From positions 1,191,501 through 1,255,500 of the forward strand of contig NZ_CP054476.1 in assembly GCF_013341275.1 (NCBI RefSeq): a DNA stretch of 64,000 bases, given 5' to 3'. Below are positions 1-64,000 of this stretch, piece after piece. Position 1 is the stretch's first letter; every line of letters begins with the position of its first letter. The notes under the pieces are model-generated. The model saw nothing but the letters and a program-made list of their open reading frames with translations, ran no database searches and was not told the origin of the DNA. Source of the DNA: Methyloligella sp. GL2 (GTDB lineage Bacteria; Pseudomonadota; Alphaproteobacteria; Rhizobiales; Methyloligellaceae). A program made the position numbers and the translations under genes.

Positions 1-1170
1 CCCGGCATCTGGTACGCCATTACGGTTGCCAGCCCGCGTGGCGTCAGCGGCCTGATCCATAACTTCGTGTGGGTGTGGGCGGCCGAATGGGTATTCTTCA
101 CCGTCGAGGTGATCGGCGTCTATGCGCTGGTCTATCTGATCGGCAAGGTCGACAAGCTCACCCATCTGAAGCTCACCTGGTCCTTCGCGCTGGCCTCCTG
201 GGCGACGATGCTGCTCATCGTCGGCATCCTGTCCTTCATGATGTGGCCCGGCAGCGAGAACTGGTACCAGACCGGGTCGACCAACGACGCCTTCTACAAC
301 ATCAACTTCTTCGCCCATCTCGGGGTGCGGACCGGGTCGATGTTCGTGATGGCGGCTGTCGTGGGATTCCTGGTCGCGGCCGGGATCAAGGACCCCGACT
401 TGAAGCGCAGCGTGGTCCGCATCATCGCGCCGATCGGACTGCTCGGCGGCTTCTTCTCGGTGATGATGTTCTTCTATTACCTGCGGACGCTGCCGGATAA
501 TGCGACCGTCCTGCTCAACTCGTATCTCGTGCCGCAATACGGCAAGGCGATGATCTTCGTCTTCCTGGCGACGACGGCCTATCTGCTGTTCGTTTGGTGG
601 AAGCCTCAGTGGCTGAAGCTTGGCATCGCAGTGCCGATGTTCCTGGTGATCTCGGTTCTTGGTGTCTGGCCGGAAGAGCGGATGCGCGAGACCATGCGCA
701 AGCCGTATGTCGCCGGGCAGTACATCTATTCCAATCAGGTGTTGGCCCGCGACGTGCCGGGCAAGGGGATCGAGGGCGAGGTCGACAAGATCGCCGAGAA
801 GGGGCTGCTGCAACTGCATCCCTTCATCCCCGAGCAGCTCCGTACCATTACCCCGGAGAACAAGCTGCAAGTCGGTGAAGTGCTGGCCAAGGTCGCTTGC
901 GCGAACTGCCACGCCTTGGAGCCGGGTGCGCCGTTGCGCAACATTCCGGACAAGTTCCATGGCGCTACGGACGAAGATCTGATCGCGGCCTTTATCGGCG
1001 GTCCGCTCAAGCACGGTGCCATCCCGTATATGCCGCGCATCGATCTGCCTCAGCCGGAGGTGGATGCCATCGCCGCCTATATCGCCTCGGTCAATCAGAA
1101 CCGGCCCAAGGCGGCGGGCGATGAAGAGGCGGGCACCCCCACAGCTCTTCTCGAAAAGAAGGACAACTAG
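1..1170 (+). CDS. Cytochrome bd-type oxidase subunit I-like protein with fused C-terminal cytochrome c domain (5' partial)
   Basis: The reading frame is open from base 1, so the true start lies upstream of the window; the GTG at 67 is internal. The visible part has about six hydrophobic segments, then a periplasmic-looking C-terminal region with one c-type heme motif, CANCH, at 898-912. A candidate axial methionine (YMPR context) is at 1030-1032. Two glutamates at 85-87 and 106-108, within a hydrophobic WAAEWVFFTVEV stretch, resemble the paired acidic residues near the b595/d hemes of CydA-type subunits; this is family reasoning, not proof. It stops 2 bp before a second membrane subunit and is followed by a small cytochrome c, so the three genes probably form one electron-transfer complex. 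Whether it oxidises quinol or cytochrome c, and whether it reduces oxygen, cannot be told from this fragment. Confidence 0.65.
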   Translation, partial: PGIWYAITVASPRGVSGLIHNFVWVWAAEWVFFTVEVIGVYALVYLIGKVDKLTHLKLTWSFALASWATMLLIVGILSFMMWPGSENWYQTGSTNDAFYNINFFAHLGVRTGSMFVMAAVVGFLVAAGIKDPDLKRSVVRIIAPIGLLGGFFSVMMFFYYLRTLPDNATVLLNSYLVPQYGKAMIFVFLATTAYLLFVWWKPQWLKLGIAVPMFLVISVLGVWPEERMRETMRKPYVAGQYIYSNQVLARDVPGKGIEGEVDKIAEKGLLQLHPFIPEQLRTITPENKLQVGEVLAKVACANCHALEPGAPLRNIPDKFHGATDEDLIAAFIGGPLKHGAIPYMPRIDLPQPEVDAIAAYIASVNQNRPKAAGDEEAGTPTALLEKKDN

Positions 1171-1172
1171 TC

Positions 1173-2396
1173 ATGGATATCGGAACCGTTATGAACACGA
1201 TGCGGGATCCGGCTGGGATTCCCGCTCCGGTGGAGCTTTTCCGCATCCTGATGATCGCCACCTGGGTATTCCATATCGCCTTTGTGGTTCTCGCGCTGGG
1301 TGCGGCGAGCCTCGCGATCTACGCGTTTTGGCGGCGTGAGCAGAGCCCATACTGGACCGGGATTTCCATCGCGATGACCAAGGTCGCGAAGGTCAGCGTC
1401 TCGCTTCTGATCGTGCTGGGCGTTGCGCCGCTACTGTTCACGCAGGTGATCTACGATCCGCAGTGGTACGCCTCCAACGTGCTTTCGGCGCGATGGGCGA
1501 TCGCCTTCATTTTCACGCTGATCGTCGCCTATTGCCTGTGGTTCGCCTTCTATTACGGCAATAAGGAAGTGGCGAAGCGCCATATCGGCTTTTATGCCGT
1601 GATCGCGCTCCTCTTGTTCCTGCTGGACGGGCTGATCATGCACGTTCTGTCCTATCAGGCGATCCTGCCGGGACAATGGATGGGCTGGTACGCACCGAAT
1701 GGCGAGCTCGATATGAGCGGCGCGCATCTGCATGCGATGCAATGGCCGCGCTATCTGTTCATCATCTCGCTCTCGGCGCCGGCCGTCGGCTTCTATCTGA
1801 TCGCTTACGACGATTATCTGAAACGGCGTCGGGATCAGAATCCGGATTATCTCGCCTTCGCGCGCAGGCTCGGGCAGCGCATTGCCCAATACGGGCTCAT
1901 CGTGTCGCTGGCGCTGTTCGTCTGGTGGCAGTTCGACAACCCGGCGAGCACCGGGCTGGTCTGGCTACCCGGCGGCTGGGCCGTGGCTGCGGCGCTGGCG
2001 GTTCTTCTGTTCGAAGTGACCTACTTCCGGGACCGGCTACACGGCTATCTGTTCCTGGCCGGGGGGATGGTCATGCTGCTTCTTCTGGCCATTTGGCGAG
2101 AGGTCATTCGCGTCGCCTATCTCGCGCCGTTCGGTTATTCGGTCGTCGACGAGAAGGTCAATGCCGATTGGCCCTCGCTAGCTCTGTTCTTCCTCACGGT
2201 TGCCGGTATCGGGGGGCTGGTAGGCGGCTTCTACCTCACCTTGCTCTATCGCGCCGGCCGCGTTGAAGGGGTCTACCAGGCCGACCGCACCATGTCGGCG
2301 ATGGGGACCGGGGCGATCGTCATCTTAGGCATCTGGACCGGCGTGTTCTTCCTCTACGGGATCGCGATCTGGGCCAGCAACGCGCTGACTTATTAA
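1173..2396 (+). CDS. Second multi-spanning subunit of the cytochrome bd-like complex
   Basis: This is a 407-residue integral membrane protein with about nine or ten predicted hydrophobic helices. It starts at an ATG 2 bp after the previous stop, with an AAGGA-type ribosome site inside the end of the upstream gene, so the two are almost certainly co-translated. Several intramembrane histidines (WVFHIAF near residue 32, IMHVLSY near residue 156, HLHAMQW near residue 188) are possible heme b ligands. Composition and the position beside a CydA-like, cytochrome c-fused subunit suggest it is the partner membrane subunit of a bd-like oxidase rather than an independent transporter. It does not look like the compact canonical CydB. 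Family assignment is moderate and the function is inferred from context. Confidence 0.55.
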   Translation: MDIGTVMNTMRDPAGIPAPVELFRILMIATWVFHIAFVVLALGAASLAIYAFWRREQSPYWTGISIAMTKVAKVSVSLLIVLGVAPLLFTQVIYDPQWYASNVLSARWAIAFIFTLIVAYCLWFAFYYGNKEVAKRHIGFYAVIALLLFLLDGLIMHVLSYQAILPGQWMGWYAPNGELDMSGAHLHAMQWPRYLFIISLSAPAVGFYLIAYDDYLKRRRDQNPDYLAFARRLGQRIAQYGLIVSLALFVWWQFDNPASTGLVWLPGGWAVAAALAVLLFEVTYFRDRLHGYLFLAGGMVMLLLLAIWREVIRVAYLAPFGYSVVDEKVNADWPSLALFFLTVAGIGGLVGGFYLTLLYRAGRVEGVYQADRTMSAMGTGAIVILGIWTGVFFLYGIAIWASNALTY

Positions 2397-2410
2397 TCTG
2401 GGAGATACCG

Positions 2411-2749
2411 ATGCTAAGAAACACACGACTGGTTGGCGGGTTGCTGCTCTTGGCGGTGACAGCTTATGCACCTGGGTTGGCCCATGCGCAGATGGCGGAT
2501 TCCGGTGCGGGTAAGAAGCGGGCTGCCGTCTGCTTCGCCTGCCATAGCGAGAACGGGATTTCGATAATTCCGGGCACGCCGAATCTGGCCGGTCAGGATC
2601 AGACTTATTTGGCAAATGCGTTGACCGCCTATCGCGGTGCGCAGCTTCGCCAGGACCCGACCATGACCGCTATGGCCAAGCCGTTGTCCGATCAGGACAT
2701 CGCCAATATCGCGGCTTATTTCAGCAGCTTGCCGCGCGACGGCAAATAG
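2411..2749 (+). CDS. Small periplasmic cytochrome c (c553/c4-like)
   Basis: A 112-residue monoheme cytochrome c. An N-terminal signal peptide (hydrophobic residues about 8-20, cleavage near AHA-QM at 26/27) sends it to the periplasm. The heme attachment motif CFACH is at residues 41-45, and the methionines at 85 or 88 (MTAMAKPL) are the likely sixth ligand. A GGAGAT ribosome site precedes the ATG by 6 bases. It lies 14 bp after the second membrane subunit and ends at a hairpin, making it the last gene of the bd-like operon. Its probable job is to shuttle electrons to or from the heme c domain of the first subunit; the direction is unknown. Confidence 0.8.
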   Translation: MLRNTRLVGGLLLLAVTAYAPGLAHAQMADSGAGKKRAAVCFACHSENGISIIPGTPNLAGQDQTYLANALTAYRGAQLRQDPTMTAMAKPLSDQDIANIAAYFSSLPRDGK

Positions 2750-2761
2750 ACGATGTGAGCT

Positions 2762-2800
2762 GCCGGCAAGCTGGAGTGTTCCGGCTTGCCGGCGGTTTCG
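2762..2800 (+). terminator. Probable transcription terminator of the cytochrome operon
   Basis: A perfect 10-bp inverted repeat (GCCGGCAAGC at 2762-2771, GCTTGCCGGC at 2784-2793) with a 12-base loop lies 13 bp after the cytochrome c stop codon. The following T-run is weak (GGTTTCG). Confidence 0.55.
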
Positions 2801-2910
2801 ACCCACAAACTATCCGGCATCGCCGCGCCGGGATTTCGAAAGCGGTGGCTTCGCGCGGTCTCTTGCGTCACTCTTGACGGACACCATCCGTCGAGCAGAG
2901 GGCGCGCCCC

Positions 2911-3390
2911 GTGGGAAACGGCTTCTTTCTGATCCTGACCATCGCCGCTATCTGCGGCAGTGCGCTCGTCGCCGGTATCTTCTTCGCCTTCTCCACCTTC
3001 GTGATGGCGGCGCTATCGCGTCTGCCGGCGCCGCAAGGCATCGCCGCGATGCAGGCGATCAATGTAACGGTGCTGAACCCCTGGTTCTTCGGCGTCTTCT
3101 TCGGCACGGCGGTGCTGGCGCTGGTGCTTCTGATCTACGCATTGTTCAATTGGAGCATGGCGGGGGCCGGGTTCCTGCTCGCCGGGGCCTTGCTCTATCT
3201 GGTGGGCACCATCCTGGTGACCGTCGTCTTCAACGTGCCGCTGAACGAGAGGCTGGCGGCGCGGGCGCCGGAGAGCGGAGACGGCGCCGAGCTCTGGACG
3301 CATTATCTTTCGCGCTGGACGGCCTGGAACCATGTGCGCACGCTCGCGCCGCTTCTCGCCGCGATCTGCTTCCTGATGGCCGCGCTCTAG
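2911..3390 (+). CDS. DUF1772 family four-helix membrane protein
   Basis: This 159-residue protein has four hydrophobic helices (about residues 5-25, 58-78, 83-105 and 143-159) and the conserved features of the DUF1772 family: an early small-residue/FFAFSTFVM helix, a central NPWFFGVFFGT segment, and a VVFNVPLNERLA motif followed by W..Y...WTAWNHVR. Some DUF1772 members are anthrone oxygenase-like, but bacterial members are mostly uncharacterised, so no reaction is assigned. The start is a GTG at 2911, chosen because it places the family N-terminus at the first helix; its ribosome site is weak. The gene stands alone between the cytochrome operon and an unusual non-coding stretch, and its stop codon overlaps the antisense relic described next. 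Confidence 0.75.
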   Translation: MGNGFFLILTIAAICGSALVAGIFFAFSTFVMAALSRLPAPQGIAAMQAINVTVLNPWFFGVFFGTAVLALVLLIYALFNWSMAGAGFLLAGALLYLVGTILVTVVFNVPLNERLAARAPESGDGAELWTHYLSRWTAWNHVRTLAPLLAAICFLMAAL

Positions 3391-3470
3391 GCGCCGGGAG
3401 TCACGTTGGGCTGCGGCTTCGGTCCGAACCAGCGGATCACCGGCTTCAAGGTCAGCCCCTGCACCATGGG
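3387..3470 (-). pseudogene. 3' relic of a second CPA1-type Na+/H+ antiporter gene
   Basis: Read on the minus strand, this stretch encodes MVQGLTLKPVIRWFGPKPQ and about eight more residues to a TAG at 3387-3389. The VQGLTL..VI.W core matches the C-terminus of the intact antiporter encoded just downstream (VQGLTLSRVIHW). The DNA agrees too: a 15-base run, GGTCAGCCCCTGCAC, is identical in both copies. Upstream of about 3470 the antiporter similarity stops and sequence of different composition begins. I read this as the tail of a second antiporter gene whose body was deleted or replaced. The relic overlaps the last codons of the DUF1772 gene on the opposite strand. Confidence 0.65.
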
Positions 3471-3832
3471 ATTCGTTAATGGCAGGAGAATAAAGAAGTT
3501 CGCGTATTGGTAACACGCTTCTCGTTTTTGCACTTGACTGTGAATTTATCCCCGATATTCTCCTCGTCCGTTTCGCACGTGCCGAGGCTGTGTGGCGATC
3601 TTGAATTCCTCAAAAAGTGAGGAAATTCAAAGTGATCGTCCGGCGGGTTACACCGCCACTTCTGGAGTTCTCCAGGAAGCGCAGCAGCAACGACGCTACG
3701 ACCATAGAATCGGCTCTCCTTTTGTTTCCAGGTTGGGCAGTCGATTGGCCTCCCAATCCCCCCCGAGAGGTCGCCACGGGTCGTAGGATTTTGCGAAATG
3801 AAGTGGCGGGTTCTCCAACCTTTGGAGACCAA
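3471..3832. other. Gene-free, compositionally atypical stretch with hairpins
   Basis: This lies between the antiporter relic and a small ORF. It is more AT-rich and irregular than its surroundings. It contains a promoter-like pair (see 3534-3561), an imperfect inverted repeat TTGAATTCCTC/GAGGAAATTCAA at 3601-3630, a GGCGG/CCGCC hairpin at 3642-3656, and a CTGGAG-TT-CTCCAG palindrome near 3662-3675. Short open frames cross it, but none has a convincing ribosome site. It could be a structured leader, a small RNA gene, or decayed DNA. Confidence 0.4.
3534..3561 (+). promoter_or_regulatory. Possible sigma-70-type promoter
   Basis: TTGACT at 3534-3539 and TATTCT at 3556-3561 are separated by 16 bases. 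They point toward the hairpin-rich region and the small ORF at 3833. Based on motif resemblance only. Confidence 0.3.
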
Positions 3833-4030
3833 ATGAAAACTGACAACTGCCTCGATGATCCCCCCGAATCTGGATCGGAATCGCAACCTGATCCTGATCC
3901 TGACCCTGAGCCGGCTAAATCTCGCACTCCGGGATGGTATTGGCGCACGGCGAAAGGCCGTCGAGAGATGAGCAGTCTCGACGGATGTGGTGCGCTCGAA
4001 TGGAAGGAAGGTCAGACCGAAGAGGATTAG
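3833..4030 (+). CDS. Small acidic, proline-rich hypothetical protein
   Basis: A possible 65-residue protein. Residues about 12-28 carry an Asp-Pro dipeptide run (PDPDPDPEP), followed by a basic patch with GWYWRTAKGRRE, and an acidic end. I do not recognise a family. Support comes from a GGAG ribosome site at 3824-3827 placed 5 bases before the ATG at 3833. Notably, that site lies in the right arm of a hairpin (left arm 3809-3818, right arm 3822-3830), which would hide it from ribosomes unless opened. The surrounding DNA differs in composition from the genome average, so this could be foreign or decaying sequence. There is no signal peptide. A real but small gene is possible; chance is also possible. 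Confidence 0.35.
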   Translation: MKTDNCLDDPPESGSESQPDPDPDPEPAKSRTPGWYWRTAKGRREMSSLDGCGALEWKEGQTEED

Positions 4031-4114
4031 AAAGCCCTAAGGTGCGCTGACTGAGCGACGATCAGAACGTTTGGAGTATGCGCTGGTCAATCCTGCAATT
4101 GCGGCGCGGGCGTA

Positions 4115-5398
4115 TTAGCTCGCGCCGCTTTTGGTTTTGCGCATCGGGGCTCTCTCTATGTCCATCCAATGGATCACCCTGCTTAGGGTCAGCCCCTGCA
4201 CGACGATGGTGAACAGCGCTACGAGATAGGTGGCGGCGAGGATCGCCGGCTTCTCCGTGACATTGGGGATGGACAGCGCCAGCGCCACCGAGATGCCGCC
4301 GCGCACGCCGCCCCAGGTGAGGATCGGCACCGTGCCGCGGGTGAAGCTGGTCCAGCGGCTCAGCACGAGCACCGAGAGCGCAACGGCGCTGAAGCGCCCG
4401 AACAGCACGACCGGCAATGCCGCGGCGGCGAGCGGCGCGAAGGCCATGTCGAATTGCAGCACCAGCACTTCCAGGCCGATGAGCAGAAACAGCACGGAGT
4501 TCAGGATCTCGTCGATCAGGTTCCAGAAATCGAAGAGATGCTCGCGCGTGGTCTCGCTCATGGCGCGGGCCGCGCCGCGATTGCCGATGAAGACGCCGGC
4601 GACCACCACGGCGATGGGGCCGCTGATATGGAGATGGATCGCCAGCGCATAGGTGGCGGTGACGAGGGCCAGCGAGATCAGCACCTCGATCGGGTAGTCG
4701 TCGACCCGGCGCATGGCGAGATAGGCGATCAAGCCGGTGAAGAGGCCGAGGGCGACACCGCCCAGGGCCTCGGCGAAGAACAGCCGGCCGATCTCGATAA
4801 AGTCGATGCCGTTCTCGCCGCCGGTGATGGCGGCGGAGAGCAGGATGGTGAACAGCACCACGCCGACGCCGTCGTTGAACAGGGATTCCCCCGCCATATC
4901 CATCTCCAGCGTGCGCGGCACGCCGGCGGTCTTCAGGATCGCCAGCACGGCGATGGGGTCGGTCGGGCTGATCAGCGCGCCGAACACCAGGCACCAGGCG
5001 AAGGAGAGGGGATAGCCGAAGATCTGGCCAGCGCCCCAGAAGCCGGCCGCGATGACCACGGTGGAGATCAGCACGCCGAGGGTCGCCATCAGCCCGACGC
5101 TCCAGGCGCGGTCGCGCAACAGGCCGAGATCGACCTGCAGCGCGCCGGCAAAGAGCAGGAAACCGAGCATGCCGTGCAGCAGGGTCTCGGAGAAATCGAT
5201 CTCGGCGATCTCGCGCGACAGGTCGATCAATATCTCGCTATCCGGATTGAGCAGCTGCAAGCCGACCAGCACCAGCGAGGCGGCGAGCGCCATCACCAGC
5301 AAGCCGACATTGTGGGGCAGGCGGGTGAAGGTGGCAGTGAGCCAGGCGAAGAGCGCTGCGAGGGTCAGCAGCACGGCGACGATTTCGAATAGCGACAA
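4115..5398 (-). CDS. CPA1-family Na+/H+ (monovalent cation/proton) antiporter
   Basis: A roughly 427-residue inner-membrane antiporter with about 12 hydrophobic segments. The family core is visible: SPTDPIAVLAILKTAGVPRTLEMDMAGE and SLFNDGVGVVLF, in which the Asp of SPTDP and the Asp of the ND pair (FND) are the expected ion-binding acids, and a late WGGVRGG segment typical of CPA1/NhaP proteins. The reading frame extends to an ATG at 5521, but that would overlap the upstream uspA gene by 70 bp. The TTG at 5396-5398, just before the first helix (LSLFEIVAVLL), fits family length better. The cytoplasmic regulatory tail common in larger NhaP proteins is absent. It sits 53 bp after a UspA-like gene on the same strand, suggesting joint expression under ionic or pH stress. 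A GC-rich palindrome (5430-5445) lies between the two genes. Confidence 0.85.
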   Translation of the reverse strand: MSLFEIVAVLLTLAALFAWLTATFTRLPHNVGLLVMALAASLVLVGLQLLNPDSEILIDLSREIAEIDFSETLLHGMLGFLLFAGALQVDLGLLRDRAWSVGLMATLGVLISTVVIAAGFWGAGQIFGYPLSFAWCLVFGALISPTDPIAVLAILKTAGVPRTLEMDMAGESLFNDGVGVVLFTILLSAAITGGENGIDFIEIGRLFFAEALGGVALGLFTGLIAYLAMRRVDDYPIEVLISLALVTATYALAIHLHISGPIAVVVAGVFIGNRGAARAMSETTREHLFDFWNLIDEILNSVLFLLIGLEVLVLQFDMAFAPLAAAALPVVLFGRFSAVALSVLVLSRWTSFTRGTVPILTWGGVRGGISVALALSIPNVTEKPAILAATYLVALFTIVVQGLTLSRVIHWMDIERAPMRKTKSGAS

Positions 5399-5429
5399 GG
5401 CGAAGAGTCTTTTCCGGTTTTGCGTTGCC

Positions 5430-5445
5430 GGCCCGGAACCGGGCC
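5430..5445 (-). other. GC-rich palindrome between uspA and the antiporter gene
   Basis: A perfect 7-bp inverted repeat (GGCCCGG-AA-CCGGGCC) begins 6 bp after the uspA stop codon. It lacks a T-run on either strand, so it is more likely an RNA-stability or attenuation element than a full terminator. Confidence 0.4.
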
Positions 5446-5451
5446 GCGGCC

Positions 5452-6288
5452 CTAATGTGCCATGAAGACCGGAACGTTCATATGCTCCAGCACGTAGCGG
5501 GTGGCCCCGCCGAGCACCCATTCGCGGAAGCGCGAGCGGCCAAAGGCGCCCATCACCACGAGGTCGGCGCTCTTCTCGTCGGCGATCTTCAGGATCGCTT
5601 CGCCGGCGGCGGGTCCGGGGATCTCGCGGCCGTATTTCTCAACCCGCACGTCGTGCCGCTCTAGATATTTCACCACATCGGGCGCCGGCATGCGCAAGTT
5701 CTGCGGCAGCGTCTCGGGCGAGGGGCCTTCCACTAGGGTTGCGGTGCCGGCGCTTTGCAGAAGCGGGATGGAGCGCTGCACGGCTTCGGCGGCCTGAGCG
5801 CTGCCATTCCAGGTGACGACGGCGTGGCGCTCGGCAATCGGCGCATCCCAATCGTTAGGCACGATCAGGGTCGGCTGATCGGAGAGGGCGAGCTGCACCG
5901 CCGGGCCCCAGATCAGATCGCTGCCGGGTGTGCATTGCTCGACGATGGCGATGTCCTTCAGCCGGCAGGCGCGGATCAAGATATCGGCCGGATTGCCTTC
6001 GCAGGCGAACCAGCTATGGGAAATGCCGGCCGCTTCGGCTGCGGCGTTGAAGCGCCGCTCGGCCTCATGAGCCCGCTCTTCCTCGCGCGTCATGATCTTG
6101 GCGGCCTCGTCCTCGTCGGCATTGACGAACGGGGTGGCGAGGGTGTTGCGGACCATCGCCGTCTCGATAAGGCTGGTTACGCCGGTGAGATGGGCGCCGT
6201 AGCGTTTGGCCAGGCCGACACCGGCCTTGAGCTGTTCCTCGCCGTCTTGCGCAGGTATGTGAACGAGAATTTCTTTGTAGGTTTCCAT
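5452..6288 (-). CDS. Universal stress protein (two-domain UspA family)
   Basis: A 278-residue cytoplasmic protein made of two UspA-like halves (about 1-145 and 150-278). The first half begins with the typical YKEILVHIPAQD strand. The second half ends with the nucleotide-binding pattern G-x2-G-x-SR... (GAFGRSRFREWVLGGATRYVL), followed by the terminal VPVFMAH strand. That glycine-rich loop is the ATP-binding signature of the UspA ATP-binding subgroup. The first half lacks an equally clear loop. The ATG at 6288 starts directly at the first beta strand. It is the upstream partner of the antiporter gene. USP proteins bind nucleotides and support survival in stress; the precise role here is unknown. 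Confidence 0.85.
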   Translation of the reverse strand: METYKEILVHIPAQDGEEQLKAGVGLAKRYGAHLTGVTSLIETAMVRNTLATPFVNADEDEAAKIMTREEERAHEAERRFNAAAEAAGISHSWFACEGNPADILIRACRLKDIAIVEQCTPGSDLIWGPAVQLALSDQPTLIVPNDWDAPIAERHAVVTWNGSAQAAEAVQRSIPLLQSAGTATLVEGPSPETLPQNLRMPAPDVVKYLERHDVRVEKYGREIPGPAAGEAILKIADEKSADLVVMGAFGRSRFREWVLGGATRYVLEHMNVPVFMAH

Positions 6289-6381
6289 CCCTCAAGCCTC
6301 CCTCCAAATTTTTGCCGCCGGGCAGAAAATGCAGACACTTCGACGAGAATACGGCGTCAGTGTGCAGGCTCAAGACGGGCA

Positions 6382-6407
6382 GGAACATCGCCCCCACGGC
6401 TCTCGTT
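6382..6407 (+). promoter_or_regulatory. EcfG-type general stress promoter of the EF-hand gene
   Basis: GGAAC at 6382-6386, 17 bases, then CGTT at 6404-6407: an exact match to the -35/-10 consensus of alphaproteobacterial EcfG (RpoE2-type) sigma factors. It lies 34 bp before the ATG at 6442, the right distance for a short leader. Confidence 0.65.
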
Positions 6408-6441
6408 GTTCCGGTCGTTGTAACAGCGAAAGGAGGCGTTC

Positions 6442-6825
6442 ATGCGATTGGTAACCCTCACAAGCTGCGTATTTTTCGCCATGGCGGGAACTGCGGTGGC
6501 CGCGGATACCGAGCCGGGCCCGGTGGGCAAGGGCGACGCGCCGACCCCGCATCCGGCGACGTCCGGCCGCCCGTCGGCGGTGCTGGACAGCACGGATTGC
6601 CGTGCGACCTGGAAGGAGGCCGTGGGACAGGACAAGTCTCTGCCGGCCGACCGCGCGACCCCTTATGTGCTGAACTTCGCGATGGTCGACAAGGACAACA
6701 GCGGCACCATCTCCAAGGCCGAGTTCAGGCATGGCTGTAAGAACGGCTGGATCCAGGCCGAGGCGGAGCGTTTCGAGCGGCCGAGCCATATGAAGGATCA
6801 GGCCGGAACGGCCAATCCGGGCTAA
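6442..6825 (+). CDS. Secreted EF-hand protein
   Basis: This 127-residue protein has a signal peptide (residues 1-20, cleavage near VAA-AD) and one canonical calcium-binding EF-hand loop at residues 83-94: D83, D85, S87, T89 (backbone), I90 and E94 occupy the coordinating positions. A degenerate second hand may lie at about residues 50-70. Two cysteines in the mature part (C53 and C99) could form a disulfide. A strong AAGGAGG ribosome site lies 6 bases before the ATG. Its promoter matches the EcfG consensus exactly, so it is probably induced in general stress. It stands alone between uspA (divergent) and the polysaccharide module. The ligand and the role in the periplasm or outside the cell are unknown. 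Confidence 0.8.
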   Translation: MRLVTLTSCVFFAMAGTAVAADTEPGPVGKGDAPTPHPATSGRPSAVLDSTDCRATWKEAVGQDKSLPADRATPYVLNFAMVDKDNSGTISKAEFRHGCKNGWIQAEAERFERPSHMKDQAGTANPG

Positions 6826-7136
6826 CCGGAATTTTCTAGGCCATTTCGAGGCGGAGACGGCCTTCCTTCGCCTCGAAGCTGGGCGGACGGCATCATGCGG
6901 CGTCGAAGTGCATGACGCCTCCCCCAGTTTCACACCGAAAAAAGCCAGCCTTTTCAATCCATAATGCCGGTTCCAGCTTTGCGGTAACGCTTCGCTAAGC
7001 ATCATCGCATTTTCCCAAACGAGCTCGCATCGATCCTGAGTCGTTCATTAACCCATGCGCGTGCATATTCCAGTCCATACAATGATAAGAAGAGTGCAGT
7101 CGTCCATTATGCAACGAATAGACGAGTGTGGGGACC
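6826..7136. other. Intergenic region, hairpin then likely promoter zone
   Basis: A 9-bp inverted repeat (TTCGAGGCG at 6845-6853, CGCCTCGAA at 6869-6877) about 20 bp after the EF-hand stop may end that transcript, although no T-run follows. The rest, 6880-7136, is more AT-rich toward the polysaccharide operon and presumably contains its promoter. No confident -35/-10 pair or known operator was seen. Confidence 0.4.
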
Positions 7137-8768
7137 ATGAGGAAAGCAATCGGAAGGGCAGCGGTGCCGGGGCAGACGCAGCCGAGTTCGGCACCCGGAG
7201 CGGATGAGAACGATCCGAACGCCGCGAAAGGGACCGAGGGGCAAGACGGCGCGCAAGGCGAAAGTGCGCAAGGCGAGCCCGCGGGCGAGGCCGAGCAGCA
7301 TGGCGATATCGCCAGCCTGCTGGAACATCTGACCAAGGAAGTGCGCGCCTGGGATGACAATCTCTGGGCCGATGCACCGGTAGATGAGGAGAGCGGGGGC
7401 GAAGACCGGCACACGCCTTATGAAGATGAGAGGCTGGAGCCGGAGCCAGTTTCGGAGCGGGCGATATCGCTCTTCGCGCCTGCGCCGGACGATGGAAAAC
7501 GCGACGCGAAATTCTGCGTGGATGGGGACGCGGCCAAGGACGCAAAGCCGCAAGGGTTCACACGGCATATTACCAAATGGCGGGTGATCAAATCCGCCGT
7601 GGCGCTGGCTGCGCTGATTGCGCTTGGCTGGGAGCCGCTGGAGCGTCTGGTGCAGGTCACCAGCGCCGAGGCGACGGTCAATGCGCGGCTGATCACCTTG
7701 CGCTCGCCGATTGACGGCAAGCTGGTGCTGTCGCACGGACCGATGCAGGTGGGCTCGGAGGTCACCGCCGACGAGCTGCTCGCCAAGGTCGAGAACCCGC
7801 GGGCCGACCGCAGCCGGCTGAACGATCTTCGCCGCAACCTCGCCGATCTGAAGTTCGATGTCGCGAGTCTTGCGACCCGCATCGAACAGTTGGAGAGCCA
7901 TCGCGACGAGCTGAAGGTGCAGCGCGATGCCTTCCAGGATGGGCGCGTCAAGCAGCTTGAAGCCGAAGCGGAGGAGTACAGCTCCGATATCATTTCGGCG
8001 GAAGCGGCGCATAAGGAGGCGTCTATCGCCCTGCAACGCGCCAAGAAGCTGCGCGAGCGCGGCTATCAGACCGAGGCGGTGCTCGACGAAGCGGTGCGCG
8101 ACGAGCAGATGGCTTCCTCCAAGGTCAATTCGCTGAAGCACAAGCTGACCGGCACGAAGGTCGAGCTGGAGGCCGCCAAGAAAGGGCTCTTCGTCGGCGA
8201 CAGCTATAACGATATCCCGCGCACTGCGCAGCGGGTCGACGAGATTACGGCCGAGCTGGTCGGGCTGAAGGCCGATCTCAGCGCCAAGCGCGGGCGCATG
8301 CAAATGCTGCGAAGCGAGCTCGCCCTCGAGCAGAAGCATTACGATGATATGGCCTCGGCCGATATCGCGGTGCCGGTGGGTGGGCGCGTCTGGGAGGTGC
8401 TGACCGCCAATCACGAAGTGGTCAGCCACGGACAGCCGCTGTTCAAGGTGCTGGATTGTGCCGGTGCGCTGGTGACGGCGTCGGTGAGCGAAGCCACCTA
8501 TAACGAGCTGAAGCTCGGCCAGGATACGAGCTTCTATCTGCGCGGCGGTTCGGCGGCACTGCCCGGCCGGGTGGTGGCGCTGAACGGCTTGGCGGATGTG
8601 TCGTCCAACCTTGCGCTGGGGCAGGGCATCTTCAAGAGCGAGCCCTATCACGTGGCCGTGGCGGTGCCGGGGCTCGCCGATCAGCCGGATTGTTACTTCG
8701 GCCGCACCGGCAAGGTAACCTTCGACACCGCTTCGCCTGGCCAGGTGATGGCAGCGACCCAGCCATGA
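7137..8768 (+). CDS. HlyD-like membrane-fusion protein of a polysaccharide synthase module
   Basis: A roughly 543-residue protein. Residues 1-145 are polar, acidic and low-complexity (cytoplasmic). One transmembrane helix follows at about 152-166. Next comes a lipoyl/barrel-sandwich half (VNARLITLRSPIDGKLV, 181-197), a long coiled coil with two arms (about 225-375), the return barrel strand (ADIAVPVGGRVWEV) and a beta-barrel end. This is the HlyD/EmrA-type periplasmic adaptor architecture. The stop overlaps the ATG of the synthase gene (ATGA), so the two are translationally coupled. I prefer the ATG at 7137, preceded by GGGGA, over the GTG at 7128. By analogy with rhizobial BgsB-BgsA mixed-linkage glucan synthesis it probably guides nascent polysaccharide across the periplasm; that analogy is inference. 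Confidence 0.75.
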   Translation: MRKAIGRAAVPGQTQPSSAPGADENDPNAAKGTEGQDGAQGESAQGEPAGEAEQHGDIASLLEHLTKEVRAWDDNLWADAPVDEESGGEDRHTPYEDERLEPEPVSERAISLFAPAPDDGKRDAKFCVDGDAAKDAKPQGFTRHITKWRVIKSAVALAALIALGWEPLERLVQVTSAEATVNARLITLRSPIDGKLVLSHGPMQVGSEVTADELLAKVENPRADRSRLNDLRRNLADLKFDVASLATRIEQLESHRDELKVQRDAFQDGRVKQLEAEAEEYSSDIISAEAAHKEASIALQRAKKLRERGYQTEAVLDEAVRDEQMASSKVNSLKHKLTGTKVELEAAKKGLFVGDSYNDIPRTAQRVDEITAELVGLKADLSAKRGRMQMLRSELALEQKHYDDMASADIAVPVGGRVWEVLTANHEVVSHGQPLFKVLDCAGALVTASVSEATYNELKLGQDTSFYLRGGSAALPGRVVALNGLADVSSNLALGQGIFKSEPYHVAVAVPGLADQPDCYFGRTGKVTFDTASPGQVMAATQP

Positions 8769-10735
8769 CTTTCGCATCGGGGACGACGTATTGGGAGGCG
8801 CTGGTTCCGGGCCTCCTGATCGTCCTGCTTGCCGTCACGGTGTTGCCTTGGGTCAACCGGCGGAACGATCTGGCGCGGACTGTGGCGATCGCGGTCTGCC
8901 TGTTCTTCACCTGGCGCTACATGATCTGGCGGGTGACCGACACTTTGCCGGCAATGGGGCTGACGGCGGACTTCATCACCGGGGTGATCTTCACCGCGGT
9001 GGAGTTTGCGGCGGTGTTCGGCGGCTCGCTGTCGCTGATCTTCCTGACGCGGACGCTGAACCGCAGCAAAGAAGTCGAGGCCAATCTGCCGTGGCTCAAG
9101 GCGCAATCGGAGCAGCCGCTCGTCGATGTGCTGATCTGCACCGCGAACGAGGACCTTCCCATTCTGGAGCGCACCATTATCGGCGCGCTTTCAATCGATT
9201 ATTCCAATTACCGTCTATGGGTTTGCGACGATGGGCGGCGCCCCTGGCTGCAGGCGCTATGCGAGGAGTTCGGCTGCGGCTACATCATCCGACCCGACAA
9301 TACCGACGCAAAAGCGGGCAATATCAACAACGCGCTGAAGCATCTGGGAACGCTCGAGGAGACGCCGGATTTCGTCTGCATTCTGGATGCGGATTTCGTG
9401 CCGAAGCGGGATCTGCTGACCCGCACCGTCGCGCTGACCAAGGTGAGCGATGTCGGCGTGGTGCAGACGCCGCAGCATTTCTACAATCCCGATCCGATCC
9501 AGACCAATCTGTCGCTGACCCGGGTGTGGCCCGACGAGCAGCGCTATTTCTTCGATGTGGTGCTGCCGTCGAAAGATGCCTGGGGCGGGGCGTTCTGCTG
9601 CGGCACCTCCTCGCTGATCCGCTATGCGCCGTTGGCGAAGATCGGCGGCATGCCGACGGATTCGGTGACGGAAGATTATCTGCTCTCCTTGCGCTTACGG
9701 GAGATCGGGTTCCGCACCGTCTATCTCAATGAGATCCTGTCGCTGGGCCTCGCGCCGGAGGGGCTGAAGGATTATATCGGCCAGCGCAGCCGCTGGGCGC
9801 TCGGCTTCATTCAGATCTGCCGCAGCAGCAGCGGGCCGCTCCGCCTCAACAATGGACTCCCCTTCGTCGACCGGGTGATGCTTGTGGAGACCTGGCTGCA
9901 TTGGTCTGCGAGCTATTTATGCCGCTTGCTCGGGCTGATCGTGCCGGCGCTGTATCTGCTTCTCAACGTGCAGGCAATCTTCGCCAATGTCGCCGATGCG
10001 GTGTCTTACGTGTTCCCGCATTTCGCTGCGCAGATCGCGGTGACGATCTGGATCTCGCGGGGACGGCTGCTGCCGATACTCTCCGATTTGAGCCAAGTGC
10101 TTTGCGCCGATGCCATCGTGAAATCGGTGGCCATCGGCTTGTTCGGCGGCAAGCAGCAGAAATTCAAGGTGACGGCCAAGGGATACGACCGCAGCAGCCG
10201 GGTGGTCCAGTGGCCGCTGCTGCGCGCCTTTCTGTTCTACCTTGGCTTCACCTTCGCCGGCATCTTGTGGGCTTTCGTGCTGAATGACAGCCGGTCGCTG
10301 GCTGATGCCGCCGGCATGGCGCTGTTCTGGAGCTGGTACAACATCCTGATTCTGGTCTTGGCCTGTCTGGTGACGGTGGAAGCCTCGCAGCGGCGCAGGG
10401 GCGAGCGCTTCAAGGCGGATGGGATGGCCCAGGTGATCGTCGGGGATCGGGGCTTCGACTATCCGGCACACGATATCTCGGTGAGCGGTATGCGGCTGAA
10501 TGGGCCGATGCCGGCACCTGTCGGCACCAAGGTGAAGATTCGCTACGAGGATCTGGCGCTGGAGGCGCATATCGCCGTCGATTACGACAACGCCTTCGCC
10601 GTGCAGTTCGCCACCTCGCCGGGGGCGCGGATTGCGCTGATCCGGCATATCTATTGCGGCCGGTTTCACCTGCATGTCCGGGATATTCGCCCGGCTGCCG
10701 TTGCCGGCGCGCTCGCCTCGCGGCTGCTGCGCTGA
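8765..10735 (+). CDS. BcsA-like processive family-2 glycosyltransferase with C-terminal PilZ domain
   Basis: A 656-residue inner-membrane synthase. Two to three N-terminal helices (to about 95) precede a GT2 catalytic domain (about 118-350) with all processive motifs: DD at 155-156, DAD at 208-210, QTP at 234-236, TED at 302-304 and QRSRW at 340-344. Further helices span about 375-540, and then a PilZ domain carries the c-di-GMP motifs RRRGER (543-548) and DISVSG (570-575). UDP-sugar polymerisation and export gated by c-di-GMP is the family function. The product could be cellulose, mixed-linkage beta-glucan or another polymer. The partner is an HlyD-like protein instead of BcsB, and no bcsB, bcsZ or bcsC lies nearby, so this is not a standard cellulose operon. 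It starts at the ATG overlapping the upstream stop. Confidence 0.85.
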   Translation: MTFASGTTYWEALVPGLLIVLLAVTVLPWVNRRNDLARTVAIAVCLFFTWRYMIWRVTDTLPAMGLTADFITGVIFTAVEFAAVFGGSLSLIFLTRTLNRSKEVEANLPWLKAQSEQPLVDVLICTANEDLPILERTIIGALSIDYSNYRLWVCDDGRRPWLQALCEEFGCGYIIRPDNTDAKAGNINNALKHLGTLEETPDFVCILDADFVPKRDLLTRTVALTKVSDVGVVQTPQHFYNPDPIQTNLSLTRVWPDEQRYFFDVVLPSKDAWGGAFCCGTSSLIRYAPLAKIGGMPTDSVTEDYLLSLRLREIGFRTVYLNEILSLGLAPEGLKDYIGQRSRWALGFIQICRSSSGPLRLNNGLPFVDRVMLVETWLHWSASYLCRLLGLIVPALYLLLNVQAIFANVADAVSYVFPHFAAQIAVTIWISRGRLLPILSDLSQVLCADAIVKSVAIGLFGGKQQKFKVTAKGYDRSSRVVQWPLLRAFLFYLGFTFAGILWAFVLNDSRSLADAAGMALFWSWYNILILVLACLVTVEASQRRRGERFKADGMAQVIVGDRGFDYPAHDISVSGMRLNGPMPAPVGTKVKIRYEDLALEAHIAVDYDNAFAVQFATSPGARIALIRHIYCGRFHLHVRDIRPAAVAGALASRLLR

Positions 10736-10898
10736 GGTCTGCTCGCTCCTCCGCGCGAGGCTCTTCATTGACGGTGTCTCGCCTTGCCAAGTTTTCCTTG
10801 CGGTCGTGCTTGGAGTTTCTGTCTGCCGCGGCGGCTACCTTCTGATAGGATGGTTTAAGGGGCGGCGACAGACAGCCCCGCAAAAGCGAGGAAACGCA

Positions 10899-11168
10899 AT
10901 GATCAGAAGCTTTGTGATTTCGGCCGCCATGGTCGCGGCGATGCTGGGCAGCACGGCGGCACTCGCCGCCACCGAAGGCGAATACGACAATCTCTGCGCT
11001 ATGGGTTTGGTGCTCAACCAAGAAGTCCATACCGATTGCTCGGTGAACGAGACCATCAACGGCAAGACCTATTGCTTCGGCAATGAGAAAGCCCGCGACA
11101 TCTTCATGAAGAACGCGGACAAGAATCTGGAGCGGGCCGAGGCGGCCTATTCCAAGATGAAGCAGTAG
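10899..11168 (+). CDS. Secreted small YHS-domain-like protein
   Basis: An 89-residue protein with a signal peptide (residues 1-24, cleavage after LAA). The mature part resembles a YHS domain: a cysteine near the start (C33, in DNLCAMGLVLN), then C47 and the aromatic GKTYCFGNEKARDIFMKN core with C59, where canonical YHS domains have YYFCS..C..F. YHS modules often bind or sense metals, but the ligand here is not known. A GAGG ribosome site sits before the ATG at 10899. It lies about 160 bp after the glycosyltransferase gene on the same strand and ends at a strong terminator, so it may be the last gene of that transcript or independent. Confidence 0.7.
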   Translation: MIRSFVISAAMVAAMLGSTAALAATEGEYDNLCAMGLVLNQEVHTDCSVNETINGKTYCFGNEKARDIFMKNADKNLERAEAAYSKMKQ

Positions 11169-11200
11169 GGCTCACTCCCGATATCCGCTGTTCGGAAAAC

Positions 11201-11237
11201 AAAAAGGGGCGCTTCCATCGGGAGGCGCCCCTTTTTT
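11201..11237. terminator. Bidirectional rho-independent terminator
   Basis: A hairpin with arms GGGGCGCTTCC (11206-11216) and GGAGGCGCCCC (11221-11231, one wobble pair) is flanked by five A on the left and six T on the right. It can end both the YHS gene (+) and the SoxYZ-like gene (-). Confidence 0.85.
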
Positions 11238-11260
11238 ATGCCAGTTTCCGCGTAGGCGGC

Positions 11261-12118
11261 TTAGGTGCCGCTCGGCTCCGAATGGGCCTCGAACACCGTC
11301 TCGTCGGTGTCGGTCATCTTCACGGTGAGGACGTTCTCCTCGCCACGGCCGAAAGTGAAGCGGAAGTTCGGATTGGTGGAGATCGCCGATCCGGCCCGCA
11401 TGTTGAAGACCAGCTCGCCGTCGCGTTTCACATCGGCGTTGTAGATGAAGCGGGCAGCGATGAAGTCGCCGGTGTTCGGGTTGATCTGCAAGCCGCTGAA
11501 ATTCGGATGTTTCAGCATCACCATGCCCTCCCAGATCGGGGTGGAGGGAAGCGCCGGCTCGAAGGTCTTGACGATCATCTTGCCGAGCCCGTCGGTGAGG
11601 GTGGTCGGGTCCTTGGCGTTCATCGCGGCGCAGCCGCCGGCGGCGGCGATGAACTTGGTGGTCATGTGAAGCTTGCCGTCCTCCGTCTCCACCACTGCCC
11701 GGATATGGGAGAAGGTGTCGATGCGGGCGCGGGTGGTGAAGCGGCGTTCGCCGCCGGTGCCGGCGGCCGGGCCGAAGGTCAGCTTGGCGAGAACCGGCAT
11801 CGGATTCTTGTCGATGACGATGGTCAGAGACTTGATCGGCTCCTTCACCTCCGGCGGCACGCGCACGGTGATCGGCACTAGGGCGGCGTCCTGCACCACC
11901 TGGGGCGTATCGAGAATGACGACGCCGTCCTCCTCGATCACGTCGCGATTGTCGAAGACGGTGCGCTTGAGGCCGGGCCAATCGTCGATATCGGCCTTGG
12001 CCGGCGCGGGCAGGGCGGCGATGGCGGCAAGCGCGAAGGCACCGCACAAGAGCGCGCTCGCCCCGCGCTTCAGACCGGCGAGACTTACGCTAGGGCTGCT
12101 TGTTTTTGCATGCAGCAT
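11261..12118 (-). CDS. Quinoprotein-associated SoxYZ-like carrier protein
   Basis: A 285-residue exported protein with a signal peptide (hydrophobic 20-38, cleavage near AKA-DI at 42). The first mature half resembles SoxY and contains a GGC motif at residues 161-163. Cys163 corresponds to the thiol that carries substrate on the SoxY swinging arm, although here it is internal rather than at the C-terminus. The second half (about 190-285) resembles SoxZ, so the gene is a SoxY-SoxZ fusion. This matches the family named quinoprotein dehydrogenase-associated SoxYZ-like carrier. It lies 57 bp after a metallo-beta-lactamase-fold gene on the same strand. It probably acts with a PQQ enzyme in the periplasm, but none is encoded here and its cargo is unknown. 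Confidence 0.85.
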   Translation of the reverse strand: MLHAKTSSPSVSLAGLKRGASALLCGAFALAAIAALPAPAKADIDDWPGLKRTVFDNRDVIEEDGVVILDTPQVVQDAALVPITVRVPPEVKEPIKSLTIVIDKNPMPVLAKLTFGPAAGTGGERRFTTRARIDTFSHIRAVVETEDGKLHMTTKFIAAAGGCAAMNAKDPTTLTDGLGKMIVKTFEPALPSTPIWEGMVMLKHPNFSGLQINPNTGDFIAARFIYNADVKRDGELVFNMRAGSAISTNPNFRFTFGRGEENVLTVKMTDTDETVFEAHSEPSGT

Positions 12119-12175
12119 GATGAGGGTCCTCCCTTAGGTCTCTACTTTTAAGTGTAACACAGCTCGCTTTGCTCT

Positions 12176-13237
12176 TTATTCCCATTCGAGCTCGGCATAG
12201 GCGGCACTGACATTCCTTGCGTTGTAGTCGTCGAACAGCTTCCAAGCATGCTCCTGGCGGTATCCTGCGATCTTGGTCGCCTCGCCTAAGGGCAGGTTAT
12301 CTTTGATCAATTTACGGACGTCGTCGGCGACGGTCTGGAGATATAGCTGCTCAGGCTTGAGTGCGCCGGGAAGCTGCATGGCATGAGGGCCGTGGCCGGG
12401 GACGACGCGGGCGGCTTTGCGTTTTTCGAAATCGTCGAGCAGGGCAAGCCATCCGGTGATGGAGCCGTCCAGGGTTGGGATGTGCACCGAGAAGAGAAGG
12501 TCGCCGAGGAACAGCGTATCGGTGCCGGTATCGGTGACGATCAGGTCGTTATTGGTGTGTGCGGTGGCTTGCGGCTCCAGGATCAGCGCGCGGCCGCCGA
12601 GATCGAGCTCAGTCTTCTTCTCCACGCCAAGATCGGGAAGGATCACCTCGCTGCCTTGAAAGGCCGGACCGATCATCCGCTCATTGGCGGTGAGATAGGC
12701 ATCGGTGCGGACTTGCAGCGCGTTCTTCAGATTGTGATGGCCGACGAAGGTCGGGGCGTCCTGCTTGAAGGCGACATTGCCGAACACATGGTCGGGATGC
12801 ATGTGGGTGTTGATCACGTAGCGGATCGGTTTCGACGTCACATCCGCGATGGATTTGCGCAAGGCTTCGCCGCAGATCGCGCTGCAGGAGGTATCGATCA
12901 CCGCCACCGCCTCGTCGCCGACCACGAAGGCGCAATTGGCCATGTCGCCCATATTCTCCGGCGACTGCATGGCGTATTGCCCCTGATGCACGAAGACGCC
13001 GGGGGCGATCTCCTGCACCGCCATGTCGGGCTTGGCCTCTGGTTCGTCCTTGGCGAAGGCCGGGACGGAGCGGAGCAGCGGCAGAAAGGCAAGGGCGCCG
13101 AGCCCGCGCAGGAAGCTCTGCCGGGTGATCGGCCGCTGTTGTTGCGCGTGCGCGTCAAGCGGCGCATCCGGGACGGCGAGATTTGCGCGCGCCAAGCAAG
13201 ACGGGCATTGGATCTTGCCGCAGCTATCCTCCCGCAT
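12176..13237 (-). CDS. Quinoprotein relay system zinc metallohydrolase (MBL fold)
   Basis: About 353 residues with a metallo-beta-lactamase fold. The metal motif HMHPDH is at residues 145-150, with later HTNNDL, a D in FLGDLLF and the PGHGP histidine completing a typical set. A hydrophobic signal segment at about 45-62 suggests export. It is preceded by an unusual cysteine cluster (C6, C11, C14: CGKIQCPSC). The ATG at 13237 is chosen because GGAGG lies 8 bases upstream; two other in-frame ATGs (13243, 13252) are too close to or upstream of that site. Together with the SoxYZ-like protein it forms the quinoprotein relay pair known from PQQ-enzyme clusters. The likely role is hydrolytic release from the carrier thiol; the substrate is unknown. 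Confidence 0.8.
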   Translation of the reverse strand: MREDSCGKIQCPSCLARANLAVPDAPLDAHAQQQRPITRQSFLRGLGALAFLPLLRSVPAFAKDEPEAKPDMAVQEIAPGVFVHQGQYAMQSPENMGDMANCAFVVGDEAVAVIDTSCSAICGEALRKSIADVTSKPIRYVINTHMHPDHVFGNVAFKQDAPTFVGHHNLKNALQVRTDAYLTANERMIGPAFQGSEVILPDLGVEKKTELDLGGRALILEPQATAHTNNDLIVTDTGTDTLFLGDLLFSVHIPTLDGSITGWLALLDDFEKRKAARVVPGHGPHAMQLPGALKPEQLYLQTVADDVRKLIKDNLPLGEATKIAGYRQEHAWKLFDDYNARNVSAAYAELEWE

Positions 13238-13418
13238 CGGCATTTCCTCCATAAATAGGCTCTGATGGCCTGGGCCGGTCTTGCTGCCAGCCTCTCAAAT
13301 CAGCATGGCACGGGGCGGGGAGGTTTGTCTACCTACCAGATGGTAGGGTGTGCGGCCTGAATGCTTCCTTGGGCAGTGCCGGATGCCCGTGCCGGCGCGC
13401 TTCTCTGTTTCCGATTGC

Positions 13419-13871
13419 CTACTGCCCGACGGGCGAGATCACCGGGTGAGACTGCATCTTGCATTCCCAGGCGCCCACGGCCGGATATTCGGCAAGGTCG
13501 GGGCGCTGTTCCAGGAACTGCATGGCGGCGATATAGCCGGCATGGCCGCGGCAGGCGGCGGCGGTCATGGTGCCGGTGATCCATTGCATGGGCAGGGGCA
13601 CATCGATGCAGCCCAGCTCCTCATACATCGCCTGGCGTTCCTCGTGGGTGAGGGGTACTTCGTCGTCGTAGATCTTGCCCTGGTTGGTGGGCTCCAGCGG
13701 AATTTCGGCGGCGTGGCAGGCCTTGACGATCATGGAGAGATAGCGCGGATCGTCGGGCGACGGCGCGTTGGGGTCGGGCTTGCCGGCGCGCTGGCCGTCC
13801 GCCGGGGCGGCGCTGCAGACGCCGGCTATGGCGAAAACCATAACGATCGCCGCCAATAGGCTGCGTAGCAT
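13419..13871 (-). CDS. Secreted cysteine-containing hypothetical protein
   Basis: A 150-residue protein with a signal peptide (residues 1-22, ending VCSA-AP). The mature part has four spaced cysteines (contexts KACHAAE, ELGCIDV, AAACRGH, AWECKM), enough for two disulfides in the periplasm, and no transmembrane helix. I do not recognise the family. The ATG at 13871 has a GGAGGA ribosome site 5 bases upstream and puts the signal peptide at the start; an open-frame extension to 13922 lacks one. It is a single-gene unit upstream of, and on the same strand as, the SoxYZ/MBL pair, 181 bp away, so co-expression is possible but unproven. Confidence 0.65.
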   Translation of the reverse strand: MLRSLLAAIVMVFAIAGVCSAAPADGQRAGKPDPNAPSPDDPRYLSMIVKACHAAEIPLEPTNQGKIYDDEVPLTHEERQAMYEELGCIDVPLPMQWITGTMTAAACRGHAGYIAAMQFLEQRPDLAEYPAVGAWECKMQSHPVISPVGQ

Positions 13872-14084
13872 GACAATCCTCCAAATCCTTGCCCAGCTGA
13901 GCGCGGCATCAAGACCGCCCAAACCGGCACGATCTATGCTAGGCTAAATTTGCGCAGATCGAAAATGGTTCTAAACAGCGATCACGCTGTTTTGTATTGC
14001 CGATGCTTCGAGCAAAAGCCGTTAAACACCAAAGAGTTGAGGTGTTTTCTTTCGGTCTGTGGCTTAACCGATAAAGGAATTGGG

Positions 14085-14282
14085 ATGACTAGCCATAAGT
14101 TCAAGGTTGGCGAGAAAGTTCAATTGGCTCGCGATCCGTTCAACCGCAACCCGGGTGTTTACGAGGTGCTGGCGCTGCTGCCGCAGGAGCATCAGGGATG
14201 GCAATACCGGATCCAGGATCCGACCAGCAAGCAGCAGCGCGTGGTGATCGAAAGCCGCCTCAGCGAGGTGGAGCCCCGCTAG
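14085..14282 (+). CDS. Small conserved-looking basic protein
   Basis: A 65-residue cytoplasmic protein with no membrane segment. It reads as a short beta-rich, SH3-like sequence: HKFKVGEKVQL, YEVLALLP, WQYRIQDP, RVVIESRLSEVE. It resembles the small single-domain proteins common in Hyphomicrobiales that I cannot assign a function. The ATG at 14085 has an AAGGA ribosome site 7 bases upstream; the frame stays open to 13950 but the extra part is cysteine-rich and has no support. A perfect 8-bp hairpin follows the stop. Confidence 0.65.
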   Translation: MTSHKFKVGEKVQLARDPFNRNPGVYEVLALLPQEHQGWQYRIQDPTSKQQRVVIESRLSEVEPR

Positions 14283-14289
14283 GCTGCGA

Positions 14290-14310
14290 GGCCGGCACGG
14301 AATGCCGGCC
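14290..14310. terminator. Hairpin between convergent small genes
   Basis: Perfect arms GGCCGGCA (14290-14297) and TGCCGGCC (14303-14310) with a 5-base loop, between genes that converge. There is no T-run, so termination strength is uncertain. Confidence 0.45.
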
Positions 14311-14338
14311 GCTCATCTGCAAGTGAGGCAGGCTGGTT

Positions 14339-14551
14339 TTACGACCGCCGAACGCGCTTCTTCGGAGCCTCCTCAGACGCCGCCGTTTCGGCGGCCTCCT
14401 TGGCAAGACGCAACGCGCGCAGCCGCGCGGTTTTCTCCTGGAGCGCATCGCGCTCCTGCTCCTGCTCGGTTTTGACCTCCGCTTCCCGCCGCCTGGTGCG
14501 GGCAAGCTGGAGCTCGGCACGCCGTCTGGCAGCAGAGATTTGATCGTTCAA
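14339..14551 (-). CDS. Small charged coiled-coil protein downstream of rhlE
   Basis: A 70-residue protein that is almost entirely charged helix: alternating RRR, EAE, EQEQERD and KEAAE segments that should form a coiled coil, with a basic KKRVRRS tail. It starts at a TTG (14549-14551) with a GAGG ribosome site 8 bases upstream, 20 bp after the rhlE stop codon, so it is probably in the same operon. It could bind RNA or modify helicase function, but that is only an inference from charge and position; I do not recognise a named family. Confidence 0.55.
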   Translation of the reverse strand: MNDQISAARRRAELQLARTRRREAEVKTEQEQERDALQEKTARLRALRLAKEAAETAASEEAPKKRVRRS

Positions 14552-14571
14552 TGGTCTTCCTCGCTGGCTTA

Positions 14572-15903
14572 TCAGGCCCTGATTTCGGCCTGCCGGGCGC
14601 CGTTGTTCGAGCTGCCATGTGAACCACCATGGGACCCGCGACGTGCGCCGGAACGCGGCTTGCCGAATGCTGCAGGCTTCGACCGTCTACGACGGTTGCG
14701 TTTTGGGGCGGCGGGCTTCCCGTTGCCGCCATTGCGGTTGCCGGGTTTGCTGCGCCCTTCATCCTCCAGCGCCTCGGCCGATCCGGATGCAACCGGAACC
14801 TGACGGCGGATGAGTCGCTCGATCGCCCGCAACTGTGCGCGCTCACTATGATCGCAGAATGACACGGCAGCGCCGTCTGCGCCGGCGCGTGCGGTGCGGC
14901 CGATCCGGTGCACATAGCTTTCCGGCTCGTTGGGCAGCTCGTAATTGATCACATGGGAGACGGCCGAGATATCGATGCCGCGGGCGGCGATGTCGGTGGC
15001 GACGAGAACCCGGACCCGGCCGAATTTGAAGTCTTCCAGCGAGCGGATGCGGGCGTTCTGGGATTTGTTGCCGTGCAGGGCCTCCGCCGTCACATCGCCT
15101 TGGCGCAGATGCTTGCAGACCCGATCGGCACTGCGCTTGGTGCGGGTGAAGACGATGACCCGGTCCATGGCGTCGTCGCTCAGCAGCTCGCTGAGGAGCT
15201 GGCTCTTGCCGCGGCTGGAGATGAAATGCACATGCTGGTCGATCCGCTCGACGGCGACGGTCTTGGGCGCCACGTCGACGCGCTCGGGCCGGTCCAGAAG
15301 CTCTTGGGCGAGCTTGGCGATGGCCGGCGGCATGGTGGCGGAGAACAGCAGCGTCTGGCGGTCCTTGCCGCAGGCGGCGGCGATCTTCCGCACATCGCGG
15401 ACGAAGCCCATGTCGAGCATGAGGTCGGCTTCGTCGAGCACCAGAATCTCGACGCTGTCCAGACGCAGATGATTCTGCTGATGGAGATCGAGCAGGCGGC
15501 CCGGCGTGGCGATGAGAATATCGACGCCGCGGGCCAAGGCCTTCACCTGAGGTCCTTGCTTGACGCCGCCGAAGATGGCGGTGGATTTGAGATGCAGATA
15601 GCGGCCATAGGCGCGGACGCGCTCATGGATCTGACGGGCAAGCTCGCGGGTCGGGGCGAGGATCAGAGCTTGCGGCGCCTTGGGCGCGCGCTTGCCCTGA
15701 TAGCCGGCCAGCTTCTGCAGGATCGGCAGGGTGAAGGCCAAGGTCTTGCCGGTGCCGGTCTGGGCGATGCCGAGCAGATCGTGCCCCTCCAGCAGACGGG
15801 GAACCGCCTGAGCCTGAATCGGCGTGGGAGCGGTGTGGTTTTCCGCCTGCAATGCACGGCGGATCGGTTCGGCCAGGCCGAACTCGTCGAATGATTGAAT
15901 CAC
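14572..15903 (-). CDS. rhlE: DEAD-box ATP-dependent RNA helicase, RhlE type
   Basis: 443 residues. The two RecA-like helicase domains span about 1-375. Visible motifs are the Q-motif (PTPIQ, 26-30), motif I AQTGTGKT (47-54), PTREL (84-88), motif II DEAD (157-160), motif III SAT (188-190) and motif VI HRIGRTAR. The final 70 residues are a basic, Gly/Asn/Ser/Arg-rich unstructured tail, as in RhlE and cold-associated DEAD helicases, and probably bind RNA. The enzyme unwinds short RNA duplexes in ribosome assembly or mRNA decay. It starts at 15903 and is followed by a small charged protein gene. The RhlE label rests on length and tail; the close relatives DeaD and SrmB cannot be excluded. Confidence 0.85.
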   Translation of the reverse strand: MIQSFDEFGLAEPIRRALQAENHTAPTPIQAQAVPRLLEGHDLLGIAQTGTGKTLAFTLPILQKLAGYQGKRAPKAPQALILAPTRELARQIHERVRAYGRYLHLKSTAIFGGVKQGPQVKALARGVDILIATPGRLLDLHQQNHLRLDSVEILVLDEADLMLDMGFVRDVRKIAAACGKDRQTLLFSATMPPAIAKLAQELLDRPERVDVAPKTVAVERIDQHVHFISSRGKSQLLSELLSDDAMDRVIVFTRTKRSADRVCKHLRQGDVTAEALHGNKSQNARIRSLEDFKFGRVRVLVATDIAARGIDISAVSHVINYELPNEPESYVHRIGRTARAGADGAAVSFCDHSERAQLRAIERLIRRQVPVASGSAEALEDEGRSKPGNRNGGNGKPAAPKRNRRRRSKPAAFGKPRSGARRGSHGGSHGSSNNGARQAEIRA

Positions 15904-16313
15904 GTTATGTCCTTGTGCGCCGAAGAGGCGGGTCCTTTGTCAAAGGGTCCGGGCCTACGGCTTTAACGCCAACACCTTCGCGCACGAGGGGCAGACGAAT
16001 AAAATTTGCGGAAATTGTCTCGGGATGAAGCGCCGTTAACCGGCTATCCGCTTCGCGCGATCGCGAGCAATTAATGACGGGAAGATGGGCGCTTAGCGCG
16101 ACTCTGTCAAGTTGAGACGTCTTGCGGCGTTAATGCCGGGGGGCGGGGAGTGTTGCACCCGGCCGCCGGATCACCTATGTGGCTCTCGCCGCGCCGAGTC
16201 TACGAGTCTAAAGGTCGGGGTGGACGCGATGCACGCCACGCTATCCGCCAGGCGGCGTGGCGTTCCACCCATCCCCCTAAAGTATCGCGTCCCCGCTAAC
16301 CATCTAGGGTGCC
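15904..16313. other. Long intergenic region between rhlE and an ABC transporter
   Basis: About 410 bp separates two divergent genes. The only clear structure is a hairpin at 16233-16263 (arms ACGCCACG and CGTGGCGT, with CCGCC-A-GGCGG inside), 50 bp before the ABC start codon. Both promoters must be here, but no convincing consensus was seen. Cold-regulated helicase genes often have long leaders, which could explain the rhlE side. Confidence 0.4.
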
Positions 16314-17240
16314 ATGCAGCCCGCCATCTCCGTTTCCGATCTCAGCAAAACCTACGGCTCCGGGTTCCAGGCGCTGAAACATGTCGATCTGGAAATCCAG
16401 TGCGGCGAGATTTTCGCGCTGCTGGGGCCGAACGGCGCCGGCAAGACCACCTTAATCAGCATCATCTGCGGACTGGTCAATCCGAGCTCGGGCCATGTCG
16501 CGGCGCTCGGCCACGACGTGATCACCGATTACCGCGCCGCGCGCCAGCTGATCGGCCTGGTGCCGCAAGAGCTGACCACCGAGGCCTTCGAGACGGTGTG
16601 GGATACGGTCACCTTCAGCCGCGGCCTGTTCGGGCTGGACAAGAACCGGGCCCATATCGAGCGCGTACTGCGCGATCTTTCGCTCTGGGACAAGCGCAAT
16701 ACCAAGATCATGGAGCTCTCCGGCGGTATGAAGCGCCGGGTGCTGATCGCCAAGGCGCTTAGCCACGAGCCGCAGATCCTGTTCCTCGACGAGCCGACGG
16801 CCGGCGTCGACGTGGAGCTGCGCAAGGCGATGTGGGAGGTGGTCCGCTCGCTCCGGGAGAAGGGCGTCACCATCATCCTCACCACCCATTACATCGAAGA
16901 GGCCGAGGAGATGGCCGACCGCATCGGGGTGATCAACAAGGGCGAGATCATCGTGGTGGAGGAGAAGGTCAAACTGATGCGCCAGTTCGGCCAGAAGCGG
17001 CTGGAGCTCTATCTGCAGGAGCCTTTGGATGAGGTGCCGGCGGCGCTCTCCAATTACCATCTGGAGCTTGCTGAGGACGGCAACACGCTGGTCTATCACT
17101 ACGACATTCACAGCAAGCGGACCGGGATCACCGCGCTGCTGCAGGCGCTCGGCGAGGCCGGAGTCCGGTTCAAGGATCTGGATACCAAGCAAAGCTCGCT
17201 GGAAGAGATTTTCGTGAGCTTGGTGCAGGAACCGCAATGA
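16314..17240 (+). CDS. ABC-2 type exporter, ATP-binding subunit
   Basis: 308 residues with a complete nucleotide-binding domain: Walker [10 protein letters not shown] (38-46), Q-loop VPQEL, signature LSGGM, Walker B ILFLDEP with TAGVD, and the H-loop histidine in [17 protein letters not shown]-terminal extension of about 80 residues follows, as in YadG/DrrA-like subunits. The ATG at 16314 is the natural start. The stop overlaps the start of the membrane subunit by 4 bp (ATGA). Such two-gene half-transporters export lipids, polysaccharide precursors or drugs; the substrate here is not evident and no biosynthetic genes flank it. Confidence 0.9.
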
Positions 17241-18010
17241 GTGCCGCAATGAGTTTCGAATCGATCAAGGCGATCTATATCTTCGAGATGCGGCGTGCCG
17301 GGCGCACCTTGCTGCAGAGCATCATCTCGCCGGTGATCTCCACGGCGCTCTATTTCATCGTGTTCGGGGCGGCGATCGGCGGACGCATCGCCGAGGTCGA
17401 CGGCATCAGCTACGGCGCCTTTATCGTGCCGGGTCTGGTGATGCTGTCGCTGCTGACCCAAAGCGTCAGCAACGCCTCGTTCGGCATCTTCTTCCCGCGC
17501 TTCGCCAAGACGATCTATGAAATCCTCTCCGCGCCGGTCTCCGCGGCCGAGATCGTGTTCGGCTATGTTGGCGCGGCGGCGAGCAAGTCGGTGATCTTGG
17601 GGCTGATCATTTTAGGCACGGCGGCGCTGTTCGTGCCGCTGCAGATCGACCATCCCTTCGTGATGATCCTGTTCCTGGTGCTGACGGCGGTGACGTTCAG
17701 CCTGCTCGGCTTCATCATCGGCATCTGGGCGGACGGGTTCGAGAAGCTGCAATTGGTGCCGCTTCTGATCATCACGCCGCTGACCTTCCTCGGCGGCACG
17801 TTCTATTCCATCGATATGCTGCCGCCGCTCTGGCAGAAGATCACGCTGCTGAACCCGGTGGTCTACCTGGTGAGCGGTTTCCGCTGGAGCTTCTACAGCG
17901 CATCCGATGTGAGCGTGTGGGTGAGCCTCGGCATGACGGCGGTGTTCATGCTCGTCTGCCTGGTCATCATCCATTGGATCTTCAAGACGGGCTACCGCAT
18001 GAAGAGCTAG
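17237..18010 (+). CDS. ABC-2 type exporter, membrane subunit
   Basis: A 257-residue permease with six hydrophobic helices and the ABC-2 membrane family layout: an N-terminal amphipathic stretch, a conserved [15 protein letters not shown] first helix, [16 protein letters not shown] coupling region, and a final [16 protein letters not shown] motif near the fifth helix. It resembles YadH/DrrB-type permeases. It overlaps the ATPase gene by 4 bp, so the subunits are made in step. It ends about 30 bp from the convergent Rrf2 regulator, with no clear terminator between them. Confidence 0.9.
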
Positions 18011-18038
18011 GCACGGACGATGTCTGGCTTATCCGGCT

Positions 18039-18536
18039 TTAGGAAGAGCTCGGGAGACCGGCGCGGCTGGTGCTGCGCTGAGGCCGGTTCTGAAGACCGG
18101 ACAGCAGCTCGAAATCCTGTCCGCCGCCATGCGGGGTGGCGGCCACGAGCTCGTCCAGCGTGTGCTCGTCGAGAACGCTGATGAAGGCTTCCAGGGCTTC
18201 GCCCAAGAGACGGTTGATCAGCGCGGCGGGCTTGATGGCGCAGTCCTGCACGCCACCGCCGGCGCATTCGGCCTCGACATAGGTGGTCTCGGTCGCGCGG
18301 ACGACATCGCCGATATGGATTTCGTCGGCCGGCTTGGCCAGCTGCAGCCCGCCGAGGCGGCCGCGCGTGGAGGTCAAAAAGCCGGCGCGCACCAGGATCG
18401 GAACGATCTTGGCGACGTTATATTCGGTGATTCCGTAGGTCTGCGCGATATCGCTGGTGCGGACGGATTTTCCCTTATTGCGTGCGCAATGGGTCAGAAT
18501 CCGGATCGCGTAGCTTGTTTGCTTGGTCAGTCGCAT
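18039..18536 (-). CDS. Rrf2-family transcriptional regulator
   Basis: 165 residues. An N-terminal winged helix (about 1-75, MRLTKQTSYAIRILTHCA..., with the STRGRLGGLQLAKP wing) is typical of Rrf2 proteins such as NsrR, IscR and RirA. Those proteins usually bind an Fe-S cluster through three cysteines after residue 85; here only two appear in that place (C91, C99, in ECAGGGVQDC), and the expected third is absent. The cluster may use another ligand or be missing, so sensing of iron, NO or redox is uncertain. A palindrome ATTTGC-N14-GCAAAT overlaps the likely -10 region just before its own start (18540-18565), suggesting autoregulation. It converges on the ABC exporter. Confidence 0.85.
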   Translation of the reverse strand: MRLTKQTSYAIRILTHCARNKGKSVRTSDIAQTYGITEYNVAKIVPILVRAGFLTSTRGRLGGLQLAKPADEIHIGDVVRATETTYVEAECAGGGVQDCAIKPAALINRLLGEALEAFISVLDEHTLDELVAATPHGGGQDFELLSGLQNRPQRSTSRAGLPSSS

Positions 18537-18539
18537 ATG

Positions 18540-18565
18540 ATTTGCCTCACGGCCTTATAGCAAAT
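18540..18565 (-). promoter_or_regulatory. Candidate autoregulatory operator of the Rrf2 gene
   Basis: ATTTGC (18540-18545) and GCAAAT (18560-18565) form an inverted repeat 4 bp before the start codon. A TATAAG hexamer, a plausible -10, lies within it on the minus strand. Operator function is inferred from position. Confidence 0.35.
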
Positions 18566-18756
18566 TTCAGCGGGCGGAACAGCAAAAGTCGCAAGAGAGA
18601 TAGCCAGGAATACGGCGAAACTTGCCATCAATTTCGGGGATGCCAAGCCCAAATCACGGTAAACCGCCTTATTCCGCCATGTGGGGATGGGAGGCCGGTT
18701 CGCCAAGGGGCCTGCATAACCTACGGTTGTTTCAATTCCAAGACGGGTAGGGTGCC

Positions 18757-19053
18757 ATGGATGAGAGGCAGATGCCAACGCCGCATATATCGATCAGGTA
18801 CTGCCAGCTTTGCGGCTGGCTTTTGCGGGCGAGCTGGACGGCGCAGGAGCTGCTGACCAGCTTTGCCGACGAGGTCGGCGCGGTGACGCTGATCCCGGAC
18901 CGGACGGGCGGGGTGTTCGATATCCACGCCGACGGCGTGCTGGTCTATTCTCGTAGCAAGGAGGGGCGGTTTCCGGAGATGAAGGAGCTGAAGCAGCTGA
19001 TCCGCGACCAGATCGCTCCGGAGCGGGATCTCGGCCATTCCGACCGGCCCTGA
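18757..19053 (+). CDS. SelW/SelT-like (Rdx family) thioredoxin-fold protein
   Basis: 98 residues. The Rdx family CxxC redox motif is at residues 16-19 (RYCQLCGWLLRASW), followed by the family TGGVFDIHADG strand and the C-terminal FPEMKELKQLIRDQIAPERDLGHSD block. These bacterial relatives of selenoprotein W have Cys where animals use selenocysteine, as here. The role is thought to be thiol redox or glutathione-linked, but the bacterial substrate is unknown. An AGGGT ribosome site precedes the ATG at 18757; an internal ATG at 18772 is an alternative. A run of 15-bp repeats starts at its last sense codon. Confidence 0.85.
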   Translation: MDERQMPTPHISIRYCQLCGWLLRASWTAQELLTSFADEVGAVTLIPDRTGGVFDIHADGVLVYSRSKEGRFPEMKELKQLIRDQIAPERDLGHSDRP

Positions 19054-19107
19054 TCTCCGTGCCGCTGATTTCCTTGCCCCTGATTTCCGTAGCCCTGGCC
19101 TCCGGGC
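19048..19107 (+). repeat. Four degenerate 15-bp tandem repeats
   Basis: Units at 19048-19062, 19063-19077, 19078-19092 and 19093-19107 follow the pattern CCCTGATTTCCGTGC with one to several changes. The first unit contains the last Pro codon and stop of the SelW-like gene, so the array covers its 3' end and the intergenic region. Confidence 0.7.
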
Positions 19108-19188
19108 GTTTGGCTGCTTATACCGGCGGGGAAGCCGGGCGCCGATTCCCCGGCCCGTCCGATTTTCTTGTGCTCTATAGGATCTTCC

Positions 19189-19515
19189 ATGGCGAAACCC
19201 GTCACCGTCGAAATTCCCCATAATCTCGGGCGCGAGGAGGCGCGGCAGCGGTTGCAAAACGGCTTTGCCCAAGTGCGCAATTCCTACGGCGAGAGCTTCT
19301 CGGTGTTGCGGGACGATTGGAGCGGGGATCACCTGGATTTCGAGGCGAACCTGCTCGGCCAGAGCGCGAACGGTACGGTGGATGTGGCCGACGATCATGT
19401 CCGGCTCCAGGTGGCGCTGCCCTGGGTGCTGGCGCTGTTCGCCGAGAAGGCGAAGGACCTGATCCGCCAGGAAGGGCAGCTGATGCTGGAGAAGCCAGCG
19501 CCGACGGAGACGTAA
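19189..19515 (+). CDS. Polyhydroxyalkanoate-system family protein
   Basis: A 108-residue cytoplasmic protein similar to the polyhydroxyalkanoic acid system family (PHA granule-region proteins): it opens with VTVEIPHNLGREEARQRL, has the middle DWSGDHLDFEANLLGQSANG region, and ends with LPWVLALFAEKAKDLIRQEG. These proteins are found near PHA genes or alone; their function is not settled and no pha genes lie in this window. The ATG at 19189 begins the conserved region; a TAGGA ribosome site is nearby. It converges on the GreA-family gene 20 bp away. Confidence 0.8.
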   Translation: MAKPVTVEIPHNLGREEARQRLQNGFAQVRNSYGESFSVLRDDWSGDHLDFEANLLGQSANGTVDVADDHVRLQVALPWVLALFAEKAKDLIRQEGQLMLEKPAPTET

Positions 19516-19535
19516 GCTTCCGTAGCTTCCACCTC

Positions 19536-20000
19536 TCAGTCGATGGCGATGATTTCCACCTCGCCGGGACCGGCGGTGACCAGATCGCCGACGGATTTCC
19601 CCATCAGCCCCTGGGCCAGAGGCGACACGTAAGACAAGGTGCCCTTCGAGGGATCGGCCTCGTCCTCGCCGACGATGGTGAAGACCTGCTGGCGGCCATC
19701 CTCCCGCTCGATGGTGACCTTGCAGCCGAAACGCACCACGTCCTTCTCAGCCGGCGGCTCGGTTACCTGCGCGGCGGCGCGGCGTGCTTTCCAGTAACGG
19801 AGATCGCGATTGATCTTGGCAAGCAGGGGACGGTCGTCCGCGTCAAGAGCTGTGGCATGGGCCTCATGCAACGTCTCCAGCTCTTGCTCGATTAACTCAA
19901 GTCCTCTTGGCGTTACCAGGTTGTTCGAAGAAACGGGCTTATCGGGGAGATCGTCATAAACGTCTCCGCCTTCGTCTTCCTTGGTGAATGCTTTGCTCAT
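19536..20000 (-). CDS. GreA/GreB-family transcript-cleavage or RNA polymerase-binding factor
   Basis: 154 residues. After an acidic N-terminus (KEDEGGDVYDDLPD) comes a helical region (about 28-75, with LIEQELETLHEA and RDLRYWKARRAAA) corresponding to the Gre coiled coil. A C-terminal Gre domain (about 85-154) shows VRFGCKVTIERE, FTIVGEDEADPSKGTLSYVSPLAQGLMGKSVGD and the final EIIAID strand. The coiled coil seems shorter and less regular than in housekeeping GreA, so this is probably a paralogue or GreB-like factor. The ATG at 20000 begins 6 bases after a TATACT -10-like hexamer and has no ribosome site, which suggests a leaderless transcript. The upstream open frame to 20096 is unlikely to be translated. 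Confidence 0.75.
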   Translation of the reverse strand: MSKAFTKEDEGGDVYDDLPDKPVSSNNLVTPRGLELIEQELETLHEAHATALDADDRPLLAKINRDLRYWKARRAAAQVTEPPAEKDVVRFGCKVTIEREDGRQQVFTIVGEDEADPSKGTLSYVSPLAQGLMGKSVGDLVTAGPGEVEIIAID

Positions 20001-20006
20001 TTTCGC

Positions 20007-20012
20007 AGTATA
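20007..20012 (-). promoter_or_regulatory. -10-like element for a leaderless Gre-family mRNA
   Basis: TATACT on the minus strand ends 6 bases before the ATG, the spacing at which transcription would begin at the A of the start codon. The -35 region is poor. Confidence 0.35.
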
Positions 20013-20286
20013 GCACAGGCTTATCGTGAATTTTCGCAGCGGGCGAAAATGGTGTTGTTTTGCACGAATTCTGAGCACTGGTGATAGTTTCGGCAATTGC
20101 TTTTAAAGCCTACAAAAAAGCTAGCATCGTTCCCAAGTAGAGCTATAGCTTTCGCGTAGGTCAAAGCTTGCCCTGATCATATTGGGGGTGCTGAGGCTGA
20201 AAGCGAGGCTCCGGACTACCGGCGGTTTCGGGCGTTTTGTTCCGCAGCCGGCCCGGTGCCTGTAAGCAAAACAATGGGAGAACGCC

Positions 20287-20625
20287 ATGAAGTATATTAT
20301 CGCTATTATTCAGCCGCATCGGCTTCATGCCGTGCACGATGCTCTCGTCGGTATCGGCGTGGAGGGTCTGACGGTCACGGAAGTCCGCGGTGTCGGGCGC
20401 CAGAAGGGTCACACGGAAGTCTATCGCGGTGCCGAGTACCGCGTGGATTACGTGCCGAAGGTGAAGCTGGAGATCGCCGTCGATACGCCGCTTGCCAAGA
20501 AGGTCGTGGATACGATCATCGAGCATGCCAAGACCGGTAAGGTCGGCGACGGCAAGATCTTCGTGCAGAACCTTGAGAGCGTCACGCGGGTCCGCACCGG
20601 CGAGACGGGCGCAGAAGCGCTCTAA
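20287..20625 (+). CDS. PII nitrogen regulatory protein (GlnB/GlnK type)
   Basis: A 112-residue PII protein. The T-loop is intact with the uridylylation site Y51 (RGAEYRVDYVP). R38, Q39 and K40 in GRQKG and K58 are the usual ATP/2-oxoglutarate ligands, and the C-terminal GKVGDGKIFV B-loop is present. PII trimers sense ATP/ADP and 2-oxoglutarate and bind AmtB, NtrB, GlnE and other targets. This copy is not linked to amtB or glnA, the usual companions of glnK and glnB, and differs from them early on (MKYIIAIIQPHRLHAVHDAL), so its target is unclear. Its stop codon overlaps the convergent treY stop by 4 bp. Confidence 0.9.
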   Translation: MKYIIAIIQPHRLHAVHDALVGIGVEGLTVTEVRGVGRQKGHTEVYRGAEYRVDYVPKVKLEIAVDTPLAKKVVDTIIEHAKTGKVGDGKIFVQNLESVTRVRTGETGAEAL

Positions 20626-23339
20626 GCCGGTTCGGCGACCAATAGCGCCACGGGAAACGACGCAAGCAGTTCCGCAAGAAACAGCCCCGAGCCTTCGTCA
20701 GGTATCGTCTCACCGGTCAGGATATTGCGCCAGCTTCGGCCGGCCCAATCCGCGGGAAGGGCGACCTGCGTGTCCCCCCAAGCCTCGGGCGGCACATGCG
20801 GAAGCGTACGATCGCCGATCAGCTTGCGGGCCCGGATCGGCGCCACGGTCAAGACGGCAAGGGAGGGCGTGCTCCGCAGATAGCCGAGCGCGCTCTCCTT
20901 TTCTTTGCCGGCCAGCTCCAGCGGCCGGTATTCCCCTTCTAGAAAGAGCTCGGCATGCTCGCGGCGGAGATTCAGGCCGCGCTGCAGCACGCGCAGCTTG
21001 ATGGCGCCGGTCTGCCAGTCGCCGACCAGGGCGGCGGTGCTCTCCTCGGCGTTGCGCAGCAGCGCCGCTTCGCGCGCCTCGAAATCGACCGGCCGCCGGT
21101 TATCGGGATCGACCAGGCTGAAATCCCAAAGCTCCGCGCCTTGATAGATATCCGGCACGCCCGGCGCGGTGAGCTTGAGCGCAGTCTGGGTGAGGCTGTT
21201 CAGGGCGCCGGCAATTGCGATCGGCTTATGGGTCTCGGCAAAGTCGTCCAGGAAAGCGGCTGAGCGTTCGGGGTCCAGAACGGTGCGGACGAAGTGCTCG
21301 ATGGTCTCTTCGTAAGGGCGGTCCTGGTCGGTCCAGCTGGTCCTCACCTTGGCCTCGCGGATCGCCTTCAGCATGAAGGCTTCCATGCGCTCGGCGAGCT
21401 CCGCCATGGCGCCGGTGTCGGTAGGATCGAGCTTCAAGGGCCAGGCACCGGCCAGCGACTGATAGAATAGCCACTCGTCTTCGGCGGTCGGCGCGCGGAC
21501 GGTCTCGCCGTCTTTGCGGGCATGGGCGTTGATCTCAGCCCAGCGGGAGACGGCATCGGCCCAATCCTCCGCCGCTTCGGAGAGGGCGTAGAGACGGGCG
21601 CGGGCGTCTTCGCCGCGCTTGGTGTCGTGGGTGGAGGTGGTCGAGAGGCCGGAGAGCTGGCGTCTCTCCCGTTCCTTCATGGCGCTATGGAAGGCGGCGA
21701 CGGGGCTTGCGAAAATCTCCGGCGCGCCGCCCACCTCGTTCAAGGCGATCAGCCGGTTATAGCGATAGAACAGCGTGTCTTCGACCGCCTTGGCCATCAG
21801 CGGCCCGGTGGTCTGCTGCAGGCGGGTGACGAAGGTCAGCGCCTCGGCGCGGGCGGCGGGGTCTTCCAGCGCGAGCCGCCAGATGCGGGCGATGAAATCG
21901 ATGGCGAGCTCGTCCTCCACCTCGCGGGAGCGCTTGGCGTCCTCGACCGCCTTGGCGATCAGCGCCTCGTCGGCCGGCTCCGGCCCTTCCACATCGACAT
22001 AGGTGCGGTAGACGGGAAGCACCGCGGCAAGCTCGATGATGGCGCGGCGGAGCGTATCGGGGCCGAAATCCCGGGTGACCAGATCGGCGTCGGCCAGGCG
22101 CAAGGCGAGATGCGTGAGCACGTCCAGCTCGCCGGCGAGATTGCGCACGAAGATGCGGCGCTTGGTTTGCAGCACCAGGCGGGCATAGTCGAGCGGCGCG
22201 CCGGTGAAGGCGTGATAGGCTTCGGTCATCGGCGCTTCGCCTTGCGGGGCGGTGAGCAGCGCGCCGAGGCTGCGGATGAACTCATAGCCGGTGGTGCCGA
22301 GCACCGGCCAATCCTCGCGCAAGCTCTCGTCCTCGCCGAGGATCTTCTCCACCAGCAGGGGGAAGGGGCCGGGCTCCTCCGTCCTCTCGGCGATGGCCTC
22401 CTGCAATTTCTTGAAATAGGCGAGGGGGTCGGAGAGCCCGTCGACATGATCGAGGCGGATACCGTCGGCCAGCCCGTCCGCCACCAGCTCCAGCAGCAGG
22501 CGGTGGGACTCTTCGAACACGCTAGGCTGCTCCATGCGCACCCCAACGAGATCGGCGACCTCGAAGAAGCGGCGATAGGTCAGGGTCTCGCGGGCGGCGC
22601 GCCAATAGGCGAGGCGCCAGACTTGCGCTTCGTGCAGGGCGTGAATGGTCTCGCGGTCGTTCGCGGCCTTGGCGAGCGCCGCCTGCAGCGCCTTAAGCTG
22701 GGCTTCGTCTTCGAGCCGCGCTGCGAGCTCGGTCTTCAGCTCCTTGGTGGTCTCCGGCGTTGCGATGGCGAAGCGATTGGTGAGGTCCTCGAAGCTCTCG
22801 CCGGCACTCGACAGCAGTCCGGCATAGCTCGGCGGGTGCATGGGAAGCTTGAGGCCGTTGACTGCGAAATTGATGCCGCCATTCTCGATATCGAGATCGA
22901 GGCCGAAATCGCCGCGCTCCAGCACGATGCCGTAAGGCGCAGGCAAGGCCGGGATCAGCAGCTTGTCGGCCCGCCAGTCGATATCGAAGGTGCTGGCGTG
23001 GGGGCTCTGGGCACCCCATTCCAGCACATCGCACCACCAGCGATTGAACGGACTGGCCCCCATGTGGTTGGGCACGAAGTCGAGGATCAGCTGCATGGCC
23101 TCGCGGCGGAGTGCGCCGATCAGCCCGGCCAGCCCTTCGCGCCCGCCAAGCGCCGGCTCGATCTCGTTGTAGTCGGCGATGTCGTAGCCGTGGGTGGAGC
23201 CCGGGACGGCGCGGAAGATCGGCGAGGCGTAGAGATGGCTGACGCCGAGACGCGACAGATAGGGCAGCAGTTGGGCGGCGCGGGTGAAACCGATCCCCTG
23301 ACGGAATTGCAGCCGGTAGGTTGCCGTCAGGGGTGCCAT
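20622..23339 (-). CDS. treY: Malto-oligosyltrehalose synthase
   Basis: A 905-residue GH13 enzyme that turns the reducing-end glucose of a malto-oligosaccharide into an alpha,alpha-1,1 (trehalosyl) end, the first step of the TreY-TreZ pathway in the cytoplasm. The N-terminus TYRLQFRQGIGFTRA...YL..LGVSHLYASPIF is diagnostic of TreY. GH13 regions include DFVPNHMG, GIRLDHVDGLSDP (catalytic Asp), LVEKILG.DE (Glu) and STHDTKRGED (third acid). The length is normal for the family. The ATG at 23339 overlaps the malQ stop (TAATG); the longer open frame upstream lies inside malQ. It is the last gene of the six-gene operon and overlaps glnK tail to tail. Confidence 0.95.
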   Translation of the reverse strand: MAPLTATYRLQFRQGIGFTRAAQLLPYLSRLGVSHLYASPIFRAVPGSTHGYDIADYNEIEPALGGREGLAGLIGALRREAMQLILDFVPNHMGASPFNRWWCDVLEWGAQSPHASTFDIDWRADKLLIPALPAPYGIVLERGDFGLDLDIENGGINFAVNGLKLPMHPPSYAGLLSSAGESFEDLTNRFAIATPETTKELKTELAARLEDEAQLKALQAALAKAANDRETIHALHEAQVWRLAYWRAARETLTYRRFFEVADLVGVRMEQPSVFEESHRLLLELVADGLADGIRLDHVDGLSDPLAYFKKLQEAIAERTEEPGPFPLLVEKILGEDESLREDWPVLGTTGYEFIRSLGALLTAPQGEAPMTEAYHAFTGAPLDYARLVLQTKRRIFVRNLAGELDVLTHLALRLADADLVTRDFGPDTLRRAIIELAAVLPVYRTYVDVEGPEPADEALIAKAVEDAKRSREVEDELAIDFIARIWRLALEDPAARAEALTFVTRLQQTTGPLMAKAVEDTLFYRYNRLIALNEVGGAPEIFASPVAAFHSAMKERERRQLSGLSTTSTHDTKRGEDARARLYALSEAAEDWADAVSRWAEINAHARKDGETVRAPTAEDEWLFYQSLAGAWPLKLDPTDTGAMAELAERMEAFMLKAIREAKVRTSWTDQDRPYEETIEHFVRTVLDPERSAAFLDDFAETHKPIAIAGALNSLTQTALKLTAPGVPDIYQGAELWDFSLVDPDNRRPVDFEAREAALLRNAEESTAALVGDWQTGAIKLRVLQRGLNLRREHAELFLEGEYRPLELAGKEKESALGYLRSTPSLAVLTVAPIRARKLIGDRTLPHVPPEAWGDTQVALPADWAGRSWRNILTGETIPDEGSGLFLAELLASFPVALLVAEPA

Positions 23340-25207
23340 TAGCGGGGCCGTTCCGCGGCGATGGCGTCGGCGAGCTTGCGGAACAGATGATGCTGAGTCA
23401 GCTCGCCGATATTCACCGTCATCTTGCGCCGCCAGTTGGGATGCTCGTCGGTGGTGCCGGGGAGGTTGGCCTGCTCCTCGGTGCCGAGCACGTCGTCGAG
23501 CTGTACGGCGAAGAGGCGGCAGGGCGTCCAGGCGAGGAAGCGGTGAATGGCGATCAGAATATCCTCGCTCATCTCGCTGCGCCCCGACAGTACGGCGGGA
23601 TCGCCGCCGAGCAGGCCGGATTCGCACAAGGCTTCCACCAGCAGGCGCTTTTCGCTGCGGCGTCCTTCGGCCTGGCTGGTCGCCTCGATATGGGTGCTGG
23701 CGCCGACGCGGAAGCGCCAGGCGACGTCGTTGCCCTGCCACCAGCCGCGCAAGGTCGGCAGGTCGTGGGTCGAGGCGCAGACCATAGCTTCGCGGCGATA
23801 GGCGTGGGGCGGCAGGAAGCGGCCCTCCTGGCGGCTGAAATACAGCACCTGATAGGAGAGCATGCCGCCGCGGACGATCGTGTCGGAGAAGCCGGGCGGT
23901 ACGGTGCCGAGATCCTCGCCGATGACGAGGCAGCGGGCGACCCAGGATTCGTCGGCCACCATCTCCAGCATGTCGCGGAAGGGGTAGCGCACATAGGCGC
24001 CGCCGAGCGCGTCGCTATTCTCAGGGATCCAATACAGCCGCTTCAGCCCCATGGCGTGGTCGAGACGGAGCGCGCCGGCATGGCGCATATTGGCGCGCAG
24101 CAGCTCGCGGAACGGATCGAAATGCTGCTGGTCCAGCCCCATGGGCGAGAAGGGGATCAGGCCCCAATTCTGGCCACCGGGGCAGAGCGCATCCGGCGGG
24201 GCGCCGATGCGGGCCTTGCGCGCGGTGGCATGGCCGCCGCACCAGGCCGACGAGCCGTCAGGCGAGGCGCCGATGGCGAGATCGAGATACAGCCCGATGC
24301 GCATGCCGGAGCGGCGGGCGCGGTTCTGCGCCGCGGCAAGCTGGGTATCGGCGATCCATTGCAGCCAGATATGGAAGGCGATGCGGTCCTTGTGACCGCG
24401 GGCGAAATCGCGCACGGCGAGGCTGTCGCGGTCCTGAAATTCGGGCGGCCAGGTCGACCAGGCGACATAGCCGCCTTGCTCGACGAAATATTCGGACAGG
24501 GTCTCGTAGAGGGCGAAGTTCTGCAGCGCCGCGCCCTGCTCGAGCTGGAAATGGGCGAAAGCCTTGCGCGAGGCTTCGTCGGCGGATTGGATGAAGCGCT
24601 CATACAGTGCTTCCAGCGCCTTCATCTTCACCCGGTAGACGCCTTCGTAATCGATGAGCTGGCTGGCGCGCAGCTCGGGCAGCTCGGCGAGAAATTCGTC
24701 GCGGTTCGGCAGGCTGTCGAAACCGGCCACCTTGTCGGGGGCGATGAAGATCGGGTTGAGGAAATTGCGGGTCGAGGGGGCGTAGGGGCTGATGCGCGAG
24801 GAATCGGCGGTGAACAGGGCATGCAGCGGGCTGATGCCGATGAAGTCGGCGCCGAGCGAGGCCATGATGGCGGCCAGATCGGCGAGATCCTGGAAGTCGC
24901 CGATACCCCAATTGCGTGCCGAGCGGAGCGAATAGAGCTGGGTGGCGAGGCCCCAGACCCGGTTCTCGACGAGCCAAAGCGGCCAGAAGGCGCTCTTGGA
25001 GAGGTCGTGGATGTCGTCCTCGGCCACGGGCTCCGGCGCACGGGCGAGGCTTTCCTCGATCTCCGCCTCGCTGCCGACGGCGACGCCCATGACTTTGAGC
25101 ACCTCGGCCTTGGTCGAGAGCGGGGTTTTTACCCACGCGCCGGTCTCGCTCATATAGCCGTCGTCGATACCGTAGCACTCGGCCAGTTGTTGCAGCTTCT
25201 CAGTCAC
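23339..25207 (-). CDS. malQ: 4-alpha-glucanotransferase (amylomaltase)
   Basis: A 622-residue GH77 enzyme that transfers maltosyl and longer units between alpha-1,4-glucans and recycles short chains released by debranching. Family blocks visible: SLRSARNWGIGDFQDL, GADFIGISPLHALF, SPYAPSTRNFLNPIFI, the nucleophile region GLYLDLAIGASPDGSSAW, ALRLDHAMGLKRLYWIP and IGEDLGTVPPGF (acid/base Glu), then CASTHDLPTLRGWW. It starts at a GTG (25205-25207) overlapping the treZ stop by 4 bp (GTGA), and its own stop overlaps the treY ATG. A somewhat longer N-terminal domain than E. coli MalQ precedes the barrel. Confidence 0.95.
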   Translation of the reverse strand: MTEKLQQLAECYGIDDGYMSETGAWVKTPLSTKAEVLKVMGVAVGSEAEIEESLARAPEPVAEDDIHDLSKSAFWPLWLVENRVWGLATQLYSLRSARNWGIGDFQDLADLAAIMASLGADFIGISPLHALFTADSSRISPYAPSTRNFLNPIFIAPDKVAGFDSLPNRDEFLAELPELRASQLIDYEGVYRVKMKALEALYERFIQSADEASRKAFAHFQLEQGAALQNFALYETLSEYFVEQGGYVAWSTWPPEFQDRDSLAVRDFARGHKDRIAFHIWLQWIADTQLAAAQNRARRSGMRIGLYLDLAIGASPDGSSAWCGGHATARKARIGAPPDALCPGGQNWGLIPFSPMGLDQQHFDPFRELLRANMRHAGALRLDHAMGLKRLYWIPENSDALGGAYVRYPFRDMLEMVADESWVARCLVIGEDLGTVPPGFSDTIVRGGMLSYQVLYFSRQEGRFLPPHAYRREAMVCASTHDLPTLRGWWQGNDVAWRFRVGASTHIEATSQAEGRRSEKRLLVEALCESGLLGGDPAVLSGRSEMSEDILIAIHRFLAWTPCRLFAVQLDDVLGTEEQANLPGTTDEHPNWRRKMTVNIGELTQHHLFRKLADAIAAERPR

Positions 25208-27045
25208 CTCTCACTCCTAGCATTTCCCTCAACCAAGCGGCAGACCAGCGACCGGGGGGGCAGGCTGCCGCCTCGCAGCGCCGCGGCCGCCCCAGCCGGA
25301 CGCTCGAATAGAACCGCACCTTCCATGAAGGCGGGCAAAGGCGTTTCGGTTTCACCGAAATTTGCGGCGATGAAGAGCGTGGCGTCTTCGGCCAAGCTCC
25401 AGCGCACGGCAATGGCGCGCCCCTCCACCGCTTCGATCGTGCCGGCATGCGGCGGCACAGCTTGAAGCAGCGGCACGATATGGCGATGACGGATGCCGAG
25501 CAATTCGGCGATCAGTGTCTCCCGCCGCTGGCGCTTGTTAGCCGGTACCAGGTCCGGCTTCAACCTGGAGGCTTCGAAGGTCTCTGGCGCATTGGGATCG
25601 GGGATGCGGTCGCGGGCGGCCGGATCGGCGAACAGGCGCACCTTCTTGAACTCGTTGCGGCGGCCCTTACGGACGGCGGCGGCGAGATCGCCGTGAAAAT
25701 CGGTGAAGTACTGGAACGGGCTCTCCTCGGCATATTCCTCGCCCATGAAGAGCAGCGGGATATGCGGCGAGAGCAGAAGCAGGGAAAGGCCGGTCTCGAC
25801 GGCATCGATATCGACCAGGGCGTCGAGCCGTTCGCCGAAGGGGCGGTTGCCGGTCTGATCGTGGTTCTGCAGGAAGTCGACAAAGGCGGTGGGCGGCAGA
25901 TGGCCGGACGCCTCGCCGCGGATCTTGCCGCCGCGGAAGCGCGAGACCTCGCCCTGATAGTCGAAGCCCTCCGCCTCGCAGCGGGCAACACGGGCGGCGG
26001 GCGCACTGAGGTAATCCTCGTAGAAGCCGTCATCCTCGCCGGTGAGAAGATGGTGCATGGCGTGGTGCCAGTCGTCGTTCCATTCGGCGGTGAACAGTTT
26101 CGGCCGGCCCTCGGCGTCGAATTTCAGCAAGGTGGTGAGGTTGCTGTCGTCCTCCGAGGTCAAATGAATATGCCGGTCGGGGAAGGTCTCGCGCACGGTG
26201 CGGGCGATCTCCTGCAAGATCGGTTCTTCGCTGTCGTCGGCGATCTGGTCGATGGCGTCGAAACGCAGCCCGTCGAAGCGATACTCCTCCAGCCAGTAGA
26301 GGGTGTTGTGCAGGAAGAAATCGCGCACCGGACGGCGGCTGAAATCGATGCCCGGCCCCCAGGGCGTATGGCGCTTCTTGTCGAAGAAGTCGGCGGCATA
26401 GGCGTGGAGATAATTCCCGTCCGGGCCGAAATGATTATAGACCACGTCGAGTAGGATCATCAGGCCGCGCGCGTGGGCGGCATCGACCAGGGCTTTCAGC
26501 GCATCGGGTCCGCCATAGGCGAGATGCGGGGCGTAGTGCAGCACGCCGTCATAGCCCCAGCCGCGATTTCCGGCGAATTGCGCGACGGGCAGAATTTCCA
26601 CCGCGGTGATGCCGGCTTCGGCGATCCGGTCGAGCTGGCGGGCGACGCCTGCGAAGTCGCCGGTCTCCGAAAACGTGCCGGTATGGGTCTCGTAGAGCAC
26701 CGCTTCGCCCCAAGGCCGGCCGGTCCAGTCCGGCGTGTTCCAAGCATAGGCGTTGGGGTCGATCAGCTTGCTCGGGCCATGCACGTCGCCCACTTGCGCG
26801 CGAGCCGCGGGGTCGGGAACGCTCATGCCGTTCTCGAGGGCAAAGCTATAGCCTTCGCCGGGAGCGATCTTGTCGGTCACGAGCTCGAACCAGCCATCGC
26901 CCGCTGGCTGCATGTCTAAGGTCTCGCCGGTCTTGGCGACGCGTAAGCCGAGCTTTCTCTGCGATGGCGCCCAGAGGCGGAAGCGGACGCCGTCTGGCGT
27001 GATCTCGGTGCCCCAGGGCGAAGTATGCGAAAAGCGATTGGTCAC
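25204..27045 (-). CDS. treZ: Malto-oligosyltrehalose trehalohydrolase
   Basis: A 613-residue GH13 enzyme that cleaves trehalose from the end made by TreY. An N-terminal E-set/CBM48-like domain (HTSPWGTEITPDGVRFRLWAPSQ) precedes the catalytic barrel with VVYNHFGPDGNYLHAY, the catalytic FDGLRFDAIDQI (Asp), LTSEDD (Glu) and FLQNHDQTGNRPFGERL, the TreZ-specific form of region IV. The GTG at 27045 overlaps the glgX stop (GTGA), whereas an upstream in-frame ATG lies far inside glgX and is rejected. TreY and TreZ are separated by malQ but all three are translationally coupled. Confidence 0.95.
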   Translation of the reverse strand: MTNRFSHTSPWGTEITPDGVRFRLWAPSQRKLGLRVAKTGETLDMQPAGDGWFELVTDKIAPGEGYSFALENGMSVPDPAARAQVGDVHGPSKLIDPNAYAWNTPDWTGRPWGEAVLYETHTGTFSETGDFAGVARQLDRIAEAGITAVEILPVAQFAGNRGWGYDGVLHYAPHLAYGGPDALKALVDAAHARGLMILLDVVYNHFGPDGNYLHAYAADFFDKKRHTPWGPGIDFSRRPVRDFFLHNTLYWLEEYRFDGLRFDAIDQIADDSEEPILQEIARTVRETFPDRHIHLTSEDDSNLTTLLKFDAEGRPKLFTAEWNDDWHHAMHHLLTGEDDGFYEDYLSAPAARVARCEAEGFDYQGEVSRFRGGKIRGEASGHLPPTAFVDFLQNHDQTGNRPFGERLDALVDIDAVETGLSLLLLSPHIPLLFMGEEYAEESPFQYFTDFHGDLAAAVRKGRRNEFKKVRLFADPAARDRIPDPNAPETFEASRLKPDLVPANKRQRRETLIAELLGIRHRHIVPLLQAVPPHAGTIEAVEGRAIAVRWSLAEDATLFIAANFGETETPLPAFMEGAVLFERPAGAAAALRGGSLPPRSLVCRLVEGNARSER

Positions 27046-29117
27046 GGCGCGACCCTTTCCAGCAGCAGCACGGCGCGGCCGGGGATCATCACCGCGCCGC
27101 CGACCAGCGGCCGGTCGGGGCGGATCTCGCCGGTCGCGGAATCGCAAAGAACGCGCCAGCGATTGCCGCCCTCGATCTCGGGCAGGGTGAAGGAGATTTC
27201 CTCCGCATCGCTGTTATAGAGCTGAAGCAGTAGCGTCTCGGCATCGGCCAGCGCCAGGCCGACGCATTTCGCCACCGGGTCTTCCCAATGCTCGGGCCGC
27301 TTCTCCTCGCCGTCGGGCTTGTACCAGGTGGCGTTTTCGATGCCGGGCGCTACCGGCTCTCCATGCAGGAAGCGGGTGCCGCGCAGCAGCGGATAGTCTT
27401 TGCGGAGCTGGGCGAGGCCGGCGAGGAAGCCGTAGAGATTGGCGTCGCGCGCCGAATGCTCGCCCCATTGCATCCAGGAAATGTCGTTGTCCTGGCAGAA
27501 GGCGTTGTTGTTGCCGCCTTGGGTGCGTCCGAGCTCGTCGCCCATGTTCAGCATCGGGGTTCCCTGGCTGAACATCAGGCTGGCCAGCTCGGCGCGGCGC
27601 AGCCGGTCGCGGATATCGAGAATCTCCGGATCGTCGGTCGGGCCTTCGACGCCGCAATTCCAGCTGCGGTTGTCGTCATGGCCGTCGCGATTGTCTTCCT
27701 TATTCGCTGCGTTGTGCTTCTCGTTATAGGAGACGAGATCGGCCAGGGTGAAGCCGTCATGGGCGGTGATGAAGTTGACGCTGGTCCAGGGGCGGCGACC
27801 TTCGCGGTCGTAGACGTCGGCCGAGCCGAGCACGCGGGCGCCGAGCCCGGGCAGGCTGCCCATCTCGCCGCGCCAATAATCGCGGATGTCGTCGCGCCAG
27901 CGGTCGTTCCATTCCGCCCAGCCCGGCGGGAAGCCGCCGACCTGATAGCCGTTCTCGCCGAGGTCCCAGGGTTCGGCGATCAGCTTCGCCCGGCTCAGCA
28001 CCGGGTCTTGCGAGATCGCATCGAGGAAGGAGGAGTTGGGGTCGAAGCGGTCGCGGTCGCGGGCCAGCGCCGAGGCAAGGTCGAAGCGGAAACCGTCGAC
28101 GCCGCCGACCTCGACCCAATAGCGCAAGGAATCCATCACCAGCTGGAGCACGCGGGGGTGGGTGGTATCCAGCGTGTTGCCGCAGCCGGTGGTGTCGTAA
28201 TAGTGCCGCTTCTCCTCGTCGAGCTTGTAATAGGAGAGGTTGTCGATGCCGCGGAAGGAGAGGGTCGGGCCGAACTCGTTGCCCTCGGCAGTGTGGTTAT
28301 AGACCACGTCGAGCAGCACCTCGATGCCGGCGCGGTGATAGGCATCGACCATGGTGCGGAACTGCTCGATGCCGCCGCCCTCGGTGAGATAGCGGCTGGC
28401 CGGGGCGAAGAAGCCGATGGAGTTGTAGCCCCAATAATTGCTGAGCCCCTGATCGACCAGGATGCGGTCGTTGACGAAGGCCTGCACGGGCAGAAGCTCG
28501 ATGGCGGTGACGCCGAGGCGGCTCAGGTGCTCGATGATCTGCGGCTCGGCGAGACCCAAAAACGTGCCGCGGATAGCTTCCGGGATATCGCTGCGCCGCG
28601 CCGTCAGCCCTTTCACATGGGCCTCGTAGATGACGGTCTCGTTCCAGGGCAGGCAGGGGCGCTCGATATCCGACTGGGGAAGCTCGCCGGCCACCACACA
28701 TTTCGGCATGAAGGGCGCGCTGTCGCGCTTGTCGAGAACAAGATCGGCGTCCTTCTTCACCCCGATCTTGTAGCCGAACAGGGCGTCGTTCCATTCCAGG
28801 GCGCCGGCATAGAGCTTGGCGTAAGGGTCGAGCAGCAGCTTGTTGGGATTGAAGCGATGGCCTTCGGCCGGCTCATAGGGGCCGTGCACGCGATAGCCGT
28901 AGAGCTGCCCCGGCTGAATGCCGGTGATGTGACCGTGCCAGATCTGATCGGTATATTCGGGCAGCGCGATGCGGGCGACCTCGTTGCCTTTCGGCCCGTC
29001 GAACAAGCAAAGCTCGACGCGCGTCGCATGGGCGGAGAACAGCGCGAAGTTGACCCCCGTCCCATCCCAGGTGGCGCCGCGCGGCGAAGGCGCACCGGGC
29101 CCGATTTTCAGCTCCAT
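27042..29117 (-). CDS. glgX: Glycogen debranching enzyme (isoamylase type)
   Basis: A 691-residue GH13 enzyme that hydrolyses alpha-1,6 branches. An N-terminal CBM48/E-set domain begins SPRGATWDGTGVNFALFSAHATRVELCLFD. The barrel shows VVYNHTAEGNEFGPTLSFRGIDN, GFRFDLASALARD (catalytic Asp), LIAEPWDLGENGYQVGGFP (Glu) and NFITAHDGFTLADLVSYN, plus the family block RSWNCGVEGPTDDPEI. It begins 8 bp after the glgB stop and ends by overlapping treZ, so it is an internal gene of the operon. It supplies linear chains to MalQ and TreY. Confidence 0.95.
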   Translation of the reverse strand: MELKIGPGAPSPRGATWDGTGVNFALFSAHATRVELCLFDGPKGNEVARIALPEYTDQIWHGHITGIQPGQLYGYRVHGPYEPAEGHRFNPNKLLLDPYAKLYAGALEWNDALFGYKIGVKKDADLVLDKRDSAPFMPKCVVAGELPQSDIERPCLPWNETVIYEAHVKGLTARRSDIPEAIRGTFLGLAEPQIIEHLSRLGVTAIELLPVQAFVNDRILVDQGLSNYWGYNSIGFFAPASRYLTEGGGIEQFRTMVDAYHRAGIEVLLDVVYNHTAEGNEFGPTLSFRGIDNLSYYKLDEEKRHYYDTTGCGNTLDTTHPRVLQLVMDSLRYWVEVGGVDGFRFDLASALARDRDRFDPNSSFLDAISQDPVLSRAKLIAEPWDLGENGYQVGGFPPGWAEWNDRWRDDIRDYWRGEMGSLPGLGARVLGSADVYDREGRRPWTSVNFITAHDGFTLADLVSYNEKHNAANKEDNRDGHDDNRSWNCGVEGPTDDPEILDIRDRLRRAELASLMFSQGTPMLNMGDELGRTQGGNNNAFCQDNDISWMQWGEHSARDANLYGFLAGLAQLRKDYPLLRGTRFLHGEPVAPGIENATWYKPDGEEKRPEHWEDPVAKCVGLALADAETLLLQLYNSDAEEISFTLPEIEGGNRWRVLCDSATGEIRPDRPLVGGAVMIPGRAVLLLERVAP

Positions 29118-29125
29118 CGTGCGGA

Positions 29126-31342
29126 TTACTCCTGAAGCTCTAGGAACAGGGTGCCGAGCGGCGGCAGGGTGAGGCCCACCGAATAGGGGTGCCCCTCATG
29201 GGGAACGGGTTCGGCCTCAACAGCGCCGCCATTGCCGACATCGCCGCCGCCATAGATCTTCGCATCGGTGTTGAGGCGCTCGCGCCAGGTGCCGGGCTCG
29301 GGCACCCAGACCCGGTAGTCGTAGCGGGGGATGGGCGTGAAGTTGCTGATCACCAGCATGGGCGGGGTGCCGTCTTCGCCTTTGCGCAGGAAGGCGATCA
29401 CGCTGTTCTCCTCGTCGTGGGAGACCACCCATTCGAAGCCTTCCGGCTTGGTGTCCAGAGCATAGAGCGCAGGCGAAGAGCGGTAGAGCTTGTTGAGGTC
29501 GCGGACGAGGCTCTGGACGCCGCTGTGATAGGGATCGTCCAGATGCTCCCAGTCGAGCGCATAGTCGTGGTTCCATTCGCGTTCTTGCGCGAACTCGCCG
29601 CCCATGAAGAGCAGCTTCTTGCCCGGGTGGCCCCACATGAAGCCGAAATAGGCGCGTAAGTTGGCGAATTTCTGCCAGCGGTCGCCGGGCATCCTGGCGA
29701 TCAGCGAGCCCTTGCCGTGCACCACCTCGTCATGGCTGAGCGGCAGAATGAAATTCTCCGAAAAGCCGTAGACCAGGCCGAAGGTCATGTTGTGGTGATG
29801 GTATTTGCGGTGGACCGGGTCCTCGCTGATGTAGTTCAGCGTGTCGTGCATCCAGCCCATATTCCATTTGTAGCCGAAGCCAAGACCGCCGGCATAAGTC
29901 GGCTGGGAGACGCCAGGCCAGGCGGTGGATTCCTCGGCGATCATCGCGGTGCCCGGGAAAGCTTTATAGACCACCTCGTTCAGCCGTTTGATGAAGGCGA
30001 GGGCTTCGAGGTTTTCGTTGCCGCCATGTTCGTTGGGCAGCCACTCGCCCTCTTTGCGGCTGTAGTCGAGATACAGCATCGAGGCCACGGCATCGGCGCG
30101 GAGCCCGTCGATGTCGAAATGGTCGAGCCAGTAGAGGGCGTTAGCGATGAGGAAGTTGGCCACTTCCTTGCGCCCGTAATTGTAGATCAGCGTGTTCCAG
30201 TCGTGGTGGAAGCCGCGGCGCGGATCCTCGTGCTCGTAGAGCGCCGAGCCGTCGAAATGGCCGAGCCCGTGGGTGTCGGTGGGGAAATGCGCGGCGACCC
30301 AATCGACGATCACGCCGATACCGGCATCGTGCAGGCGGCGGACGAAGCGGCTGAAGCCTTCCGGCGTGCCGAAGCGCGAGGTGGGCGCGTAGAGTCCGAT
30401 AGGCTGATAGCCCCAGGAGCCGTCGAAGGGAAACTCGGAGACCGGCATCAGCTCCACATGGGTGAAGCCGAGATCCTGCAGATAAGGGATCAGCCGGTCG
30501 GCGATCTCGTCATAGGTGAGGAACTTGTTTTCCGGGCCGCGCATCCAGGAGCCCAGATGCATCTCGTAGATCGAGATCGGCGCATCGATGGCGTTGATCT
30601 TCTCGCGCTGCTCCGGCCAGCCGGGGGCGTGATGGAGGCGCTCGGCCGGTCCGTGCACGATGGAGGCGGTGGCCGGCGGATGCTCTTGTTGGAAGGCGAC
30701 CGGGTCGGCCTTCTGCGGCAGAAGTTCGCCGTGATGGCCGAGGATCTCGAACTTGTAGACCTCGCCTTTCTCGATACCGGGAATGAAGATGTCCCAGACG
30801 CCGGCGCGCGCGTGGCGGCGCATGACATGGCGGCGGCCGTCCCACTGATTGAAATTGCCGATCACGCTGACGCGCTTGGCATTGGGCGCCCAGACGGCGA
30901 AGCGCACACCGGCCACGCCTTCGAGCGTCATCGGGTGCGCGCCGAGGGTCTCGTAGAGCTTCAGATGATCGCCATTGGCGATCAGCTCCAGATCCATCTC
31001 AGGGATGGCGGAGGGAAAGCGGTACGGATCTTCGGCCTCCCAACTGGCGCCGTCCTTATGCACGCGCAGGCGGTAGGGAATACGCTGCTGCGAGGGAAAC
31101 CGTGCGCCGAAGAAGCCGGCCCTGTGCAGCATCGGCACGGTCCCGAACGCGGTGCCGTCATAGTCGAGCAGCTCGACCCTCTCGGCGCCTGGGACGAAGA
31201 TGCGCACGGTGAGTGCGGAGCCGTTGCCGCCCTGCAGCCCGAGCACGGCGAAGGGATCGCTATGGGTGCCGTGGGCGATGGCATCGATCTCGCCGGCGGT
31301 CGGCGCATAGGCTTTCTGCGAATTTCCGTTCAGAGCAGTCAA
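29126..31342 (-). CDS. glgB: 1,4-alpha-glucan branching enzyme
   Basis: A 738-residue GH13 branching enzyme with two N-terminal beta domains (about 20-120 and 130-230), the second containing [23 protein letters not shown]. Catalytic regions: [18 protein letters not shown] (nucleophile Asp), [13 protein letters not shown] (Glu) and [15 protein letters not shown] (third Asp). The loop usually written DWVPGHFPTD reads [10 protein letters not shown] here, a mild deviation. It starts at a TTG (31340-31342) that overlaps the treS-mak stop; an excellent GGAGGTGA ribosome site 5 bases upstream supports this unusual start. It builds branches on glycogen-like glucan. Confidence 0.95.
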
Positions 31343-34300
31343 TCGGTCACCTCCGGGGGTGGCACGGGGCCGTTCTCTTCGATCAGTTCCATCGCCGCCT
31401 TAATCGGAACCCACAGCCAAGCGGGCCGGTTCAGCGCCTCATAGGTGATCTCGTACAGCAGCTTATCGGCCAGGAAGAAGGGCAACAGCTCCTGGGCCGA
31501 GTTATCCAGGGTCGTGTCGCCGGCTTCCACCAGCACCGCGGTATAGGCTTCGAGGAAGGTGCGGCTCGCCGATTGGCGCCAGATCAGGGCGCGCTCCTCG
31601 ATCTCGTCGGGCTGACCGACGCCGGCTTGGCGCAGCCCCTCGATGGCCATGGTGGCGGCATAGTCGAAGGAGCGGAGCATGGTGGCGATGTCGCGCGCCG
31701 GCGGGGCCTTGGCGCGGCGCTCCTCCAGGCTCTTGTTCAGCTCGCCTTCGAAATCGACGATGTAGATATCGGCCTGGGCGATCAGCACCTGGCTTAAGTG
31801 ATAGTCGCCGTGGACGCGGATCTTCTGGCTCTGGGAGCCTTTCGGCAGCAGCCGCTCCAGACGCTCCACCAGCACCTCGCGCATGGAAAGGAGATCGTCC
31901 ACGGCGCGGCGGGAGTTCTCGTCCAGATTGGGCTCGATGCGGTTCAGAAGCTCGAAGATATCGGCGGTGCGGGCATGCAGGCGGTCGATCCAGCGGTCGA
32001 GATCGTCCTGGGTAACCGGCTCGGGCGCGAAGGCCGGATCCTCGGTATTGGCGGCGAGGGTCCGGTGCAGCTCGGCGGTGCGTTTGCCGATCACCTTGAT
32101 CAGCGACAGGGAGTAGGGCAGGCCGCTCTTCGAATCCTCCCGCATCTCTTCGGCGAAGCGGGCATCTTCCAGCTCGCGCTCCAGCGCATCGACGATCACG
32201 CTCCAGCCATCGCCCTGATTGGGAATATGGGCGAAGGCGGCGGCAAGCGCGGTCACGTTGCCTTCGGTGTCGACATGCTCCATGGAGCCGAGCAGCGAGG
32301 GCACGTTGGCGAAGTCGGCGAAGGAGAGGTAGCGGCCGAGCTCGATCTCCGGCTGGATGCCCTGGCGGAGCTGGCGATAGAGCTTCAGCATGGTGGTTTG
32401 GCCGACCACGATGCCGGTATTGGTCTGCTCGGCGGTGACGGGGCGGACCGGATCGTCGTCGCGATATTCGATCTCGGTGAGCCAGCGGCTGTTGTGCAGA
32501 CGCAAGCTTCCGTTATTGGCGGGAAGCGTTTCGCCGCGTTGCATCGCCTTGACCACGGTCCGTGCGAAATCGGGGCTGGCCGCGGCCTCCTGAACGACGC
32601 CGGCGCGCGGGCCGCGGCGGATCTTGGCCAAGGTGTAAGGCATGGCCGGATTTTCGTAGTGCAGATTGTGCTCGCCCCATTCCTGGGCCAGCGGGAGAAA
32701 ATAGCGCGGTTCGGTCTCGTTGCTCAGATCGAGGTCGAGGCCGAGCAGCAGAAAGCTCTCGTCGCGTCCGCGCGGCAGCTCGCCGAACACCAGCGGCTTG
32801 GCCTCCCGGATGCGCGCCTCTTTGGGTTGGAACCAGCGCTGATTGTGAACATAGGCGGGGAGCAGCGTGCGCATGAAGCGCTCTTGGCGCTTGGGGTCGG
32901 TCAGGTGGCTCTCGACCAGGGCCCAGCCCTTGGCGAGCACCACGGTCTCCAGCTCCGGCAGGGGCTCCGGCTCAGGCTCCACTGTCATGGCGAGCGAGGC
33001 GGCTTCGGTCAGGTCGAACCAATAGAAGCCATAGGCCGGCATGGTGAGCAAATAGGGCAGGGTGCCGATGGCCGGAAAGATGGAACGGCCGGTCATCTCC
33101 ACCGGGATATGGCCGCGCTTCTCCGACAGGTCGAGCTCGACGGCTTGCGCGGTGCGCGACAGGTTGAAGACGCACAGGATGGTATCGCCGTCATGCTCGC
33201 GCAGATAGGCCAGCACCTTGCGGTTGCTCGGATAGAGGAAGGTGAGGCTGCCCTGGCCGAAGGCGTGATGGCTCTTGCGGACGGCGATCATCCGCTTGGT
33301 CCAGTTGAGCAGCGAATGGGGGTCCTTCTCTTGGGCCTCCACGTTGAGCGACTGATAGCCGTAGATCGGGTCCATGATCGGCGGCAGGAACAGGCGCTGC
33401 GGGTCGGCGCGGGAAAAGCCGCCATTGCGGTCGCTGGACCATTGCATCGGGGTGCGCACGCCGTCGCGGTCGCCGAGATAGAAATTGTCGCCCATGCCGA
33501 GCTCGTCGCCGTAATAGATCACCGGCGTGCCGGGCATGGAGAGCAGCAGGCCGTTCAGAAGCTCGATCTTGCGCCGGTCGTTGTCGAGCAGCGGGGCGAG
33601 GCGGCGGCGGATGCCGAGATTGAGCCGGGCGCGCTGCTCGGTGGCGTAGGTCTGCCAGAGATAGTCGCGCTCGCTATCGGTCACCATCTCCAGCGTCAGC
33701 TCGTCGTGATTGCGCAGGAAGATCGCCCATTGGCAATGCTCGGGGATGTTGGGCGTCTGGTTGATGATGTCGGTGATCGGATAGCGGTCCTCGCGGGCGA
33801 GGCTCATATAGATGCGCGGCATAAGCGGGAAGTGGAACGCCATGTGGCATTCGTCGCCGTCGCCGAAATAGGGGCGGGTATCCTCCGGCCATTGATTGGC
33901 CTCGGCCAGCAGCATGCGGTCGGAATAGTTCGCGTCGATCTCGGCGCGGAACTGCTTCAGGATGTCGTGGGTCTGGGGCAGGTTCTCGTTATTGGTGCCG
34001 TCGCGCTCGATGAGATAGGGCACCGCGTCGAGGCGCAGGCCGTCGACGCCGATATCCAGCCAGTAGCGCATCACCTTCATGATGTCGGCGAGCACCCGCG
34101 GATTGTCGTAATTGAGGTCCGGCTGGTGGGAATAGAAGCGGTGCCAGAAATAGCTCTGCGCCACCGGGTCCCAGGTCCAGTTGGAGACCTCGGTATCGAG
34201 GAAGATAATGCGGGTGTCCTGGTATTTCTGGTCGGTGTCGCTCCAGACGTAATAGTCGCGGTAGCGCGAGCTCGGCTTGGCGTTGCGGGCGCGCTGGAAC

Positions 34301-34647
34301 CAGGGGTGCTGGTCGGAGGTGTGATTGACCACCAGCTCAGTGATCACCCGGATGCCGCGGGCATGGGCTTCGGCCACGAATTGGCGGAAGTCGCGCATCG
34401 TGCCGTAGGTCTCGTTGATGGCGGTGTATTCGGCGATGTCGTAGCCGTCGTCGCGCAGCGGCGAGGGATAGAAGGGCAGCAGCCAGACCGCGGTGACGCC
34501 GAGCTCGGCGATATAGTCGAGCTTCTTGAGCAGGCCCGCGAAGTCGCCCACGCCATCGCCATTCGAATCGAAGAAGGCTTTGACGTGAAGCTCGTAGATG
34601 ATGGCGTTCTGGTACCAGTGGCTATCGGTGCGGTCGATCATCTGCAC
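31339..34647 (-). CDS. treS: Trehalose synthase-maltokinase fusion (TreS-Mak/Pep2)
   Basis: A 1102-residue, two-enzyme protein. Residues about 1-550 are GH13 trehalose synthase, interconverting trehalose and maltose: [47 protein letters not shown] (nucleophile), [10 protein letters not shown] (Glu) and [12 protein letters not shown]. Residues about 560-1095 are a maltokinase domain that phosphorylates maltose to maltose-1-phosphate; its kinase core shows [13 protein letters not shown] and IVDFEGE, the catalytic and metal-binding elements. Such fusions feed GlgE, but no glgE lies in this window. The GTG at 34647 or the ATG at 34641 starts the protein. It is the first gene of the operon, 252 bp after otsA. 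Confidence 0.95.
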
Positions 34648-34899
34648 GCAGGTCTTTTCGGTGTTGGTTGGTTGACTGTCGCGGGGAATTCCGGCGGGTT
34701 CAAACGCTATACCGCATTCGCGGCTTGCTTGGGACCGCCTTGGACGTTTCCTTGCACGCGCCGATTGCCGCTGTCGTTAAGGCTACCGGCCGCTTGCCCC
34801 GCAGGAGACGGCATTGCGGCGGGGTCTTGAGCGCCGGGTGGCAGCAAGGCAGTTGCGAGGAAGATAGCGGCGCTCCGCTCCCTTTCGCCGGTGGTCCCG

Positions 34900-36420
34900 T
34901 TAGGCGACACCCAGCTTGTCGGCGAAGACGTTGATCGGATCGGCGTCGGAGCTGGCAAAGGTCTGCAGAAAGCTGTCGCGCCAATTGGTGACATCATAGG
35001 TTTCGATGCGCTGCTTCAGCCGGTTGAAGCGGGCCCAACGTTCCTGGCGCGGCATGGTCAGCGCACGGTCCAAAGTGCGGGCCATCTCGTTGATGTCGTG
35101 CGGATTGATCAGCAGCGCCTCGCGCAGCTGCTCGGCGGCGCCGGCGAAGCGTGACAGCACCAGCACGCCCGGATCCTCGGGGCGCTGAGCGGCGATGTAT
35201 TCCTTGGCCACCAGGTTCATGCCGTCGCGCAACGGGGTGATCAGGCCGACGGCGCTCTCGCGGCAAAGCCGCGCCAGAATATCCTGCGGGAAAGGCCGGT
35301 GCAGATAGATCACCGGCTGCCAGTCGAGATCGCCGAAGCGGCCGTTGATCTTGCCGACCAGGCGCTCCACCTCGCGGCGGATCTCCTGATAGACCGGCAG
35401 GGTTTCGCGGGTCGGCGGGGCGATCTGCACGAAGCGGACATGGCGGCGGTGCTGCGGGAACTGCTCTAGCAGCGCTTCGAAGGCGCGCAAGCGTTCGGGC
35501 AGGCCCTTGGTGTAGTCGAGCCGGTCGACGCCGATAATGGTCTTCATGCCCTCTTCGCCGTAATCGGGCAGCAGCTTGGTGGCGTCGTCGTCCTTCGCGG
35601 CCAGCTTGGCGAAGCTCTCCACATCGATGCCGATGGGGAAGACGGCCGCATGGGTGCTCTGGCCTTGCGCGGTGAGGATGTCGCCGGCGAGCTTCTCGCC
35701 GTTCATGAAGCCGTAGACGTAGCGGGCGAAATTCTCGCGGTCCGACTTAGTCTGGAAGCCGACCACGTCGAAGGCCATCAGCGCATTGCCGAGACGCTTT
35801 TGATGCGGCACGGCGGCGAAGATTTCCGGCGAGGGGAAGGGGGTGTGCAGGAAGAAGCCGATGCGGGCGGTGCATCCGCGGCGCTTCAGCTCCTCGGCGA
35901 GCGGGATCAGATGATAATCGTGCACCCAGATCATGTCGCCGGGCTGCAGCAGCGGGATCAGGTTCTCGGCGAAGCGCGCATTGACGCTGAAATACTGCTC
36001 GGCGTCGTCCTCGTTGCACAGCGCAAGATCGAGCCGGTAATGCAGGGTCGGCCACAGGCAGTGATTGGAGTAGCCGAGATAATAGCCGTCGGCTTCCTCA
36101 GGGGTGAGGTCGACGGTGGCGACGGTCAGCTCGCCGGCGGTCTCGACCTTGGGAAGCGTTTCGCGGGCATCGGCGCTGGTCTCGCCGCTCCAGCCGAACC
36201 ACAGCCCCTTGGAAGCGCGCAAGGCGTCCGCCAGGGCGACGGCCAAACCGCCGGTCTGGGCTTTGGCTTTCAGATTGGCAACGCGGTTGGAGACGACGAC
36301 GAGACGGTTCGGCTCCCGTTCCGGAGCCGGCCCGTCGGCATCCTTTTCGCGCACCGTGTTGGCGGGCGTCTTCGTGTCTTTCGGCATCCCTAACTTGACG
36401 CTGGTCACGTTCGTGTCCAA
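34900..36420 (-). CDS. otsA: Trehalose-6-phosphate synthase
   Basis: A 506-residue GT20 enzyme joining UDP-glucose and glucose-6-phosphate into trehalose-6-phosphate. After a charged N-terminal extension (about 1-38) it has VVVSNRVANLKA...TGGLAVAL, GYSNHCLWP, WVHDYHLIPLAEELK, FFLHTPFPSPEIF, GVDRLDYTKGLPERLRAFE and LITPLRDGMNLVAKEYIAAQ, the full family set. A TTG at 36420 has a GGGGTGAT ribosome-site-like sequence; the ATG at 36387 is a safe alternative. An EcfG-type promoter lies 54 bp before the TTG, matching its known role in osmotic and dry stress in related bacteria. It may also be cotranscribed with treS downstream. Confidence 0.95.
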   Translation of the reverse strand: MDTNVTSVKLGMPKDTKTPANTVREKDADGPAPEREPNRLVVVSNRVANLKAKAQTGGLAVALADALRASKGLWFGWSGETSADARETLPKVETAGELTVATVDLTPEEADGYYLGYSNHCLWPTLHYRLDLALCNEDDAEQYFSVNARFAENLIPLLQPGDMIWVHDYHLIPLAEELKRRGCTARIGFFLHTPFPSPEIFAAVPHQKRLGNALMAFDVVGFQTKSDRENFARYVYGFMNGEKLAGDILTAQGQSTHAAVFPIGIDVESFAKLAAKDDDATKLLPDYGEEGMKTIIGVDRLDYTKGLPERLRAFEALLEQFPQHRRHVRFVQIAPPTRETLPVYQEIRREVERLVGKINGRFGDLDWQPVIYLHRPFPQDILARLCRESAVGLITPLRDGMNLVAKEYIAAQRPEDPGVLVLSRFAGAAEQLREALLINPHDINEMARTLDRALTMPRQERWARFNRLKQRIETYDVTNWRDSFLQTFASSDADPINVFADKLGVA

Positions 36421-36473
36421 GACATCACCCCGTCATTCGCCGCGCTTAGACCCGAAGGCTGGGCCGTTTGGTA

Positions 36474-36498
36474 GACGATCGGAGCGTGCAAAAGTTCC
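36474..36498 (-). promoter_or_regulatory. EcfG-type promoter of otsA
   Basis: On the minus strand, GGAAC (36498-36494), 16 bases, then CGTC (36477-36474), against the consensus GGAAC-N16/17-CGTT: 8 of 9 positions match. It lies about 54 bp upstream of the otsA start. Confidence 0.55.
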
Positions 36499-36633
36499 AT
36501 AGGCTAAAGCGTGCATCAAACCTAATGACTCTGCAAATTCCGGTCCAGTATCGCCCATTTTCAATACATTCCGATAACACATTGGAATTTCGCGGCCGGA
36601 CTGCGTGGCAACGATTGAGAGAGGCTGAGTAAA

Positions 36634-37362
36634 GTGCAGAAACCTTTACCAACAGTGACGAGCAATGCCGCCTTTTTCATCGATTTCGATGGCACTTTGG
36701 TGGCGATCGCCGAGCGGCCGGATCTGGTGGTGGTGGAGCCGCGGGCCCTGGAATTGCTCAAGGCGCTGTACGAGCGATTCGACGGTGCGGTCGCCATCCA
36801 GACCGGGCGATCCCTGGCGGTGATCGACGATTTCCTGAAGCCGCTGAAGCTGCCGGTGGCGGCCGAGCACGGCTCGGTGCGGCGGGACGTCAGCGGTGAG
36901 GTGCATCGCGGCTTTGCCGGCAAGGAGAGCATCGAGACGGCGGCGGAGCGGCTGGCGCCAGTGGCCGAGGCTCACGAGGGGCTCTTGCTGGAGCGCAAGG
37001 AGAGTTCGATTGCCTTGCATTACCGGCGCCGTCCGGAGCTGGAAGGGCTGTGCCGCGAGGCGGTTTCTGAGGCCCTGAAGGGGCTGGCGCATGTGCAGCT
37101 TCTGGAAGGCAAGATGGTGCTGGAGATCAAGGCGGAGGGGCTGGATAAGGGCCGCTCGCTGAAAGCCTTCATGGAAGAAGAGCCGTTCAAGGGCCGCATT
37201 CCGGTGATGATCGGCGACGACGTTACCGACGAGTACGGCTTTGATGCCGCGAACGCGCTTGGCGGCCTCTCGATCAAGATCGGCGACGGCGAGACGAAGG
37301 CCAAATACCGGACCTCTCGCGAGGGGTTTTTTGCCTGGGCCGAGGATCAGGCTAAAGGCTGA
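36634..37362 (+). CDS. otsB: Trehalose-6-phosphate phosphatase
   Basis: A 242-residue HAD-superfamily phosphatase that releases trehalose from trehalose-6-phosphate. Motif I is DFDGT with nucleophile D17 and acid D19, followed by the family QTGRSL, AAEHGSVRRD and the C-terminal MIGDDVTDEYGFDAAN motif IV. The length is normal. It starts at a GTG at 36634 and is divergent from otsA, sharing a 213-bp regulatory region. A weak inverted resemblance to an EcfG site on its own strand was judged insufficient. A short terminator follows. Confidence 0.95.
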   Translation: MQKPLPTVTSNAAFFIDFDGTLVAIAERPDLVVVEPRALELLKALYERFDGAVAIQTGRSLAVIDDFLKPLKLPVAAEHGSVRRDVSGEVHRGFAGKESIETAAERLAPVAEAHEGLLLERKESSIALHYRRRPELEGLCREAVSEALKGLAHVQLLEGKMVLEIKAEGLDKGRSLKAFMEEEPFKGRIPVMIGDDVTDEYGFDAANALGGLSIKIGDGETKAKYRTSREGFFAWAEDQAKG

Positions 37363-37402
37363 CCCCGACTGCACGGATAACGGTTAAACTCCCTGATTTA
37401 TC

Positions 37403-37423
37403 GCGGTTTTTCACCGCTTTCTT
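37403..37423 (+). terminator. Terminator of otsB
   Basis: A short stem GCGGT/ACCGC (37403-37407, 37413-37417) with a T-rich loop is followed by TTTCTT, 40 bp after the otsB stop. Confidence 0.5.
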
Positions 37424-37513
37424 ACAAATGATGTCGGCCGTCCTTATATTAGGGCGGCATTGTGGCGGTGCGGCCGGGAGGGTCGTGTGCGCCCCGTTTG
37501 GCATGGAGAGAGC

Positions 37514-38905
37514 GTGCGAAAGCTGACCGATAGGCTGAACGAATTGCCGGGAAGCGACAGCACCGACCTCGTCGTCAAGGACGAGGCGGAAAAGGACTCG
37601 CGCGCCGAACCCAAGCCGCCGGCGAAGCGCAAATCGACCAAGCTGAAGCGCAAGCCCTCGCGCTCGCGCCGCAAGATCACGGTGGTGAAGGAGAGCCCGC
37701 TGGCAGCGCTGCTGAAGCCGATCGGCGTCAGCTTGGCGCTGCTGTTGATCGCTTATGGCGCGCTCTCCGTCGGCGTCACCTTCTGGCGCAGCTATCAACG
37801 GCATATGGAATTCAACACCGCAGTGCATGGCGACAGTTCGGTGCTGGATATCTTCTTCCCCGATCCTTCGATTCCGGCCGATGCGGTGAACCTCGTCTAC
37901 AAGGATGTGGACGGCACGGTGCACAAGCTCCTGGCCAGCAAGTCGGCGACGGACGAGTTCGTCAACGAAACGCTGGTGATGCTCGACAAGGAGCGCGAGG
38001 CGATCAAGCAGGCGGCGCATGAGGATATCGACCGCAGCTTCGACGTGGCGTTCAGCGACCGCGAGCAGGCGATCGACGGTTACGCCGACTGGTTCTTCGC
38101 CTGGAAGCGCTCCTATGTGGTGCTGATGGAGACGATCTCTTCGGCAATCAACAACTTCTTCGAGGCCGGCCAATACGAGAGCCTGGACGAGGCGATCGAG
38201 GCCGATGTGGAAGAGTATTTCCTGGAGAACTACAAAGAGCAGGTGCTGAAGCCTGAGCTGCGCGACGGCACCTTGGCGCAAGGGGTGGAGCAGGCGGTCC
38301 GCCATGCCCATGAGAGCTATGTTCGGGTGATCGCCAATGGCGATATGCGGCTGCAGCTCTTCCTGGCGCAGAACACCCGGCAGCTGGAGGAGATCCCGGC
38401 CTCCGAGCCGGTGACCGATCTGAAGCTCGATTGGGATGCCCAGCGCTGGAAGGCGCCGACCTATCTGATGCAGGACAAGGCGTTCGAAGGCGTGGTCGGC
38501 ATGGGCGCGATGGCGGCCGGCGGCACGGTCGGGGCACTTGCGCTTGGGCCGGCGCTGAGCCGGACGATCGGCCAGAGCTTCTCGGCGCTCTCCAGCCGCC
38601 TTGCCGCATCGCTCGGCTCGCGCATCGCCTTTGCCGAGGGCGGCGCGGTGGCCGGCACTTTCGTGCAGCCGATGGGCGGGCAGGTGATCGGCGCGGCGAT
38701 CGGGCTCGCCATCGGCGCGGTGGCAGATTATCTCACCAGCGAGGCCAATGAGGCGATCAACCGGGATGCCTTCATCGAGGCCAACAACACGGCGCTGGAT
38801 GCCACGATCGATGCCTGGAAGGCGCGGCTTAAGGCCAATGTCGATGCCGCGATCGACAAATGGTTCGACGATGCGCGCAAGAGCGTGGTGCTCTCGACGA
38901 GCTGA
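37514..38905 (+). CDS. Membrane-anchored protein of unknown function with a glycine-zipper hydrophobic segment
   Basis: About 463 residues. The first 60 are very basic and disordered (KRKSTKLKRKPSRSRRK) and should stay in the cytoplasm. One transmembrane helix follows at about 65-88 (PIGVSLALLLIAYGALSVGV). A mostly helical, acidic domain (about 95-315) comes next, and then a striking hydrophobic Gly/Ala-rich hairpin at about 325-420, with repeated small-xxx-small spacing (GMGAMAAGGTVGALALG; later GGQVIGAAIGLAIGAVADYL). The last 45 residues are helical. Glycine zippers of this type occur in pore- or oligomer-forming membrane proteins. I recognise no named family. The GTG at 37514 has GGAGAG 4 bases upstream and is preferred over the open frame to 37460. 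It is followed by another unknown membrane protein gene. Confidence 0.7.
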   Translation: MRKLTDRLNELPGSDSTDLVVKDEAEKDSRAEPKPPAKRKSTKLKRKPSRSRRKITVVKESPLAALLKPIGVSLALLLIAYGALSVGVTFWRSYQRHMEFNTAVHGDSSVLDIFFPDPSIPADAVNLVYKDVDGTVHKLLASKSATDEFVNETLVMLDKEREAIKQAAHEDIDRSFDVAFSDREQAIDGYADWFFAWKRSYVVLMETISSAINNFFEAGQYESLDEAIEADVEEYFLENYKEQVLKPELRDGTLAQGVEQAVRHAHESYVRVIANGDMRLQLFLAQNTRQLEEIPASEPVTDLKLDWDAQRWKAPTYLMQDKAFEGVVGMGAMAAGGTVGALALGPALSRTIGQSFSALSSRLAASLGSRIAFAEGGAVAGTFVQPMGGQVIGAAIGLAIGAVADYLTSEANEAINRDAFIEANNTALDATIDAWKARLKANVDAAIDKWFDDARKSVVLSTS

Positions 38906-38999
38906 TTGCCGACACCCAAAATCCCAGGAAAACCGGCTCAACGCCCTGAAACCCAACCGTTTTCCGTCCTTAACGATGTGTTAACGTCTCTCGGCGGCG

Positions 39000-39024
39000 G
39001 CGGATTTTCATGTTATAAATCCGC
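39000..39024 (+). promoter_or_regulatory. AT-rich hairpin or operator before an unknown membrane gene
   Basis: Perfect 8-bp arms GCGGATTT (39000-39007) and AAATCCGC (39017-39024) enclose a 9-base loop overlapping a TTATAA -10-like sequence. There is no T-run, so regulation is more likely than termination. Confidence 0.35.
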
Positions 39025-39086
39025 TAATGGGACGAGCCCTCCGGCGGAAGAGCCGATGGGCCGCAAATACGGGTAAGGCGACGGGG

Positions 39087-39653
39087 ATGGACGATAAGGT
39101 CAAGGCGATTGCGCGGCCGGCGGCGAGCCGGTCCCTGCGCGAGGCCATACACCGGGCAAGGCTGGAAGAGGCCGAATTGATCAGCCAGGCGGCCGATTGG
39201 CGCGACAGCGAGATTGCGCGGCTGGAGATCCTGAAAGCCGAGCTGGAAGACGTCTTCGCCGAAGTGCCGCAGAGCGACGACCGGTTCGAGCTGGCGCTGG
39301 TGCCGAGCCGGCCGGCAAGGCTGTGGATCGACCTGTTCACCTATGTCTCCATCGACGACCGGGACGGCGATTATCTCCTGGTGCGCAATAGCGAGAATGG
39401 ACGGCGGACGCTGTTCAGCTCCGGCAGCGCGGCAGAGACCGCCGACCGCATTACCCGCTATGTGGCGCATGAGATCGTGCGCCGGGAGCGCCAGGAAGCT
39501 GCCTTGCTGGAGCCGATCGAGCGGGCCGACACCACCGAGGACGCGGACGAGCCGGAAAGCTCCAAAGCGGGACTGGTGATTGCCGCCTTTGCCATCGGGC
39601 TGATGACCGGGGCGGGCGGGCTGCTGGCCGCGGTCTGGCTCAGCATTCCGTAG
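39087..39653 (+). CDS. Tail-anchored membrane protein of unknown function
   Basis: 188 residues from the ATG at 39087 (AAGG ribosome site about 9 bases upstream; the open frame continues to 39027). The N-terminal two thirds is soluble, with an acidic helix (RARLEEAELISQAADWRDSEIARLEILKAEL) and a beta-rich LWIDLFTYVSIDDRDGDYLLVRN core. A single hydrophobic helix at the extreme C-terminus (LVIAAFAIGLMTGAGGLLAAVWLSI) anchors it. This looks like a small conserved alphaproteobacterial envelope protein; I cannot name it. It follows the glycine-zipper protein by 181 bp in the same direction. Confidence 0.6.
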   Translation: MDDKVKAIARPAASRSLREAIHRARLEEAELISQAADWRDSEIARLEILKAELEDVFAEVPQSDDRFELALVPSRPARLWIDLFTYVSIDDRDGDYLLVRNSENGRRTLFSSGSAAETADRITRYVAHEIVRRERQEAALLEPIERADTTEDADEPESSKAGLVIAAFAIGLMTGAGGLLAAVWLSIP

Positions 39654-39680
39654 CGGTTTTCCTCTTTCGCAGGCCTACGG

Positions 39681-40595
39681 CTAGCGGTGGCGCAGCACCT
39701 GCGTATGGTCTTGCCAGATCGGATCGGGCATGCGCATCGGCGCGCGGCGCGTCATCTCGCAATACCAGCCGTCCTCCACCCGGGCTATGCCGTATTCGGC
39801 ATAGCCGGCGGCAGGCTCCTCTCCCTCGACCATTTCCGATGCCGACGGCACGCCGACCACGAAGGCCGTGCCGGTCGCGGTGTCGAGGGTCTTCAGCGTC
39901 GCCTCGTGATCATGGCCGTGCAGCACCAGCTCGGCACCATGGGTTTGCAGGATCGTCTTCAGCTTGCCGGCATCGCGCAAGGCCCGCCGCCAAGGCGCCT
40001 GGCCGGGAAGCGGCGGATGATGGATCAGCACCACGCGGAACAGATCCTTTTGCCTGAGGCGCTCCAGCGCCACTCCCAGAAATTTGCGCTGGGTGCTGCC
40101 GAGACGTCCGGCGGCGAGGAAGGGCATGGTCGGGATTGCCGAGGAAAGCGCGACAAGCGCGATATCGCCGAAGCGGCGGACGAAGGGGAAGCCTTGCGGC
40201 GGCGTCGGGACCAGGATCTCGCCGGCCTCGTTGGATTGCATATAGGGCTGCCAAAGCCCGGTGCCGCGGTCCGGGTGAAGGCGCACATAGGCATCGTGAT
40301 TGCCGGGGATGGCGGTGACATGGGGCGGGCCGCTCAAGCTTTTCAGCCATTCGGCGGCGCGCCTGAACTCCTCGGGAAGGCCGAGATTGACCAGATCCCC
40401 AGTCACCGCGATCTGGTCGGGGTGGCGGTCCAGCATGTCCTTGGTCAGCGCGTCGAGAATCTCCCGGCGATGCACCAGCTTCCGTCCGCGATGCCAATTG
40501 ACGTAGCCGAGCAGACGCTTGCCCAGAAGATCGCGCCGGCGGGCGCGGGGCATCGGGCTGAGATGGACGTCGGAAAGATGGGCGAGTTTGAACAC
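39681..40595 (-). CDS. Calcineurin-like metallophosphoesterase
   Basis: A 304-residue cytoplasmic metal-dependent phosphoesterase. The five family blocks are in order: D9-x-H11 (HLSDVHL), GD in AVTGDLVNLG, GNHD in AIPGNHDAY, a middle HHPP in LIHHPPLPG, and GHDH in LVLHGHDH. Members act on cyclic nucleotides, nucleotides or phospholipid heads; the substrate cannot be read from the sequence. The ATG at 40595 starts at the first beta strand. Its 3' end faces the 39087 gene with 27 bp between stops, and it diverges from the NUDIX gene. Confidence 0.9.
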   Translation of the reverse strand: MFKLAHLSDVHLSPMPRARRRDLLGKRLLGYVNWHRGRKLVHRREILDALTKDMLDRHPDQIAVTGDLVNLGLPEEFRRAAEWLKSLSGPPHVTAIPGNHDAYVRLHPDRGTGLWQPYMQSNEAGEILVPTPPQGFPFVRRFGDIALVALSSAIPTMPFLAAGRLGSTQRKFLGVALERLRQKDLFRVVLIHHPPLPGQAPWRRALRDAGKLKTILQTHGAELVLHGHDHEATLKTLDTATGTAFVVGVPSASEMVEGEEPAAGYAEYGIARVEDGWYCEMTRRAPMRMPDPIWQDHTQVLRHR

Positions 40596-40775
40596 TGGGG
40601 GAGGGAAACTCCGTTCGCCGGTTTGTCGTTACGCTGGGGGCTTCGCGGCAGACGCCTCTTGCGCGATGCTGTTCACCCCGTGGTACCTAAGTCGTGCTTA
40701 ATTTGGAATGTTTCATATTTGCTTTGCGGGGCGGCGATTGATGGCAGCTTGCGGCGAAGCGAGGCTGGCAAGGAG

Positions 40776-41270
40776 GTGAGACTGGCTCAAGATCCGATAC
40801 GCAGCACGCGCAGCCAGCGCCTGGTCATGAGCGTGTTGCGGCCGGTTTGGCGCCTGCGCCGCGGCATGACGCTGGGCGCGCAAGGGGTGATCGTCGATGG
40901 CGAGGGCCGTGTGCTCCTGGTGCGGCACAGCTACCGGCCCGGCTGGTGCTTCCCGGGCGGCGGGGTGGAGTGGGGCGAGACGCTGGAGTTTGCCCTTGCC
41001 CGCGAGCTGGAAGAGGAGGTGGGGGTAAGCCTCACCGGACCTGCGGTCCTGCACGGCATGTTCTCCAATCACAGCAATTTTCCGGGCGATCATATCGGCG
41101 TCTTCCTGGTGCGCGACTGGACGCGGCAAGGCGAATACCGCGCCCGCGGCGAGATCGCCGAGACGGGCATGTTCGCGCCCGATGCCTTGCCGGCGAAGAC
41201 CGATCGGGGCACGCGCAACCGGGTGGAGGAGATTTTCGGCGGTGCGCCGGTGAGCGGCGTTTGGGCGTAA
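40776..41270 (+). CDS. NUDIX hydrolase
   Basis: About 164 residues. The NUDIX box (G-x5-E-x7-REUxEExGU) is complete: GGVEWGETLEFALARELEEEVG. It is preceded by VLLVRHSYRPGWCFPGG, as in the MutT-like subgroup acting on nucleoside diphosphate derivatives. A basic N-terminal helix (SVLRPVWRLRRGMTLGAQG) could touch the membrane. Start choice is uncertain: the GTG at 40776 overlaps an AGGAGG at 40771-40776, so a start just inside (CTG 40782) or the ATG at 40827 is possible. The substrate is not predictable. Confidence 0.8.
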   Translation: MRLAQDPIRSTRSQRLVMSVLRPVWRLRRGMTLGAQGVIVDGEGRVLLVRHSYRPGWCFPGGGVEWGETLEFALARELEEEVGVSLTGPAVLHGMFSNHSNFPGDHIGVFLVRDWTRQGEYRARGEIAETGMFAPDALPAKTDRGTRNRVEEIFGGAPVSGVWA

Positions 41271-41293
41271 GCTGCTCCGGGCGGCGAGATCTC

Positions 41294-41322
41294 GATTGCC
41301 CGATCAAGCCGGGCGATGACGC
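41294..41322. repeat. REP-like palindrome (partial copy)
   Basis: A GATTGCCCGATCAAGCCGGGCGATGACG-type sequence lies between convergent genes. It is a degenerate half of the element found at 63808-63894 and can fold into a TTGCCCG/CGGGCGA stem, perhaps ending both transcripts. Confidence 0.6.
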
Positions 41323-41336
41323 ATCTAATTTCGCGG

Positions 41337-42311
41337 CTAGAACCGGTCGCGGCCGTGGGGGCTCCACAGATCCAGCGCCGGGCCGGCGGGCACGATGCCG
41401 TTCGGATTGATGAACGGATGGCTGGTGTAATAGTGGGTCTTGATGTGATCGAGGTGAACGGTCTCGGCAATGTCCGGCATCTGATAAAGCTCGCGCATAT
41501 AGCCGGAAAGATTGGGATAATCGTCGATGCGGCGGAGGTTGCATTTGAAGTGGCCGACATAGACCGCGTCGAACCGGATCAAGGTCACGAAGAGCCGCCA
41601 ATCGGCTTCGGTCAGGATGTTCCCCACTAGATAGCGCCGTTCGCCGAGGCGCTTCTCCAGCGCGTCGAGAGCGATGAACAGACGTTCGAAGGCCTCCTCA
41701 TAGGCGCGCTGGGTGGTGGCGAAGCCGCAGGCATAAACCCCGTTATTCACCTTGGTGTAGATCTCGGCATTGATGGCGTCGATCTCGCCCCGCAGGCTTT
41801 GCGGATAATAGTCCGCATCCGTCGCGCCGACGCCGTCGAAGGCCGCATTGAACATGCGGATGATCTCGGAGGATTCGTTGCTGACGATGGTCTGGCGCTG
41901 CTTGTCCCACAAGACCGGCGTGGTCACCCGGCCGGTGAAGTCGGGGACGGCCTTCAGATAGATTTCGCCGAGTTTTGCCGCGCCGTTGAGCCGGTCGCCG
42001 GTGGCGCCGGGAAAGTCCGCATCGAAGGTCCAGCCGTCCGGGCCCATATAGGGATGGACCACATCCATGGAGATGAGGTCGTTCAGCCCTTTCAGCGCAC
42101 GGAAGATGACGGTGCGATGGGCCCAGGGGCAGGCATAGGAGACGTAGAGGTGGTAACGCCCGGCCTCGGCCTTGAAGCCGGCGTCGCCGCTCGGCCCGGC
42201 CGAGCCGTCCGGCGTGATCCAGCTGCGCAGCGTGGTGGGATCGCGTTTGAAGGCGCCGTCGTCGGTGCTGTAGCCCTTCTCGTGCCACACGCCGTCGATC
42301 ATCAATCCCAT
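41337..42311 (-). CDS. yqjG: Glutathionyl-hydroquinone reductase (YqjG/omega-like GST)
   Basis: A 324-residue glutathione S-transferase of the GS-hydroquinone reductase family. The catalytic cysteine is C61 in CPWAHR. The N-terminal thioredoxin fold includes VTTPVLWDKQRQTIVSNESSEIIRM, and the all-helical C-terminal domain has NNGVYACGFATTQ.AYEEA, GNILTEADWRLF and the terminal HYYTSHPFINPNGIVPAGP block. It reduces glutathionyl-hydroquinones to hydroquinones with glutathione. It is the downstream partner of wrbA (51 bp gap, same strand); both act on quinones, which supports a common detoxification role. Confidence 0.93.
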   Translation of the reverse strand: MGLMIDGVWHEKGYSTDDGAFKRDPTTLRSWITPDGSAGPSGDAGFKAEAGRYHLYVSYACPWAHRTVIFRALKGLNDLISMDVVHPYMGPDGWTFDADFPGATGDRLNGAAKLGEIYLKAVPDFTGRVTTPVLWDKQRQTIVSNESSEIIRMFNAAFDGVGATDADYYPQSLRGEIDAINAEIYTKVNNGVYACGFATTQRAYEEAFERLFIALDALEKRLGERRYLVGNILTEADWRLFVTLIRFDAVYVGHFKCNLRRIDDYPNLSGYMRELYQMPDIAETVHLDHIKTHYYTSHPFINPNGIVPAGPALDLWSPHGRDRF

Positions 42312-42361
42312 AGCCGAGCCTTACGTCTTCTGGGTGTTGTCAGCCTTTTTGCGGTCGGCCT

Positions 42362-42973
42362 CTAGGAGTCTTGGGCGGCGAGCTTCTTGGTGATCTTGCC
42401 GACGTGGTGACCCTGGAAGCTGGCGAGGTTCAGCTCTTTCTGGGACGGCATGCGAGATCCGTCAGGTCCGGCGATGGTGCCGGCGCCATATGGCGAGCCG
42501 CCCTTCACCTCACTGATATCGGCGAGATCGGGGGCCGAGTAGGGCAGGCCCGCGATGACCATGCCGTGATGCAGCAAGGTGGTGTGGAACGAGGTGATGG
42601 TGGTTTCGTTGCCGCCGCCGGTGCCGGTGGAGGTGAACACGCTGCCGACCTTGCCGATCAGCGAGCCTTCGACCCAAAGCGGTCCGGTCTGATCGAGGAA
42701 GTGGCGCATCTGGGAGCTCATATTTCCGAACCGGGTCGGCGTGCCAAAGACGATGCCGTCATATTCGGCGAGCTCGTCGGGCGATGCGATGGATGCCGGC
42801 TGGTCGACCTTCATGCCGGCCTCCTGCATGATTTCCTCCGGCATCAGTTCGGGCACGCGCTTGATGGAGACGTGCAGATCCTCGACGGCGCGGGCCCCAT
42901 GCGCCACCGCATAGGCCAGAGTTTCAACGTGGCCGTATGAGCTATGATAAAGAACAAGCAATTTCGCAGACAT
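42362..42973 (-). CDS. wrbA: NAD(P)H:quinone oxidoreductase (WrbA type IV)
   Basis: A 203-residue flavodoxin-fold enzyme that reduces quinones by two electrons using FMN and NAD(P)H. It begins [17 protein letters not shown] (FMN phosphate loop), has the WrbA insertion with [31 protein letters not shown], and the family end [11 protein letters not shown]...[17 protein letters not shown]. The ATG at 42973 has GGGGA 8 bases upstream; nine extra codons upstream lack support. It is directly upstream of yqjG. Confidence 0.95.
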
Positions 42974-43000
42974 AAGCAATTTCCCCGCTATCGGGTTCAA

Positions 43001-43352
43001 ATCCCCCGCATCGGGCGCACTCCCCTCTTAGCGCGCCTTTCTCGAATAACTACCGTGCTGGGTCTCAGTATCCGAAAAAGCAGCTAAAGAAAAATTTTCT
43101 GTCACGTTCAAAACCTTCCTAGCGCGAAAGTGAAGGTGCTAGACCGTCGCGGTTTGGCGTGATAAAGGCAACGCCATCATGTTGAACGGCAGCGAAAAAT
43201 TGCAGCTTTTGCGACGACGAGGCGGGGCGATTTCCATCGCTTTTCCGTCCCTTCGCGGCTGACGTTCATCCAACGCATCTCTTCCAAAAAAAATCGGTGA
43301 TGCAGGCGTCCCGGGACGGGCTTTCCTAACTCCTTAGCCCTTCGATAGACGC
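43001..43352. other. Intergenic region between wrbA and a GNAT gene
   Basis: About 350 bp between divergent genes, AT-richer than the surroundings around 43080-43200. A GTCCCGGGAC palindrome lies near 43307-43316. A short stretch at 42988-43000 resembles a tRNA T-arm but no tRNA can be folded. No clear promoter was identified. Confidence 0.4.
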
Positions 43353-43892
43353 ATGCACGACAAAACCTTCGAAATCCGCTCTGAGCGGGCGGCCGATACG
43401 CCAGCGCTTGCCAAGCTCTCCGAGACCGCTTTCGGCCCCGGCCGGTTCACCCGGACAGCCTATCGCATTCGCGAGGGCGTGGCGCCGGTGGCCGCGCTCA
43501 GCCTGACCGGCTGGATCGACGGCGCCCTGATGGCAGGTATCCGCTTCACGCCGGTGACGGTCGGCGGCAAGAATCGCAGCTTGCTGCTGGGGCCGCTGGT
43601 GGTGGACCCCGCATTTGCCAATCAAGGCTTCGGCAAGGCACTGGTCGGCGAGGGGCTGGCCAAAGCGAAGCAGGCCGGCTACCGGCTGGTGCTGCTGGTC
43701 GGCGATCTTCCCTATTACGGGCGATTCGGTTTCGTGGCCGTGCCGGTGGGGAAGATCACGCTGCCGGGGCCGGTCGATCCGAACCGGCTGTTGGCTTGCG
43801 AGCTCGAGCCCGGAAGTCTTGCGGCCGCGCAAGGGCTGGTGCTGGGAGAGGTGGGCGCTAGCGCCCCTCTCGATACCAGCCGAGCGCAATAA
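43353..43892 (+). CDS. GNAT-family N-acetyltransferase (YhbS-like)
   Basis: A 179-residue acetyl-CoA-dependent transferase. The GNAT core is visible: an N-terminal strand EIRSERAADTPALAKLSETAF, a long beta strand LLLGPLVVDPAF, the acetyl-CoA loop ANQGFGKALVGEGL (Q/RxxGxG/A type), and YRLVLLVGDLPYYGRFGFVAVP, characteristic of the COG3153/YhbS group. The substrate is unknown. The last 35 bp overlap the convergent GATase-like gene on the other strand. Confidence 0.9.
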   Translation: MHDKTFEIRSERAADTPALAKLSETAFGPGRFTRTAYRIREGVAPVAALSLTGWIDGALMAGIRFTPVTVGGKNRSLLLGPLVVDPAFANQGFGKALVGEGLAKAKQAGYRLVLLVGDLPYYGRFGFVAVPVGKITLPGPVDPNRLLACELEPGSLAAAQGLVLGEVGASAPLDTSRAQ

Positions 43893-45939
43893 GGCCGAGC
43901 AGCAGGGCGAGCGCGATATAGCCGTTGAACAGCGGGTAGAGGCTGGCGCCGGTGACGCGATAGGCCTCGCGGCGGTGCAGGCCGAGCCAATCTTCGCCAT
44001 GCATCATCTGGCCGGAGCCCAGGGTGACGAGGCGGGGCATCTCACCGGCCTCGCCGTCTTTGCGGCCGAGCCAGAAGGCGCCGCCGCCGGTCTGGTTCAG
44101 AAGCGGCTCCAGATGCTCGTCGGTGGCGGTGACCGCTGCGAGCTCGCGGGTATTGGCGTTGCCGACAGTGACCACCGCGGCAAGCTTGCCGGCGGCGACC
44201 TGGTAGATGCCCTGATCCTCCACCTGCAGGCTCTTGCGCCAGACGCCGGGCTCGGAGGCCTCCAGGGCGATCTCTTCGGTTTTGCCGGTCGGGCCGGTCA
44301 GGGTGACGGGCGTGATGGAATCTTCGATGGAGCGGCGCTCGATGGTGATGGTCTGGCCGCGGCTGGTGGCGTGGAGCTGCTCTTCCTCCAGTTCCGGCTC
44401 CTTCATCAGCCAATGGGCGAGGCGGCGCAGCAGCCCGGTATAGGGGCCGCCGCCTTCATAGCCGCGGGCCCAGAGCCAGGCCTGGTCGGAGAGCAGCAGG
44501 GCGACACGGCCCTGGCCGCGCTCGCCGAGCACCAGAAGCGGCCTTTGCTGTGCGCCCTTCAGCACCACTTCGGCTTCATAGGGCTCGGCCTCGACATTGC
44601 GGAACCAGGAGCCCCAAGTCGGGGTCTTGCCGCCGCCGGGAAGGTCGCGGGTGACGGGGTGGCGCAAGCCCAGATCCGTAGCTTGCGGCTTGAACGGCCG
44701 ATCGACGACACGGCCGGTGGGCGCGGCGGGCAGCACCTGGGCCAGCGGCGTGCGGTAGAGGCTCAAGGCGGAGGCGTAATCCTCGCCGGCGGCGACCAGC
44801 ACCGCGCCGCCTTGCTCCACATAGCGCGAGACATTGTCGAGATAGGCGAGGGGCAGCACGCCGCGGCGCTGATAGCGGTCGAAGATGATCAGATCGAACT
44901 CGTCCAGCTTCTCCTGGAACAGCTCCCGGGTGGGGAAGGCGATCAGCGAAAGCTGGTTGATCGGGGTGCCGTCCTGCTTCTCCGGCGGGCGCAGGATGGT
45001 GAAGTGGACGAGGTCCACCGAGGCATCGGATTTCAGCATGTTGCGCCAGGTGCGCTCACCGGCATAGGGCTCGCCGGAGACCAGCAGCACGCGCAAGTTC
45101 TCGCGCACGCCTTCGATGGTGAGCACGGCGCGGTTGTTCAGCGCGGTAAGCTCGCCGGGGGCGGTCTCGACGCCGATCTCGACGATATTGGCGCCGGCAT
45201 GGTCGATTCTAACCGGCACATAGACCTTCTCGCCGATCTGCACGGTGCGGATGTCCGGCTCCTCCTCGCCCTGGCGCTTGATGGCGAGGGTGACGGGGCC
45301 GCTATCCTGTCCGCCGGACTGCATCACCTTGAGCTCGATCTTCGGGGTTTCGCCGACGAGGCTGAAGCGCGGCGTGGCGAGCAATTGCAGGCGCCGGTCG
45401 AACTCTTCCGGCTTGCCGGTGATCAGCGCGTGCACTGGCGCGTCGAAGCCGAGGTCCTTGGCCTCTTTCGGCACGTCGTGCACCTGCCCGTCGGTGACCA
45501 TGACGACACCGGCGAGGCGCTCATGGGGAATGTCGGCGAGGCCCTTGCCGAGATCGGTGAACAGGAAGGTGCCGTCGCGATCGCTGCCTTCGCGCGCGGC
45601 GGAGGAGTGGATGGTGCGGACGTCGAGATTGGGGAGCTGGCGGAGATCCTTCTCCAGCCGGTCGGTGACCTCGGCGGTGCGCTCGGTGCGGCCGGCGACG
45701 CCCTGGCTCTGGCTGTCATCGACGACCACGGCGACCACGTCGTTCAGCGGCTCGCGCTCCTCGCGCTTGAACTGGGGATTGGCGAGGGCAAGCAGCAAAA
45801 GCGCATAGGCGAGGCCGCGAATCAGCGCGCCGCGGCGGGAGCGCCACAGCAGCAGGCCGAGCAGCAGCAGGCCGAACACGGCAAGCGCGCCGATGATCGG
45901 CCAGGGCAGCAAAGGCAGAAACTCGATGGACCAGCTCAT
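43858..45939 (-). CDS. Membrane protein with GATase-1/VWA-like domains, last gene of a MoxR operon
   Basis: A 693-residue inner-membrane protein with two N-terminal helices (about 10-50), a long periplasmic region and one C-terminal helix (about 668-690, YIALALLLGLIALGW). The periplasmic part begins with DVVAVVVDDSQSQ, a VWA-like start, and later has segments such as VLVAAGEDYAS and RVALLLSDQAW that fit a class I glutamine amidotransferase-like fold, as in other proteins at this place in MoxR-DUF58 operons. Enzymatic activity is doubtful. It starts 4 bp after the BatA/DUF4159 gene. Probable role: scaffold or assembly factor in the envelope. Confidence 0.7.
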   Translation of the reverse strand: MSWSIEFLPLLPWPIIGALAVFGLLLLGLLLWRSRRGALIRGLAYALLLLALANPQFKREEREPLNDVVAVVVDDSQSQGVAGRTERTAEVTDRLEKDLRQLPNLDVRTIHSSAAREGSDRDGTFLFTDLGKGLADIPHERLAGVVMVTDGQVHDVPKEAKDLGFDAPVHALITGKPEEFDRRLQLLATPRFSLVGETPKIELKVMQSGGQDSGPVTLAIKRQGEEEPDIRTVQIGEKVYVPVRIDHAGANIVEIGVETAPGELTALNNRAVLTIEGVRENLRVLLVSGEPYAGERTWRNMLKSDASVDLVHFTILRPPEKQDGTPINQLSLIAFPTRELFQEKLDEFDLIIFDRYQRRGVLPLAYLDNVSRYVEQGGAVLVAAGEDYASALSLYRTPLAQVLPAAPTGRVVDRPFKPQATDLGLRHPVTRDLPGGGKTPTWGSWFRNVEAEPYEAEVVLKGAQQRPLLVLGERGQGRVALLLSDQAWLWARGYEGGGPYTGLLRRLAHWLMKEPELEEEQLHATSRGQTITIERRSIEDSITPVTLTGPTGKTEEIALEASEPGVWRKSLQVEDQGIYQVAAGKLAAVVTVGNANTRELAAVTATDEHLEPLLNQTGGGAFWLGRKDGEAGEMPRLVTLGSGQMMHGEDWLGLHRREAYRVTGASLYPLFNGYIALALLLGLIALGWYREGR

Positions 45940-45942
45940 GAC

Positions 45943-48819
45943 CTATTGCCCCAGACGCTCGAGCAGGGCCGGGACGTGGACCTGGTCGGCCTTGTAGTTG
46001 CCGGTGAGGGCATACATGACGATGTTCACCCCGGCGCGGAACGCCATCTCGCGCTGCACCTCGCCGCCGGGCACGGCGGGGTAGAGCGGCCGGTTCCGGT
46101 CGTCCAGCGCCCAGGCGGAGGCGAAGTCGTTGGAGGTGATGACGATGGAGCTGACCCCGTCGGTCTGGGAGCGGGCGCTGCTGCCGGGATCGTCCGATTG
46201 CGTCGCCTCGACCCAGAGATTGCCGCCGTCCCAGCGGCCCGGAAAGCTATCCATCAGATAGAAGGACTTGGTCAGCACGTGGTTGGCCGGCACCGGCTCT
46301 AGCGGCGGGATGTCGAGCTTGCCGATGAGTCGGGACAGCGCCGATTGCTGGAACTGGTTGCCCGCCGCGCTGTCATGGTCGCGGGTATCGAAGACGATCA
46401 GCCCGCCCTGCTTCATGAAGGCGTCGATCTTGGCCAGCGTCGCATCGGAGAGCGGCGCGGCATCCTTGGCGACGGGCCAGTAGAGGATCGGGAAGAAGGC
46501 CAGCTCCTCATTGTCGATATCGACGCCGATGGGCTCGCCCGGCTCCAGCGCGGTGCGGGCGGTGAGCACGCGGGTCAGGCCGGCCAGGCCCTGGCGGCTG
46601 GTCTCGTCGATAGCCGGATCGCCGGTCAGCACATAGGCGAGATGGGTCTCCAGGCTGGACTTCAGGCCGAACTGCTCCGCCGCGCTGATCTGCTGATCGG
46701 CGGGCGGGGCCTGGGCGAAAGCCGGGGCGGGGGCGAAGCTGGCGTAAGCAAGCCCTGCGGCGAAGAGCAGGGCTGTGGCGGTATGGGCCGCGCGGGCGCC
46801 GCCGCGGAAGCGCATGCCGCCGCTCAGGATCAGCATGGCGAGCATGTCGATGGCGAACAGGGCAAGCGCGGCGAGATAGAGCCAGACGTCGAGGGCCAGC
46901 GGCGGGCGCAAGGTATACCCGCTCAGCTGGGCGCTGCCGGCGACATTGGCAAGATTGGCCAGCGGCACCAGCTCGCTTTTCGCATTGCCGATATTGAGGG
47001 CGCGGGCCGACTGGCCGCGGCCGTAATAGCCCGGCGGATGCTCCGGCGAGGGCGTCAAATTCTCAAAATCCTGCGGCGCGATGGGGGCGGCTTGCGGCGT
47101 CGGCGGTCCGATCTGGCCGAACCCGTCGAGGGTCTGGATCGGCGCCAGCGCGGTCTCCGACAGGCCGGAATCCTCTTGCGGTTCGGCGCTGGCCTCCACG
47201 CCGGTGGCTTCCGTGCCGGTATTGACGTCGACCTTGGTGGGAGCGAGCGCAACCAGGCGGCGCAGCATCTGCACGAAGAGGCCGGAAAGGGGCAGGTTGG
47301 ACCAGTCGGAATTGGCGGTGACGTGGAACAGCACCACCCAGCCCTTGCCCTGGCGCAAGGCGGTGACCAAGGGCGTGCCGTCGGCGAGGCGAGCCCAGAC
47401 CTGCGCGTCGGTGGCTGCGGTCGGGTCGGCCAGAACCTGGCGCTTCACGTCGACATCGTCCGGGATATCGAGACCGCGGAACGGGCTGGTTTCGTCGAAA
47501 GCGGCGAGCGGCTGCGGGTTGCTCCAGGACATTGAGCCGCCGAGCGAGCGGCCGCCGCGGCGCAAGATCACCGGCAGCAGCTCGTCGCCGCCTTGCTCCA
47601 TGCGCGGGCCGGCGAAGCGGATCAGCATGCCGCCGCCGGCAAGCCAGTTCTCCAGCGCAACTTGCGTGCCCGGCAGCAGCTTGCCGATATCGGCCAACAC
47701 CAGGACCGAGACGTTCTGGTCGATCAGCTCATTGACGGCAAAGCGGACATTGGCTTCGCGCGGCGAGACCACGTCGGCATAGGGGGAGAGCGCGCGCTGC
47801 ACATAATAGAGCGGCGAGAGCAGCGGCTGGGCCGCCTCGCGGGATTCGCCGGAGATGACGCCGACGCGGTGCCATTGCGAATTGCCGTCGAGAAGATGGA
47901 CGGCACCGGCGGACTGGCTGTTCTCGATCTCCAGCTTGGCGGCCTGATTGCGGATCTCCAGCGGCAGGTCGAAGGTCGCCTTGGTCTCGTGGGCGCCGGA
48001 GGGAATTGCGAAGGAGGCCGTGCCGAGCGGCTCGCCCTTGGCCGTGAGCGCGGTGACGGTGCCGTCGACCGGGCCTTCGGCGCCGCTGAGCACGCGAACG
48101 TTGAGGATCGAGGCGTCGCCCGAGGTCTCGCCGAGAAGCATGGCTGTATCGGCCTTGCCGGGCTGGAAGATGGAGAGCTTGCCGTTGTCGCCCGCGATCT
48201 TCTCCAGAGTTTCGGCGAAGGCGAGGCCGTTGCCGTAATTCAGCCCGTCGGAAAGCCACAGCACTCTATAGCCGGTCTTTCCGCCGAGCTCCTTCTGCAG
48301 CCGCGTCGCGAGGGCTTTGCGGTCGGGCGCGAAGGGCTGCGGCATGATCCCGGCGGCGCGCTCCCGCGCCCGGTCAGGATCGTCGGGGCCGGCGATCGGA
48401 CTGCCCGGCGCGGTGGGGGCGAGGATGACGGTGCGGTCGTCGCGGCGGGCGCGGTCGATGGCCGTGGCGATGGCCTCGCGGCGCTTGTCCCAATGGGTGC
48501 CGGAGGCCCAGCCATTATCGATGACCAGCAGCAGCGGGCCTTGGCCGGTGAAGCCCTGGCGGTCCGGATTGATCACCGGCTGGGCGAGGGCGAAGATGAT
48601 CAGTGCCGCCAGCAGCATGCGCAGCAAGGTCAGCCACCAGGGGCTATGGGCCGGGGTTTCCTCGGTGCTCTGCAAATCCTGCAGCAGGCGGGTCGGTGGG
48701 AACACCACGCGGTTGGGGCTCGGCGGGGTAAGGCGCAGCAGCCACCAGATCGCCGGCAGGGCGGCGAGGCCAAGCAGAAGCCAGGGCTGCAGAAAGCCGA
48801 GTGAGCCGAGGGTCATCAT
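45943..48819 (-). CDS. BatA-like membrane protein with C-terminal DUF4159 domain
   Basis: A 958-residue protein. Residues about 1-80 are the BatA/aerotolerance N-terminal domain (two helices around FLQPWLLLGLAALPAIWWLLR and a conserved PPTRLLQDL between them). A VWA/GATase-like periplasmic region follows, then helices near 660-700. DUF4159 covers about 740-958 (SSLETHLAYVLTGD, FPILYWP, IDAFMKQGGLIVFDTRD). This arrangement is typical of alphaproteobacterial MoxR operons; DUF4159 function is unknown. It overlaps the DUF58 stop by 4 bp and is 3 bp from the next gene. Confidence 0.85.
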   Translation of the reverse strand: MMTLGSLGFLQPWLLLGLAALPAIWWLLRLTPPSPNRVVFPPTRLLQDLQSTEETPAHSPWWLTLLRMLLAALIIFALAQPVINPDRQGFTGQGPLLLVIDNGWASGTHWDKRREAIATAIDRARRDDRTVILAPTAPGSPIAGPDDPDRARERAAGIMPQPFAPDRKALATRLQKELGGKTGYRVLWLSDGLNYGNGLAFAETLEKIAGDNGKLSIFQPGKADTAMLLGETSGDASILNVRVLSGAEGPVDGTVTALTAKGEPLGTASFAIPSGAHETKATFDLPLEIRNQAAKLEIENSQSAGAVHLLDGNSQWHRVGVISGESREAAQPLLSPLYYVQRALSPYADVVSPREANVRFAVNELIDQNVSVLVLADIGKLLPGTQVALENWLAGGGMLIRFAGPRMEQGGDELLPVILRRGGRSLGGSMSWSNPQPLAAFDETSPFRGLDIPDDVDVKRQVLADPTAATDAQVWARLADGTPLVTALRQGKGWVVLFHVTANSDWSNLPLSGLFVQMLRRLVALAPTKVDVNTGTEATGVEASAEPQEDSGLSETALAPIQTLDGFGQIGPPTPQAAPIAPQDFENLTPSPEHPPGYYGRGQSARALNIGNAKSELVPLANLANVAGSAQLSGYTLRPPLALDVWLYLAALALFAIDMLAMLILSGGMRFRGGARAAHTATALLFAAGLAYASFAPAPAFAQAPPADQQISAAEQFGLKSSLETHLAYVLTGDPAIDETSRQGLAGLTRVLTARTALEPGEPIGVDIDNEELAFFPILYWPVAKDAAPLSDATLAKIDAFMKQGGLIVFDTRDHDSAAGNQFQQSALSRLIGKLDIPPLEPVPANHVLTKSFYLMDSFPGRWDGGNLWVEATQSDDPGSSARSQTDGVSSIVITSNDFASAWALDDRNRPLYPAVPGGEVQREMAFRAGVNIVMYALTGNYKADQVHVPALLERLGQ

Positions 48820-49763
48820 GATGGGCGATCTTCCCCATCTTGGCTGTCCGAAGCGGCAGGCTGCCGGAAGCGGTAGCTTTGCTCAAGCCCGGCAAGGTGA
48901 TTGTGCAGGGCGAGCAAGGCTTCGCCGGCGGGGCGGTCGGTATGATGCACGAAGAAGGACCAGCCGAGCCGGGTGGCGAGCGAGGAGAGGGCTTTGCGGT
49001 GATCGCGCAGGCGTTCGGCGTAAGCCTCGCGCAAGGTCTCGGCGCGGCCGGCGATGACGCGGGTATTGCCTTCGGAAGCGGCGAACTCGGTGCGGCCCTC
49101 GTAAGGCAGGCTCTCCTCGGCCGGATCGAAGATCTGCACCAGATGACCGCGAATGCCTTGCGCTGCGATAGCCTCGACGGCGGCGGCGGTCTCCTTCGCC
49201 GGCTCGAGAAAATCGCTGAACAGGATGCATTCGGAGAAGCGGTTGAGAGAGGCCGGCGGCGGCAGGCTGCGGCCGGTCTCGAAATCCTGGATCAGAATCT
49301 CGGCAAGGCGGCGGGTGGCGAAGCGCCCGGCCATGGGCGGATGGCCGATGACGCCGACCCGCTCGCCGGCGCGGACCAGCAGCTCGCACATGGCAAGCGC
49401 CAGAACGGCGGCGCGGCTGTCCTTATAGGTTTCCGACAGGCCGGAGCGGAATTGCATCGAGGGCGAAAGGTCGACCCAAAGCCAGACGGTGTGGGCGGCC
49501 TCCCATTCGCGCTCGCGTACATAGAGATGGTCGGAGCTGGCCGAGCGGCGCCAGTCGACCCGGGCAAGCGAGTCGTTCTCGTCGAAATGGCGGAATTGCC
49601 AGAAGGTCTCGCCGGGGCCGGCGCGGCGGCGCCCGTGGGTACCATAGGTCACCGTATGCGCAACGCGCTGCGCCTCGATGAGGAGGGCAGGCATGCGGTC
49701 GGCGAGGCTATGGGCCTCGGTAACTTCCGGCGGGAGCGTCTGGACCGATTTCTGCTGGGCCAA
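48816..49763 (-). CDS. DUF58 domain protein (VWA-like partner of MoxR)
   Basis: A 315-residue protein lacking transmembrane helices. The DUF58 signature is clear: GRRRAGPGETFWQFRHFDENDSLARVDWRRSA, then YVREREWEAAHTVWLWVDLSPSM (the MIDAS-like DxSxS of a VWA fold), and later LVRAGERVGVIG. DUF58 proteins are clients or partners of MoxR ATPases in envelope or metal-insertion roles. It lies 8 bp after moxR and overlaps the next gene by 4 bp. Confidence 0.9.
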   Translation of the reverse strand: MAQQKSVQTLPPEVTEAHSLADRMPALLIEAQRVAHTVTYGTHGRRRAGPGETFWQFRHFDENDSLARVDWRRSASSDHLYVREREWEAAHTVWLWVDLSPSMQFRSGLSETYKDSRAAVLALAMCELLVRAGERVGVIGHPPMAGRFATRRLAEILIQDFETGRSLPPPASLNRFSECILFSDFLEPAKETAAAVEAIAAQGIRGHLVQIFDPAEESLPYEGRTEFAASEGNTRVIAGRAETLREAYAERLRDHRKALSSLATRLGWSFFVHHTDRPAGEALLALHNHLAGLEQSYRFRQPAASDSQDGEDRPS

Positions 49764-49771
49764 GCTTCACT

Positions 49772-50770
49772 CTATCCCAGGGGCTCGACGAGGCGGGCCA
49801 CCATATCGCTGATCTGGATGCCTTCGGCGCGGGCCGCGAAGGTCAGCGCCATACGGTGCTTCAGCACGGGCTCGGCGAGGGCGATGACGTCGTCGATGGA
49901 AGGTGCCAGGCGACCTTCGATCAGGGCCTTGGCGCGGACCGTCAGCATCAGCGCCTGGCTGGCGCGGGGACCGGGGCCCCAGGCGATCAGCTCGTCGAGC
50001 TCGGCATTGCCAGTCTGGCCGGGGCGCGCGGAGCGGACGAGGTAGAGGATCGCATCCACCACCTGATCGCCGACGGGAAGCTGGCGGACCAGGTCCTGGG
50101 CCAGCATCAGCTCCTCGGCGGAGAGGATGGTCTTCAGCTCGCGGCGGTCGACGCCGGTGGTGGCCATCAGCATGCGCCGCTCCGAATCTTCGTCCGGATA
50201 GGAGACGTCGATCTGCAGCAAGAAGCGGTCGAGCTGCGCCTCGGGCAGCGGATAGGTGCCTTCCTGCTCCAGCGGGTTCTGGGTCGCGAGCACGTGGAAG
50301 GGCTGGGGCACGTCGTGGCGCACGCCGGCGACGGAGACGTGATGCTCCTGCATGGCCTGAAGCAGCGCGCTCTGGGTCTTGGGGCTGGCGCGGTTGATCT
50401 CGTCGGCCATCAGAAGCTGGGTGAAGATCGGGCCCGGCACGAAGCGGAAGCTGCGCTGGCCGCCGGCGCCTTCCTCCAGCACCTCGGAGCCGACAATGTC
50501 GGAGGGCATCAGGTCCGGGGTAAACTGAATGCGCTTATTGGCAAGGCCGAGCACGGCGCCGAGCGCTTCCACCAGGCTGGTCTTGGCGAGGCCGGGGACG
50601 CCGATGAGCAAGGCGTGGCCGCCGGAGAGCAGGGTGATCAGGGCGAGGTCGATGACCTTTTCCTGGCCGAAGATGACGGAGCTTGTCGCCTCGCGAACAT
50701 CCTGGATCTTGGCGACCGTCTCCTCGGCAAGGGCGACGAGTTGATCTTCAGTCGAGGTGAGTGTTGTCAT
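49772..50770 (-). CDS. MoxR-family AAA+ ATPase
   Basis: A 332-residue AAA+ chaperone-like ATPase: Walker A GVPGLAKT (57-64), Walker B LLMADEINRASPKTQSALLQAM, sensor and arginine-finger region PFHVLATQNPLEQEGTYPLPEAQLDRFL, and a C-terminal lid domain. MoxR proteins assemble or activate complexes together with VWA/DUF58 proteins encoded next to them. This is the first gene of the four-gene operon. The ATG at 50770 begins just before the family region. Confidence 0.93.
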   Translation of the reverse strand: MTTLTSTEDQLVALAEETVAKIQDVREATSSVIFGQEKVIDLALITLLSGGHALLIGVPGLAKTSLVEALGAVLGLANKRIQFTPDLMPSDIVGSEVLEEGAGGQRSFRFVPGPIFTQLLMADEINRASPKTQSALLQAMQEHHVSVAGVRHDVPQPFHVLATQNPLEQEGTYPLPEAQLDRFLLQIDVSYPDEDSERRMLMATTGVDRRELKTILSAEELMLAQDLVRQLPVGDQVVDAILYLVRSARPGQTGNAELDELIAWGPGPRASQALMLTVRAKALIEGRLAPSIDDVIALAEPVLKHRMALTFAARAEGIQISDMVARLVEPLG

Positions 50771-50929
50771 GGGTTCCTATATCTTAGGAGATGGCGGCCC
50801 ATGCGGCGACCGCGAAAAGCCGCATTCCGCAAACTCTCAGTGTCGGCACCAATTTCGTCACAATAGTGGTGGTTCGGGCCGCATGCACGATGCAATCTAA
50901 GGTCGCTGGCTGTTCTGCAGGATTAAATT

Positions 50930-51511
50930 TTGTTCATGGCAACGGAGACCGAAGCCCAAGCCGCCGCCAGCCTGACAGCGCTGCAAGGCAAGCAGGACGG
51001 CGGAAAACAAGCTGAGACGGCGGATCAAAAGGGCCGGCGAGAGCCCACATTTTGCGGCGATATCGGCATGGAGATTCGCCGCGACGGGACCTGGTTTTAT
51101 CAGGGAAGCCCGATCGGCCGGAAGGCGCTGGTGAAGCTCTTTGCCACGGTGCTGCGCAAAGAGGCGGACGGGACTCACTATCTGGTGACCCCGGTGGAAA
51201 AGGTCTCCGTCAAAGTCGAGGATTCGCCGTTTCTCGCTGTCGCCATGGCTGTGATAGGCGAGGGGAAGGATCAGGCGCTCAGCTTCCGCACCAATCTCGA
51301 CGACGAGGTCACGACGGACGCGGCGCATCCTTTGAGCTTCCGACCGGAGAGCGACGGCAGCTTCACGCCGTACGTTCTGGTCCGGGATGCGCTTCTGGCG
51401 CGGGTCAACCGGGCGGTGTTCTACGATCTCGTCGAGCTGGCGGTGGAGCATGAGGGGCGACTCGGGGTCTGGAGCGGCGGCACGTTCTTCGCCTTTCCAC
51501 AGATCGATTGA
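50930..51511 (+). CDS. DUF1285 family protein
   Basis: 193 residues. The family features are CGDIGMEIRRDGTWFYQGSPIGRKALVKLFATVLRKE, HYLVTPVEKVSVKVEDSPF and YVLVRDALLARVNRAVFYDLVELA. DUF1285 proteins are small cytoplasmic beta-rich proteins widespread in proteobacteria, often next to moxR genes as here (divergent); no activity is known. The TTG at 50930 is 7 bases after AGGA; the ATG at 50936 is an alternative at a longer spacing. It is the first of a run of three co-oriented genes ending with cca. Confidence 0.88.
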   Translation: MFMATETEAQAAASLTALQGKQDGGKQAETADQKGRREPTFCGDIGMEIRRDGTWFYQGSPIGRKALVKLFATVLRKEADGTHYLVTPVEKVSVKVEDSPFLAVAMAVIGEGKDQALSFRTNLDDEVTTDAAHPLSFRPESDGSFTPYVLVRDALLARVNRAVFYDLVELAVEHEGRLGVWSGGTFFAFPQID

Positions 51512-51614
51512 GACGGCTTGGCGAGACTGCGCGCATTCGGTCGCCTTCGGCTGCGCTGACCGCTATGGTCTAGGCCAAGAGTGCCGGGCTCGAATTTTGG
51601 AGGTGGACGCCCCG

Positions 51615-51875
51615 ATGCTGCGTATCGTTCTGATCGATCTGCTTCTGCTGATTCTTCCGTTTCTGGTCTATGCCGCTTATGTGGTTTTGGTGAAGGGGAC
51701 GGAGCCGGCCAATGTCTGGCAGGATGCCCCTGTGACCTGGCTTATTGGCGCCAGCGTTCTGCTCTTGGCGATCGCCATGGTGACGCTGGTGTCGTTTCAA
51801 GGGGGCGATCCTTCGGCCGTCTATCACCCGCCGGTCTATGAGGACGGGGTGATCAAGCCGGGATATGTCGAGTAG
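51615..51875 (+). CDS. Small two-helix membrane protein (DUF6111-like)
   Basis: 86 residues with two hydrophobic helices (about 3-25, IVLIDLLLLILPFLVYAAYVV, and 42-62, TWLIGASVLLLAIAMVTLV) and a short polar tail (PPVYEDGVIKPGYVE). Position directly before the CCA-adding enzyme and this layout match the DUF6111-type proteins of Hyphomicrobiales. A GGAGGTG lies upstream of the ATG at 51615. Function is unknown. Confidence 0.75.
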   Translation: MLRIVLIDLLLLILPFLVYAAYVVLVKGTEPANVWQDAPVTWLIGASVLLLAIAMVTLVSFQGGDPSAVYHPPVYEDGVIKPGYVE

Positions 51876-51903
51876 CGGATTGGGTGTTGGCGGCGCTGGC
51901 ACG

Positions 51904-53136
51904 ATGAGCCTTCCTTCTCTTGAAAATGCAGACTGGCTGAACGATCCGGCTTTGCAGTCGGTGTTCGCGGCGCTGAACGGCGAGGGCGTGGAGACGCGCG
52001 CGGTCGGCGGTGCGGTGCGCAATGCGCTGATGGGGCTGCCGGTGGCGGAGGTCGATCTCGCCACAACGGCCACGCCGGAAGAGACGATGCGACTGGCAGA
52101 GGCCGCCGGGCTGAAGGCGGTGCCGACGGGGATCGATCACGGCACGGTAACGGTGGTTTCCGGCGGCAAGGGCTTCGAGGTCACCACGCTCCGCCGCGAT
52201 GTGGAGACTGACGGGCGCCATGCGACGGTCGCCTTCACCACCGATTGGGCGGAAGATGCCAAGCGGCGCGACTTCACCCTCAATGCGCTTTACGCGGACC
52301 GGCAGGGAACCGTGTTCGATCCGCTGGACGGTTACGCCGATCTGGAGGCGGGGCGTATCCGCTTCATCGGCGATGCCGAGACCCGCATCAAAGAAGACTA
52401 TCTCCGCATTCTGCGCTTCTTCCGCTTCACTGCCACGTTCGGGGAGGGGGAAATCGATCCGGTCGGCCTTGCCGCCTGCGTGCGGCTGCGGGCTGGACTT
52501 GCCGGGCTTTCGGCGGAACGGATCTGGGCCGAGCTGAAGCGGCTGCTGGTGGCGCCCAAGGCGTGTGAGACGGTCGAGATCCTCTACGATTACGGCTTGC
52601 TGCCGGGCATCTTGGGTGCGGCGCCGGAGCTGCCGCAATTCAAGCGGCTGGTCGGGCTGGAGCATTTCTTCGAGCTTACTCCCGACGCGCCGCTCAGGCT
52701 CGCCGTGCTCGGCGTGCTGGTCACCGAAGATGCGGAGCGCTTGTCGGCGCGCTTCCGTCTTTCCCGCGCGGAACAGGCGGTGCTGCTTCTGGTGGCGGAG
52801 GCGGGCGAGAGCCATCGCTTCGAGGAGACCCATGCCAAGGCGCTGCTCTACCGGTTAGGCGAAGCGGATTATCGCCGCGTGCTGCTGATCGGCTGGGCGC
52901 GGGCCGGCGAAGCGGCGGACCGGGCGCAGCTCAGCGCCTTGCTGGCGCTGCCGGCGCGCTGGGAGGTGCCGGAATTTCCGCTCAAGGGTGAGGATATCGT
53001 GGCGCTCGGCGTGGCTGCTGGACCGGAGGTGGGGCGTATCCTCGGCGCGGTGGAAGCGGCCTGGATCGAAGACGATTTCGCCGACGAGCGCGAGGCGCTG
53101 CTGCGGCAGGCCGAGGCGCTGGCGAAGGGCGCTTGA
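51904..53136 (+). CDS. cca: tRNA CCA-adding nucleotidyltransferase
   Basis: A 410-residue class II nucleotidyltransferase that completes or repairs the 3' CCA end of tRNAs. The head domain has GGAVRNALMG and the catalytic EVDLATTA, followed by the RRDFTLNALY template motif, DPLDGYADLEAGRIRFIGD and the LRILRFFRF helix; helical neck and body follow. The ATG at 51904 fits the family N-terminus; an in-frame ATG at 51865, overlapping the previous stop, is possible. A terminator follows. It could instead be a poly(A) polymerase-like paralogue, but the length and motifs favour CCA. Confidence 0.9.
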   Translation: MSLPSLENADWLNDPALQSVFAALNGEGVETRAVGGAVRNALMGLPVAEVDLATTATPEETMRLAEAAGLKAVPTGIDHGTVTVVSGGKGFEVTTLRRDVETDGRHATVAFTTDWAEDAKRRDFTLNALYADRQGTVFDPLDGYADLEAGRIRFIGDAETRIKEDYLRILRFFRFTATFGEGEIDPVGLAACVRLRAGLAGLSAERIWAELKRLLVAPKACETVEILYDYGLLPGILGAAPELPQFKRLVGLEHFFELTPDAPLRLAVLGVLVTEDAERLSARFRLSRAEQAVLLLVAEAGESHRFEETHAKALLYRLGEADYRRVLLIGWARAGEAADRAQLSALLALPARWEVPEFPLKGEDIVALGVAAGPEVGRILGAVEAAWIEDDFADEREALLRQAEALAKGA

Positions 53137-53147
53137 GGCCATAAGGA

Positions 53148-53174
53148 ACGCCGCGCCCCGAAGAGGCGCGGCGT
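53148..53174 (+). terminator. Terminator of the DUF1285-cca run
   Basis: Perfect 10-bp arms ACGCCGCGCC (53148-53157) and GGCGCGGCGT (53165-53174) with a 7-base loop lie 12 bp after the cca stop; a short AATGATTT follows. Confidence 0.6.
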
Positions 53175-53223
53175 AATGATTTCAGTGACTTAATTGGGTC
53201 TCTTGGGCGGCTGAAACGCGTGT

Positions 53224-53667
53224 TTAGCCGGGAAGATCCAGCTCCATATGGGGCCGGCCGTCGGAGGTTTTCTCCGCGGTGCGGCCGAACGCATCGACGG
53301 TGCAGGAGACCCGCCTGCGATAGGCGGAGAAGCTCTTGAAGGTCACCACGTCGACCGGCTCGTCGAACTGCACGGTGATGCGGCTATAGCCGCTGGCGCC
53401 GACTTTCGCGATGGCGATGATCTCGCCCTGGAAAGCCTGGCCGAGATAGCGGCCGCGGACGCGCATACCGAGATTGAGCGGCTGGCGCGGCGCATTGCCG
53501 AGCGCGGCGTGGAGCGCATTCCAATTGCGGTAGCCGTGGCGGTTGGCGATCCGCTCCAAAGATTGGCCGTGGCTGATGGCGGTGCCGAAATCGGCGAGAT
53601 CCCGCCGAAGCTGCCTTGCCTCGTCCTTCAGGTCGGAAAGCGGCGGCAGGGAAGGAGACGTCTGCAT
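53224..53667 (-). CDS. Protein with glyoxalase-superfamily-associated N-terminal helix domain
   Basis: 147 residues. The first half (DEARQLRRDLADFGTAISHGQSLERIANRHGYRNWNALHAAL) matches the small helical module annotated in the glyoxalase superfamily: L..ALA..G..LSH.Q.LE..A...G...WN.L.A. The second half is a compact beta-rich domain (RVRGRYLGQAFQGEIIAI, ITVQFDEPVDVV). No metal-binding glyoxalase site is visible, so it is probably not an enzyme of that class. It stands alone; the start is the ATG at 53667. Confidence 0.65.
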   Translation of the reverse strand: MQTSPSLPPLSDLKDEARQLRRDLADFGTAISHGQSLERIANRHGYRNWNALHAALGNAPRQPLNLGMRVRGRYLGQAFQGEIIAIAKVGASGYSRITVQFDEPVDVVTFKSFSAYRRRVSCTVDAFGRTAEKTSDGRPHMELDLPG

Positions 53668-53903
53668 CTGGTCCTCTCACAATTCCGCATGCCGGCTTGG
53701 GGTGGAGCGGGGTGCTCCCGATGGGGCTCGCCTTGCCATCTGCGCCGGATGCTGATTTGCGATCGGGCCGATGTGTCGTCTCGATGGAAGGGCTTCACCA
53801 TAAGCGTCGAGACGCTTGCGAGCGGCTGGGGCCTTCACCCGGAAGGCTGAAATAAGAACCTGCCCCCGGTCTGTCAATGGCGCTGGCTGCGGGAGGCGCA
53901 CGG

Positions 53904-53935
53904 GCAAAAGAAAAGGGCGGCTCGAAAGCCGCCCT
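53904..53935 (-). terminator. Rho-independent terminator of groESL
   Basis: On the minus strand a 9-bp stem AGGGCGGCT/AGCCGCCCT (53914-53922, 53927-53935) with a 4-base loop is followed by TTTTCTTTTG. It lies just after the groEL stop. Confidence 0.85.
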
Positions 53936-53962
53936 CTCCGGATCGTCTCTTGGGGATGAGGC

Positions 53963-55606
<1,644 letters not shown>

Positions 55607-55685
55607 TTATGGTTCTCCAATTCAAAGCTGTCGTCCTTCAGGCGGCGTGACGGTGTCGTCCGCGCCTTGCAGATGACGGAATGAT

Positions 55686-56000
55686 TTACGCAGCTTGCTT
55701 CGCAGCCGTGCCCGAGCCGAGCACGCCGAGAATGTCGCTTTCCTTCATGATCAACAGGTCTTCGCCGTCGATCTTCACTTCGGTGCCGGACCATTTGCTG
55801 AACAGCACGCGGTCGCCGACCTTCACATCGAGGGGCTGAAGCTCGCCCTTTTCGTCGCGTGCACCGGGGCCGACGGCGACGACTTCCGCTTCCTGCGGTT
55901 TTTCCTTGGCAGTGTCGGGGATGATAATACCGCCCTTGGTCTTCTCGCCCTCCTCGACCCGGCGCACCACGACACGGTCATGCAACGGACGAAACTGCAT
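55686..56000 (-). CDS. groES: Co-chaperonin GroES
   Basis: A 104-residue GroEL lid protein with the usual [34 protein letters not shown] (mobile loop included) and [28 protein letters not shown]. The C-terminus has a few extra residues ([10 protein letters not shown]). It is the first gene of the groESL operon, behind a CIRCE operator and promoter at 56085-56111. Confidence 0.99.
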
Positions 56001-56084
56001 GGCTTAACTCTCCTCTAAGCATTGATGTTCTTAAGATCCGGCCCCGGGATCGAGGCCGTTTCGCACGGTATTTAGCGAGGGATT

Positions 56085-56111
56085 TTAGCACTTTCAATAG
56101 GAGAGTGCCAA
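56085..56111 (-). promoter_or_regulatory. CIRCE operator and overlapping promoter of groESL
   Basis: TTAGCACTT-N9-GAGTGCCAA matches the CIRCE consensus TTAGCACTC-N9-GAGTGCTAA at 16 of 18 arm positions, the target of the HrcA repressor. On the minus strand, TTGGCA and TAAAAT with an 18-base spacer, a plausible promoter, overlap it. Confidence 0.9.
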
Positions 56112-56233
56112 TTCTGTCAGCAGTCCCTCGCGATGGCTGCTAGATACCTGATTTTCCTGCATAATATCTGGACTTGGGTGGGAGAGAGCGATTTAATTTT
56201 GAATCGTAAAAGAACAAAAGCAGGGGACTTCGC

Positions 56234-56503
56234 ATGACCGACACCGCGCTCCTTTCCCAGCTTCAGGGTTTTTCTCTCACCACCGCCGAGATCCTTTACC
56301 GGCTGCCCGACCATCCGGGGCTGCTGCAAAGCTATGTCTGGCAGGATTACGATCAGGCGCCACGCTTTCCCAAACTGATCCAGTTCCTGGACTTCTGGAC
56401 GGAGAATCTGGAAGGCCCGCTCTACCGGGTGCGGGTGGCGCATAAGCGGCTGGTGGGGCCGCGCGATTTCCGCTTCTTCGACGGCGAGCTGCGCGTCCAC
56501 TAG
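56234..56503 (+). CDS. usg: Usg family protein
   Basis: An 89-residue protein, MTDTALLSQLQGFSLTTAEILYRLPDHPGLLQSYVWQDYDQAPRFPKLIQFLDFWTENLEGPLYRVRVAHK, that matches the Usg family found in alphaproteobacteria, named from an ORF upstream of a semialdehyde dehydrogenase gene and earlier linked to tryptophan synthesis. Function is not established. No transmembrane helix. A GGGG-type ribosome site precedes the ATG at 56234. It is a single-gene unit, divergent from groES. Confidence 0.9.
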   Translation: MTDTALLSQLQGFSLTTAEILYRLPDHPGLLQSYVWQDYDQAPRFPKLIQFLDFWTENLEGPLYRVRVAHKRLVGPRDFRFFDGELRVH

Positions 56504-56595
56504 AACCGCCGCTCGGCAAGGCGCCGCTGGCGTGTGTTCCGGCCCTATGGCAGGCTCAAGGTTGTATCTGCTTGAGGGATCGAAGGGGCGCGCTC

Positions 56596-57162
56596 ATGTG
56601 GAACTGGCTGAAGGGGCTGTTTTTCGGCGGGATACTCGGCGGTGCGATCGGATTTCTGATCGGGATCTTCTCATTCCCTTATTTCTTCCCGCCGCCGCCC
56701 GCCTCCGAGACGCTGACCGAAGCGGAAACCGCCAACCCGGTCGCCACGGGCGAATTCATCCACGCCAATCCGTCCGATCCGGTGCATTACGGCAAGGGCA
56801 GGGTGAGCGTCTATCCGGGGCTCGTGTTCTTGGGCGAGGATTTCGAGGTGGGGCCGGGGCCGGACTATCATGTCTATCTGGTGCCGAAGGCGGATATCCG
56901 CGCCTCCAGCGACGTGACCGACACGATGTATGTCGACCTCGGACGCTTGCGCGCCTTCAAGGGCAACCAGAAATATCCGATCCCCGCAGGCGTCGATCTG
57001 AAGGATTATCCGAGTGTGGTGATCTGGTGCCAGCAATTCTCGGTGCTGATCTCGCCGGCCGATCTCAGCTTCGAGGGGCAGGCTCGTGGGAGCCAAGGCG
57101 TGAAGGATCAAGGCGTGAAGGATCAAGGCGTTGAGGACCAAGGCGTCGAGAGCCAAGGCTGA
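56596..57162 (+). CDS. DM13 domain protein with repeat tail
   Basis: 188 residues. A cytoplasmic start and one transmembrane helix (about 8-33) anchor a periplasmic DM13 domain (about 60-165): HYGKGRVSVYPGLVFLGEDF...DYHVYLVP, DLGRLRAFKGNQKYPIPAGVDLKDYPSVVIWCQQFSVLIS. DM13 is proposed to take part in electron transfer or copper/heme chemistry; the WCQQF cysteine is a likely key residue. The last 22 residues are a QGVKD-type tandem repeat made of 15-bp units. AAGGGG lies 7 bases before the ATG at 56596. Confidence 0.8.
   Translation: MWNWLKGLFFGGILGGAIGFLIGIFSFPYFFPPPPASETLTEAETANPVATGEFIHANPSDPVHYGKGRVSVYPGLVFLGEDFEVGPGPDYHVYLVPKADIRASSDVTDTMYVDLGRLRAFKGNQKYPIPAGVDLKDYPSVVIWCQQFSVLISPADLSFEGQARGSQGVKDQGVKDQGVEDQGVESQG
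57094..57160 (+). repeat. 15-bp tandem repeats inside the DM13 gene
   Basis: Five CAAGGCG starts at 57094, 57109, 57124, 57139 and 57154 mark units of exactly 15 bp, in frame. They encode the repeated five-residue tail QGVxD/S. Confidence 0.85.
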
Positions 57163-57240
57163 GCGGGGGCTCGCGGCGCTATTCCGGCACAAAGCGCCGG
57201 TCCGCCACGGCCCGGTGATGACGACTCAAATCAAGTTTCG

Positions 57241-58218
57241 CTACGAGGCTTCCGACTCGTGGCCGAAAGGCTTGGGATGGAAGTCGCCGTATTCGTGGAT
57301 GCGCGCACGCTCCTTATCCAGCACCGGCTTCAGATCCACGAAAGCCTTGCCGTAGAGATAGAACGGCACGCGCGGGAACAGGTGGTGGACCAGGTGGAAG
57401 TTCTGGAAGAAATAGACCGCGTTCACCAGCGGACCGGTGATCTTGCCCTTGAACCAGAACACGTTGGTGTCGCGATAGCGCTCGCGGGTGACATGCGGCT
57501 GGTGGGCCACGAAGGCGAACAGATAGATGATGATCGCCGAGGCCAGGATGTGCGGGATCAGCCACAGCATGAAGACCTCGCGCCAATAGCCCATGTAGCA
57601 GAGCACCGCGGCGAGGCCGTAATAGAAGGTGTACATCAGGACGATGTGGGTCGCCAGCGGCCGCATGCCCGGGATATGCGGTTTGAAGGCGACGTATTTC
57701 CAGAAATAGTGCTGGTAGTAGAAGACGATGGTCAGGCAGCGGAACAGCACGTTCCAGAAGCCCTTCACATCCACCCAGTGGTCGGGATCGAGCTCGGGGT
57801 TATTGGTCTCGCGGTGATGCGCCATGTGCATGTGGCGGAAGGCCTTGTACTCGTGGAGCAGCAAGGAGCCCGCGACGAAGCCGACCAGATGATTGAGCCA
57901 CACCATCTTGGAGTTCTTGCCGGCGATATTGCCGTGGCAAGCCTCGTGCAGCGGGGTCTGGTCGGCATAAAGAATGAGGGTGTTGAGGATCATGCCCAGC
58001 CAGAGCGGGATGATCCGCATGGTAGCCAGGGTCGTCACCAGGGCGAAGGCGATGAGGATGCCGAGGGCGAGAAACACGGTGGGCCAGGCGACCATGCCCT
58101 GATAGGGCCTCACCTTGCCCATAGCCTCCCGCTCGGTCTTCGGATCGGGGCGGTCGCGCGGCGCTTCCTCTCCGCGCGGAATACCGTCAACATACGGGGG
58201 CAATGCTTGAGTGCTCAT
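57241..58218 (-). CDS. Fatty-acid desaturase / carotenoid hydroxylase-like membrane di-iron enzyme
   Basis: A 325-residue integral membrane enzyme with three histidine boxes: HEACH (91-95), HMHMAHH (129-135) and HLVHH (275-279), which coordinate a di-iron site. About four hydrophobic segments lie around them. The pattern belongs to the fatty-acid desaturase/beta-carotene hydroxylase-ketolase superfamily; the substrate (acyl chain or carotenoid) cannot be set from sequence and no carotenoid genes flank it. The ATG at 58218 is preferred; the frame extends to 58257. No ferredoxin partner is nearby. Confidence 0.85.
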   Translation of the reverse strand: MSTQALPPYVDGIPRGEEAPRDRPDPKTEREAMGKVRPYQGMVAWPTVFLALGILIAFALVTTLATMRIIPLWLGMILNTLILYADQTPLHEACHGNIAGKNSKMVWLNHLVGFVAGSLLLHEYKAFRHMHMAHHRETNNPELDPDHWVDVKGFWNVLFRCLTIVFYYQHYFWKYVAFKPHIPGMRPLATHIVLMYTFYYGLAAVLCYMGYWREVFMLWLIPHILASAIIIYLFAFVAHQPHVTRERYRDTNVFWFKGKITGPLVNAVYFFQNFHLVHHLFPRVPFYLYGKAFVDLKPVLDKERARIHEYGDFHPKPFGHESEAS

Positions 58219-58626
58219 AGCCTTGTGTTCCCTGTCTTCCCTTTCGCCGCGATCCAATGGACGCCGGTCAGTTCAAGGCTTGCCGGCACGGCCGCGAGTC
58301 TTTTCGCCGAGTCTCAGGCAATAGCCTGGCATTGAACCAAATCGATTCCAGACTCATATCTTGACCTTCGCGCATGACAGCGCGGCTTCGCAAGCGACAT
58401 TTCTTCCCGATCACCGGCGAAATGTCCCATCAGTAAATAGCTTCTCAACGAACGTTCAGGGATTGGCGACAGTTCGCGGCTCGCGCGGTTTGTCGCAATG
58501 CTCACGGTCCCCGCCGGGCAGCTCGGCTCAGCGTAGGGTTCTGTTCCGCAAAGAAAAAACCCGCAAAGACCGGGTTGGTCCTTGCGGGTTGAGTGGGCCT
58601 CGTCTTGGGAGAGACGTCTTACGAGA
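58219..58626. other. Intergenic region with BA14K terminator
   Basis: About 400 bp. The right end holds the strong terminator at 58551-58590. The left part presumably carries the desaturase promoter; an AACGAACGTT palindrome at 58448-58457 is the only other feature. No gene or RNA was recognised. Confidence 0.4.
58551..58590 (-). terminator. Rho-independent terminator of the BA14K gene
   Basis: On the minus strand a 14-bp stem with one mismatch (AACCCGCAA-GACC region) is followed by TTTTTTCTTT, after the BA14K stop codon. Confidence 0.85.
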
Positions 58627-59055
58627 CTAACGACAGAAATGGGCGCGCCCGTCATAGCCCATGAAATAGCCGGTGCGCGGGTTGAAGCTGCGATAGCGAC
58701 TGGAGCAATAGGAATACCAGTCGGGGGACCAAGCCGCCGGTGCAGCATAGCCGACCGGGCCGTAATAGGCCGGCGGCGGGGGCGGGGCAGGCGGGGCCGT
58801 TATGGCGCTGCCGACAACGGCGCCGACACCGAAGCCGAGCAGGCCGGCGGCCAGGGCATCGCCATTGTCGTAATCGCGTCCGCGGTGATAGCCGCGATCA
58901 TAGCCGCGGTTGTAACCGCGATTGTAGCTATAGCCGCGATCGTTGTGATGATAGCCGCGGTGGCGGTCGCCGGCATAGGCCGGGGCGATCGCGGAAACCG
59001 CGACCAGGGCAATCGCGGCCGCGGCGAGGGAGGTTTTGAAGAAAGTCTGCATCAT
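58627..59055 (-). CDS. BA14K-family secreted/envelope protein
   Basis: 142 residues: signal peptide (1-28, AYA-GD), an Arg-Gly-Tyr-rich repetitive region (30-62, RGYNRGYDRGYHRG), a hydrophobic segment (about 68-87, GLLGFGVGAVVGSAI), a proline run, and a C-terminal BA14K domain (WYSYCSSRYRSFNPRTGYFMGYDGRAHFC) with its cysteine pair. BA14K proteins of Brucella and relatives are surface-associated, immunoreactive and lectin-like. The ATG at 59055 has GAGG 9 bases upstream. A possible EcfG-like site (GGAAC-N17-GGTT on the minus strand, 59076-59101) sits upstream. Confidence 0.85.
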   Translation of the reverse strand: MMQTFFKTSLAAAAIALVAVSAIAPAYAGDRHRGYHHNDRGYSYNRGYNRGYDRGYHRGRDYDNGDALAAGLLGFGVGAVVGSAITAPPAPPPPPAYYGPVGYAAPAAWSPDWYSYCSSRYRSFNPRTGYFMGYDGRAHFCR

Positions 59056-59075
59056 TGTCAGTTTCCTCGATCGAG

Positions 59076-59101
59076 AACCGTCTTCCGAGTGGGGCGGTTC
59101 C
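59076..59101 (-). promoter_or_regulatory. Possible EcfG-like promoter of the BA14K gene
   Basis: GGAAC (59101-59097), 17 bases, GGTT (59079-59076) on the minus strand; one mismatch to GGAAC-N16/17-CGTT. Weaker than the sites at 6382 and 36474. Confidence 0.3.
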
Positions 59102-59207
59102 CTTCGGCTGGGGGTCAGTTCCGCCATGATTAACGGCGGTTTAAGGCGAAATAGCGCCACCAAGCTGAACCCCGGATGAATGGGGCTTTTGGGAAGGAAA
59201 CGGACAA

Positions 59208-59239
59208 ACAAAAACCGCCGGACGTTTCGCCCGGCGGTT
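59208..59239 (-). terminator. Rho-independent terminator of the cold-shock gene
   Basis: On the minus strand a 9-bp stem AACCGCCGG/CCGGCGGTT (59213-59221, 59231-59239) is followed by TTTTTGTTTG, just after the csp stop codon. Confidence 0.88.
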
Positions 59240-59268
59240 CGAAATCTCTCGAAGCTGACGCTTAAGCG

Positions 59269-59484
59269 TTAGCCGAGCTGCAGATTGGCAGCCTGCTTGC
59301 CGCGGCCGCGGCGGTCGTCCTCGATCTCGAAGGAGACCTTGTCGCCTTCGTTCAGCGGCGGAATGCCGGAACGCTCCAGAGCGGAAGCATGGACGAACAC
59401 GTCCTTGCCGCCGTCATCGGGGGCGATGAAGCCAAAACCGCGGGTGTGATTGAAGAATTTTACAGTGCCGTTGACACGAGTCAT
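59269..59484 (-). CDS. Cold-shock domain protein
   Basis: A 71-residue single cold-shock domain RNA chaperone. RNP1 (RGFGFI, about 15-20) and RNP2 (VFVHAS, about 29-34) are intact, with GTVKFFN at the start and the C-terminal DRRGRGKQAANLQL. An AAAGGA ribosome site is 8 bases before the ATG at 59484. About 45 bases upstream a CCTCC/GGAGG hairpin (59528-59546) in the leader could affect translation. Expression upon cold or growth change is inferred from the family. Confidence 0.95.
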   Translation of the reverse strand: MTRVNGTVKFFNHTRGFGFIAPDDGGKDVFVHASALERSGIPPLNEGDKVSFEIEDDRRGRGKQAANLQLG

Positions 59485-59755
59485 GAGGGAATCCTTTCCC
59501 GTAGAAGTTTACACAAACGGGCCTCTCGTCCTCCGAGATAGGAGGTCCGTAAGACGTCTTGAAATGTCGGGAAAGGGTCGTGCTTCTTCTTCAAAGGAGG
59601 CCGCTAACTTTGCCGTCGTCCAAGTCCGCGCCCTAAAACCTCACAAACCAAATAGGGATCAGGCGCCCAGTATCCGCGAGCATGATCGAAGTGCGACAAC
59701 TTGGCAAGGGGTATTATGGTGGCAAACTCGGGGCGAAATTGAGGGAAACCGCGGT

Positions 59756-60700
59756 TTAAGGCCACTTCACCACCGGCGGCATGGAGGAGAGGATCGAGTC
59801 CACGTTGCCGCCGGTCTTCAGCCCGAAGATGGTGCCGCGGTCGTAGAGCAGGTTGAACTCGACATAGCGGCCGCGGCGGACGAGCTGCTCTTCGCGGTCC
59901 TCGTCTTGCCAAGGCTTATCCATATTGCGGCGGACGATCTGCGCATAGATATCGAAGAAGCGCTTGCCCACCTCTTGGGTGAAGGCGAAATCCGCCTCCC
60001 AATCGCCGGTGTCGAGATAGTCGTAGAAGATGCCGCCGATGCCGCGCGGCTCCTGGCGGTGGGCCAGGTAGAAATACTCGTCGCACCATTCCTTGAAACG
60101 CGGATAGTCGGCCGAGGGCTGACCCTCGCAGGCCGCCTTCATGGCGGCGTGGAAATCCACCGAGTCCGGATCCTCCTGGGTGCGGCGCTTGTCGAGCACC
60201 GGGGTGAGGTCGCCGCCACCGCCGAACCAGCCTTTGGAGGTGATCACCATGCGGGTGTTCATATGGGCTGTGGGGACGTTGGGATTGAGCGGATGGGCGA
60301 TGAAGGAGACGCCGGATGCCCAGAAGCGCGGATCCTTATCGGCACCGGGGACGTGGGAGGCGAATTCCGGCGGGAACTCGCCATGCACGGTGGAGGTGTG
60401 AATGCCGACCTTCTCGAACACGCGGCCCTTCATCACCGACATGATGCCGCCGCCGCCTTCGGCGCCGGTATGGTCTTTGCGCTGCCAGGGTGTGCGCTCG
60501 AAACGGCCGGGCGCCAGATGCTCGGTGCCGGGCAGGCCGCCGGCCTCGTCCTCGATCGACTGAAGCGTGTCGCAGACCGAATCTCTCAATTGTTCGAACC
60601 AGTTCGAGGCGCGGGCTTTGTGCTGCTCTGATTCGAAACTGCCGGCTTCCAGGCCTTCCGGCTGTTCTGGGCGCTGCTGCGTCTGCTGATCGTTGGACAC
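59756..60700 (-). CDS. hemF: Oxygen-dependent coproporphyrinogen III oxidase
   Basis: A 314-residue enzyme converting coproporphyrinogen III to protoporphyrinogen IX with O2. After an N-terminal extension it shows the family blocks [68 protein letters not shown] and [20 protein letters not shown] at 60700 has GGGAGAA 8 bases upstream. A hairpin (60730-60746) and a triple-half-site operator-like region (60745-60772) lie in its promoter zone. Oxygen- or iron-dependent control is likely for this gene in alphaproteobacteria. Confidence 0.97.
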
Positions 60701-60729
60701 GCGAATTCTCCCTTTAAAACCAATTTTTT

Positions 60730-60746
60730 GGCTGTTTTCGACAGCC
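60730..60746 (-). other. Hairpin in the hemF leader
   Basis: Perfect arms GGCTGT (60730-60735) and ACAGCC (60741-60746), loop of 5, lie 30 bp upstream of the hemF start codon and could shape the leader. Confidence 0.4.
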
Positions 60747-60772
60747 TATCATTCGATAGGCATTTCCTATCG
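60745..60772. promoter_or_regulatory. Operator-like triple half-site before hemF
   Basis: Three alternating half-sites, CCTATC (60745-60750), CGATAGG (60754-60760) and CCTATCG (60766-60772), form two overlapping palindromes with spacers of 3 and 5. The arrangement suggests cooperative binding of a dimeric regulator. The regulator is unknown. Confidence 0.5.
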
Positions 60773-61082
60773 AGGGTGCGTCAATCTGCGCCAATTTAGC
60801 GCTAGACGGAGGTGGACAAGCCCAAGCGGGGGGTGCGACAAAAGGGCATGAGATGACTCGCCCCACCCCAAACGAGGGCGAGATGAGGGAGCGACGCACG
60901 TGCCGCCGGGGACTATCCGGGCAAATCTGCACGGCAAGGAATATGGGAGTTGTTGTGGCCGTGTTCGACCATAATCGACGGCTGGAGACCGCGTTAAGAC
61001 GTCTCGCCCGACAGCCGCATAGCTGCGGACGCCTTCTGCATTTCCGATCCTCCGTTTTCAGTATCTGCAGTCTCCAGGCCTC

Positions 61083-61667
61083 ATGAGCACATCCATTACC
61101 GAAGACGACGAAGACGTTTCGCGCCGCGACGTGATCCTGATCACCGCTGGCGGGTTCGCGGGCGTTCTGGGCGTGGCCTCGATCTGGCCGCTGCTGGATC
61201 AGATGAACCCCGACAGCTCGGCGCAGGCGCTGGCGACGACGGAGGTCGATCTCAGCCATATGGAGCGCGGCCAGGCGATCACCGTGATGTGGCGCGGCAA
61301 GCCGATCTTCATCCGCTACCGTACCGACGACGAGGTCGCCGCCGGCAAGGACGTGCCGCTTTCGGAGCTTCCCGACAAGGTGGCGCGCAACGCCAACCTG
61401 CCGGACGACGCCCCGGCCACGGACGAGAACCGCGCCGCGGAAGGCAAGGAACCCTGGCTGGTGATGATCGGCATCTGCACGCATCTGGGCTGCATTCCCG
61501 ACGGGCAGGCGCCCGGCTCCAATAAAGGCGAGTTCGGCGGCTGGTTCTGCCCGTGCCACGGCTCGCAATACGACACCGCCGGACGCATCCGCAAAGGCCC
61601 GGCGCCGGAGAATATGGCGATCCCGCCTTACGCCTTTACCGGCGACACCAAGATCAAGATCGGCTGA
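61083..61667 (+). CDS. petA: Ubiquinol-cytochrome c reductase Rieske iron-sulfur subunit
   Basis: A 194-residue Rieske protein of the bc1 complex. A twin-arginine (SRRD) N-terminus and one anchor helix (about 17-36) place it on the periplasmic face. The [2Fe-2S] ligands are C132 and H134 (CTHLGC box with disulfide C137) and C156, H159 (CPCHGS box with C158). It moves electrons from ubiquinol to cytochrome c1. The ATG at 61083 lies 22 bp before petB begins after its stop. Confidence 0.98.
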   Translation: MSTSITEDDEDVSRRDVILITAGGFAGVLGVASIWPLLDQMNPDSSAQALATTEVDLSHMERGQAITVMWRGKPIFIRYRTDDEVAAGKDVPLSELPDKVARNANLPDDAPATDENRAAEGKEPWLVMIGICTHLGCIPDGQAPGSNKGEFGGWFCPCHGSQYDTAGRIRKGPAPENMAIPPYAFTGDTKIKIG

Positions 61668-61689
61668 CCTGACGACCTCTGGGGGGTAA

Positions 61690-62952
61690 GTGGCACATCA
61701 GTCTACATATCAGCCGAGCAGCAAGCTCGGCGCGTGGTTCGATGAGAGACTGCCGATACCGCGCATGGTGCACGGGCAGTTCATCGATTTTCCGACGCCG
61801 CGTAATCTGAACTACTGGTGGACCTTCGGGGGCATCCTCGTGTTCTGCCTGGCGGTGCAGATCGTCACCGGCATCGTGCTGGCGATGCATTACGTCGCTT
61901 CGCCCGACCACGCCTTCAACAGCGTCGAAGCGATCATGCGCGACGTGAATTGGGGCTGGTTCTTGCGCTACACCCATGCGGTGGGCGCCTCGATGTTCTT
62001 CATCGCCGTCTATATCCACGCCTTCCGCGGCCTCTATTACGGCTCCTACAAGGCGCCGCGCGAGGTGCTGTGGATGCTCGGCGTGCTGATCCTGCTTTTG
62101 ATGATCACCACCGCCTTCATGGGCTATTCGCTGGTCTGGGGGCAGATGAGCTTCTGGGCGGTGACGGTGATCACCAACCTGTTCTCGTCGCTGGATATGC
62201 TGGTCCCGGGGCTCGGCACCACGCTGGTGCAGTGGATCTGGGGCGGCTATGCGGTGGGCGGACCGACGCTGAACCGGCTATTCGCCCTGCATTACCTGCT
62301 GCCCTTCGTGATCGCGGGCGTGGTGCTGCTGCATATCTGGGCGCTGCATATTCCGGGCAACGGCAACCCTGCCGGGATCGATGTGCGGCTGAAGTCGGAC
62401 TCGCTGCCCTTCCATCCGTATTACACGATCAAGGACGGGTTCGCGCTGGTGGTGTTCCTGCTGCTGTTCGCCGGCTTCGTGTTCTATGCGCCGAACTATC
62501 TCGGCCATCCGGACAATTACGTGCCGGCCAACCCGTTGCAGACGCCGCCGCATATCGTGCCGGAATGGTATTTCCTGCCCTTCTACGCGATCTTGCGCGC
62601 CATCCCGAACAAGCTGATCGGCGTGGCGGCGCTGTTCGGCGCCATCGCCATCCTGTTCTTTGTGCCGTGGCTCGACCGCAGCAAGGTGCGCTCCACGACA
62701 TACCGGCCGGTGTTCAAATGGTTCTTCTGGCTGTTCGTGGCCGACTGCCTGATGCTCGGCTATCTCGGCTCGCAGATGCCGGAAGGTATCTACGTGCTGC
62801 TGTCGCGGCTTGGGGCGATCTACTATTTCGCTTTCTTCCTGGTGGTGATGCCGGTGGTCGGCATGTTCGAAAAGCCGAAGCAGCTTCCAGGCTCGATCAC
62901 CGAGGCGGTGCTCGGCAAGGAAGCGGCTGCCAAGGCGGAGGCGTCCGCATGA
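61690..62952 (+). CDS. petB: Ubiquinol-cytochrome c reductase cytochrome b subunit
   Basis: A 420-residue cytochrome b with eight transmembrane helices. Heme-ligand histidines and quinone-site motifs are present: [61 protein letters not shown], and the Qo-site PEWY ([17 protein letters not shown]). It starts at a GTG (61690) with GGGGGG nearby and its stop overlaps the petC ATG by 4 bp. It is a single-chain cytochrome b, the alphaproteobacterial form. Confidence 0.98.
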
Positions 62953-63752
62953 GCTTTTCGATGACGCGGATGCGCGCCGCCGGACTGGCTGCGGCGCTTG
63001 GCTTGGCGGCGGTGCTTGCGGTGCCGGCGCAGGCTGCCGAACACGGGCCCGAGCTGAAGGAGCTCGACTGGTCGTTCTCCGGTCCGTTCGGCATGTATGA
63101 CCGGGCGCAGCTGCAGCGCGGCTATCAGGTCTATAAGACGATCTGCGCCAACTGCCATTCCATGAACCTGATGTCCTATCGCAATCTCGGCGAGCCCGGC
63201 GGACCCGAGTTCTCCGAGGGGGACGTGAAGACCCTGGCGTCGCAGGCGCAAGTGACCGACGGGCCGAACGATCAGGGCGATATGTTCAAGCGGCCGGGGC
63301 GGCCGTCTGACCGCTTCGTCGCGCCGTTCGCCAATCCGCAGATGGCCCGCGCCGCCAATGGCGGGGCGCTGCCGCCGGATCTTTCGGTGATGGCCAAGGC
63401 GCGCGAGGGCGGGCCGGACTATATCTATTCGCTGCTGACCGGATATGGCGAGAAGCCGGACGACATGCAGATGGCACCGGGCATGCATTACAACGAGGCG
63501 TTTCCCGGCCATCAGATCGCGATGCTGCCGCCGCTGGCCGATGGGGTGGTGCCCTATACCGACGATACGCCCAAGACGCTCGACAATTACGCCAAGGACG
63601 TTGCCGCCTTCCTGATGTGGACGGCGGAGCCGAAGCTGGAAGAGCGCCACAAGCTCGGCACCCGGGTGATGGTGTTTTTGTTCGTCTTCGCCATCATCAT
63701 GTATCTGGCCAAGAAGGCGGTGTGGAAAGGCAAGCACCACAAGGCGATTTAG
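62949..63752 (+). CDS. petC: Ubiquinol-cytochrome c reductase cytochrome c1 subunit
   Basis: A 267-residue cytochrome c1. The signal peptide covers about 1-29 (PAQAAEHG). The heme c motif CANCH is at residues 66-70, the conserved LMSYRNL follows, and the methionine ligand region is [20 protein letters not shown]-terminal membrane anchor ([20 protein letters not shown]) holds it in the membrane. It is the third gene of the bc1 operon; it overlaps petB by 4 bp. Confidence 0.98.
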
Positions 63753-63771
63753 CGAGGTGGGGTGAGCTGGA

Positions 63772-63794
63772 CAGGCGATCCTATCGGTAGATCG
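63772..63794 (+). terminator. Hairpin after petC
   Basis: A GGCGATC/GATCGCC inverted repeat, about 20 bp after the petC stop codon, may end the operon; no strong T-run follows. Confidence 0.4.
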
Positions 63795-63807
63795 CCACAT
63801 TCTCCGT

Positions 63808-63894
63808 CGTCACCCCCGGGCTTGACCCGGGGGTCCAGAGCCACACGCTCGGAGCAAGCCATTCTGGATTGCCGGGTCAAGCCCGGCAATGACG
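63808..63894. repeat. REP-like palindromic element (paired)
   Basis: Two GC-rich hairpins in opposite orientation: a CCCCCGGG-loop-CCCGGGGG stem at 63813-63833 and a TTGCCGGG-loop-CCCGGCAA stem toward 63889. They are bounded by inverted CGTCA/TGACG ends. This is the CCGGGCTTGACCCGG type common in rhizobial genomes; a partial copy lies at 41294. Confidence 0.85.
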
Positions 63895-63941
63895 TGGTGA
63901 AGGACGTGAACCGGCATCTTGGATCGGCACGCCGCAGCCTG

Positions 63942-63982
63942 CTCCCTCTCCCCTTGGGGGAGAGGGTTGGGGTGAGGGGGTG
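63942..63982. repeat. CCCTCTCCCC-type palindromic repeat
   Basis: A CCCTCTCCCC arm at 63944-63953 and its complement GGGGAGAGGG at 63957-63966 are followed by GTTGGGGTGAGGGGGT. This is the widely dispersed intergenic repeat of many high-GC proteobacteria; function unknown. Confidence 0.75.
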
Positions 63983-64000
63983 CCAAGCTTGCGGGCTCCT

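Follow-up and report, generated by a model that had tools for sequence, protein, structure and literature searches.

The locus described here raises the question of which polymer is made, and by what route it leaves the cell, when a synthase with a PilZ domain is encoded beside a HlyD-like protein. The window, a 64,000-nucleotide stretch of the Methyloligella sp. GL2 genome, carries two overlapping ORFs on the + strand, one of 543 aa at 7137-8768 (gene 1, P0001; a GTG 9 bases 5′ of 7137 is an alternative start) and one of 656 aa at 8765-10735 (gene 2, P0002). Gene 1 encodes a membrane-fusion protein (MFP) of the HlyD/EmrA type (Pfam HlyD_3, 6.5e-13), and gene 2 a processive GT2 beta-glucan synthase with a C-terminal PilZ domain. 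Their 4-bp ATGA stop/start overlap (8765-8768, + strand) bears out the translational coupling proposed in an earlier note on this DNA. Since the MFP gene lies directly upstream of the synthase gene in every locus of the synthase's clade that includes upstream sequence, the pairing is not due to chance. Only these two genes are kept across the clade loci; no third gene is conserved, including a CrdC-like gene as in the crdA-crdS-crdC set. The MFP and synthase are co-inherited; in its main clades the MFP tree agrees with the synthase tree, and it places the window MFP in a separate clade from BgsB. Units of this kind are commonly annotated as 'cellulose synthase' or 'glycosyltransferase'.

The synthase is complete, as the earlier note had stated. 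It matches Pfam GT2 families (down to 1.6e-18), and its AF2 model (pLDDT 87) superimposes on the best BcsA structures with TM-scores of 0.83-0.88. All of the catalytic motifs are present on the + strand and are invariant in alignment A1, most of whose members share 49-72% identity with the window synthase: DDG (D155, D156; 9227-9235), DAD (residues 208-210; 9386-9394), TED (302-304; 9668-9676) and QxxRW (340-344, with Q340, R343 and W344 invariant; 9782-9796). The FxVTxK gating loop (467-472, here FKVTAK; 10163-10180) is likewise invariant. After the last TM helix, as in BcsA, comes a PilZ domain (residues 542-629; 10388-10651, +; PF07238, 6.2e-7, above its cut-off), modeled as a six-stranded barrel at 554-615. 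Both c-di-GMP motifs are found in 27/27 clade members, namely RxxxR (R544, R548; 10394-10408, +), which aligns with R580/R584 of RsBcsA, and DxSxxG (D570, S572, G575; DISVSG at 570-575; 10472-10489, +). The equivalent of RsBcsA E371 is also retained, and a profile of the synthase tail matches BcsA tails (E 6e-13).

Searches of the complete 3.23-Mb genome gave no match to BcsB (PF03170), BcsC (PF05420) or GH8/BcsZ (PF01270), so the lack of Bcs partners, first noted for the vicinity of the locus, holds for the entire genome. The genome also has no second cellulose-type (CelA-like) synthase. It encodes 11 GGDEF domains, none within the window, and one TolC-family protein. The window synthase shares with the BcsA-BcsB system its fold, catalytic motifs, PilZ domain, gating loop and salt-bridge residues, but it differs in clade, in the residues associated with linkage and in the missing BcsB, BcsC and BcsZ. 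A cellulose synthase served by a distant bcsB was ruled out by these whole-genome searches together with the GT-core tree.

That phylogeny, which the earlier note had called for, was built on the GT core with PilZ columns removed. The window synthase falls in a clade of its own (support 100/99). This clade, CrdS, BgsA and a sister group of Agrobacterium pAt-type synthases form a branch of 40 rows that is separated from 23 BcsA rows with support of 100/99; the grouping with cellulose synthases and the bcsB elsewhere, named as the refuting outcome, were not found. The BgsA and CrdS clades (each 100/100) both exclude the window synthase, and CrdS is placed between BgsA and the window clade (99/94). 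By position, then, the window clade stands at least as near to the curdlan synthase as to BgsA. Judged by its sequence, the synthase represents a distinct lineage adjoining the curdlan and mixed-linkage-glucan synthases, and its clade may or may not be part of 'clade 4', a group of unknown function in PMC6821405. Its relatives are scattered through Hyphomicrobiales, and the distribution is patchy (10/249 sampled genomes of the order). They include a synthase of Methyloligella halotolerans with 72% identity and one from Mesorhizobium. No viral relatives were found in viral_contigs, and the phage collection yielded only Salmonella-labelled records with bcsA plus one cyanophage pair. Our literature search found no biochemical work or product measurement on any clade member.

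The sister group consists of the same HlyD-GT2 gene pair (L034, annotated 'cellulose synthase'; L033; L138-L140). Its synthases share with the window clade D at Rs406 and Rs477 and Q at Rs480. They differ in that their PilZ motifs are degenerate, except in Azospirillum (L033), and in their neighboring genes, which include one with a cache domain and, in Sulfitobacter, a GH8 gene. A single clade of all PilZ-motif synthases was rejected by the AU test (p 3.5e-7). Because of this rejection, a version that has retained PilZ, in an 'ancestral-like' state, fits the tree, in keeping with the earlier suggestion of a different or ancestral form.

Residues at the channel entrance bear on the linkage. 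In 40/40 members of the CrdS/BgsA/window branch, RsBcsA E299 is replaced by Arg, H276 by Gln, N298 by Gln and Y302 by Phe, and Arg at 299 is absent among the residues listed for BcsA rows. PMC6821405 reports Arg at this position in CrdS, BgsA and plant CslF6, and a deletion after the DD motif in CrdS and BgsA; the window synthase shares this deletion. Since the synthase groups with CrdS and BgsA and not with cellulose synthases, the polymer it makes most likely has beta-(1,3) links, whether pure or mixed. The clade also has a signature of its own (RsBcsA numbering: D at both 406 and 477, E or D at 412, and Q at 480). Positions 412 and 480 differ from CrdS, BgsA and BcsA alike, and the product may therefore be something else. 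These views of the linkage draw on tree position and a few residues.

The MFP has as its best-matching solved folds EmrA, EmrAB-TolC and MacA. Its N-terminus is predicted to be disordered (residues 7-56 and 86-146 mostly at pLDDT <50 in AF2) ahead of a predicted inner-membrane helix (147-172; 7575-7652, +). A long periplasmic alpha-hairpin follows (226-406; 7812-8354, +), modeled as helices 226-307, 313-348 and 359-406 with pLDDT mostly >90. At the modeled tip lies R301-xxx-L305-xxx-G309-xx-T312 (8037-8072, +), in which R301, L305 and T312 satisfy the RxxxLxxxxxx[S/T] pattern of the RLS/RLT motif, defined with its TolC-docking function in PMC3391258. Conservation among clade MFPs is 27/27 for R, 26/27 for L and 26/27 for G; S/T, at only 20/27, speaks against TolC docking here. 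The only adaptors for which docking through this motif has been demonstrated are those of efflux and type I systems.

Based upon these observations, we lean towards a synthase that is derepressed by c-di-GMP and whose beta-glucan product contains (1,3) links and leaves the cell via an MFP docked on TolC. The GT2 enzyme would polymerize a linear beta-glucan from UDP-glucose and translocate it through a membrane channel of its own. While c-di-GMP is absent, a BcsA-like salt bridge between E332 and R544 would hold the gating loop shut, and binding of c-di-GMP to the PilZ motifs would release it. The emerging chain would then enter a periplasmic conduit formed by the MFP, whose long hairpin may dock on the single TolC-type outer-membrane channel encoded in the genome.

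The resemblance to BgsBA of Sinorhizobium meliloti and Rhizobium etli (PMC5567048, PMC9495663) has turned out to be that of a related yet distinct system. There too an MFP gene lies directly 5′ of a GT2 synthase gene, with no Bcs partners. In line with the earlier note, BgsA lacks RxxxR and DxSxxG (PMC5567048, PMC6821405); its c-di-GMP domain is described as unlike PilZ ('novel'), and binding occurs via R599/H615 (PMC5567048, PMC9495663). The tree, together with the PilZ motifs, ruled out simple orthology. The pair could still be a functional BgsBA making the same alternating (1,3)/(1,4) glucan, with a c-di-GMP site still in PilZ as the sole difference, and we consider this unlikely, though the most plausible of the alternatives. 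It is favored by the shared gene order, identity of 34-39%, Arg at 299 and a homologous C-terminal end. A segment common to BgsA covers about residues 612-656 (10598-10735, +; hhalign E 1.4e-7), the tail HMM matches all BgsA tails, and Y630 and R653 align with BgsA Y633 and R656; of the BgsA activity residues, these two are kept in the window synthase and three in most of the clade. Against it are the separate clades, with CrdS in between, and positions 412 (E/D vs P) and 480 (Q vs G).

A cellulose synthase with a HlyD-type exporter is improbable to a greater degree. The HlyD-like partner in place of BcsB is present as first described, but it is not unprecedented. CrdA, beside CrdS, is also an MFP-type protein, and the pairing of a PilZ synthase with HlyD is already known from cyanobacterial XcsAB, which lacks BcsB and for which exit through TolC has been proposed (PMC12430437, citing Maeda 2018). 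The window pair matches this architecture, and XcsA-type enzymes make cellulose, which counts against a (1,3) linkage. The NCBIfam CelA model also spans most of the synthase (1.8e-119), but the score of 400 bits is far below the cut-off of 699. XcsAB differs in having an endoglucanase, XcsC, as well as in its product (PMC12430437). The XcsA-like pair of cyanophage S-CBWM1, a long-branched stand-in in a tree with no authentic XcsA, falls outside the window/CrdS/BgsA branch (99/97), and its residue at 299 is Asp instead of Arg. We give similarly little credence to a curdlan-type (1,3)-glucan synthase without crdC. CrdS adjoins the window assemblage, shares a GT2 core that carries Arg at 299 and the same deletion after the DD motif (CrdASC of Agrobacterium; PMC6821405 and PMC4327974), and has K270 where the window synthase has Lys at 309 (Arg in BgsA); however, CrdASC has the third gene, crdC, CrdS lacks PilZ motifs, and the window synthase has E and Q in place of CrdS H374 and H442. 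Decay or inactivity of the pair, to which the patchy distribution and broken relatives (L027/L082, L043) might point, is very improbable, as the window copy is intact and its catalytic and PilZ residues are invariant across relatives as divergent as those in A1.

Our favored reading, a c-di-GMP-controlled synthase of a (1,3)-link-containing glucan, suggests that the pair is a compact two-gene unit for glucan synthesis and export in a methylotroph-related bacterium. It is homology between the PilZ-bearing tail of this clade and the c-di-GMP-binding tail of BgsA, as their alignment indicates over at least the last ~40 residues, that ties the two systems together. We speculate, quite tentatively, that the clade's linkage is unlike that of cellulose, curdlan or the alternating S. 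meliloti glucan and is set by its own signature under a canonical PilZ switch, and that the clade preserves the state that preceded the loss of PilZ motifs from BgsA and CrdS. If it does preserve that state, the 'novel' domain of BgsA would be a remodelled PilZ-bearing tail. The tie between BgsA and its PilZ-bearing relatives suggests a route by which a regulatory domain altered its ligand site with activation residues retained. With the c-di-GMP switch of a cellulose synthase and the channel residues of (1,3)-linking enzymes combined in one protein, this synthase could separate the residues that set linkage from those that set gating.

The earlier note's placement of two genes on the plus strand of the window was borne out. 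The first (7137-8768) encodes an HlyD-type membrane-fusion protein (MFP) of 543 residues with a Pfam HlyD_3 domain, and the second (8765-10735) encodes a synthase of 656 residues with Pfam GT2 and PilZ domains, PilZ scoring above its cut-off. The MFP stop and the synthase start share the sequence ATGA. The NCBIfam cellulose-synthase model covers most of the synthase at 400 bits (cut-off 699 bits), and the E. coli and Rhodobacter cellulose synthases (BcsA) are its best sequence relatives among solved structures. Its AF2 model (pLDDT 87) ends in a six-stranded C-terminal barrel and gives TM-scores of 0.83-0.88 against the best BcsA structures. The MFP model resembles the solved folds of EmrA/MacA; in it, a disordered N-terminus of ~145 residues and a single membrane helix precede a very long alpha-hairpin.

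The host genome is one contig of 3.23 Mb, estimated to be 93% complete, and its nearest named relative is Methyloligella halotolerans. The claim that no BcsB, BcsC or BcsZ is near holds genome-wide, as BcsB, BcsC and GH8 are all absent from the 3.23 Mb; a search of the same span found no second CelA-like synthase. The genome has 11 GGDEF domains and one TolC-family protein above cut-off. Genes for a Na+/H+ antiporter and a universal stress protein lie upstream of the pair; downstream, on the minus strand (11261-13252), the gene for a fused SoxYZ-like carrier adjoins one for a hydrolase, quinoprotein relay zinc metallohydrolase 2, and these two together with a c-type-cytochrome-like ORF (67-1170) are reminiscent of a PQQ-dehydrogenase relay. 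Because only the MFP and synthase recur throughout 22 other loci of the synthase's own branch (the window clade), we regard them as a two-gene unit.

The synthase tree was restricted to the GT core (window residues 37-540), so PilZ columns could not drive it, and its root on BcsA was chosen rather than inferred. Most BcsA rows had bcsB or another bcs gene adjacent in their locus, and 4hg6 was added. References for BgsA, the mixed-linkage beta-glucan synthase, came from S. meliloti (strain 1021 pSymB among them) and R. etli, with 8/8 residues studied in PMC5567048 at their published numbers. Curdlan synthases (CrdS) were taken from loci of Agrobacterium and Phyllobacterium in which an MFP gene adjoins the synthase, and were identified through residue register rather than a named record (12 of the 12 residues named in PMC6821405 at published numbers). 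Grouping of the GT domain with cellulose synthases, the contrary outcome named in the earlier note, was not found: 23 BcsA rows separated from 40 MFP-partnered rows at 100/99, and the genome is without bcsB. Seen from BcsA, the branching order is BgsA, CrdS (99/94), the PilZ-bearing pair of sequences L029/L030 (95/85), a sister group of Agrobacterium-pAt-type HlyD-GT2 pairs, and the window clade (23 rows, 100/99), which thus falls outside the BcsA, BgsA and CrdS clades. The MFP tree has the same main clades, with long branches and a less certain deep order. L029, a PilZ-bearing HlyD-GT2 pair, lies on a contig binned as Solirubrobacterales (Actinomycetota); its grouping with an alphaproteobacterial MAG makes transfer or misbinning likely.

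The PilZ motifs RxxxR and DxSxxG are present in every window-clade member and in 27/27 rows of the synthase alignment, which includes L030, and likewise in L029, L033 and most BcsA. They are missing from BgsA, CrdS and the sister group other than L033, having been lost in most members of that group. A single clade for all PilZ-motif rows was rejected (AU p 3.5e-7). On the simplest reading of the sequences, PilZ would be basal and its motifs would have decayed separately in BgsA, CrdS and the sister group. In sister-group loci, a cache-domain protein gene usually adjoins the HlyD-GT2 pair, often convergently.

In profile comparisons, the window-clade tail matched BcsA PilZ (E 6e-13), the CrdS tail (E 4e-8) and the BgsA tail (E 1.4e-7; reversed BgsA gave 0.29 and the best of 200 column shuffles 0.0013); BcsA and BgsA tails did not match each other. 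Searched against 4882 non-clade ORFs, the window-clade tail HMM singled out BgsA proteins. As that match runs through the last ~40 BgsA residues, the profiles show that the final strand and the helices that follow are homologous; judging by its position and length, the remaining barrel would be so too. BgsA Y633 and R656, required for activity and dispensable for c-di-GMP binding, align with Y630 and R653 (each 26/27). R605, also needed for BgsA activity, aligns with Arg in 25/27 clade members and with Val in the window synthase (codon 605, window 10577-10579). These residues are themselves part of what drives the alignment and count as consistent rather than independent evidence. The c-di-GMP domain of BgsA has been described as unlike PilZ; our comparisons suggest that it may derive from a PilZ-bearing tail of the window-clade kind.

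Residues distinguishing BcsA, CrdS and BgsA have been reported (PMC6821405). In RsBcsA (Rhodobacter BcsA) numbering, Q276, Q298, R299 and F302 occur in 40/40 MFP-partnered rows, the window clade included, while position 299 in BcsA rows is E, S, N, D or H. Four further positions set the window clade apart from BcsA, CrdS and BgsA: 406 is D, 412 is E or D, 477 is D and 480 is Q, a signature found in part in the sister group. Because of these two patterns, (1,3) links would be expected in the product, and its identity with that of CrdS or BgsA could not be confidently predicted. A GH8 gene within the sister-group operon of Sulfitobacter (L139:1577-2560) hints at (1,4) links in that product.

The MFP hairpin tip, RAKKLRERGYQT, contains R301, L305 and T312 (R conserved in 27/27, L in 26/27, G309 in 26/27 and S/T in 20/27). 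It matches the RLS/RLT motif of TolC binding by MacA, AcrA and HlyD (PMC3391258) and is located at the turn of the AF2 model. From the motif at this turn, we propose that a synthase-MFP-TolC conduit would export the polymer. Such a conduit has been put forward as a model for XcsAB-TolC, the cyanobacterial cellulose system (PMC12430437). An XcsBA-like pair is found in Synechococcus phage S-CBWM1 (L137:2634-5986), where an MFP gene annotated as 'multidrug resistance efflux pump membrane protein' overlaps a PilZ-type cellulose synthase gene by 4 bp. Used as a proxy for cyanobacterial XcsA, this phage synthase has a long branch and tentatively falls outside the branch of the window clade, CrdS and BgsA (99/97).

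The window-type synthase is patchy in Hyphomicrobiales (10/249 sampled genomes, window genome counted; at least 47% identity across >500 residues), and the MFP was found in 5/30 genomes of the host's own family. Further copies are on Bradyrhizobium and Phyllobacterium plasmids, which suggests transfer. On Bradyrhizobium diazoefficiens pNK6a (L043:2620-3423), the synthase is reduced to its C-terminal part, with a transposase gene adjacent and an MFP-like ORF on the opposite strand. In Methyloceanibacter superfactus (L027:5755-7973 and L082), it is broken into two frames near the PilZ domain, through either decay or assembly error.

We found no paper describing the window clade in the open-access literature. 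The pairing of PilZ and HlyD is already known from cyanobacteria, as is an MFP-partnered glucan synthase from BgsBA, and the window clade is best called a PilZ-intact branch of the CrdS/BgsA assemblage.
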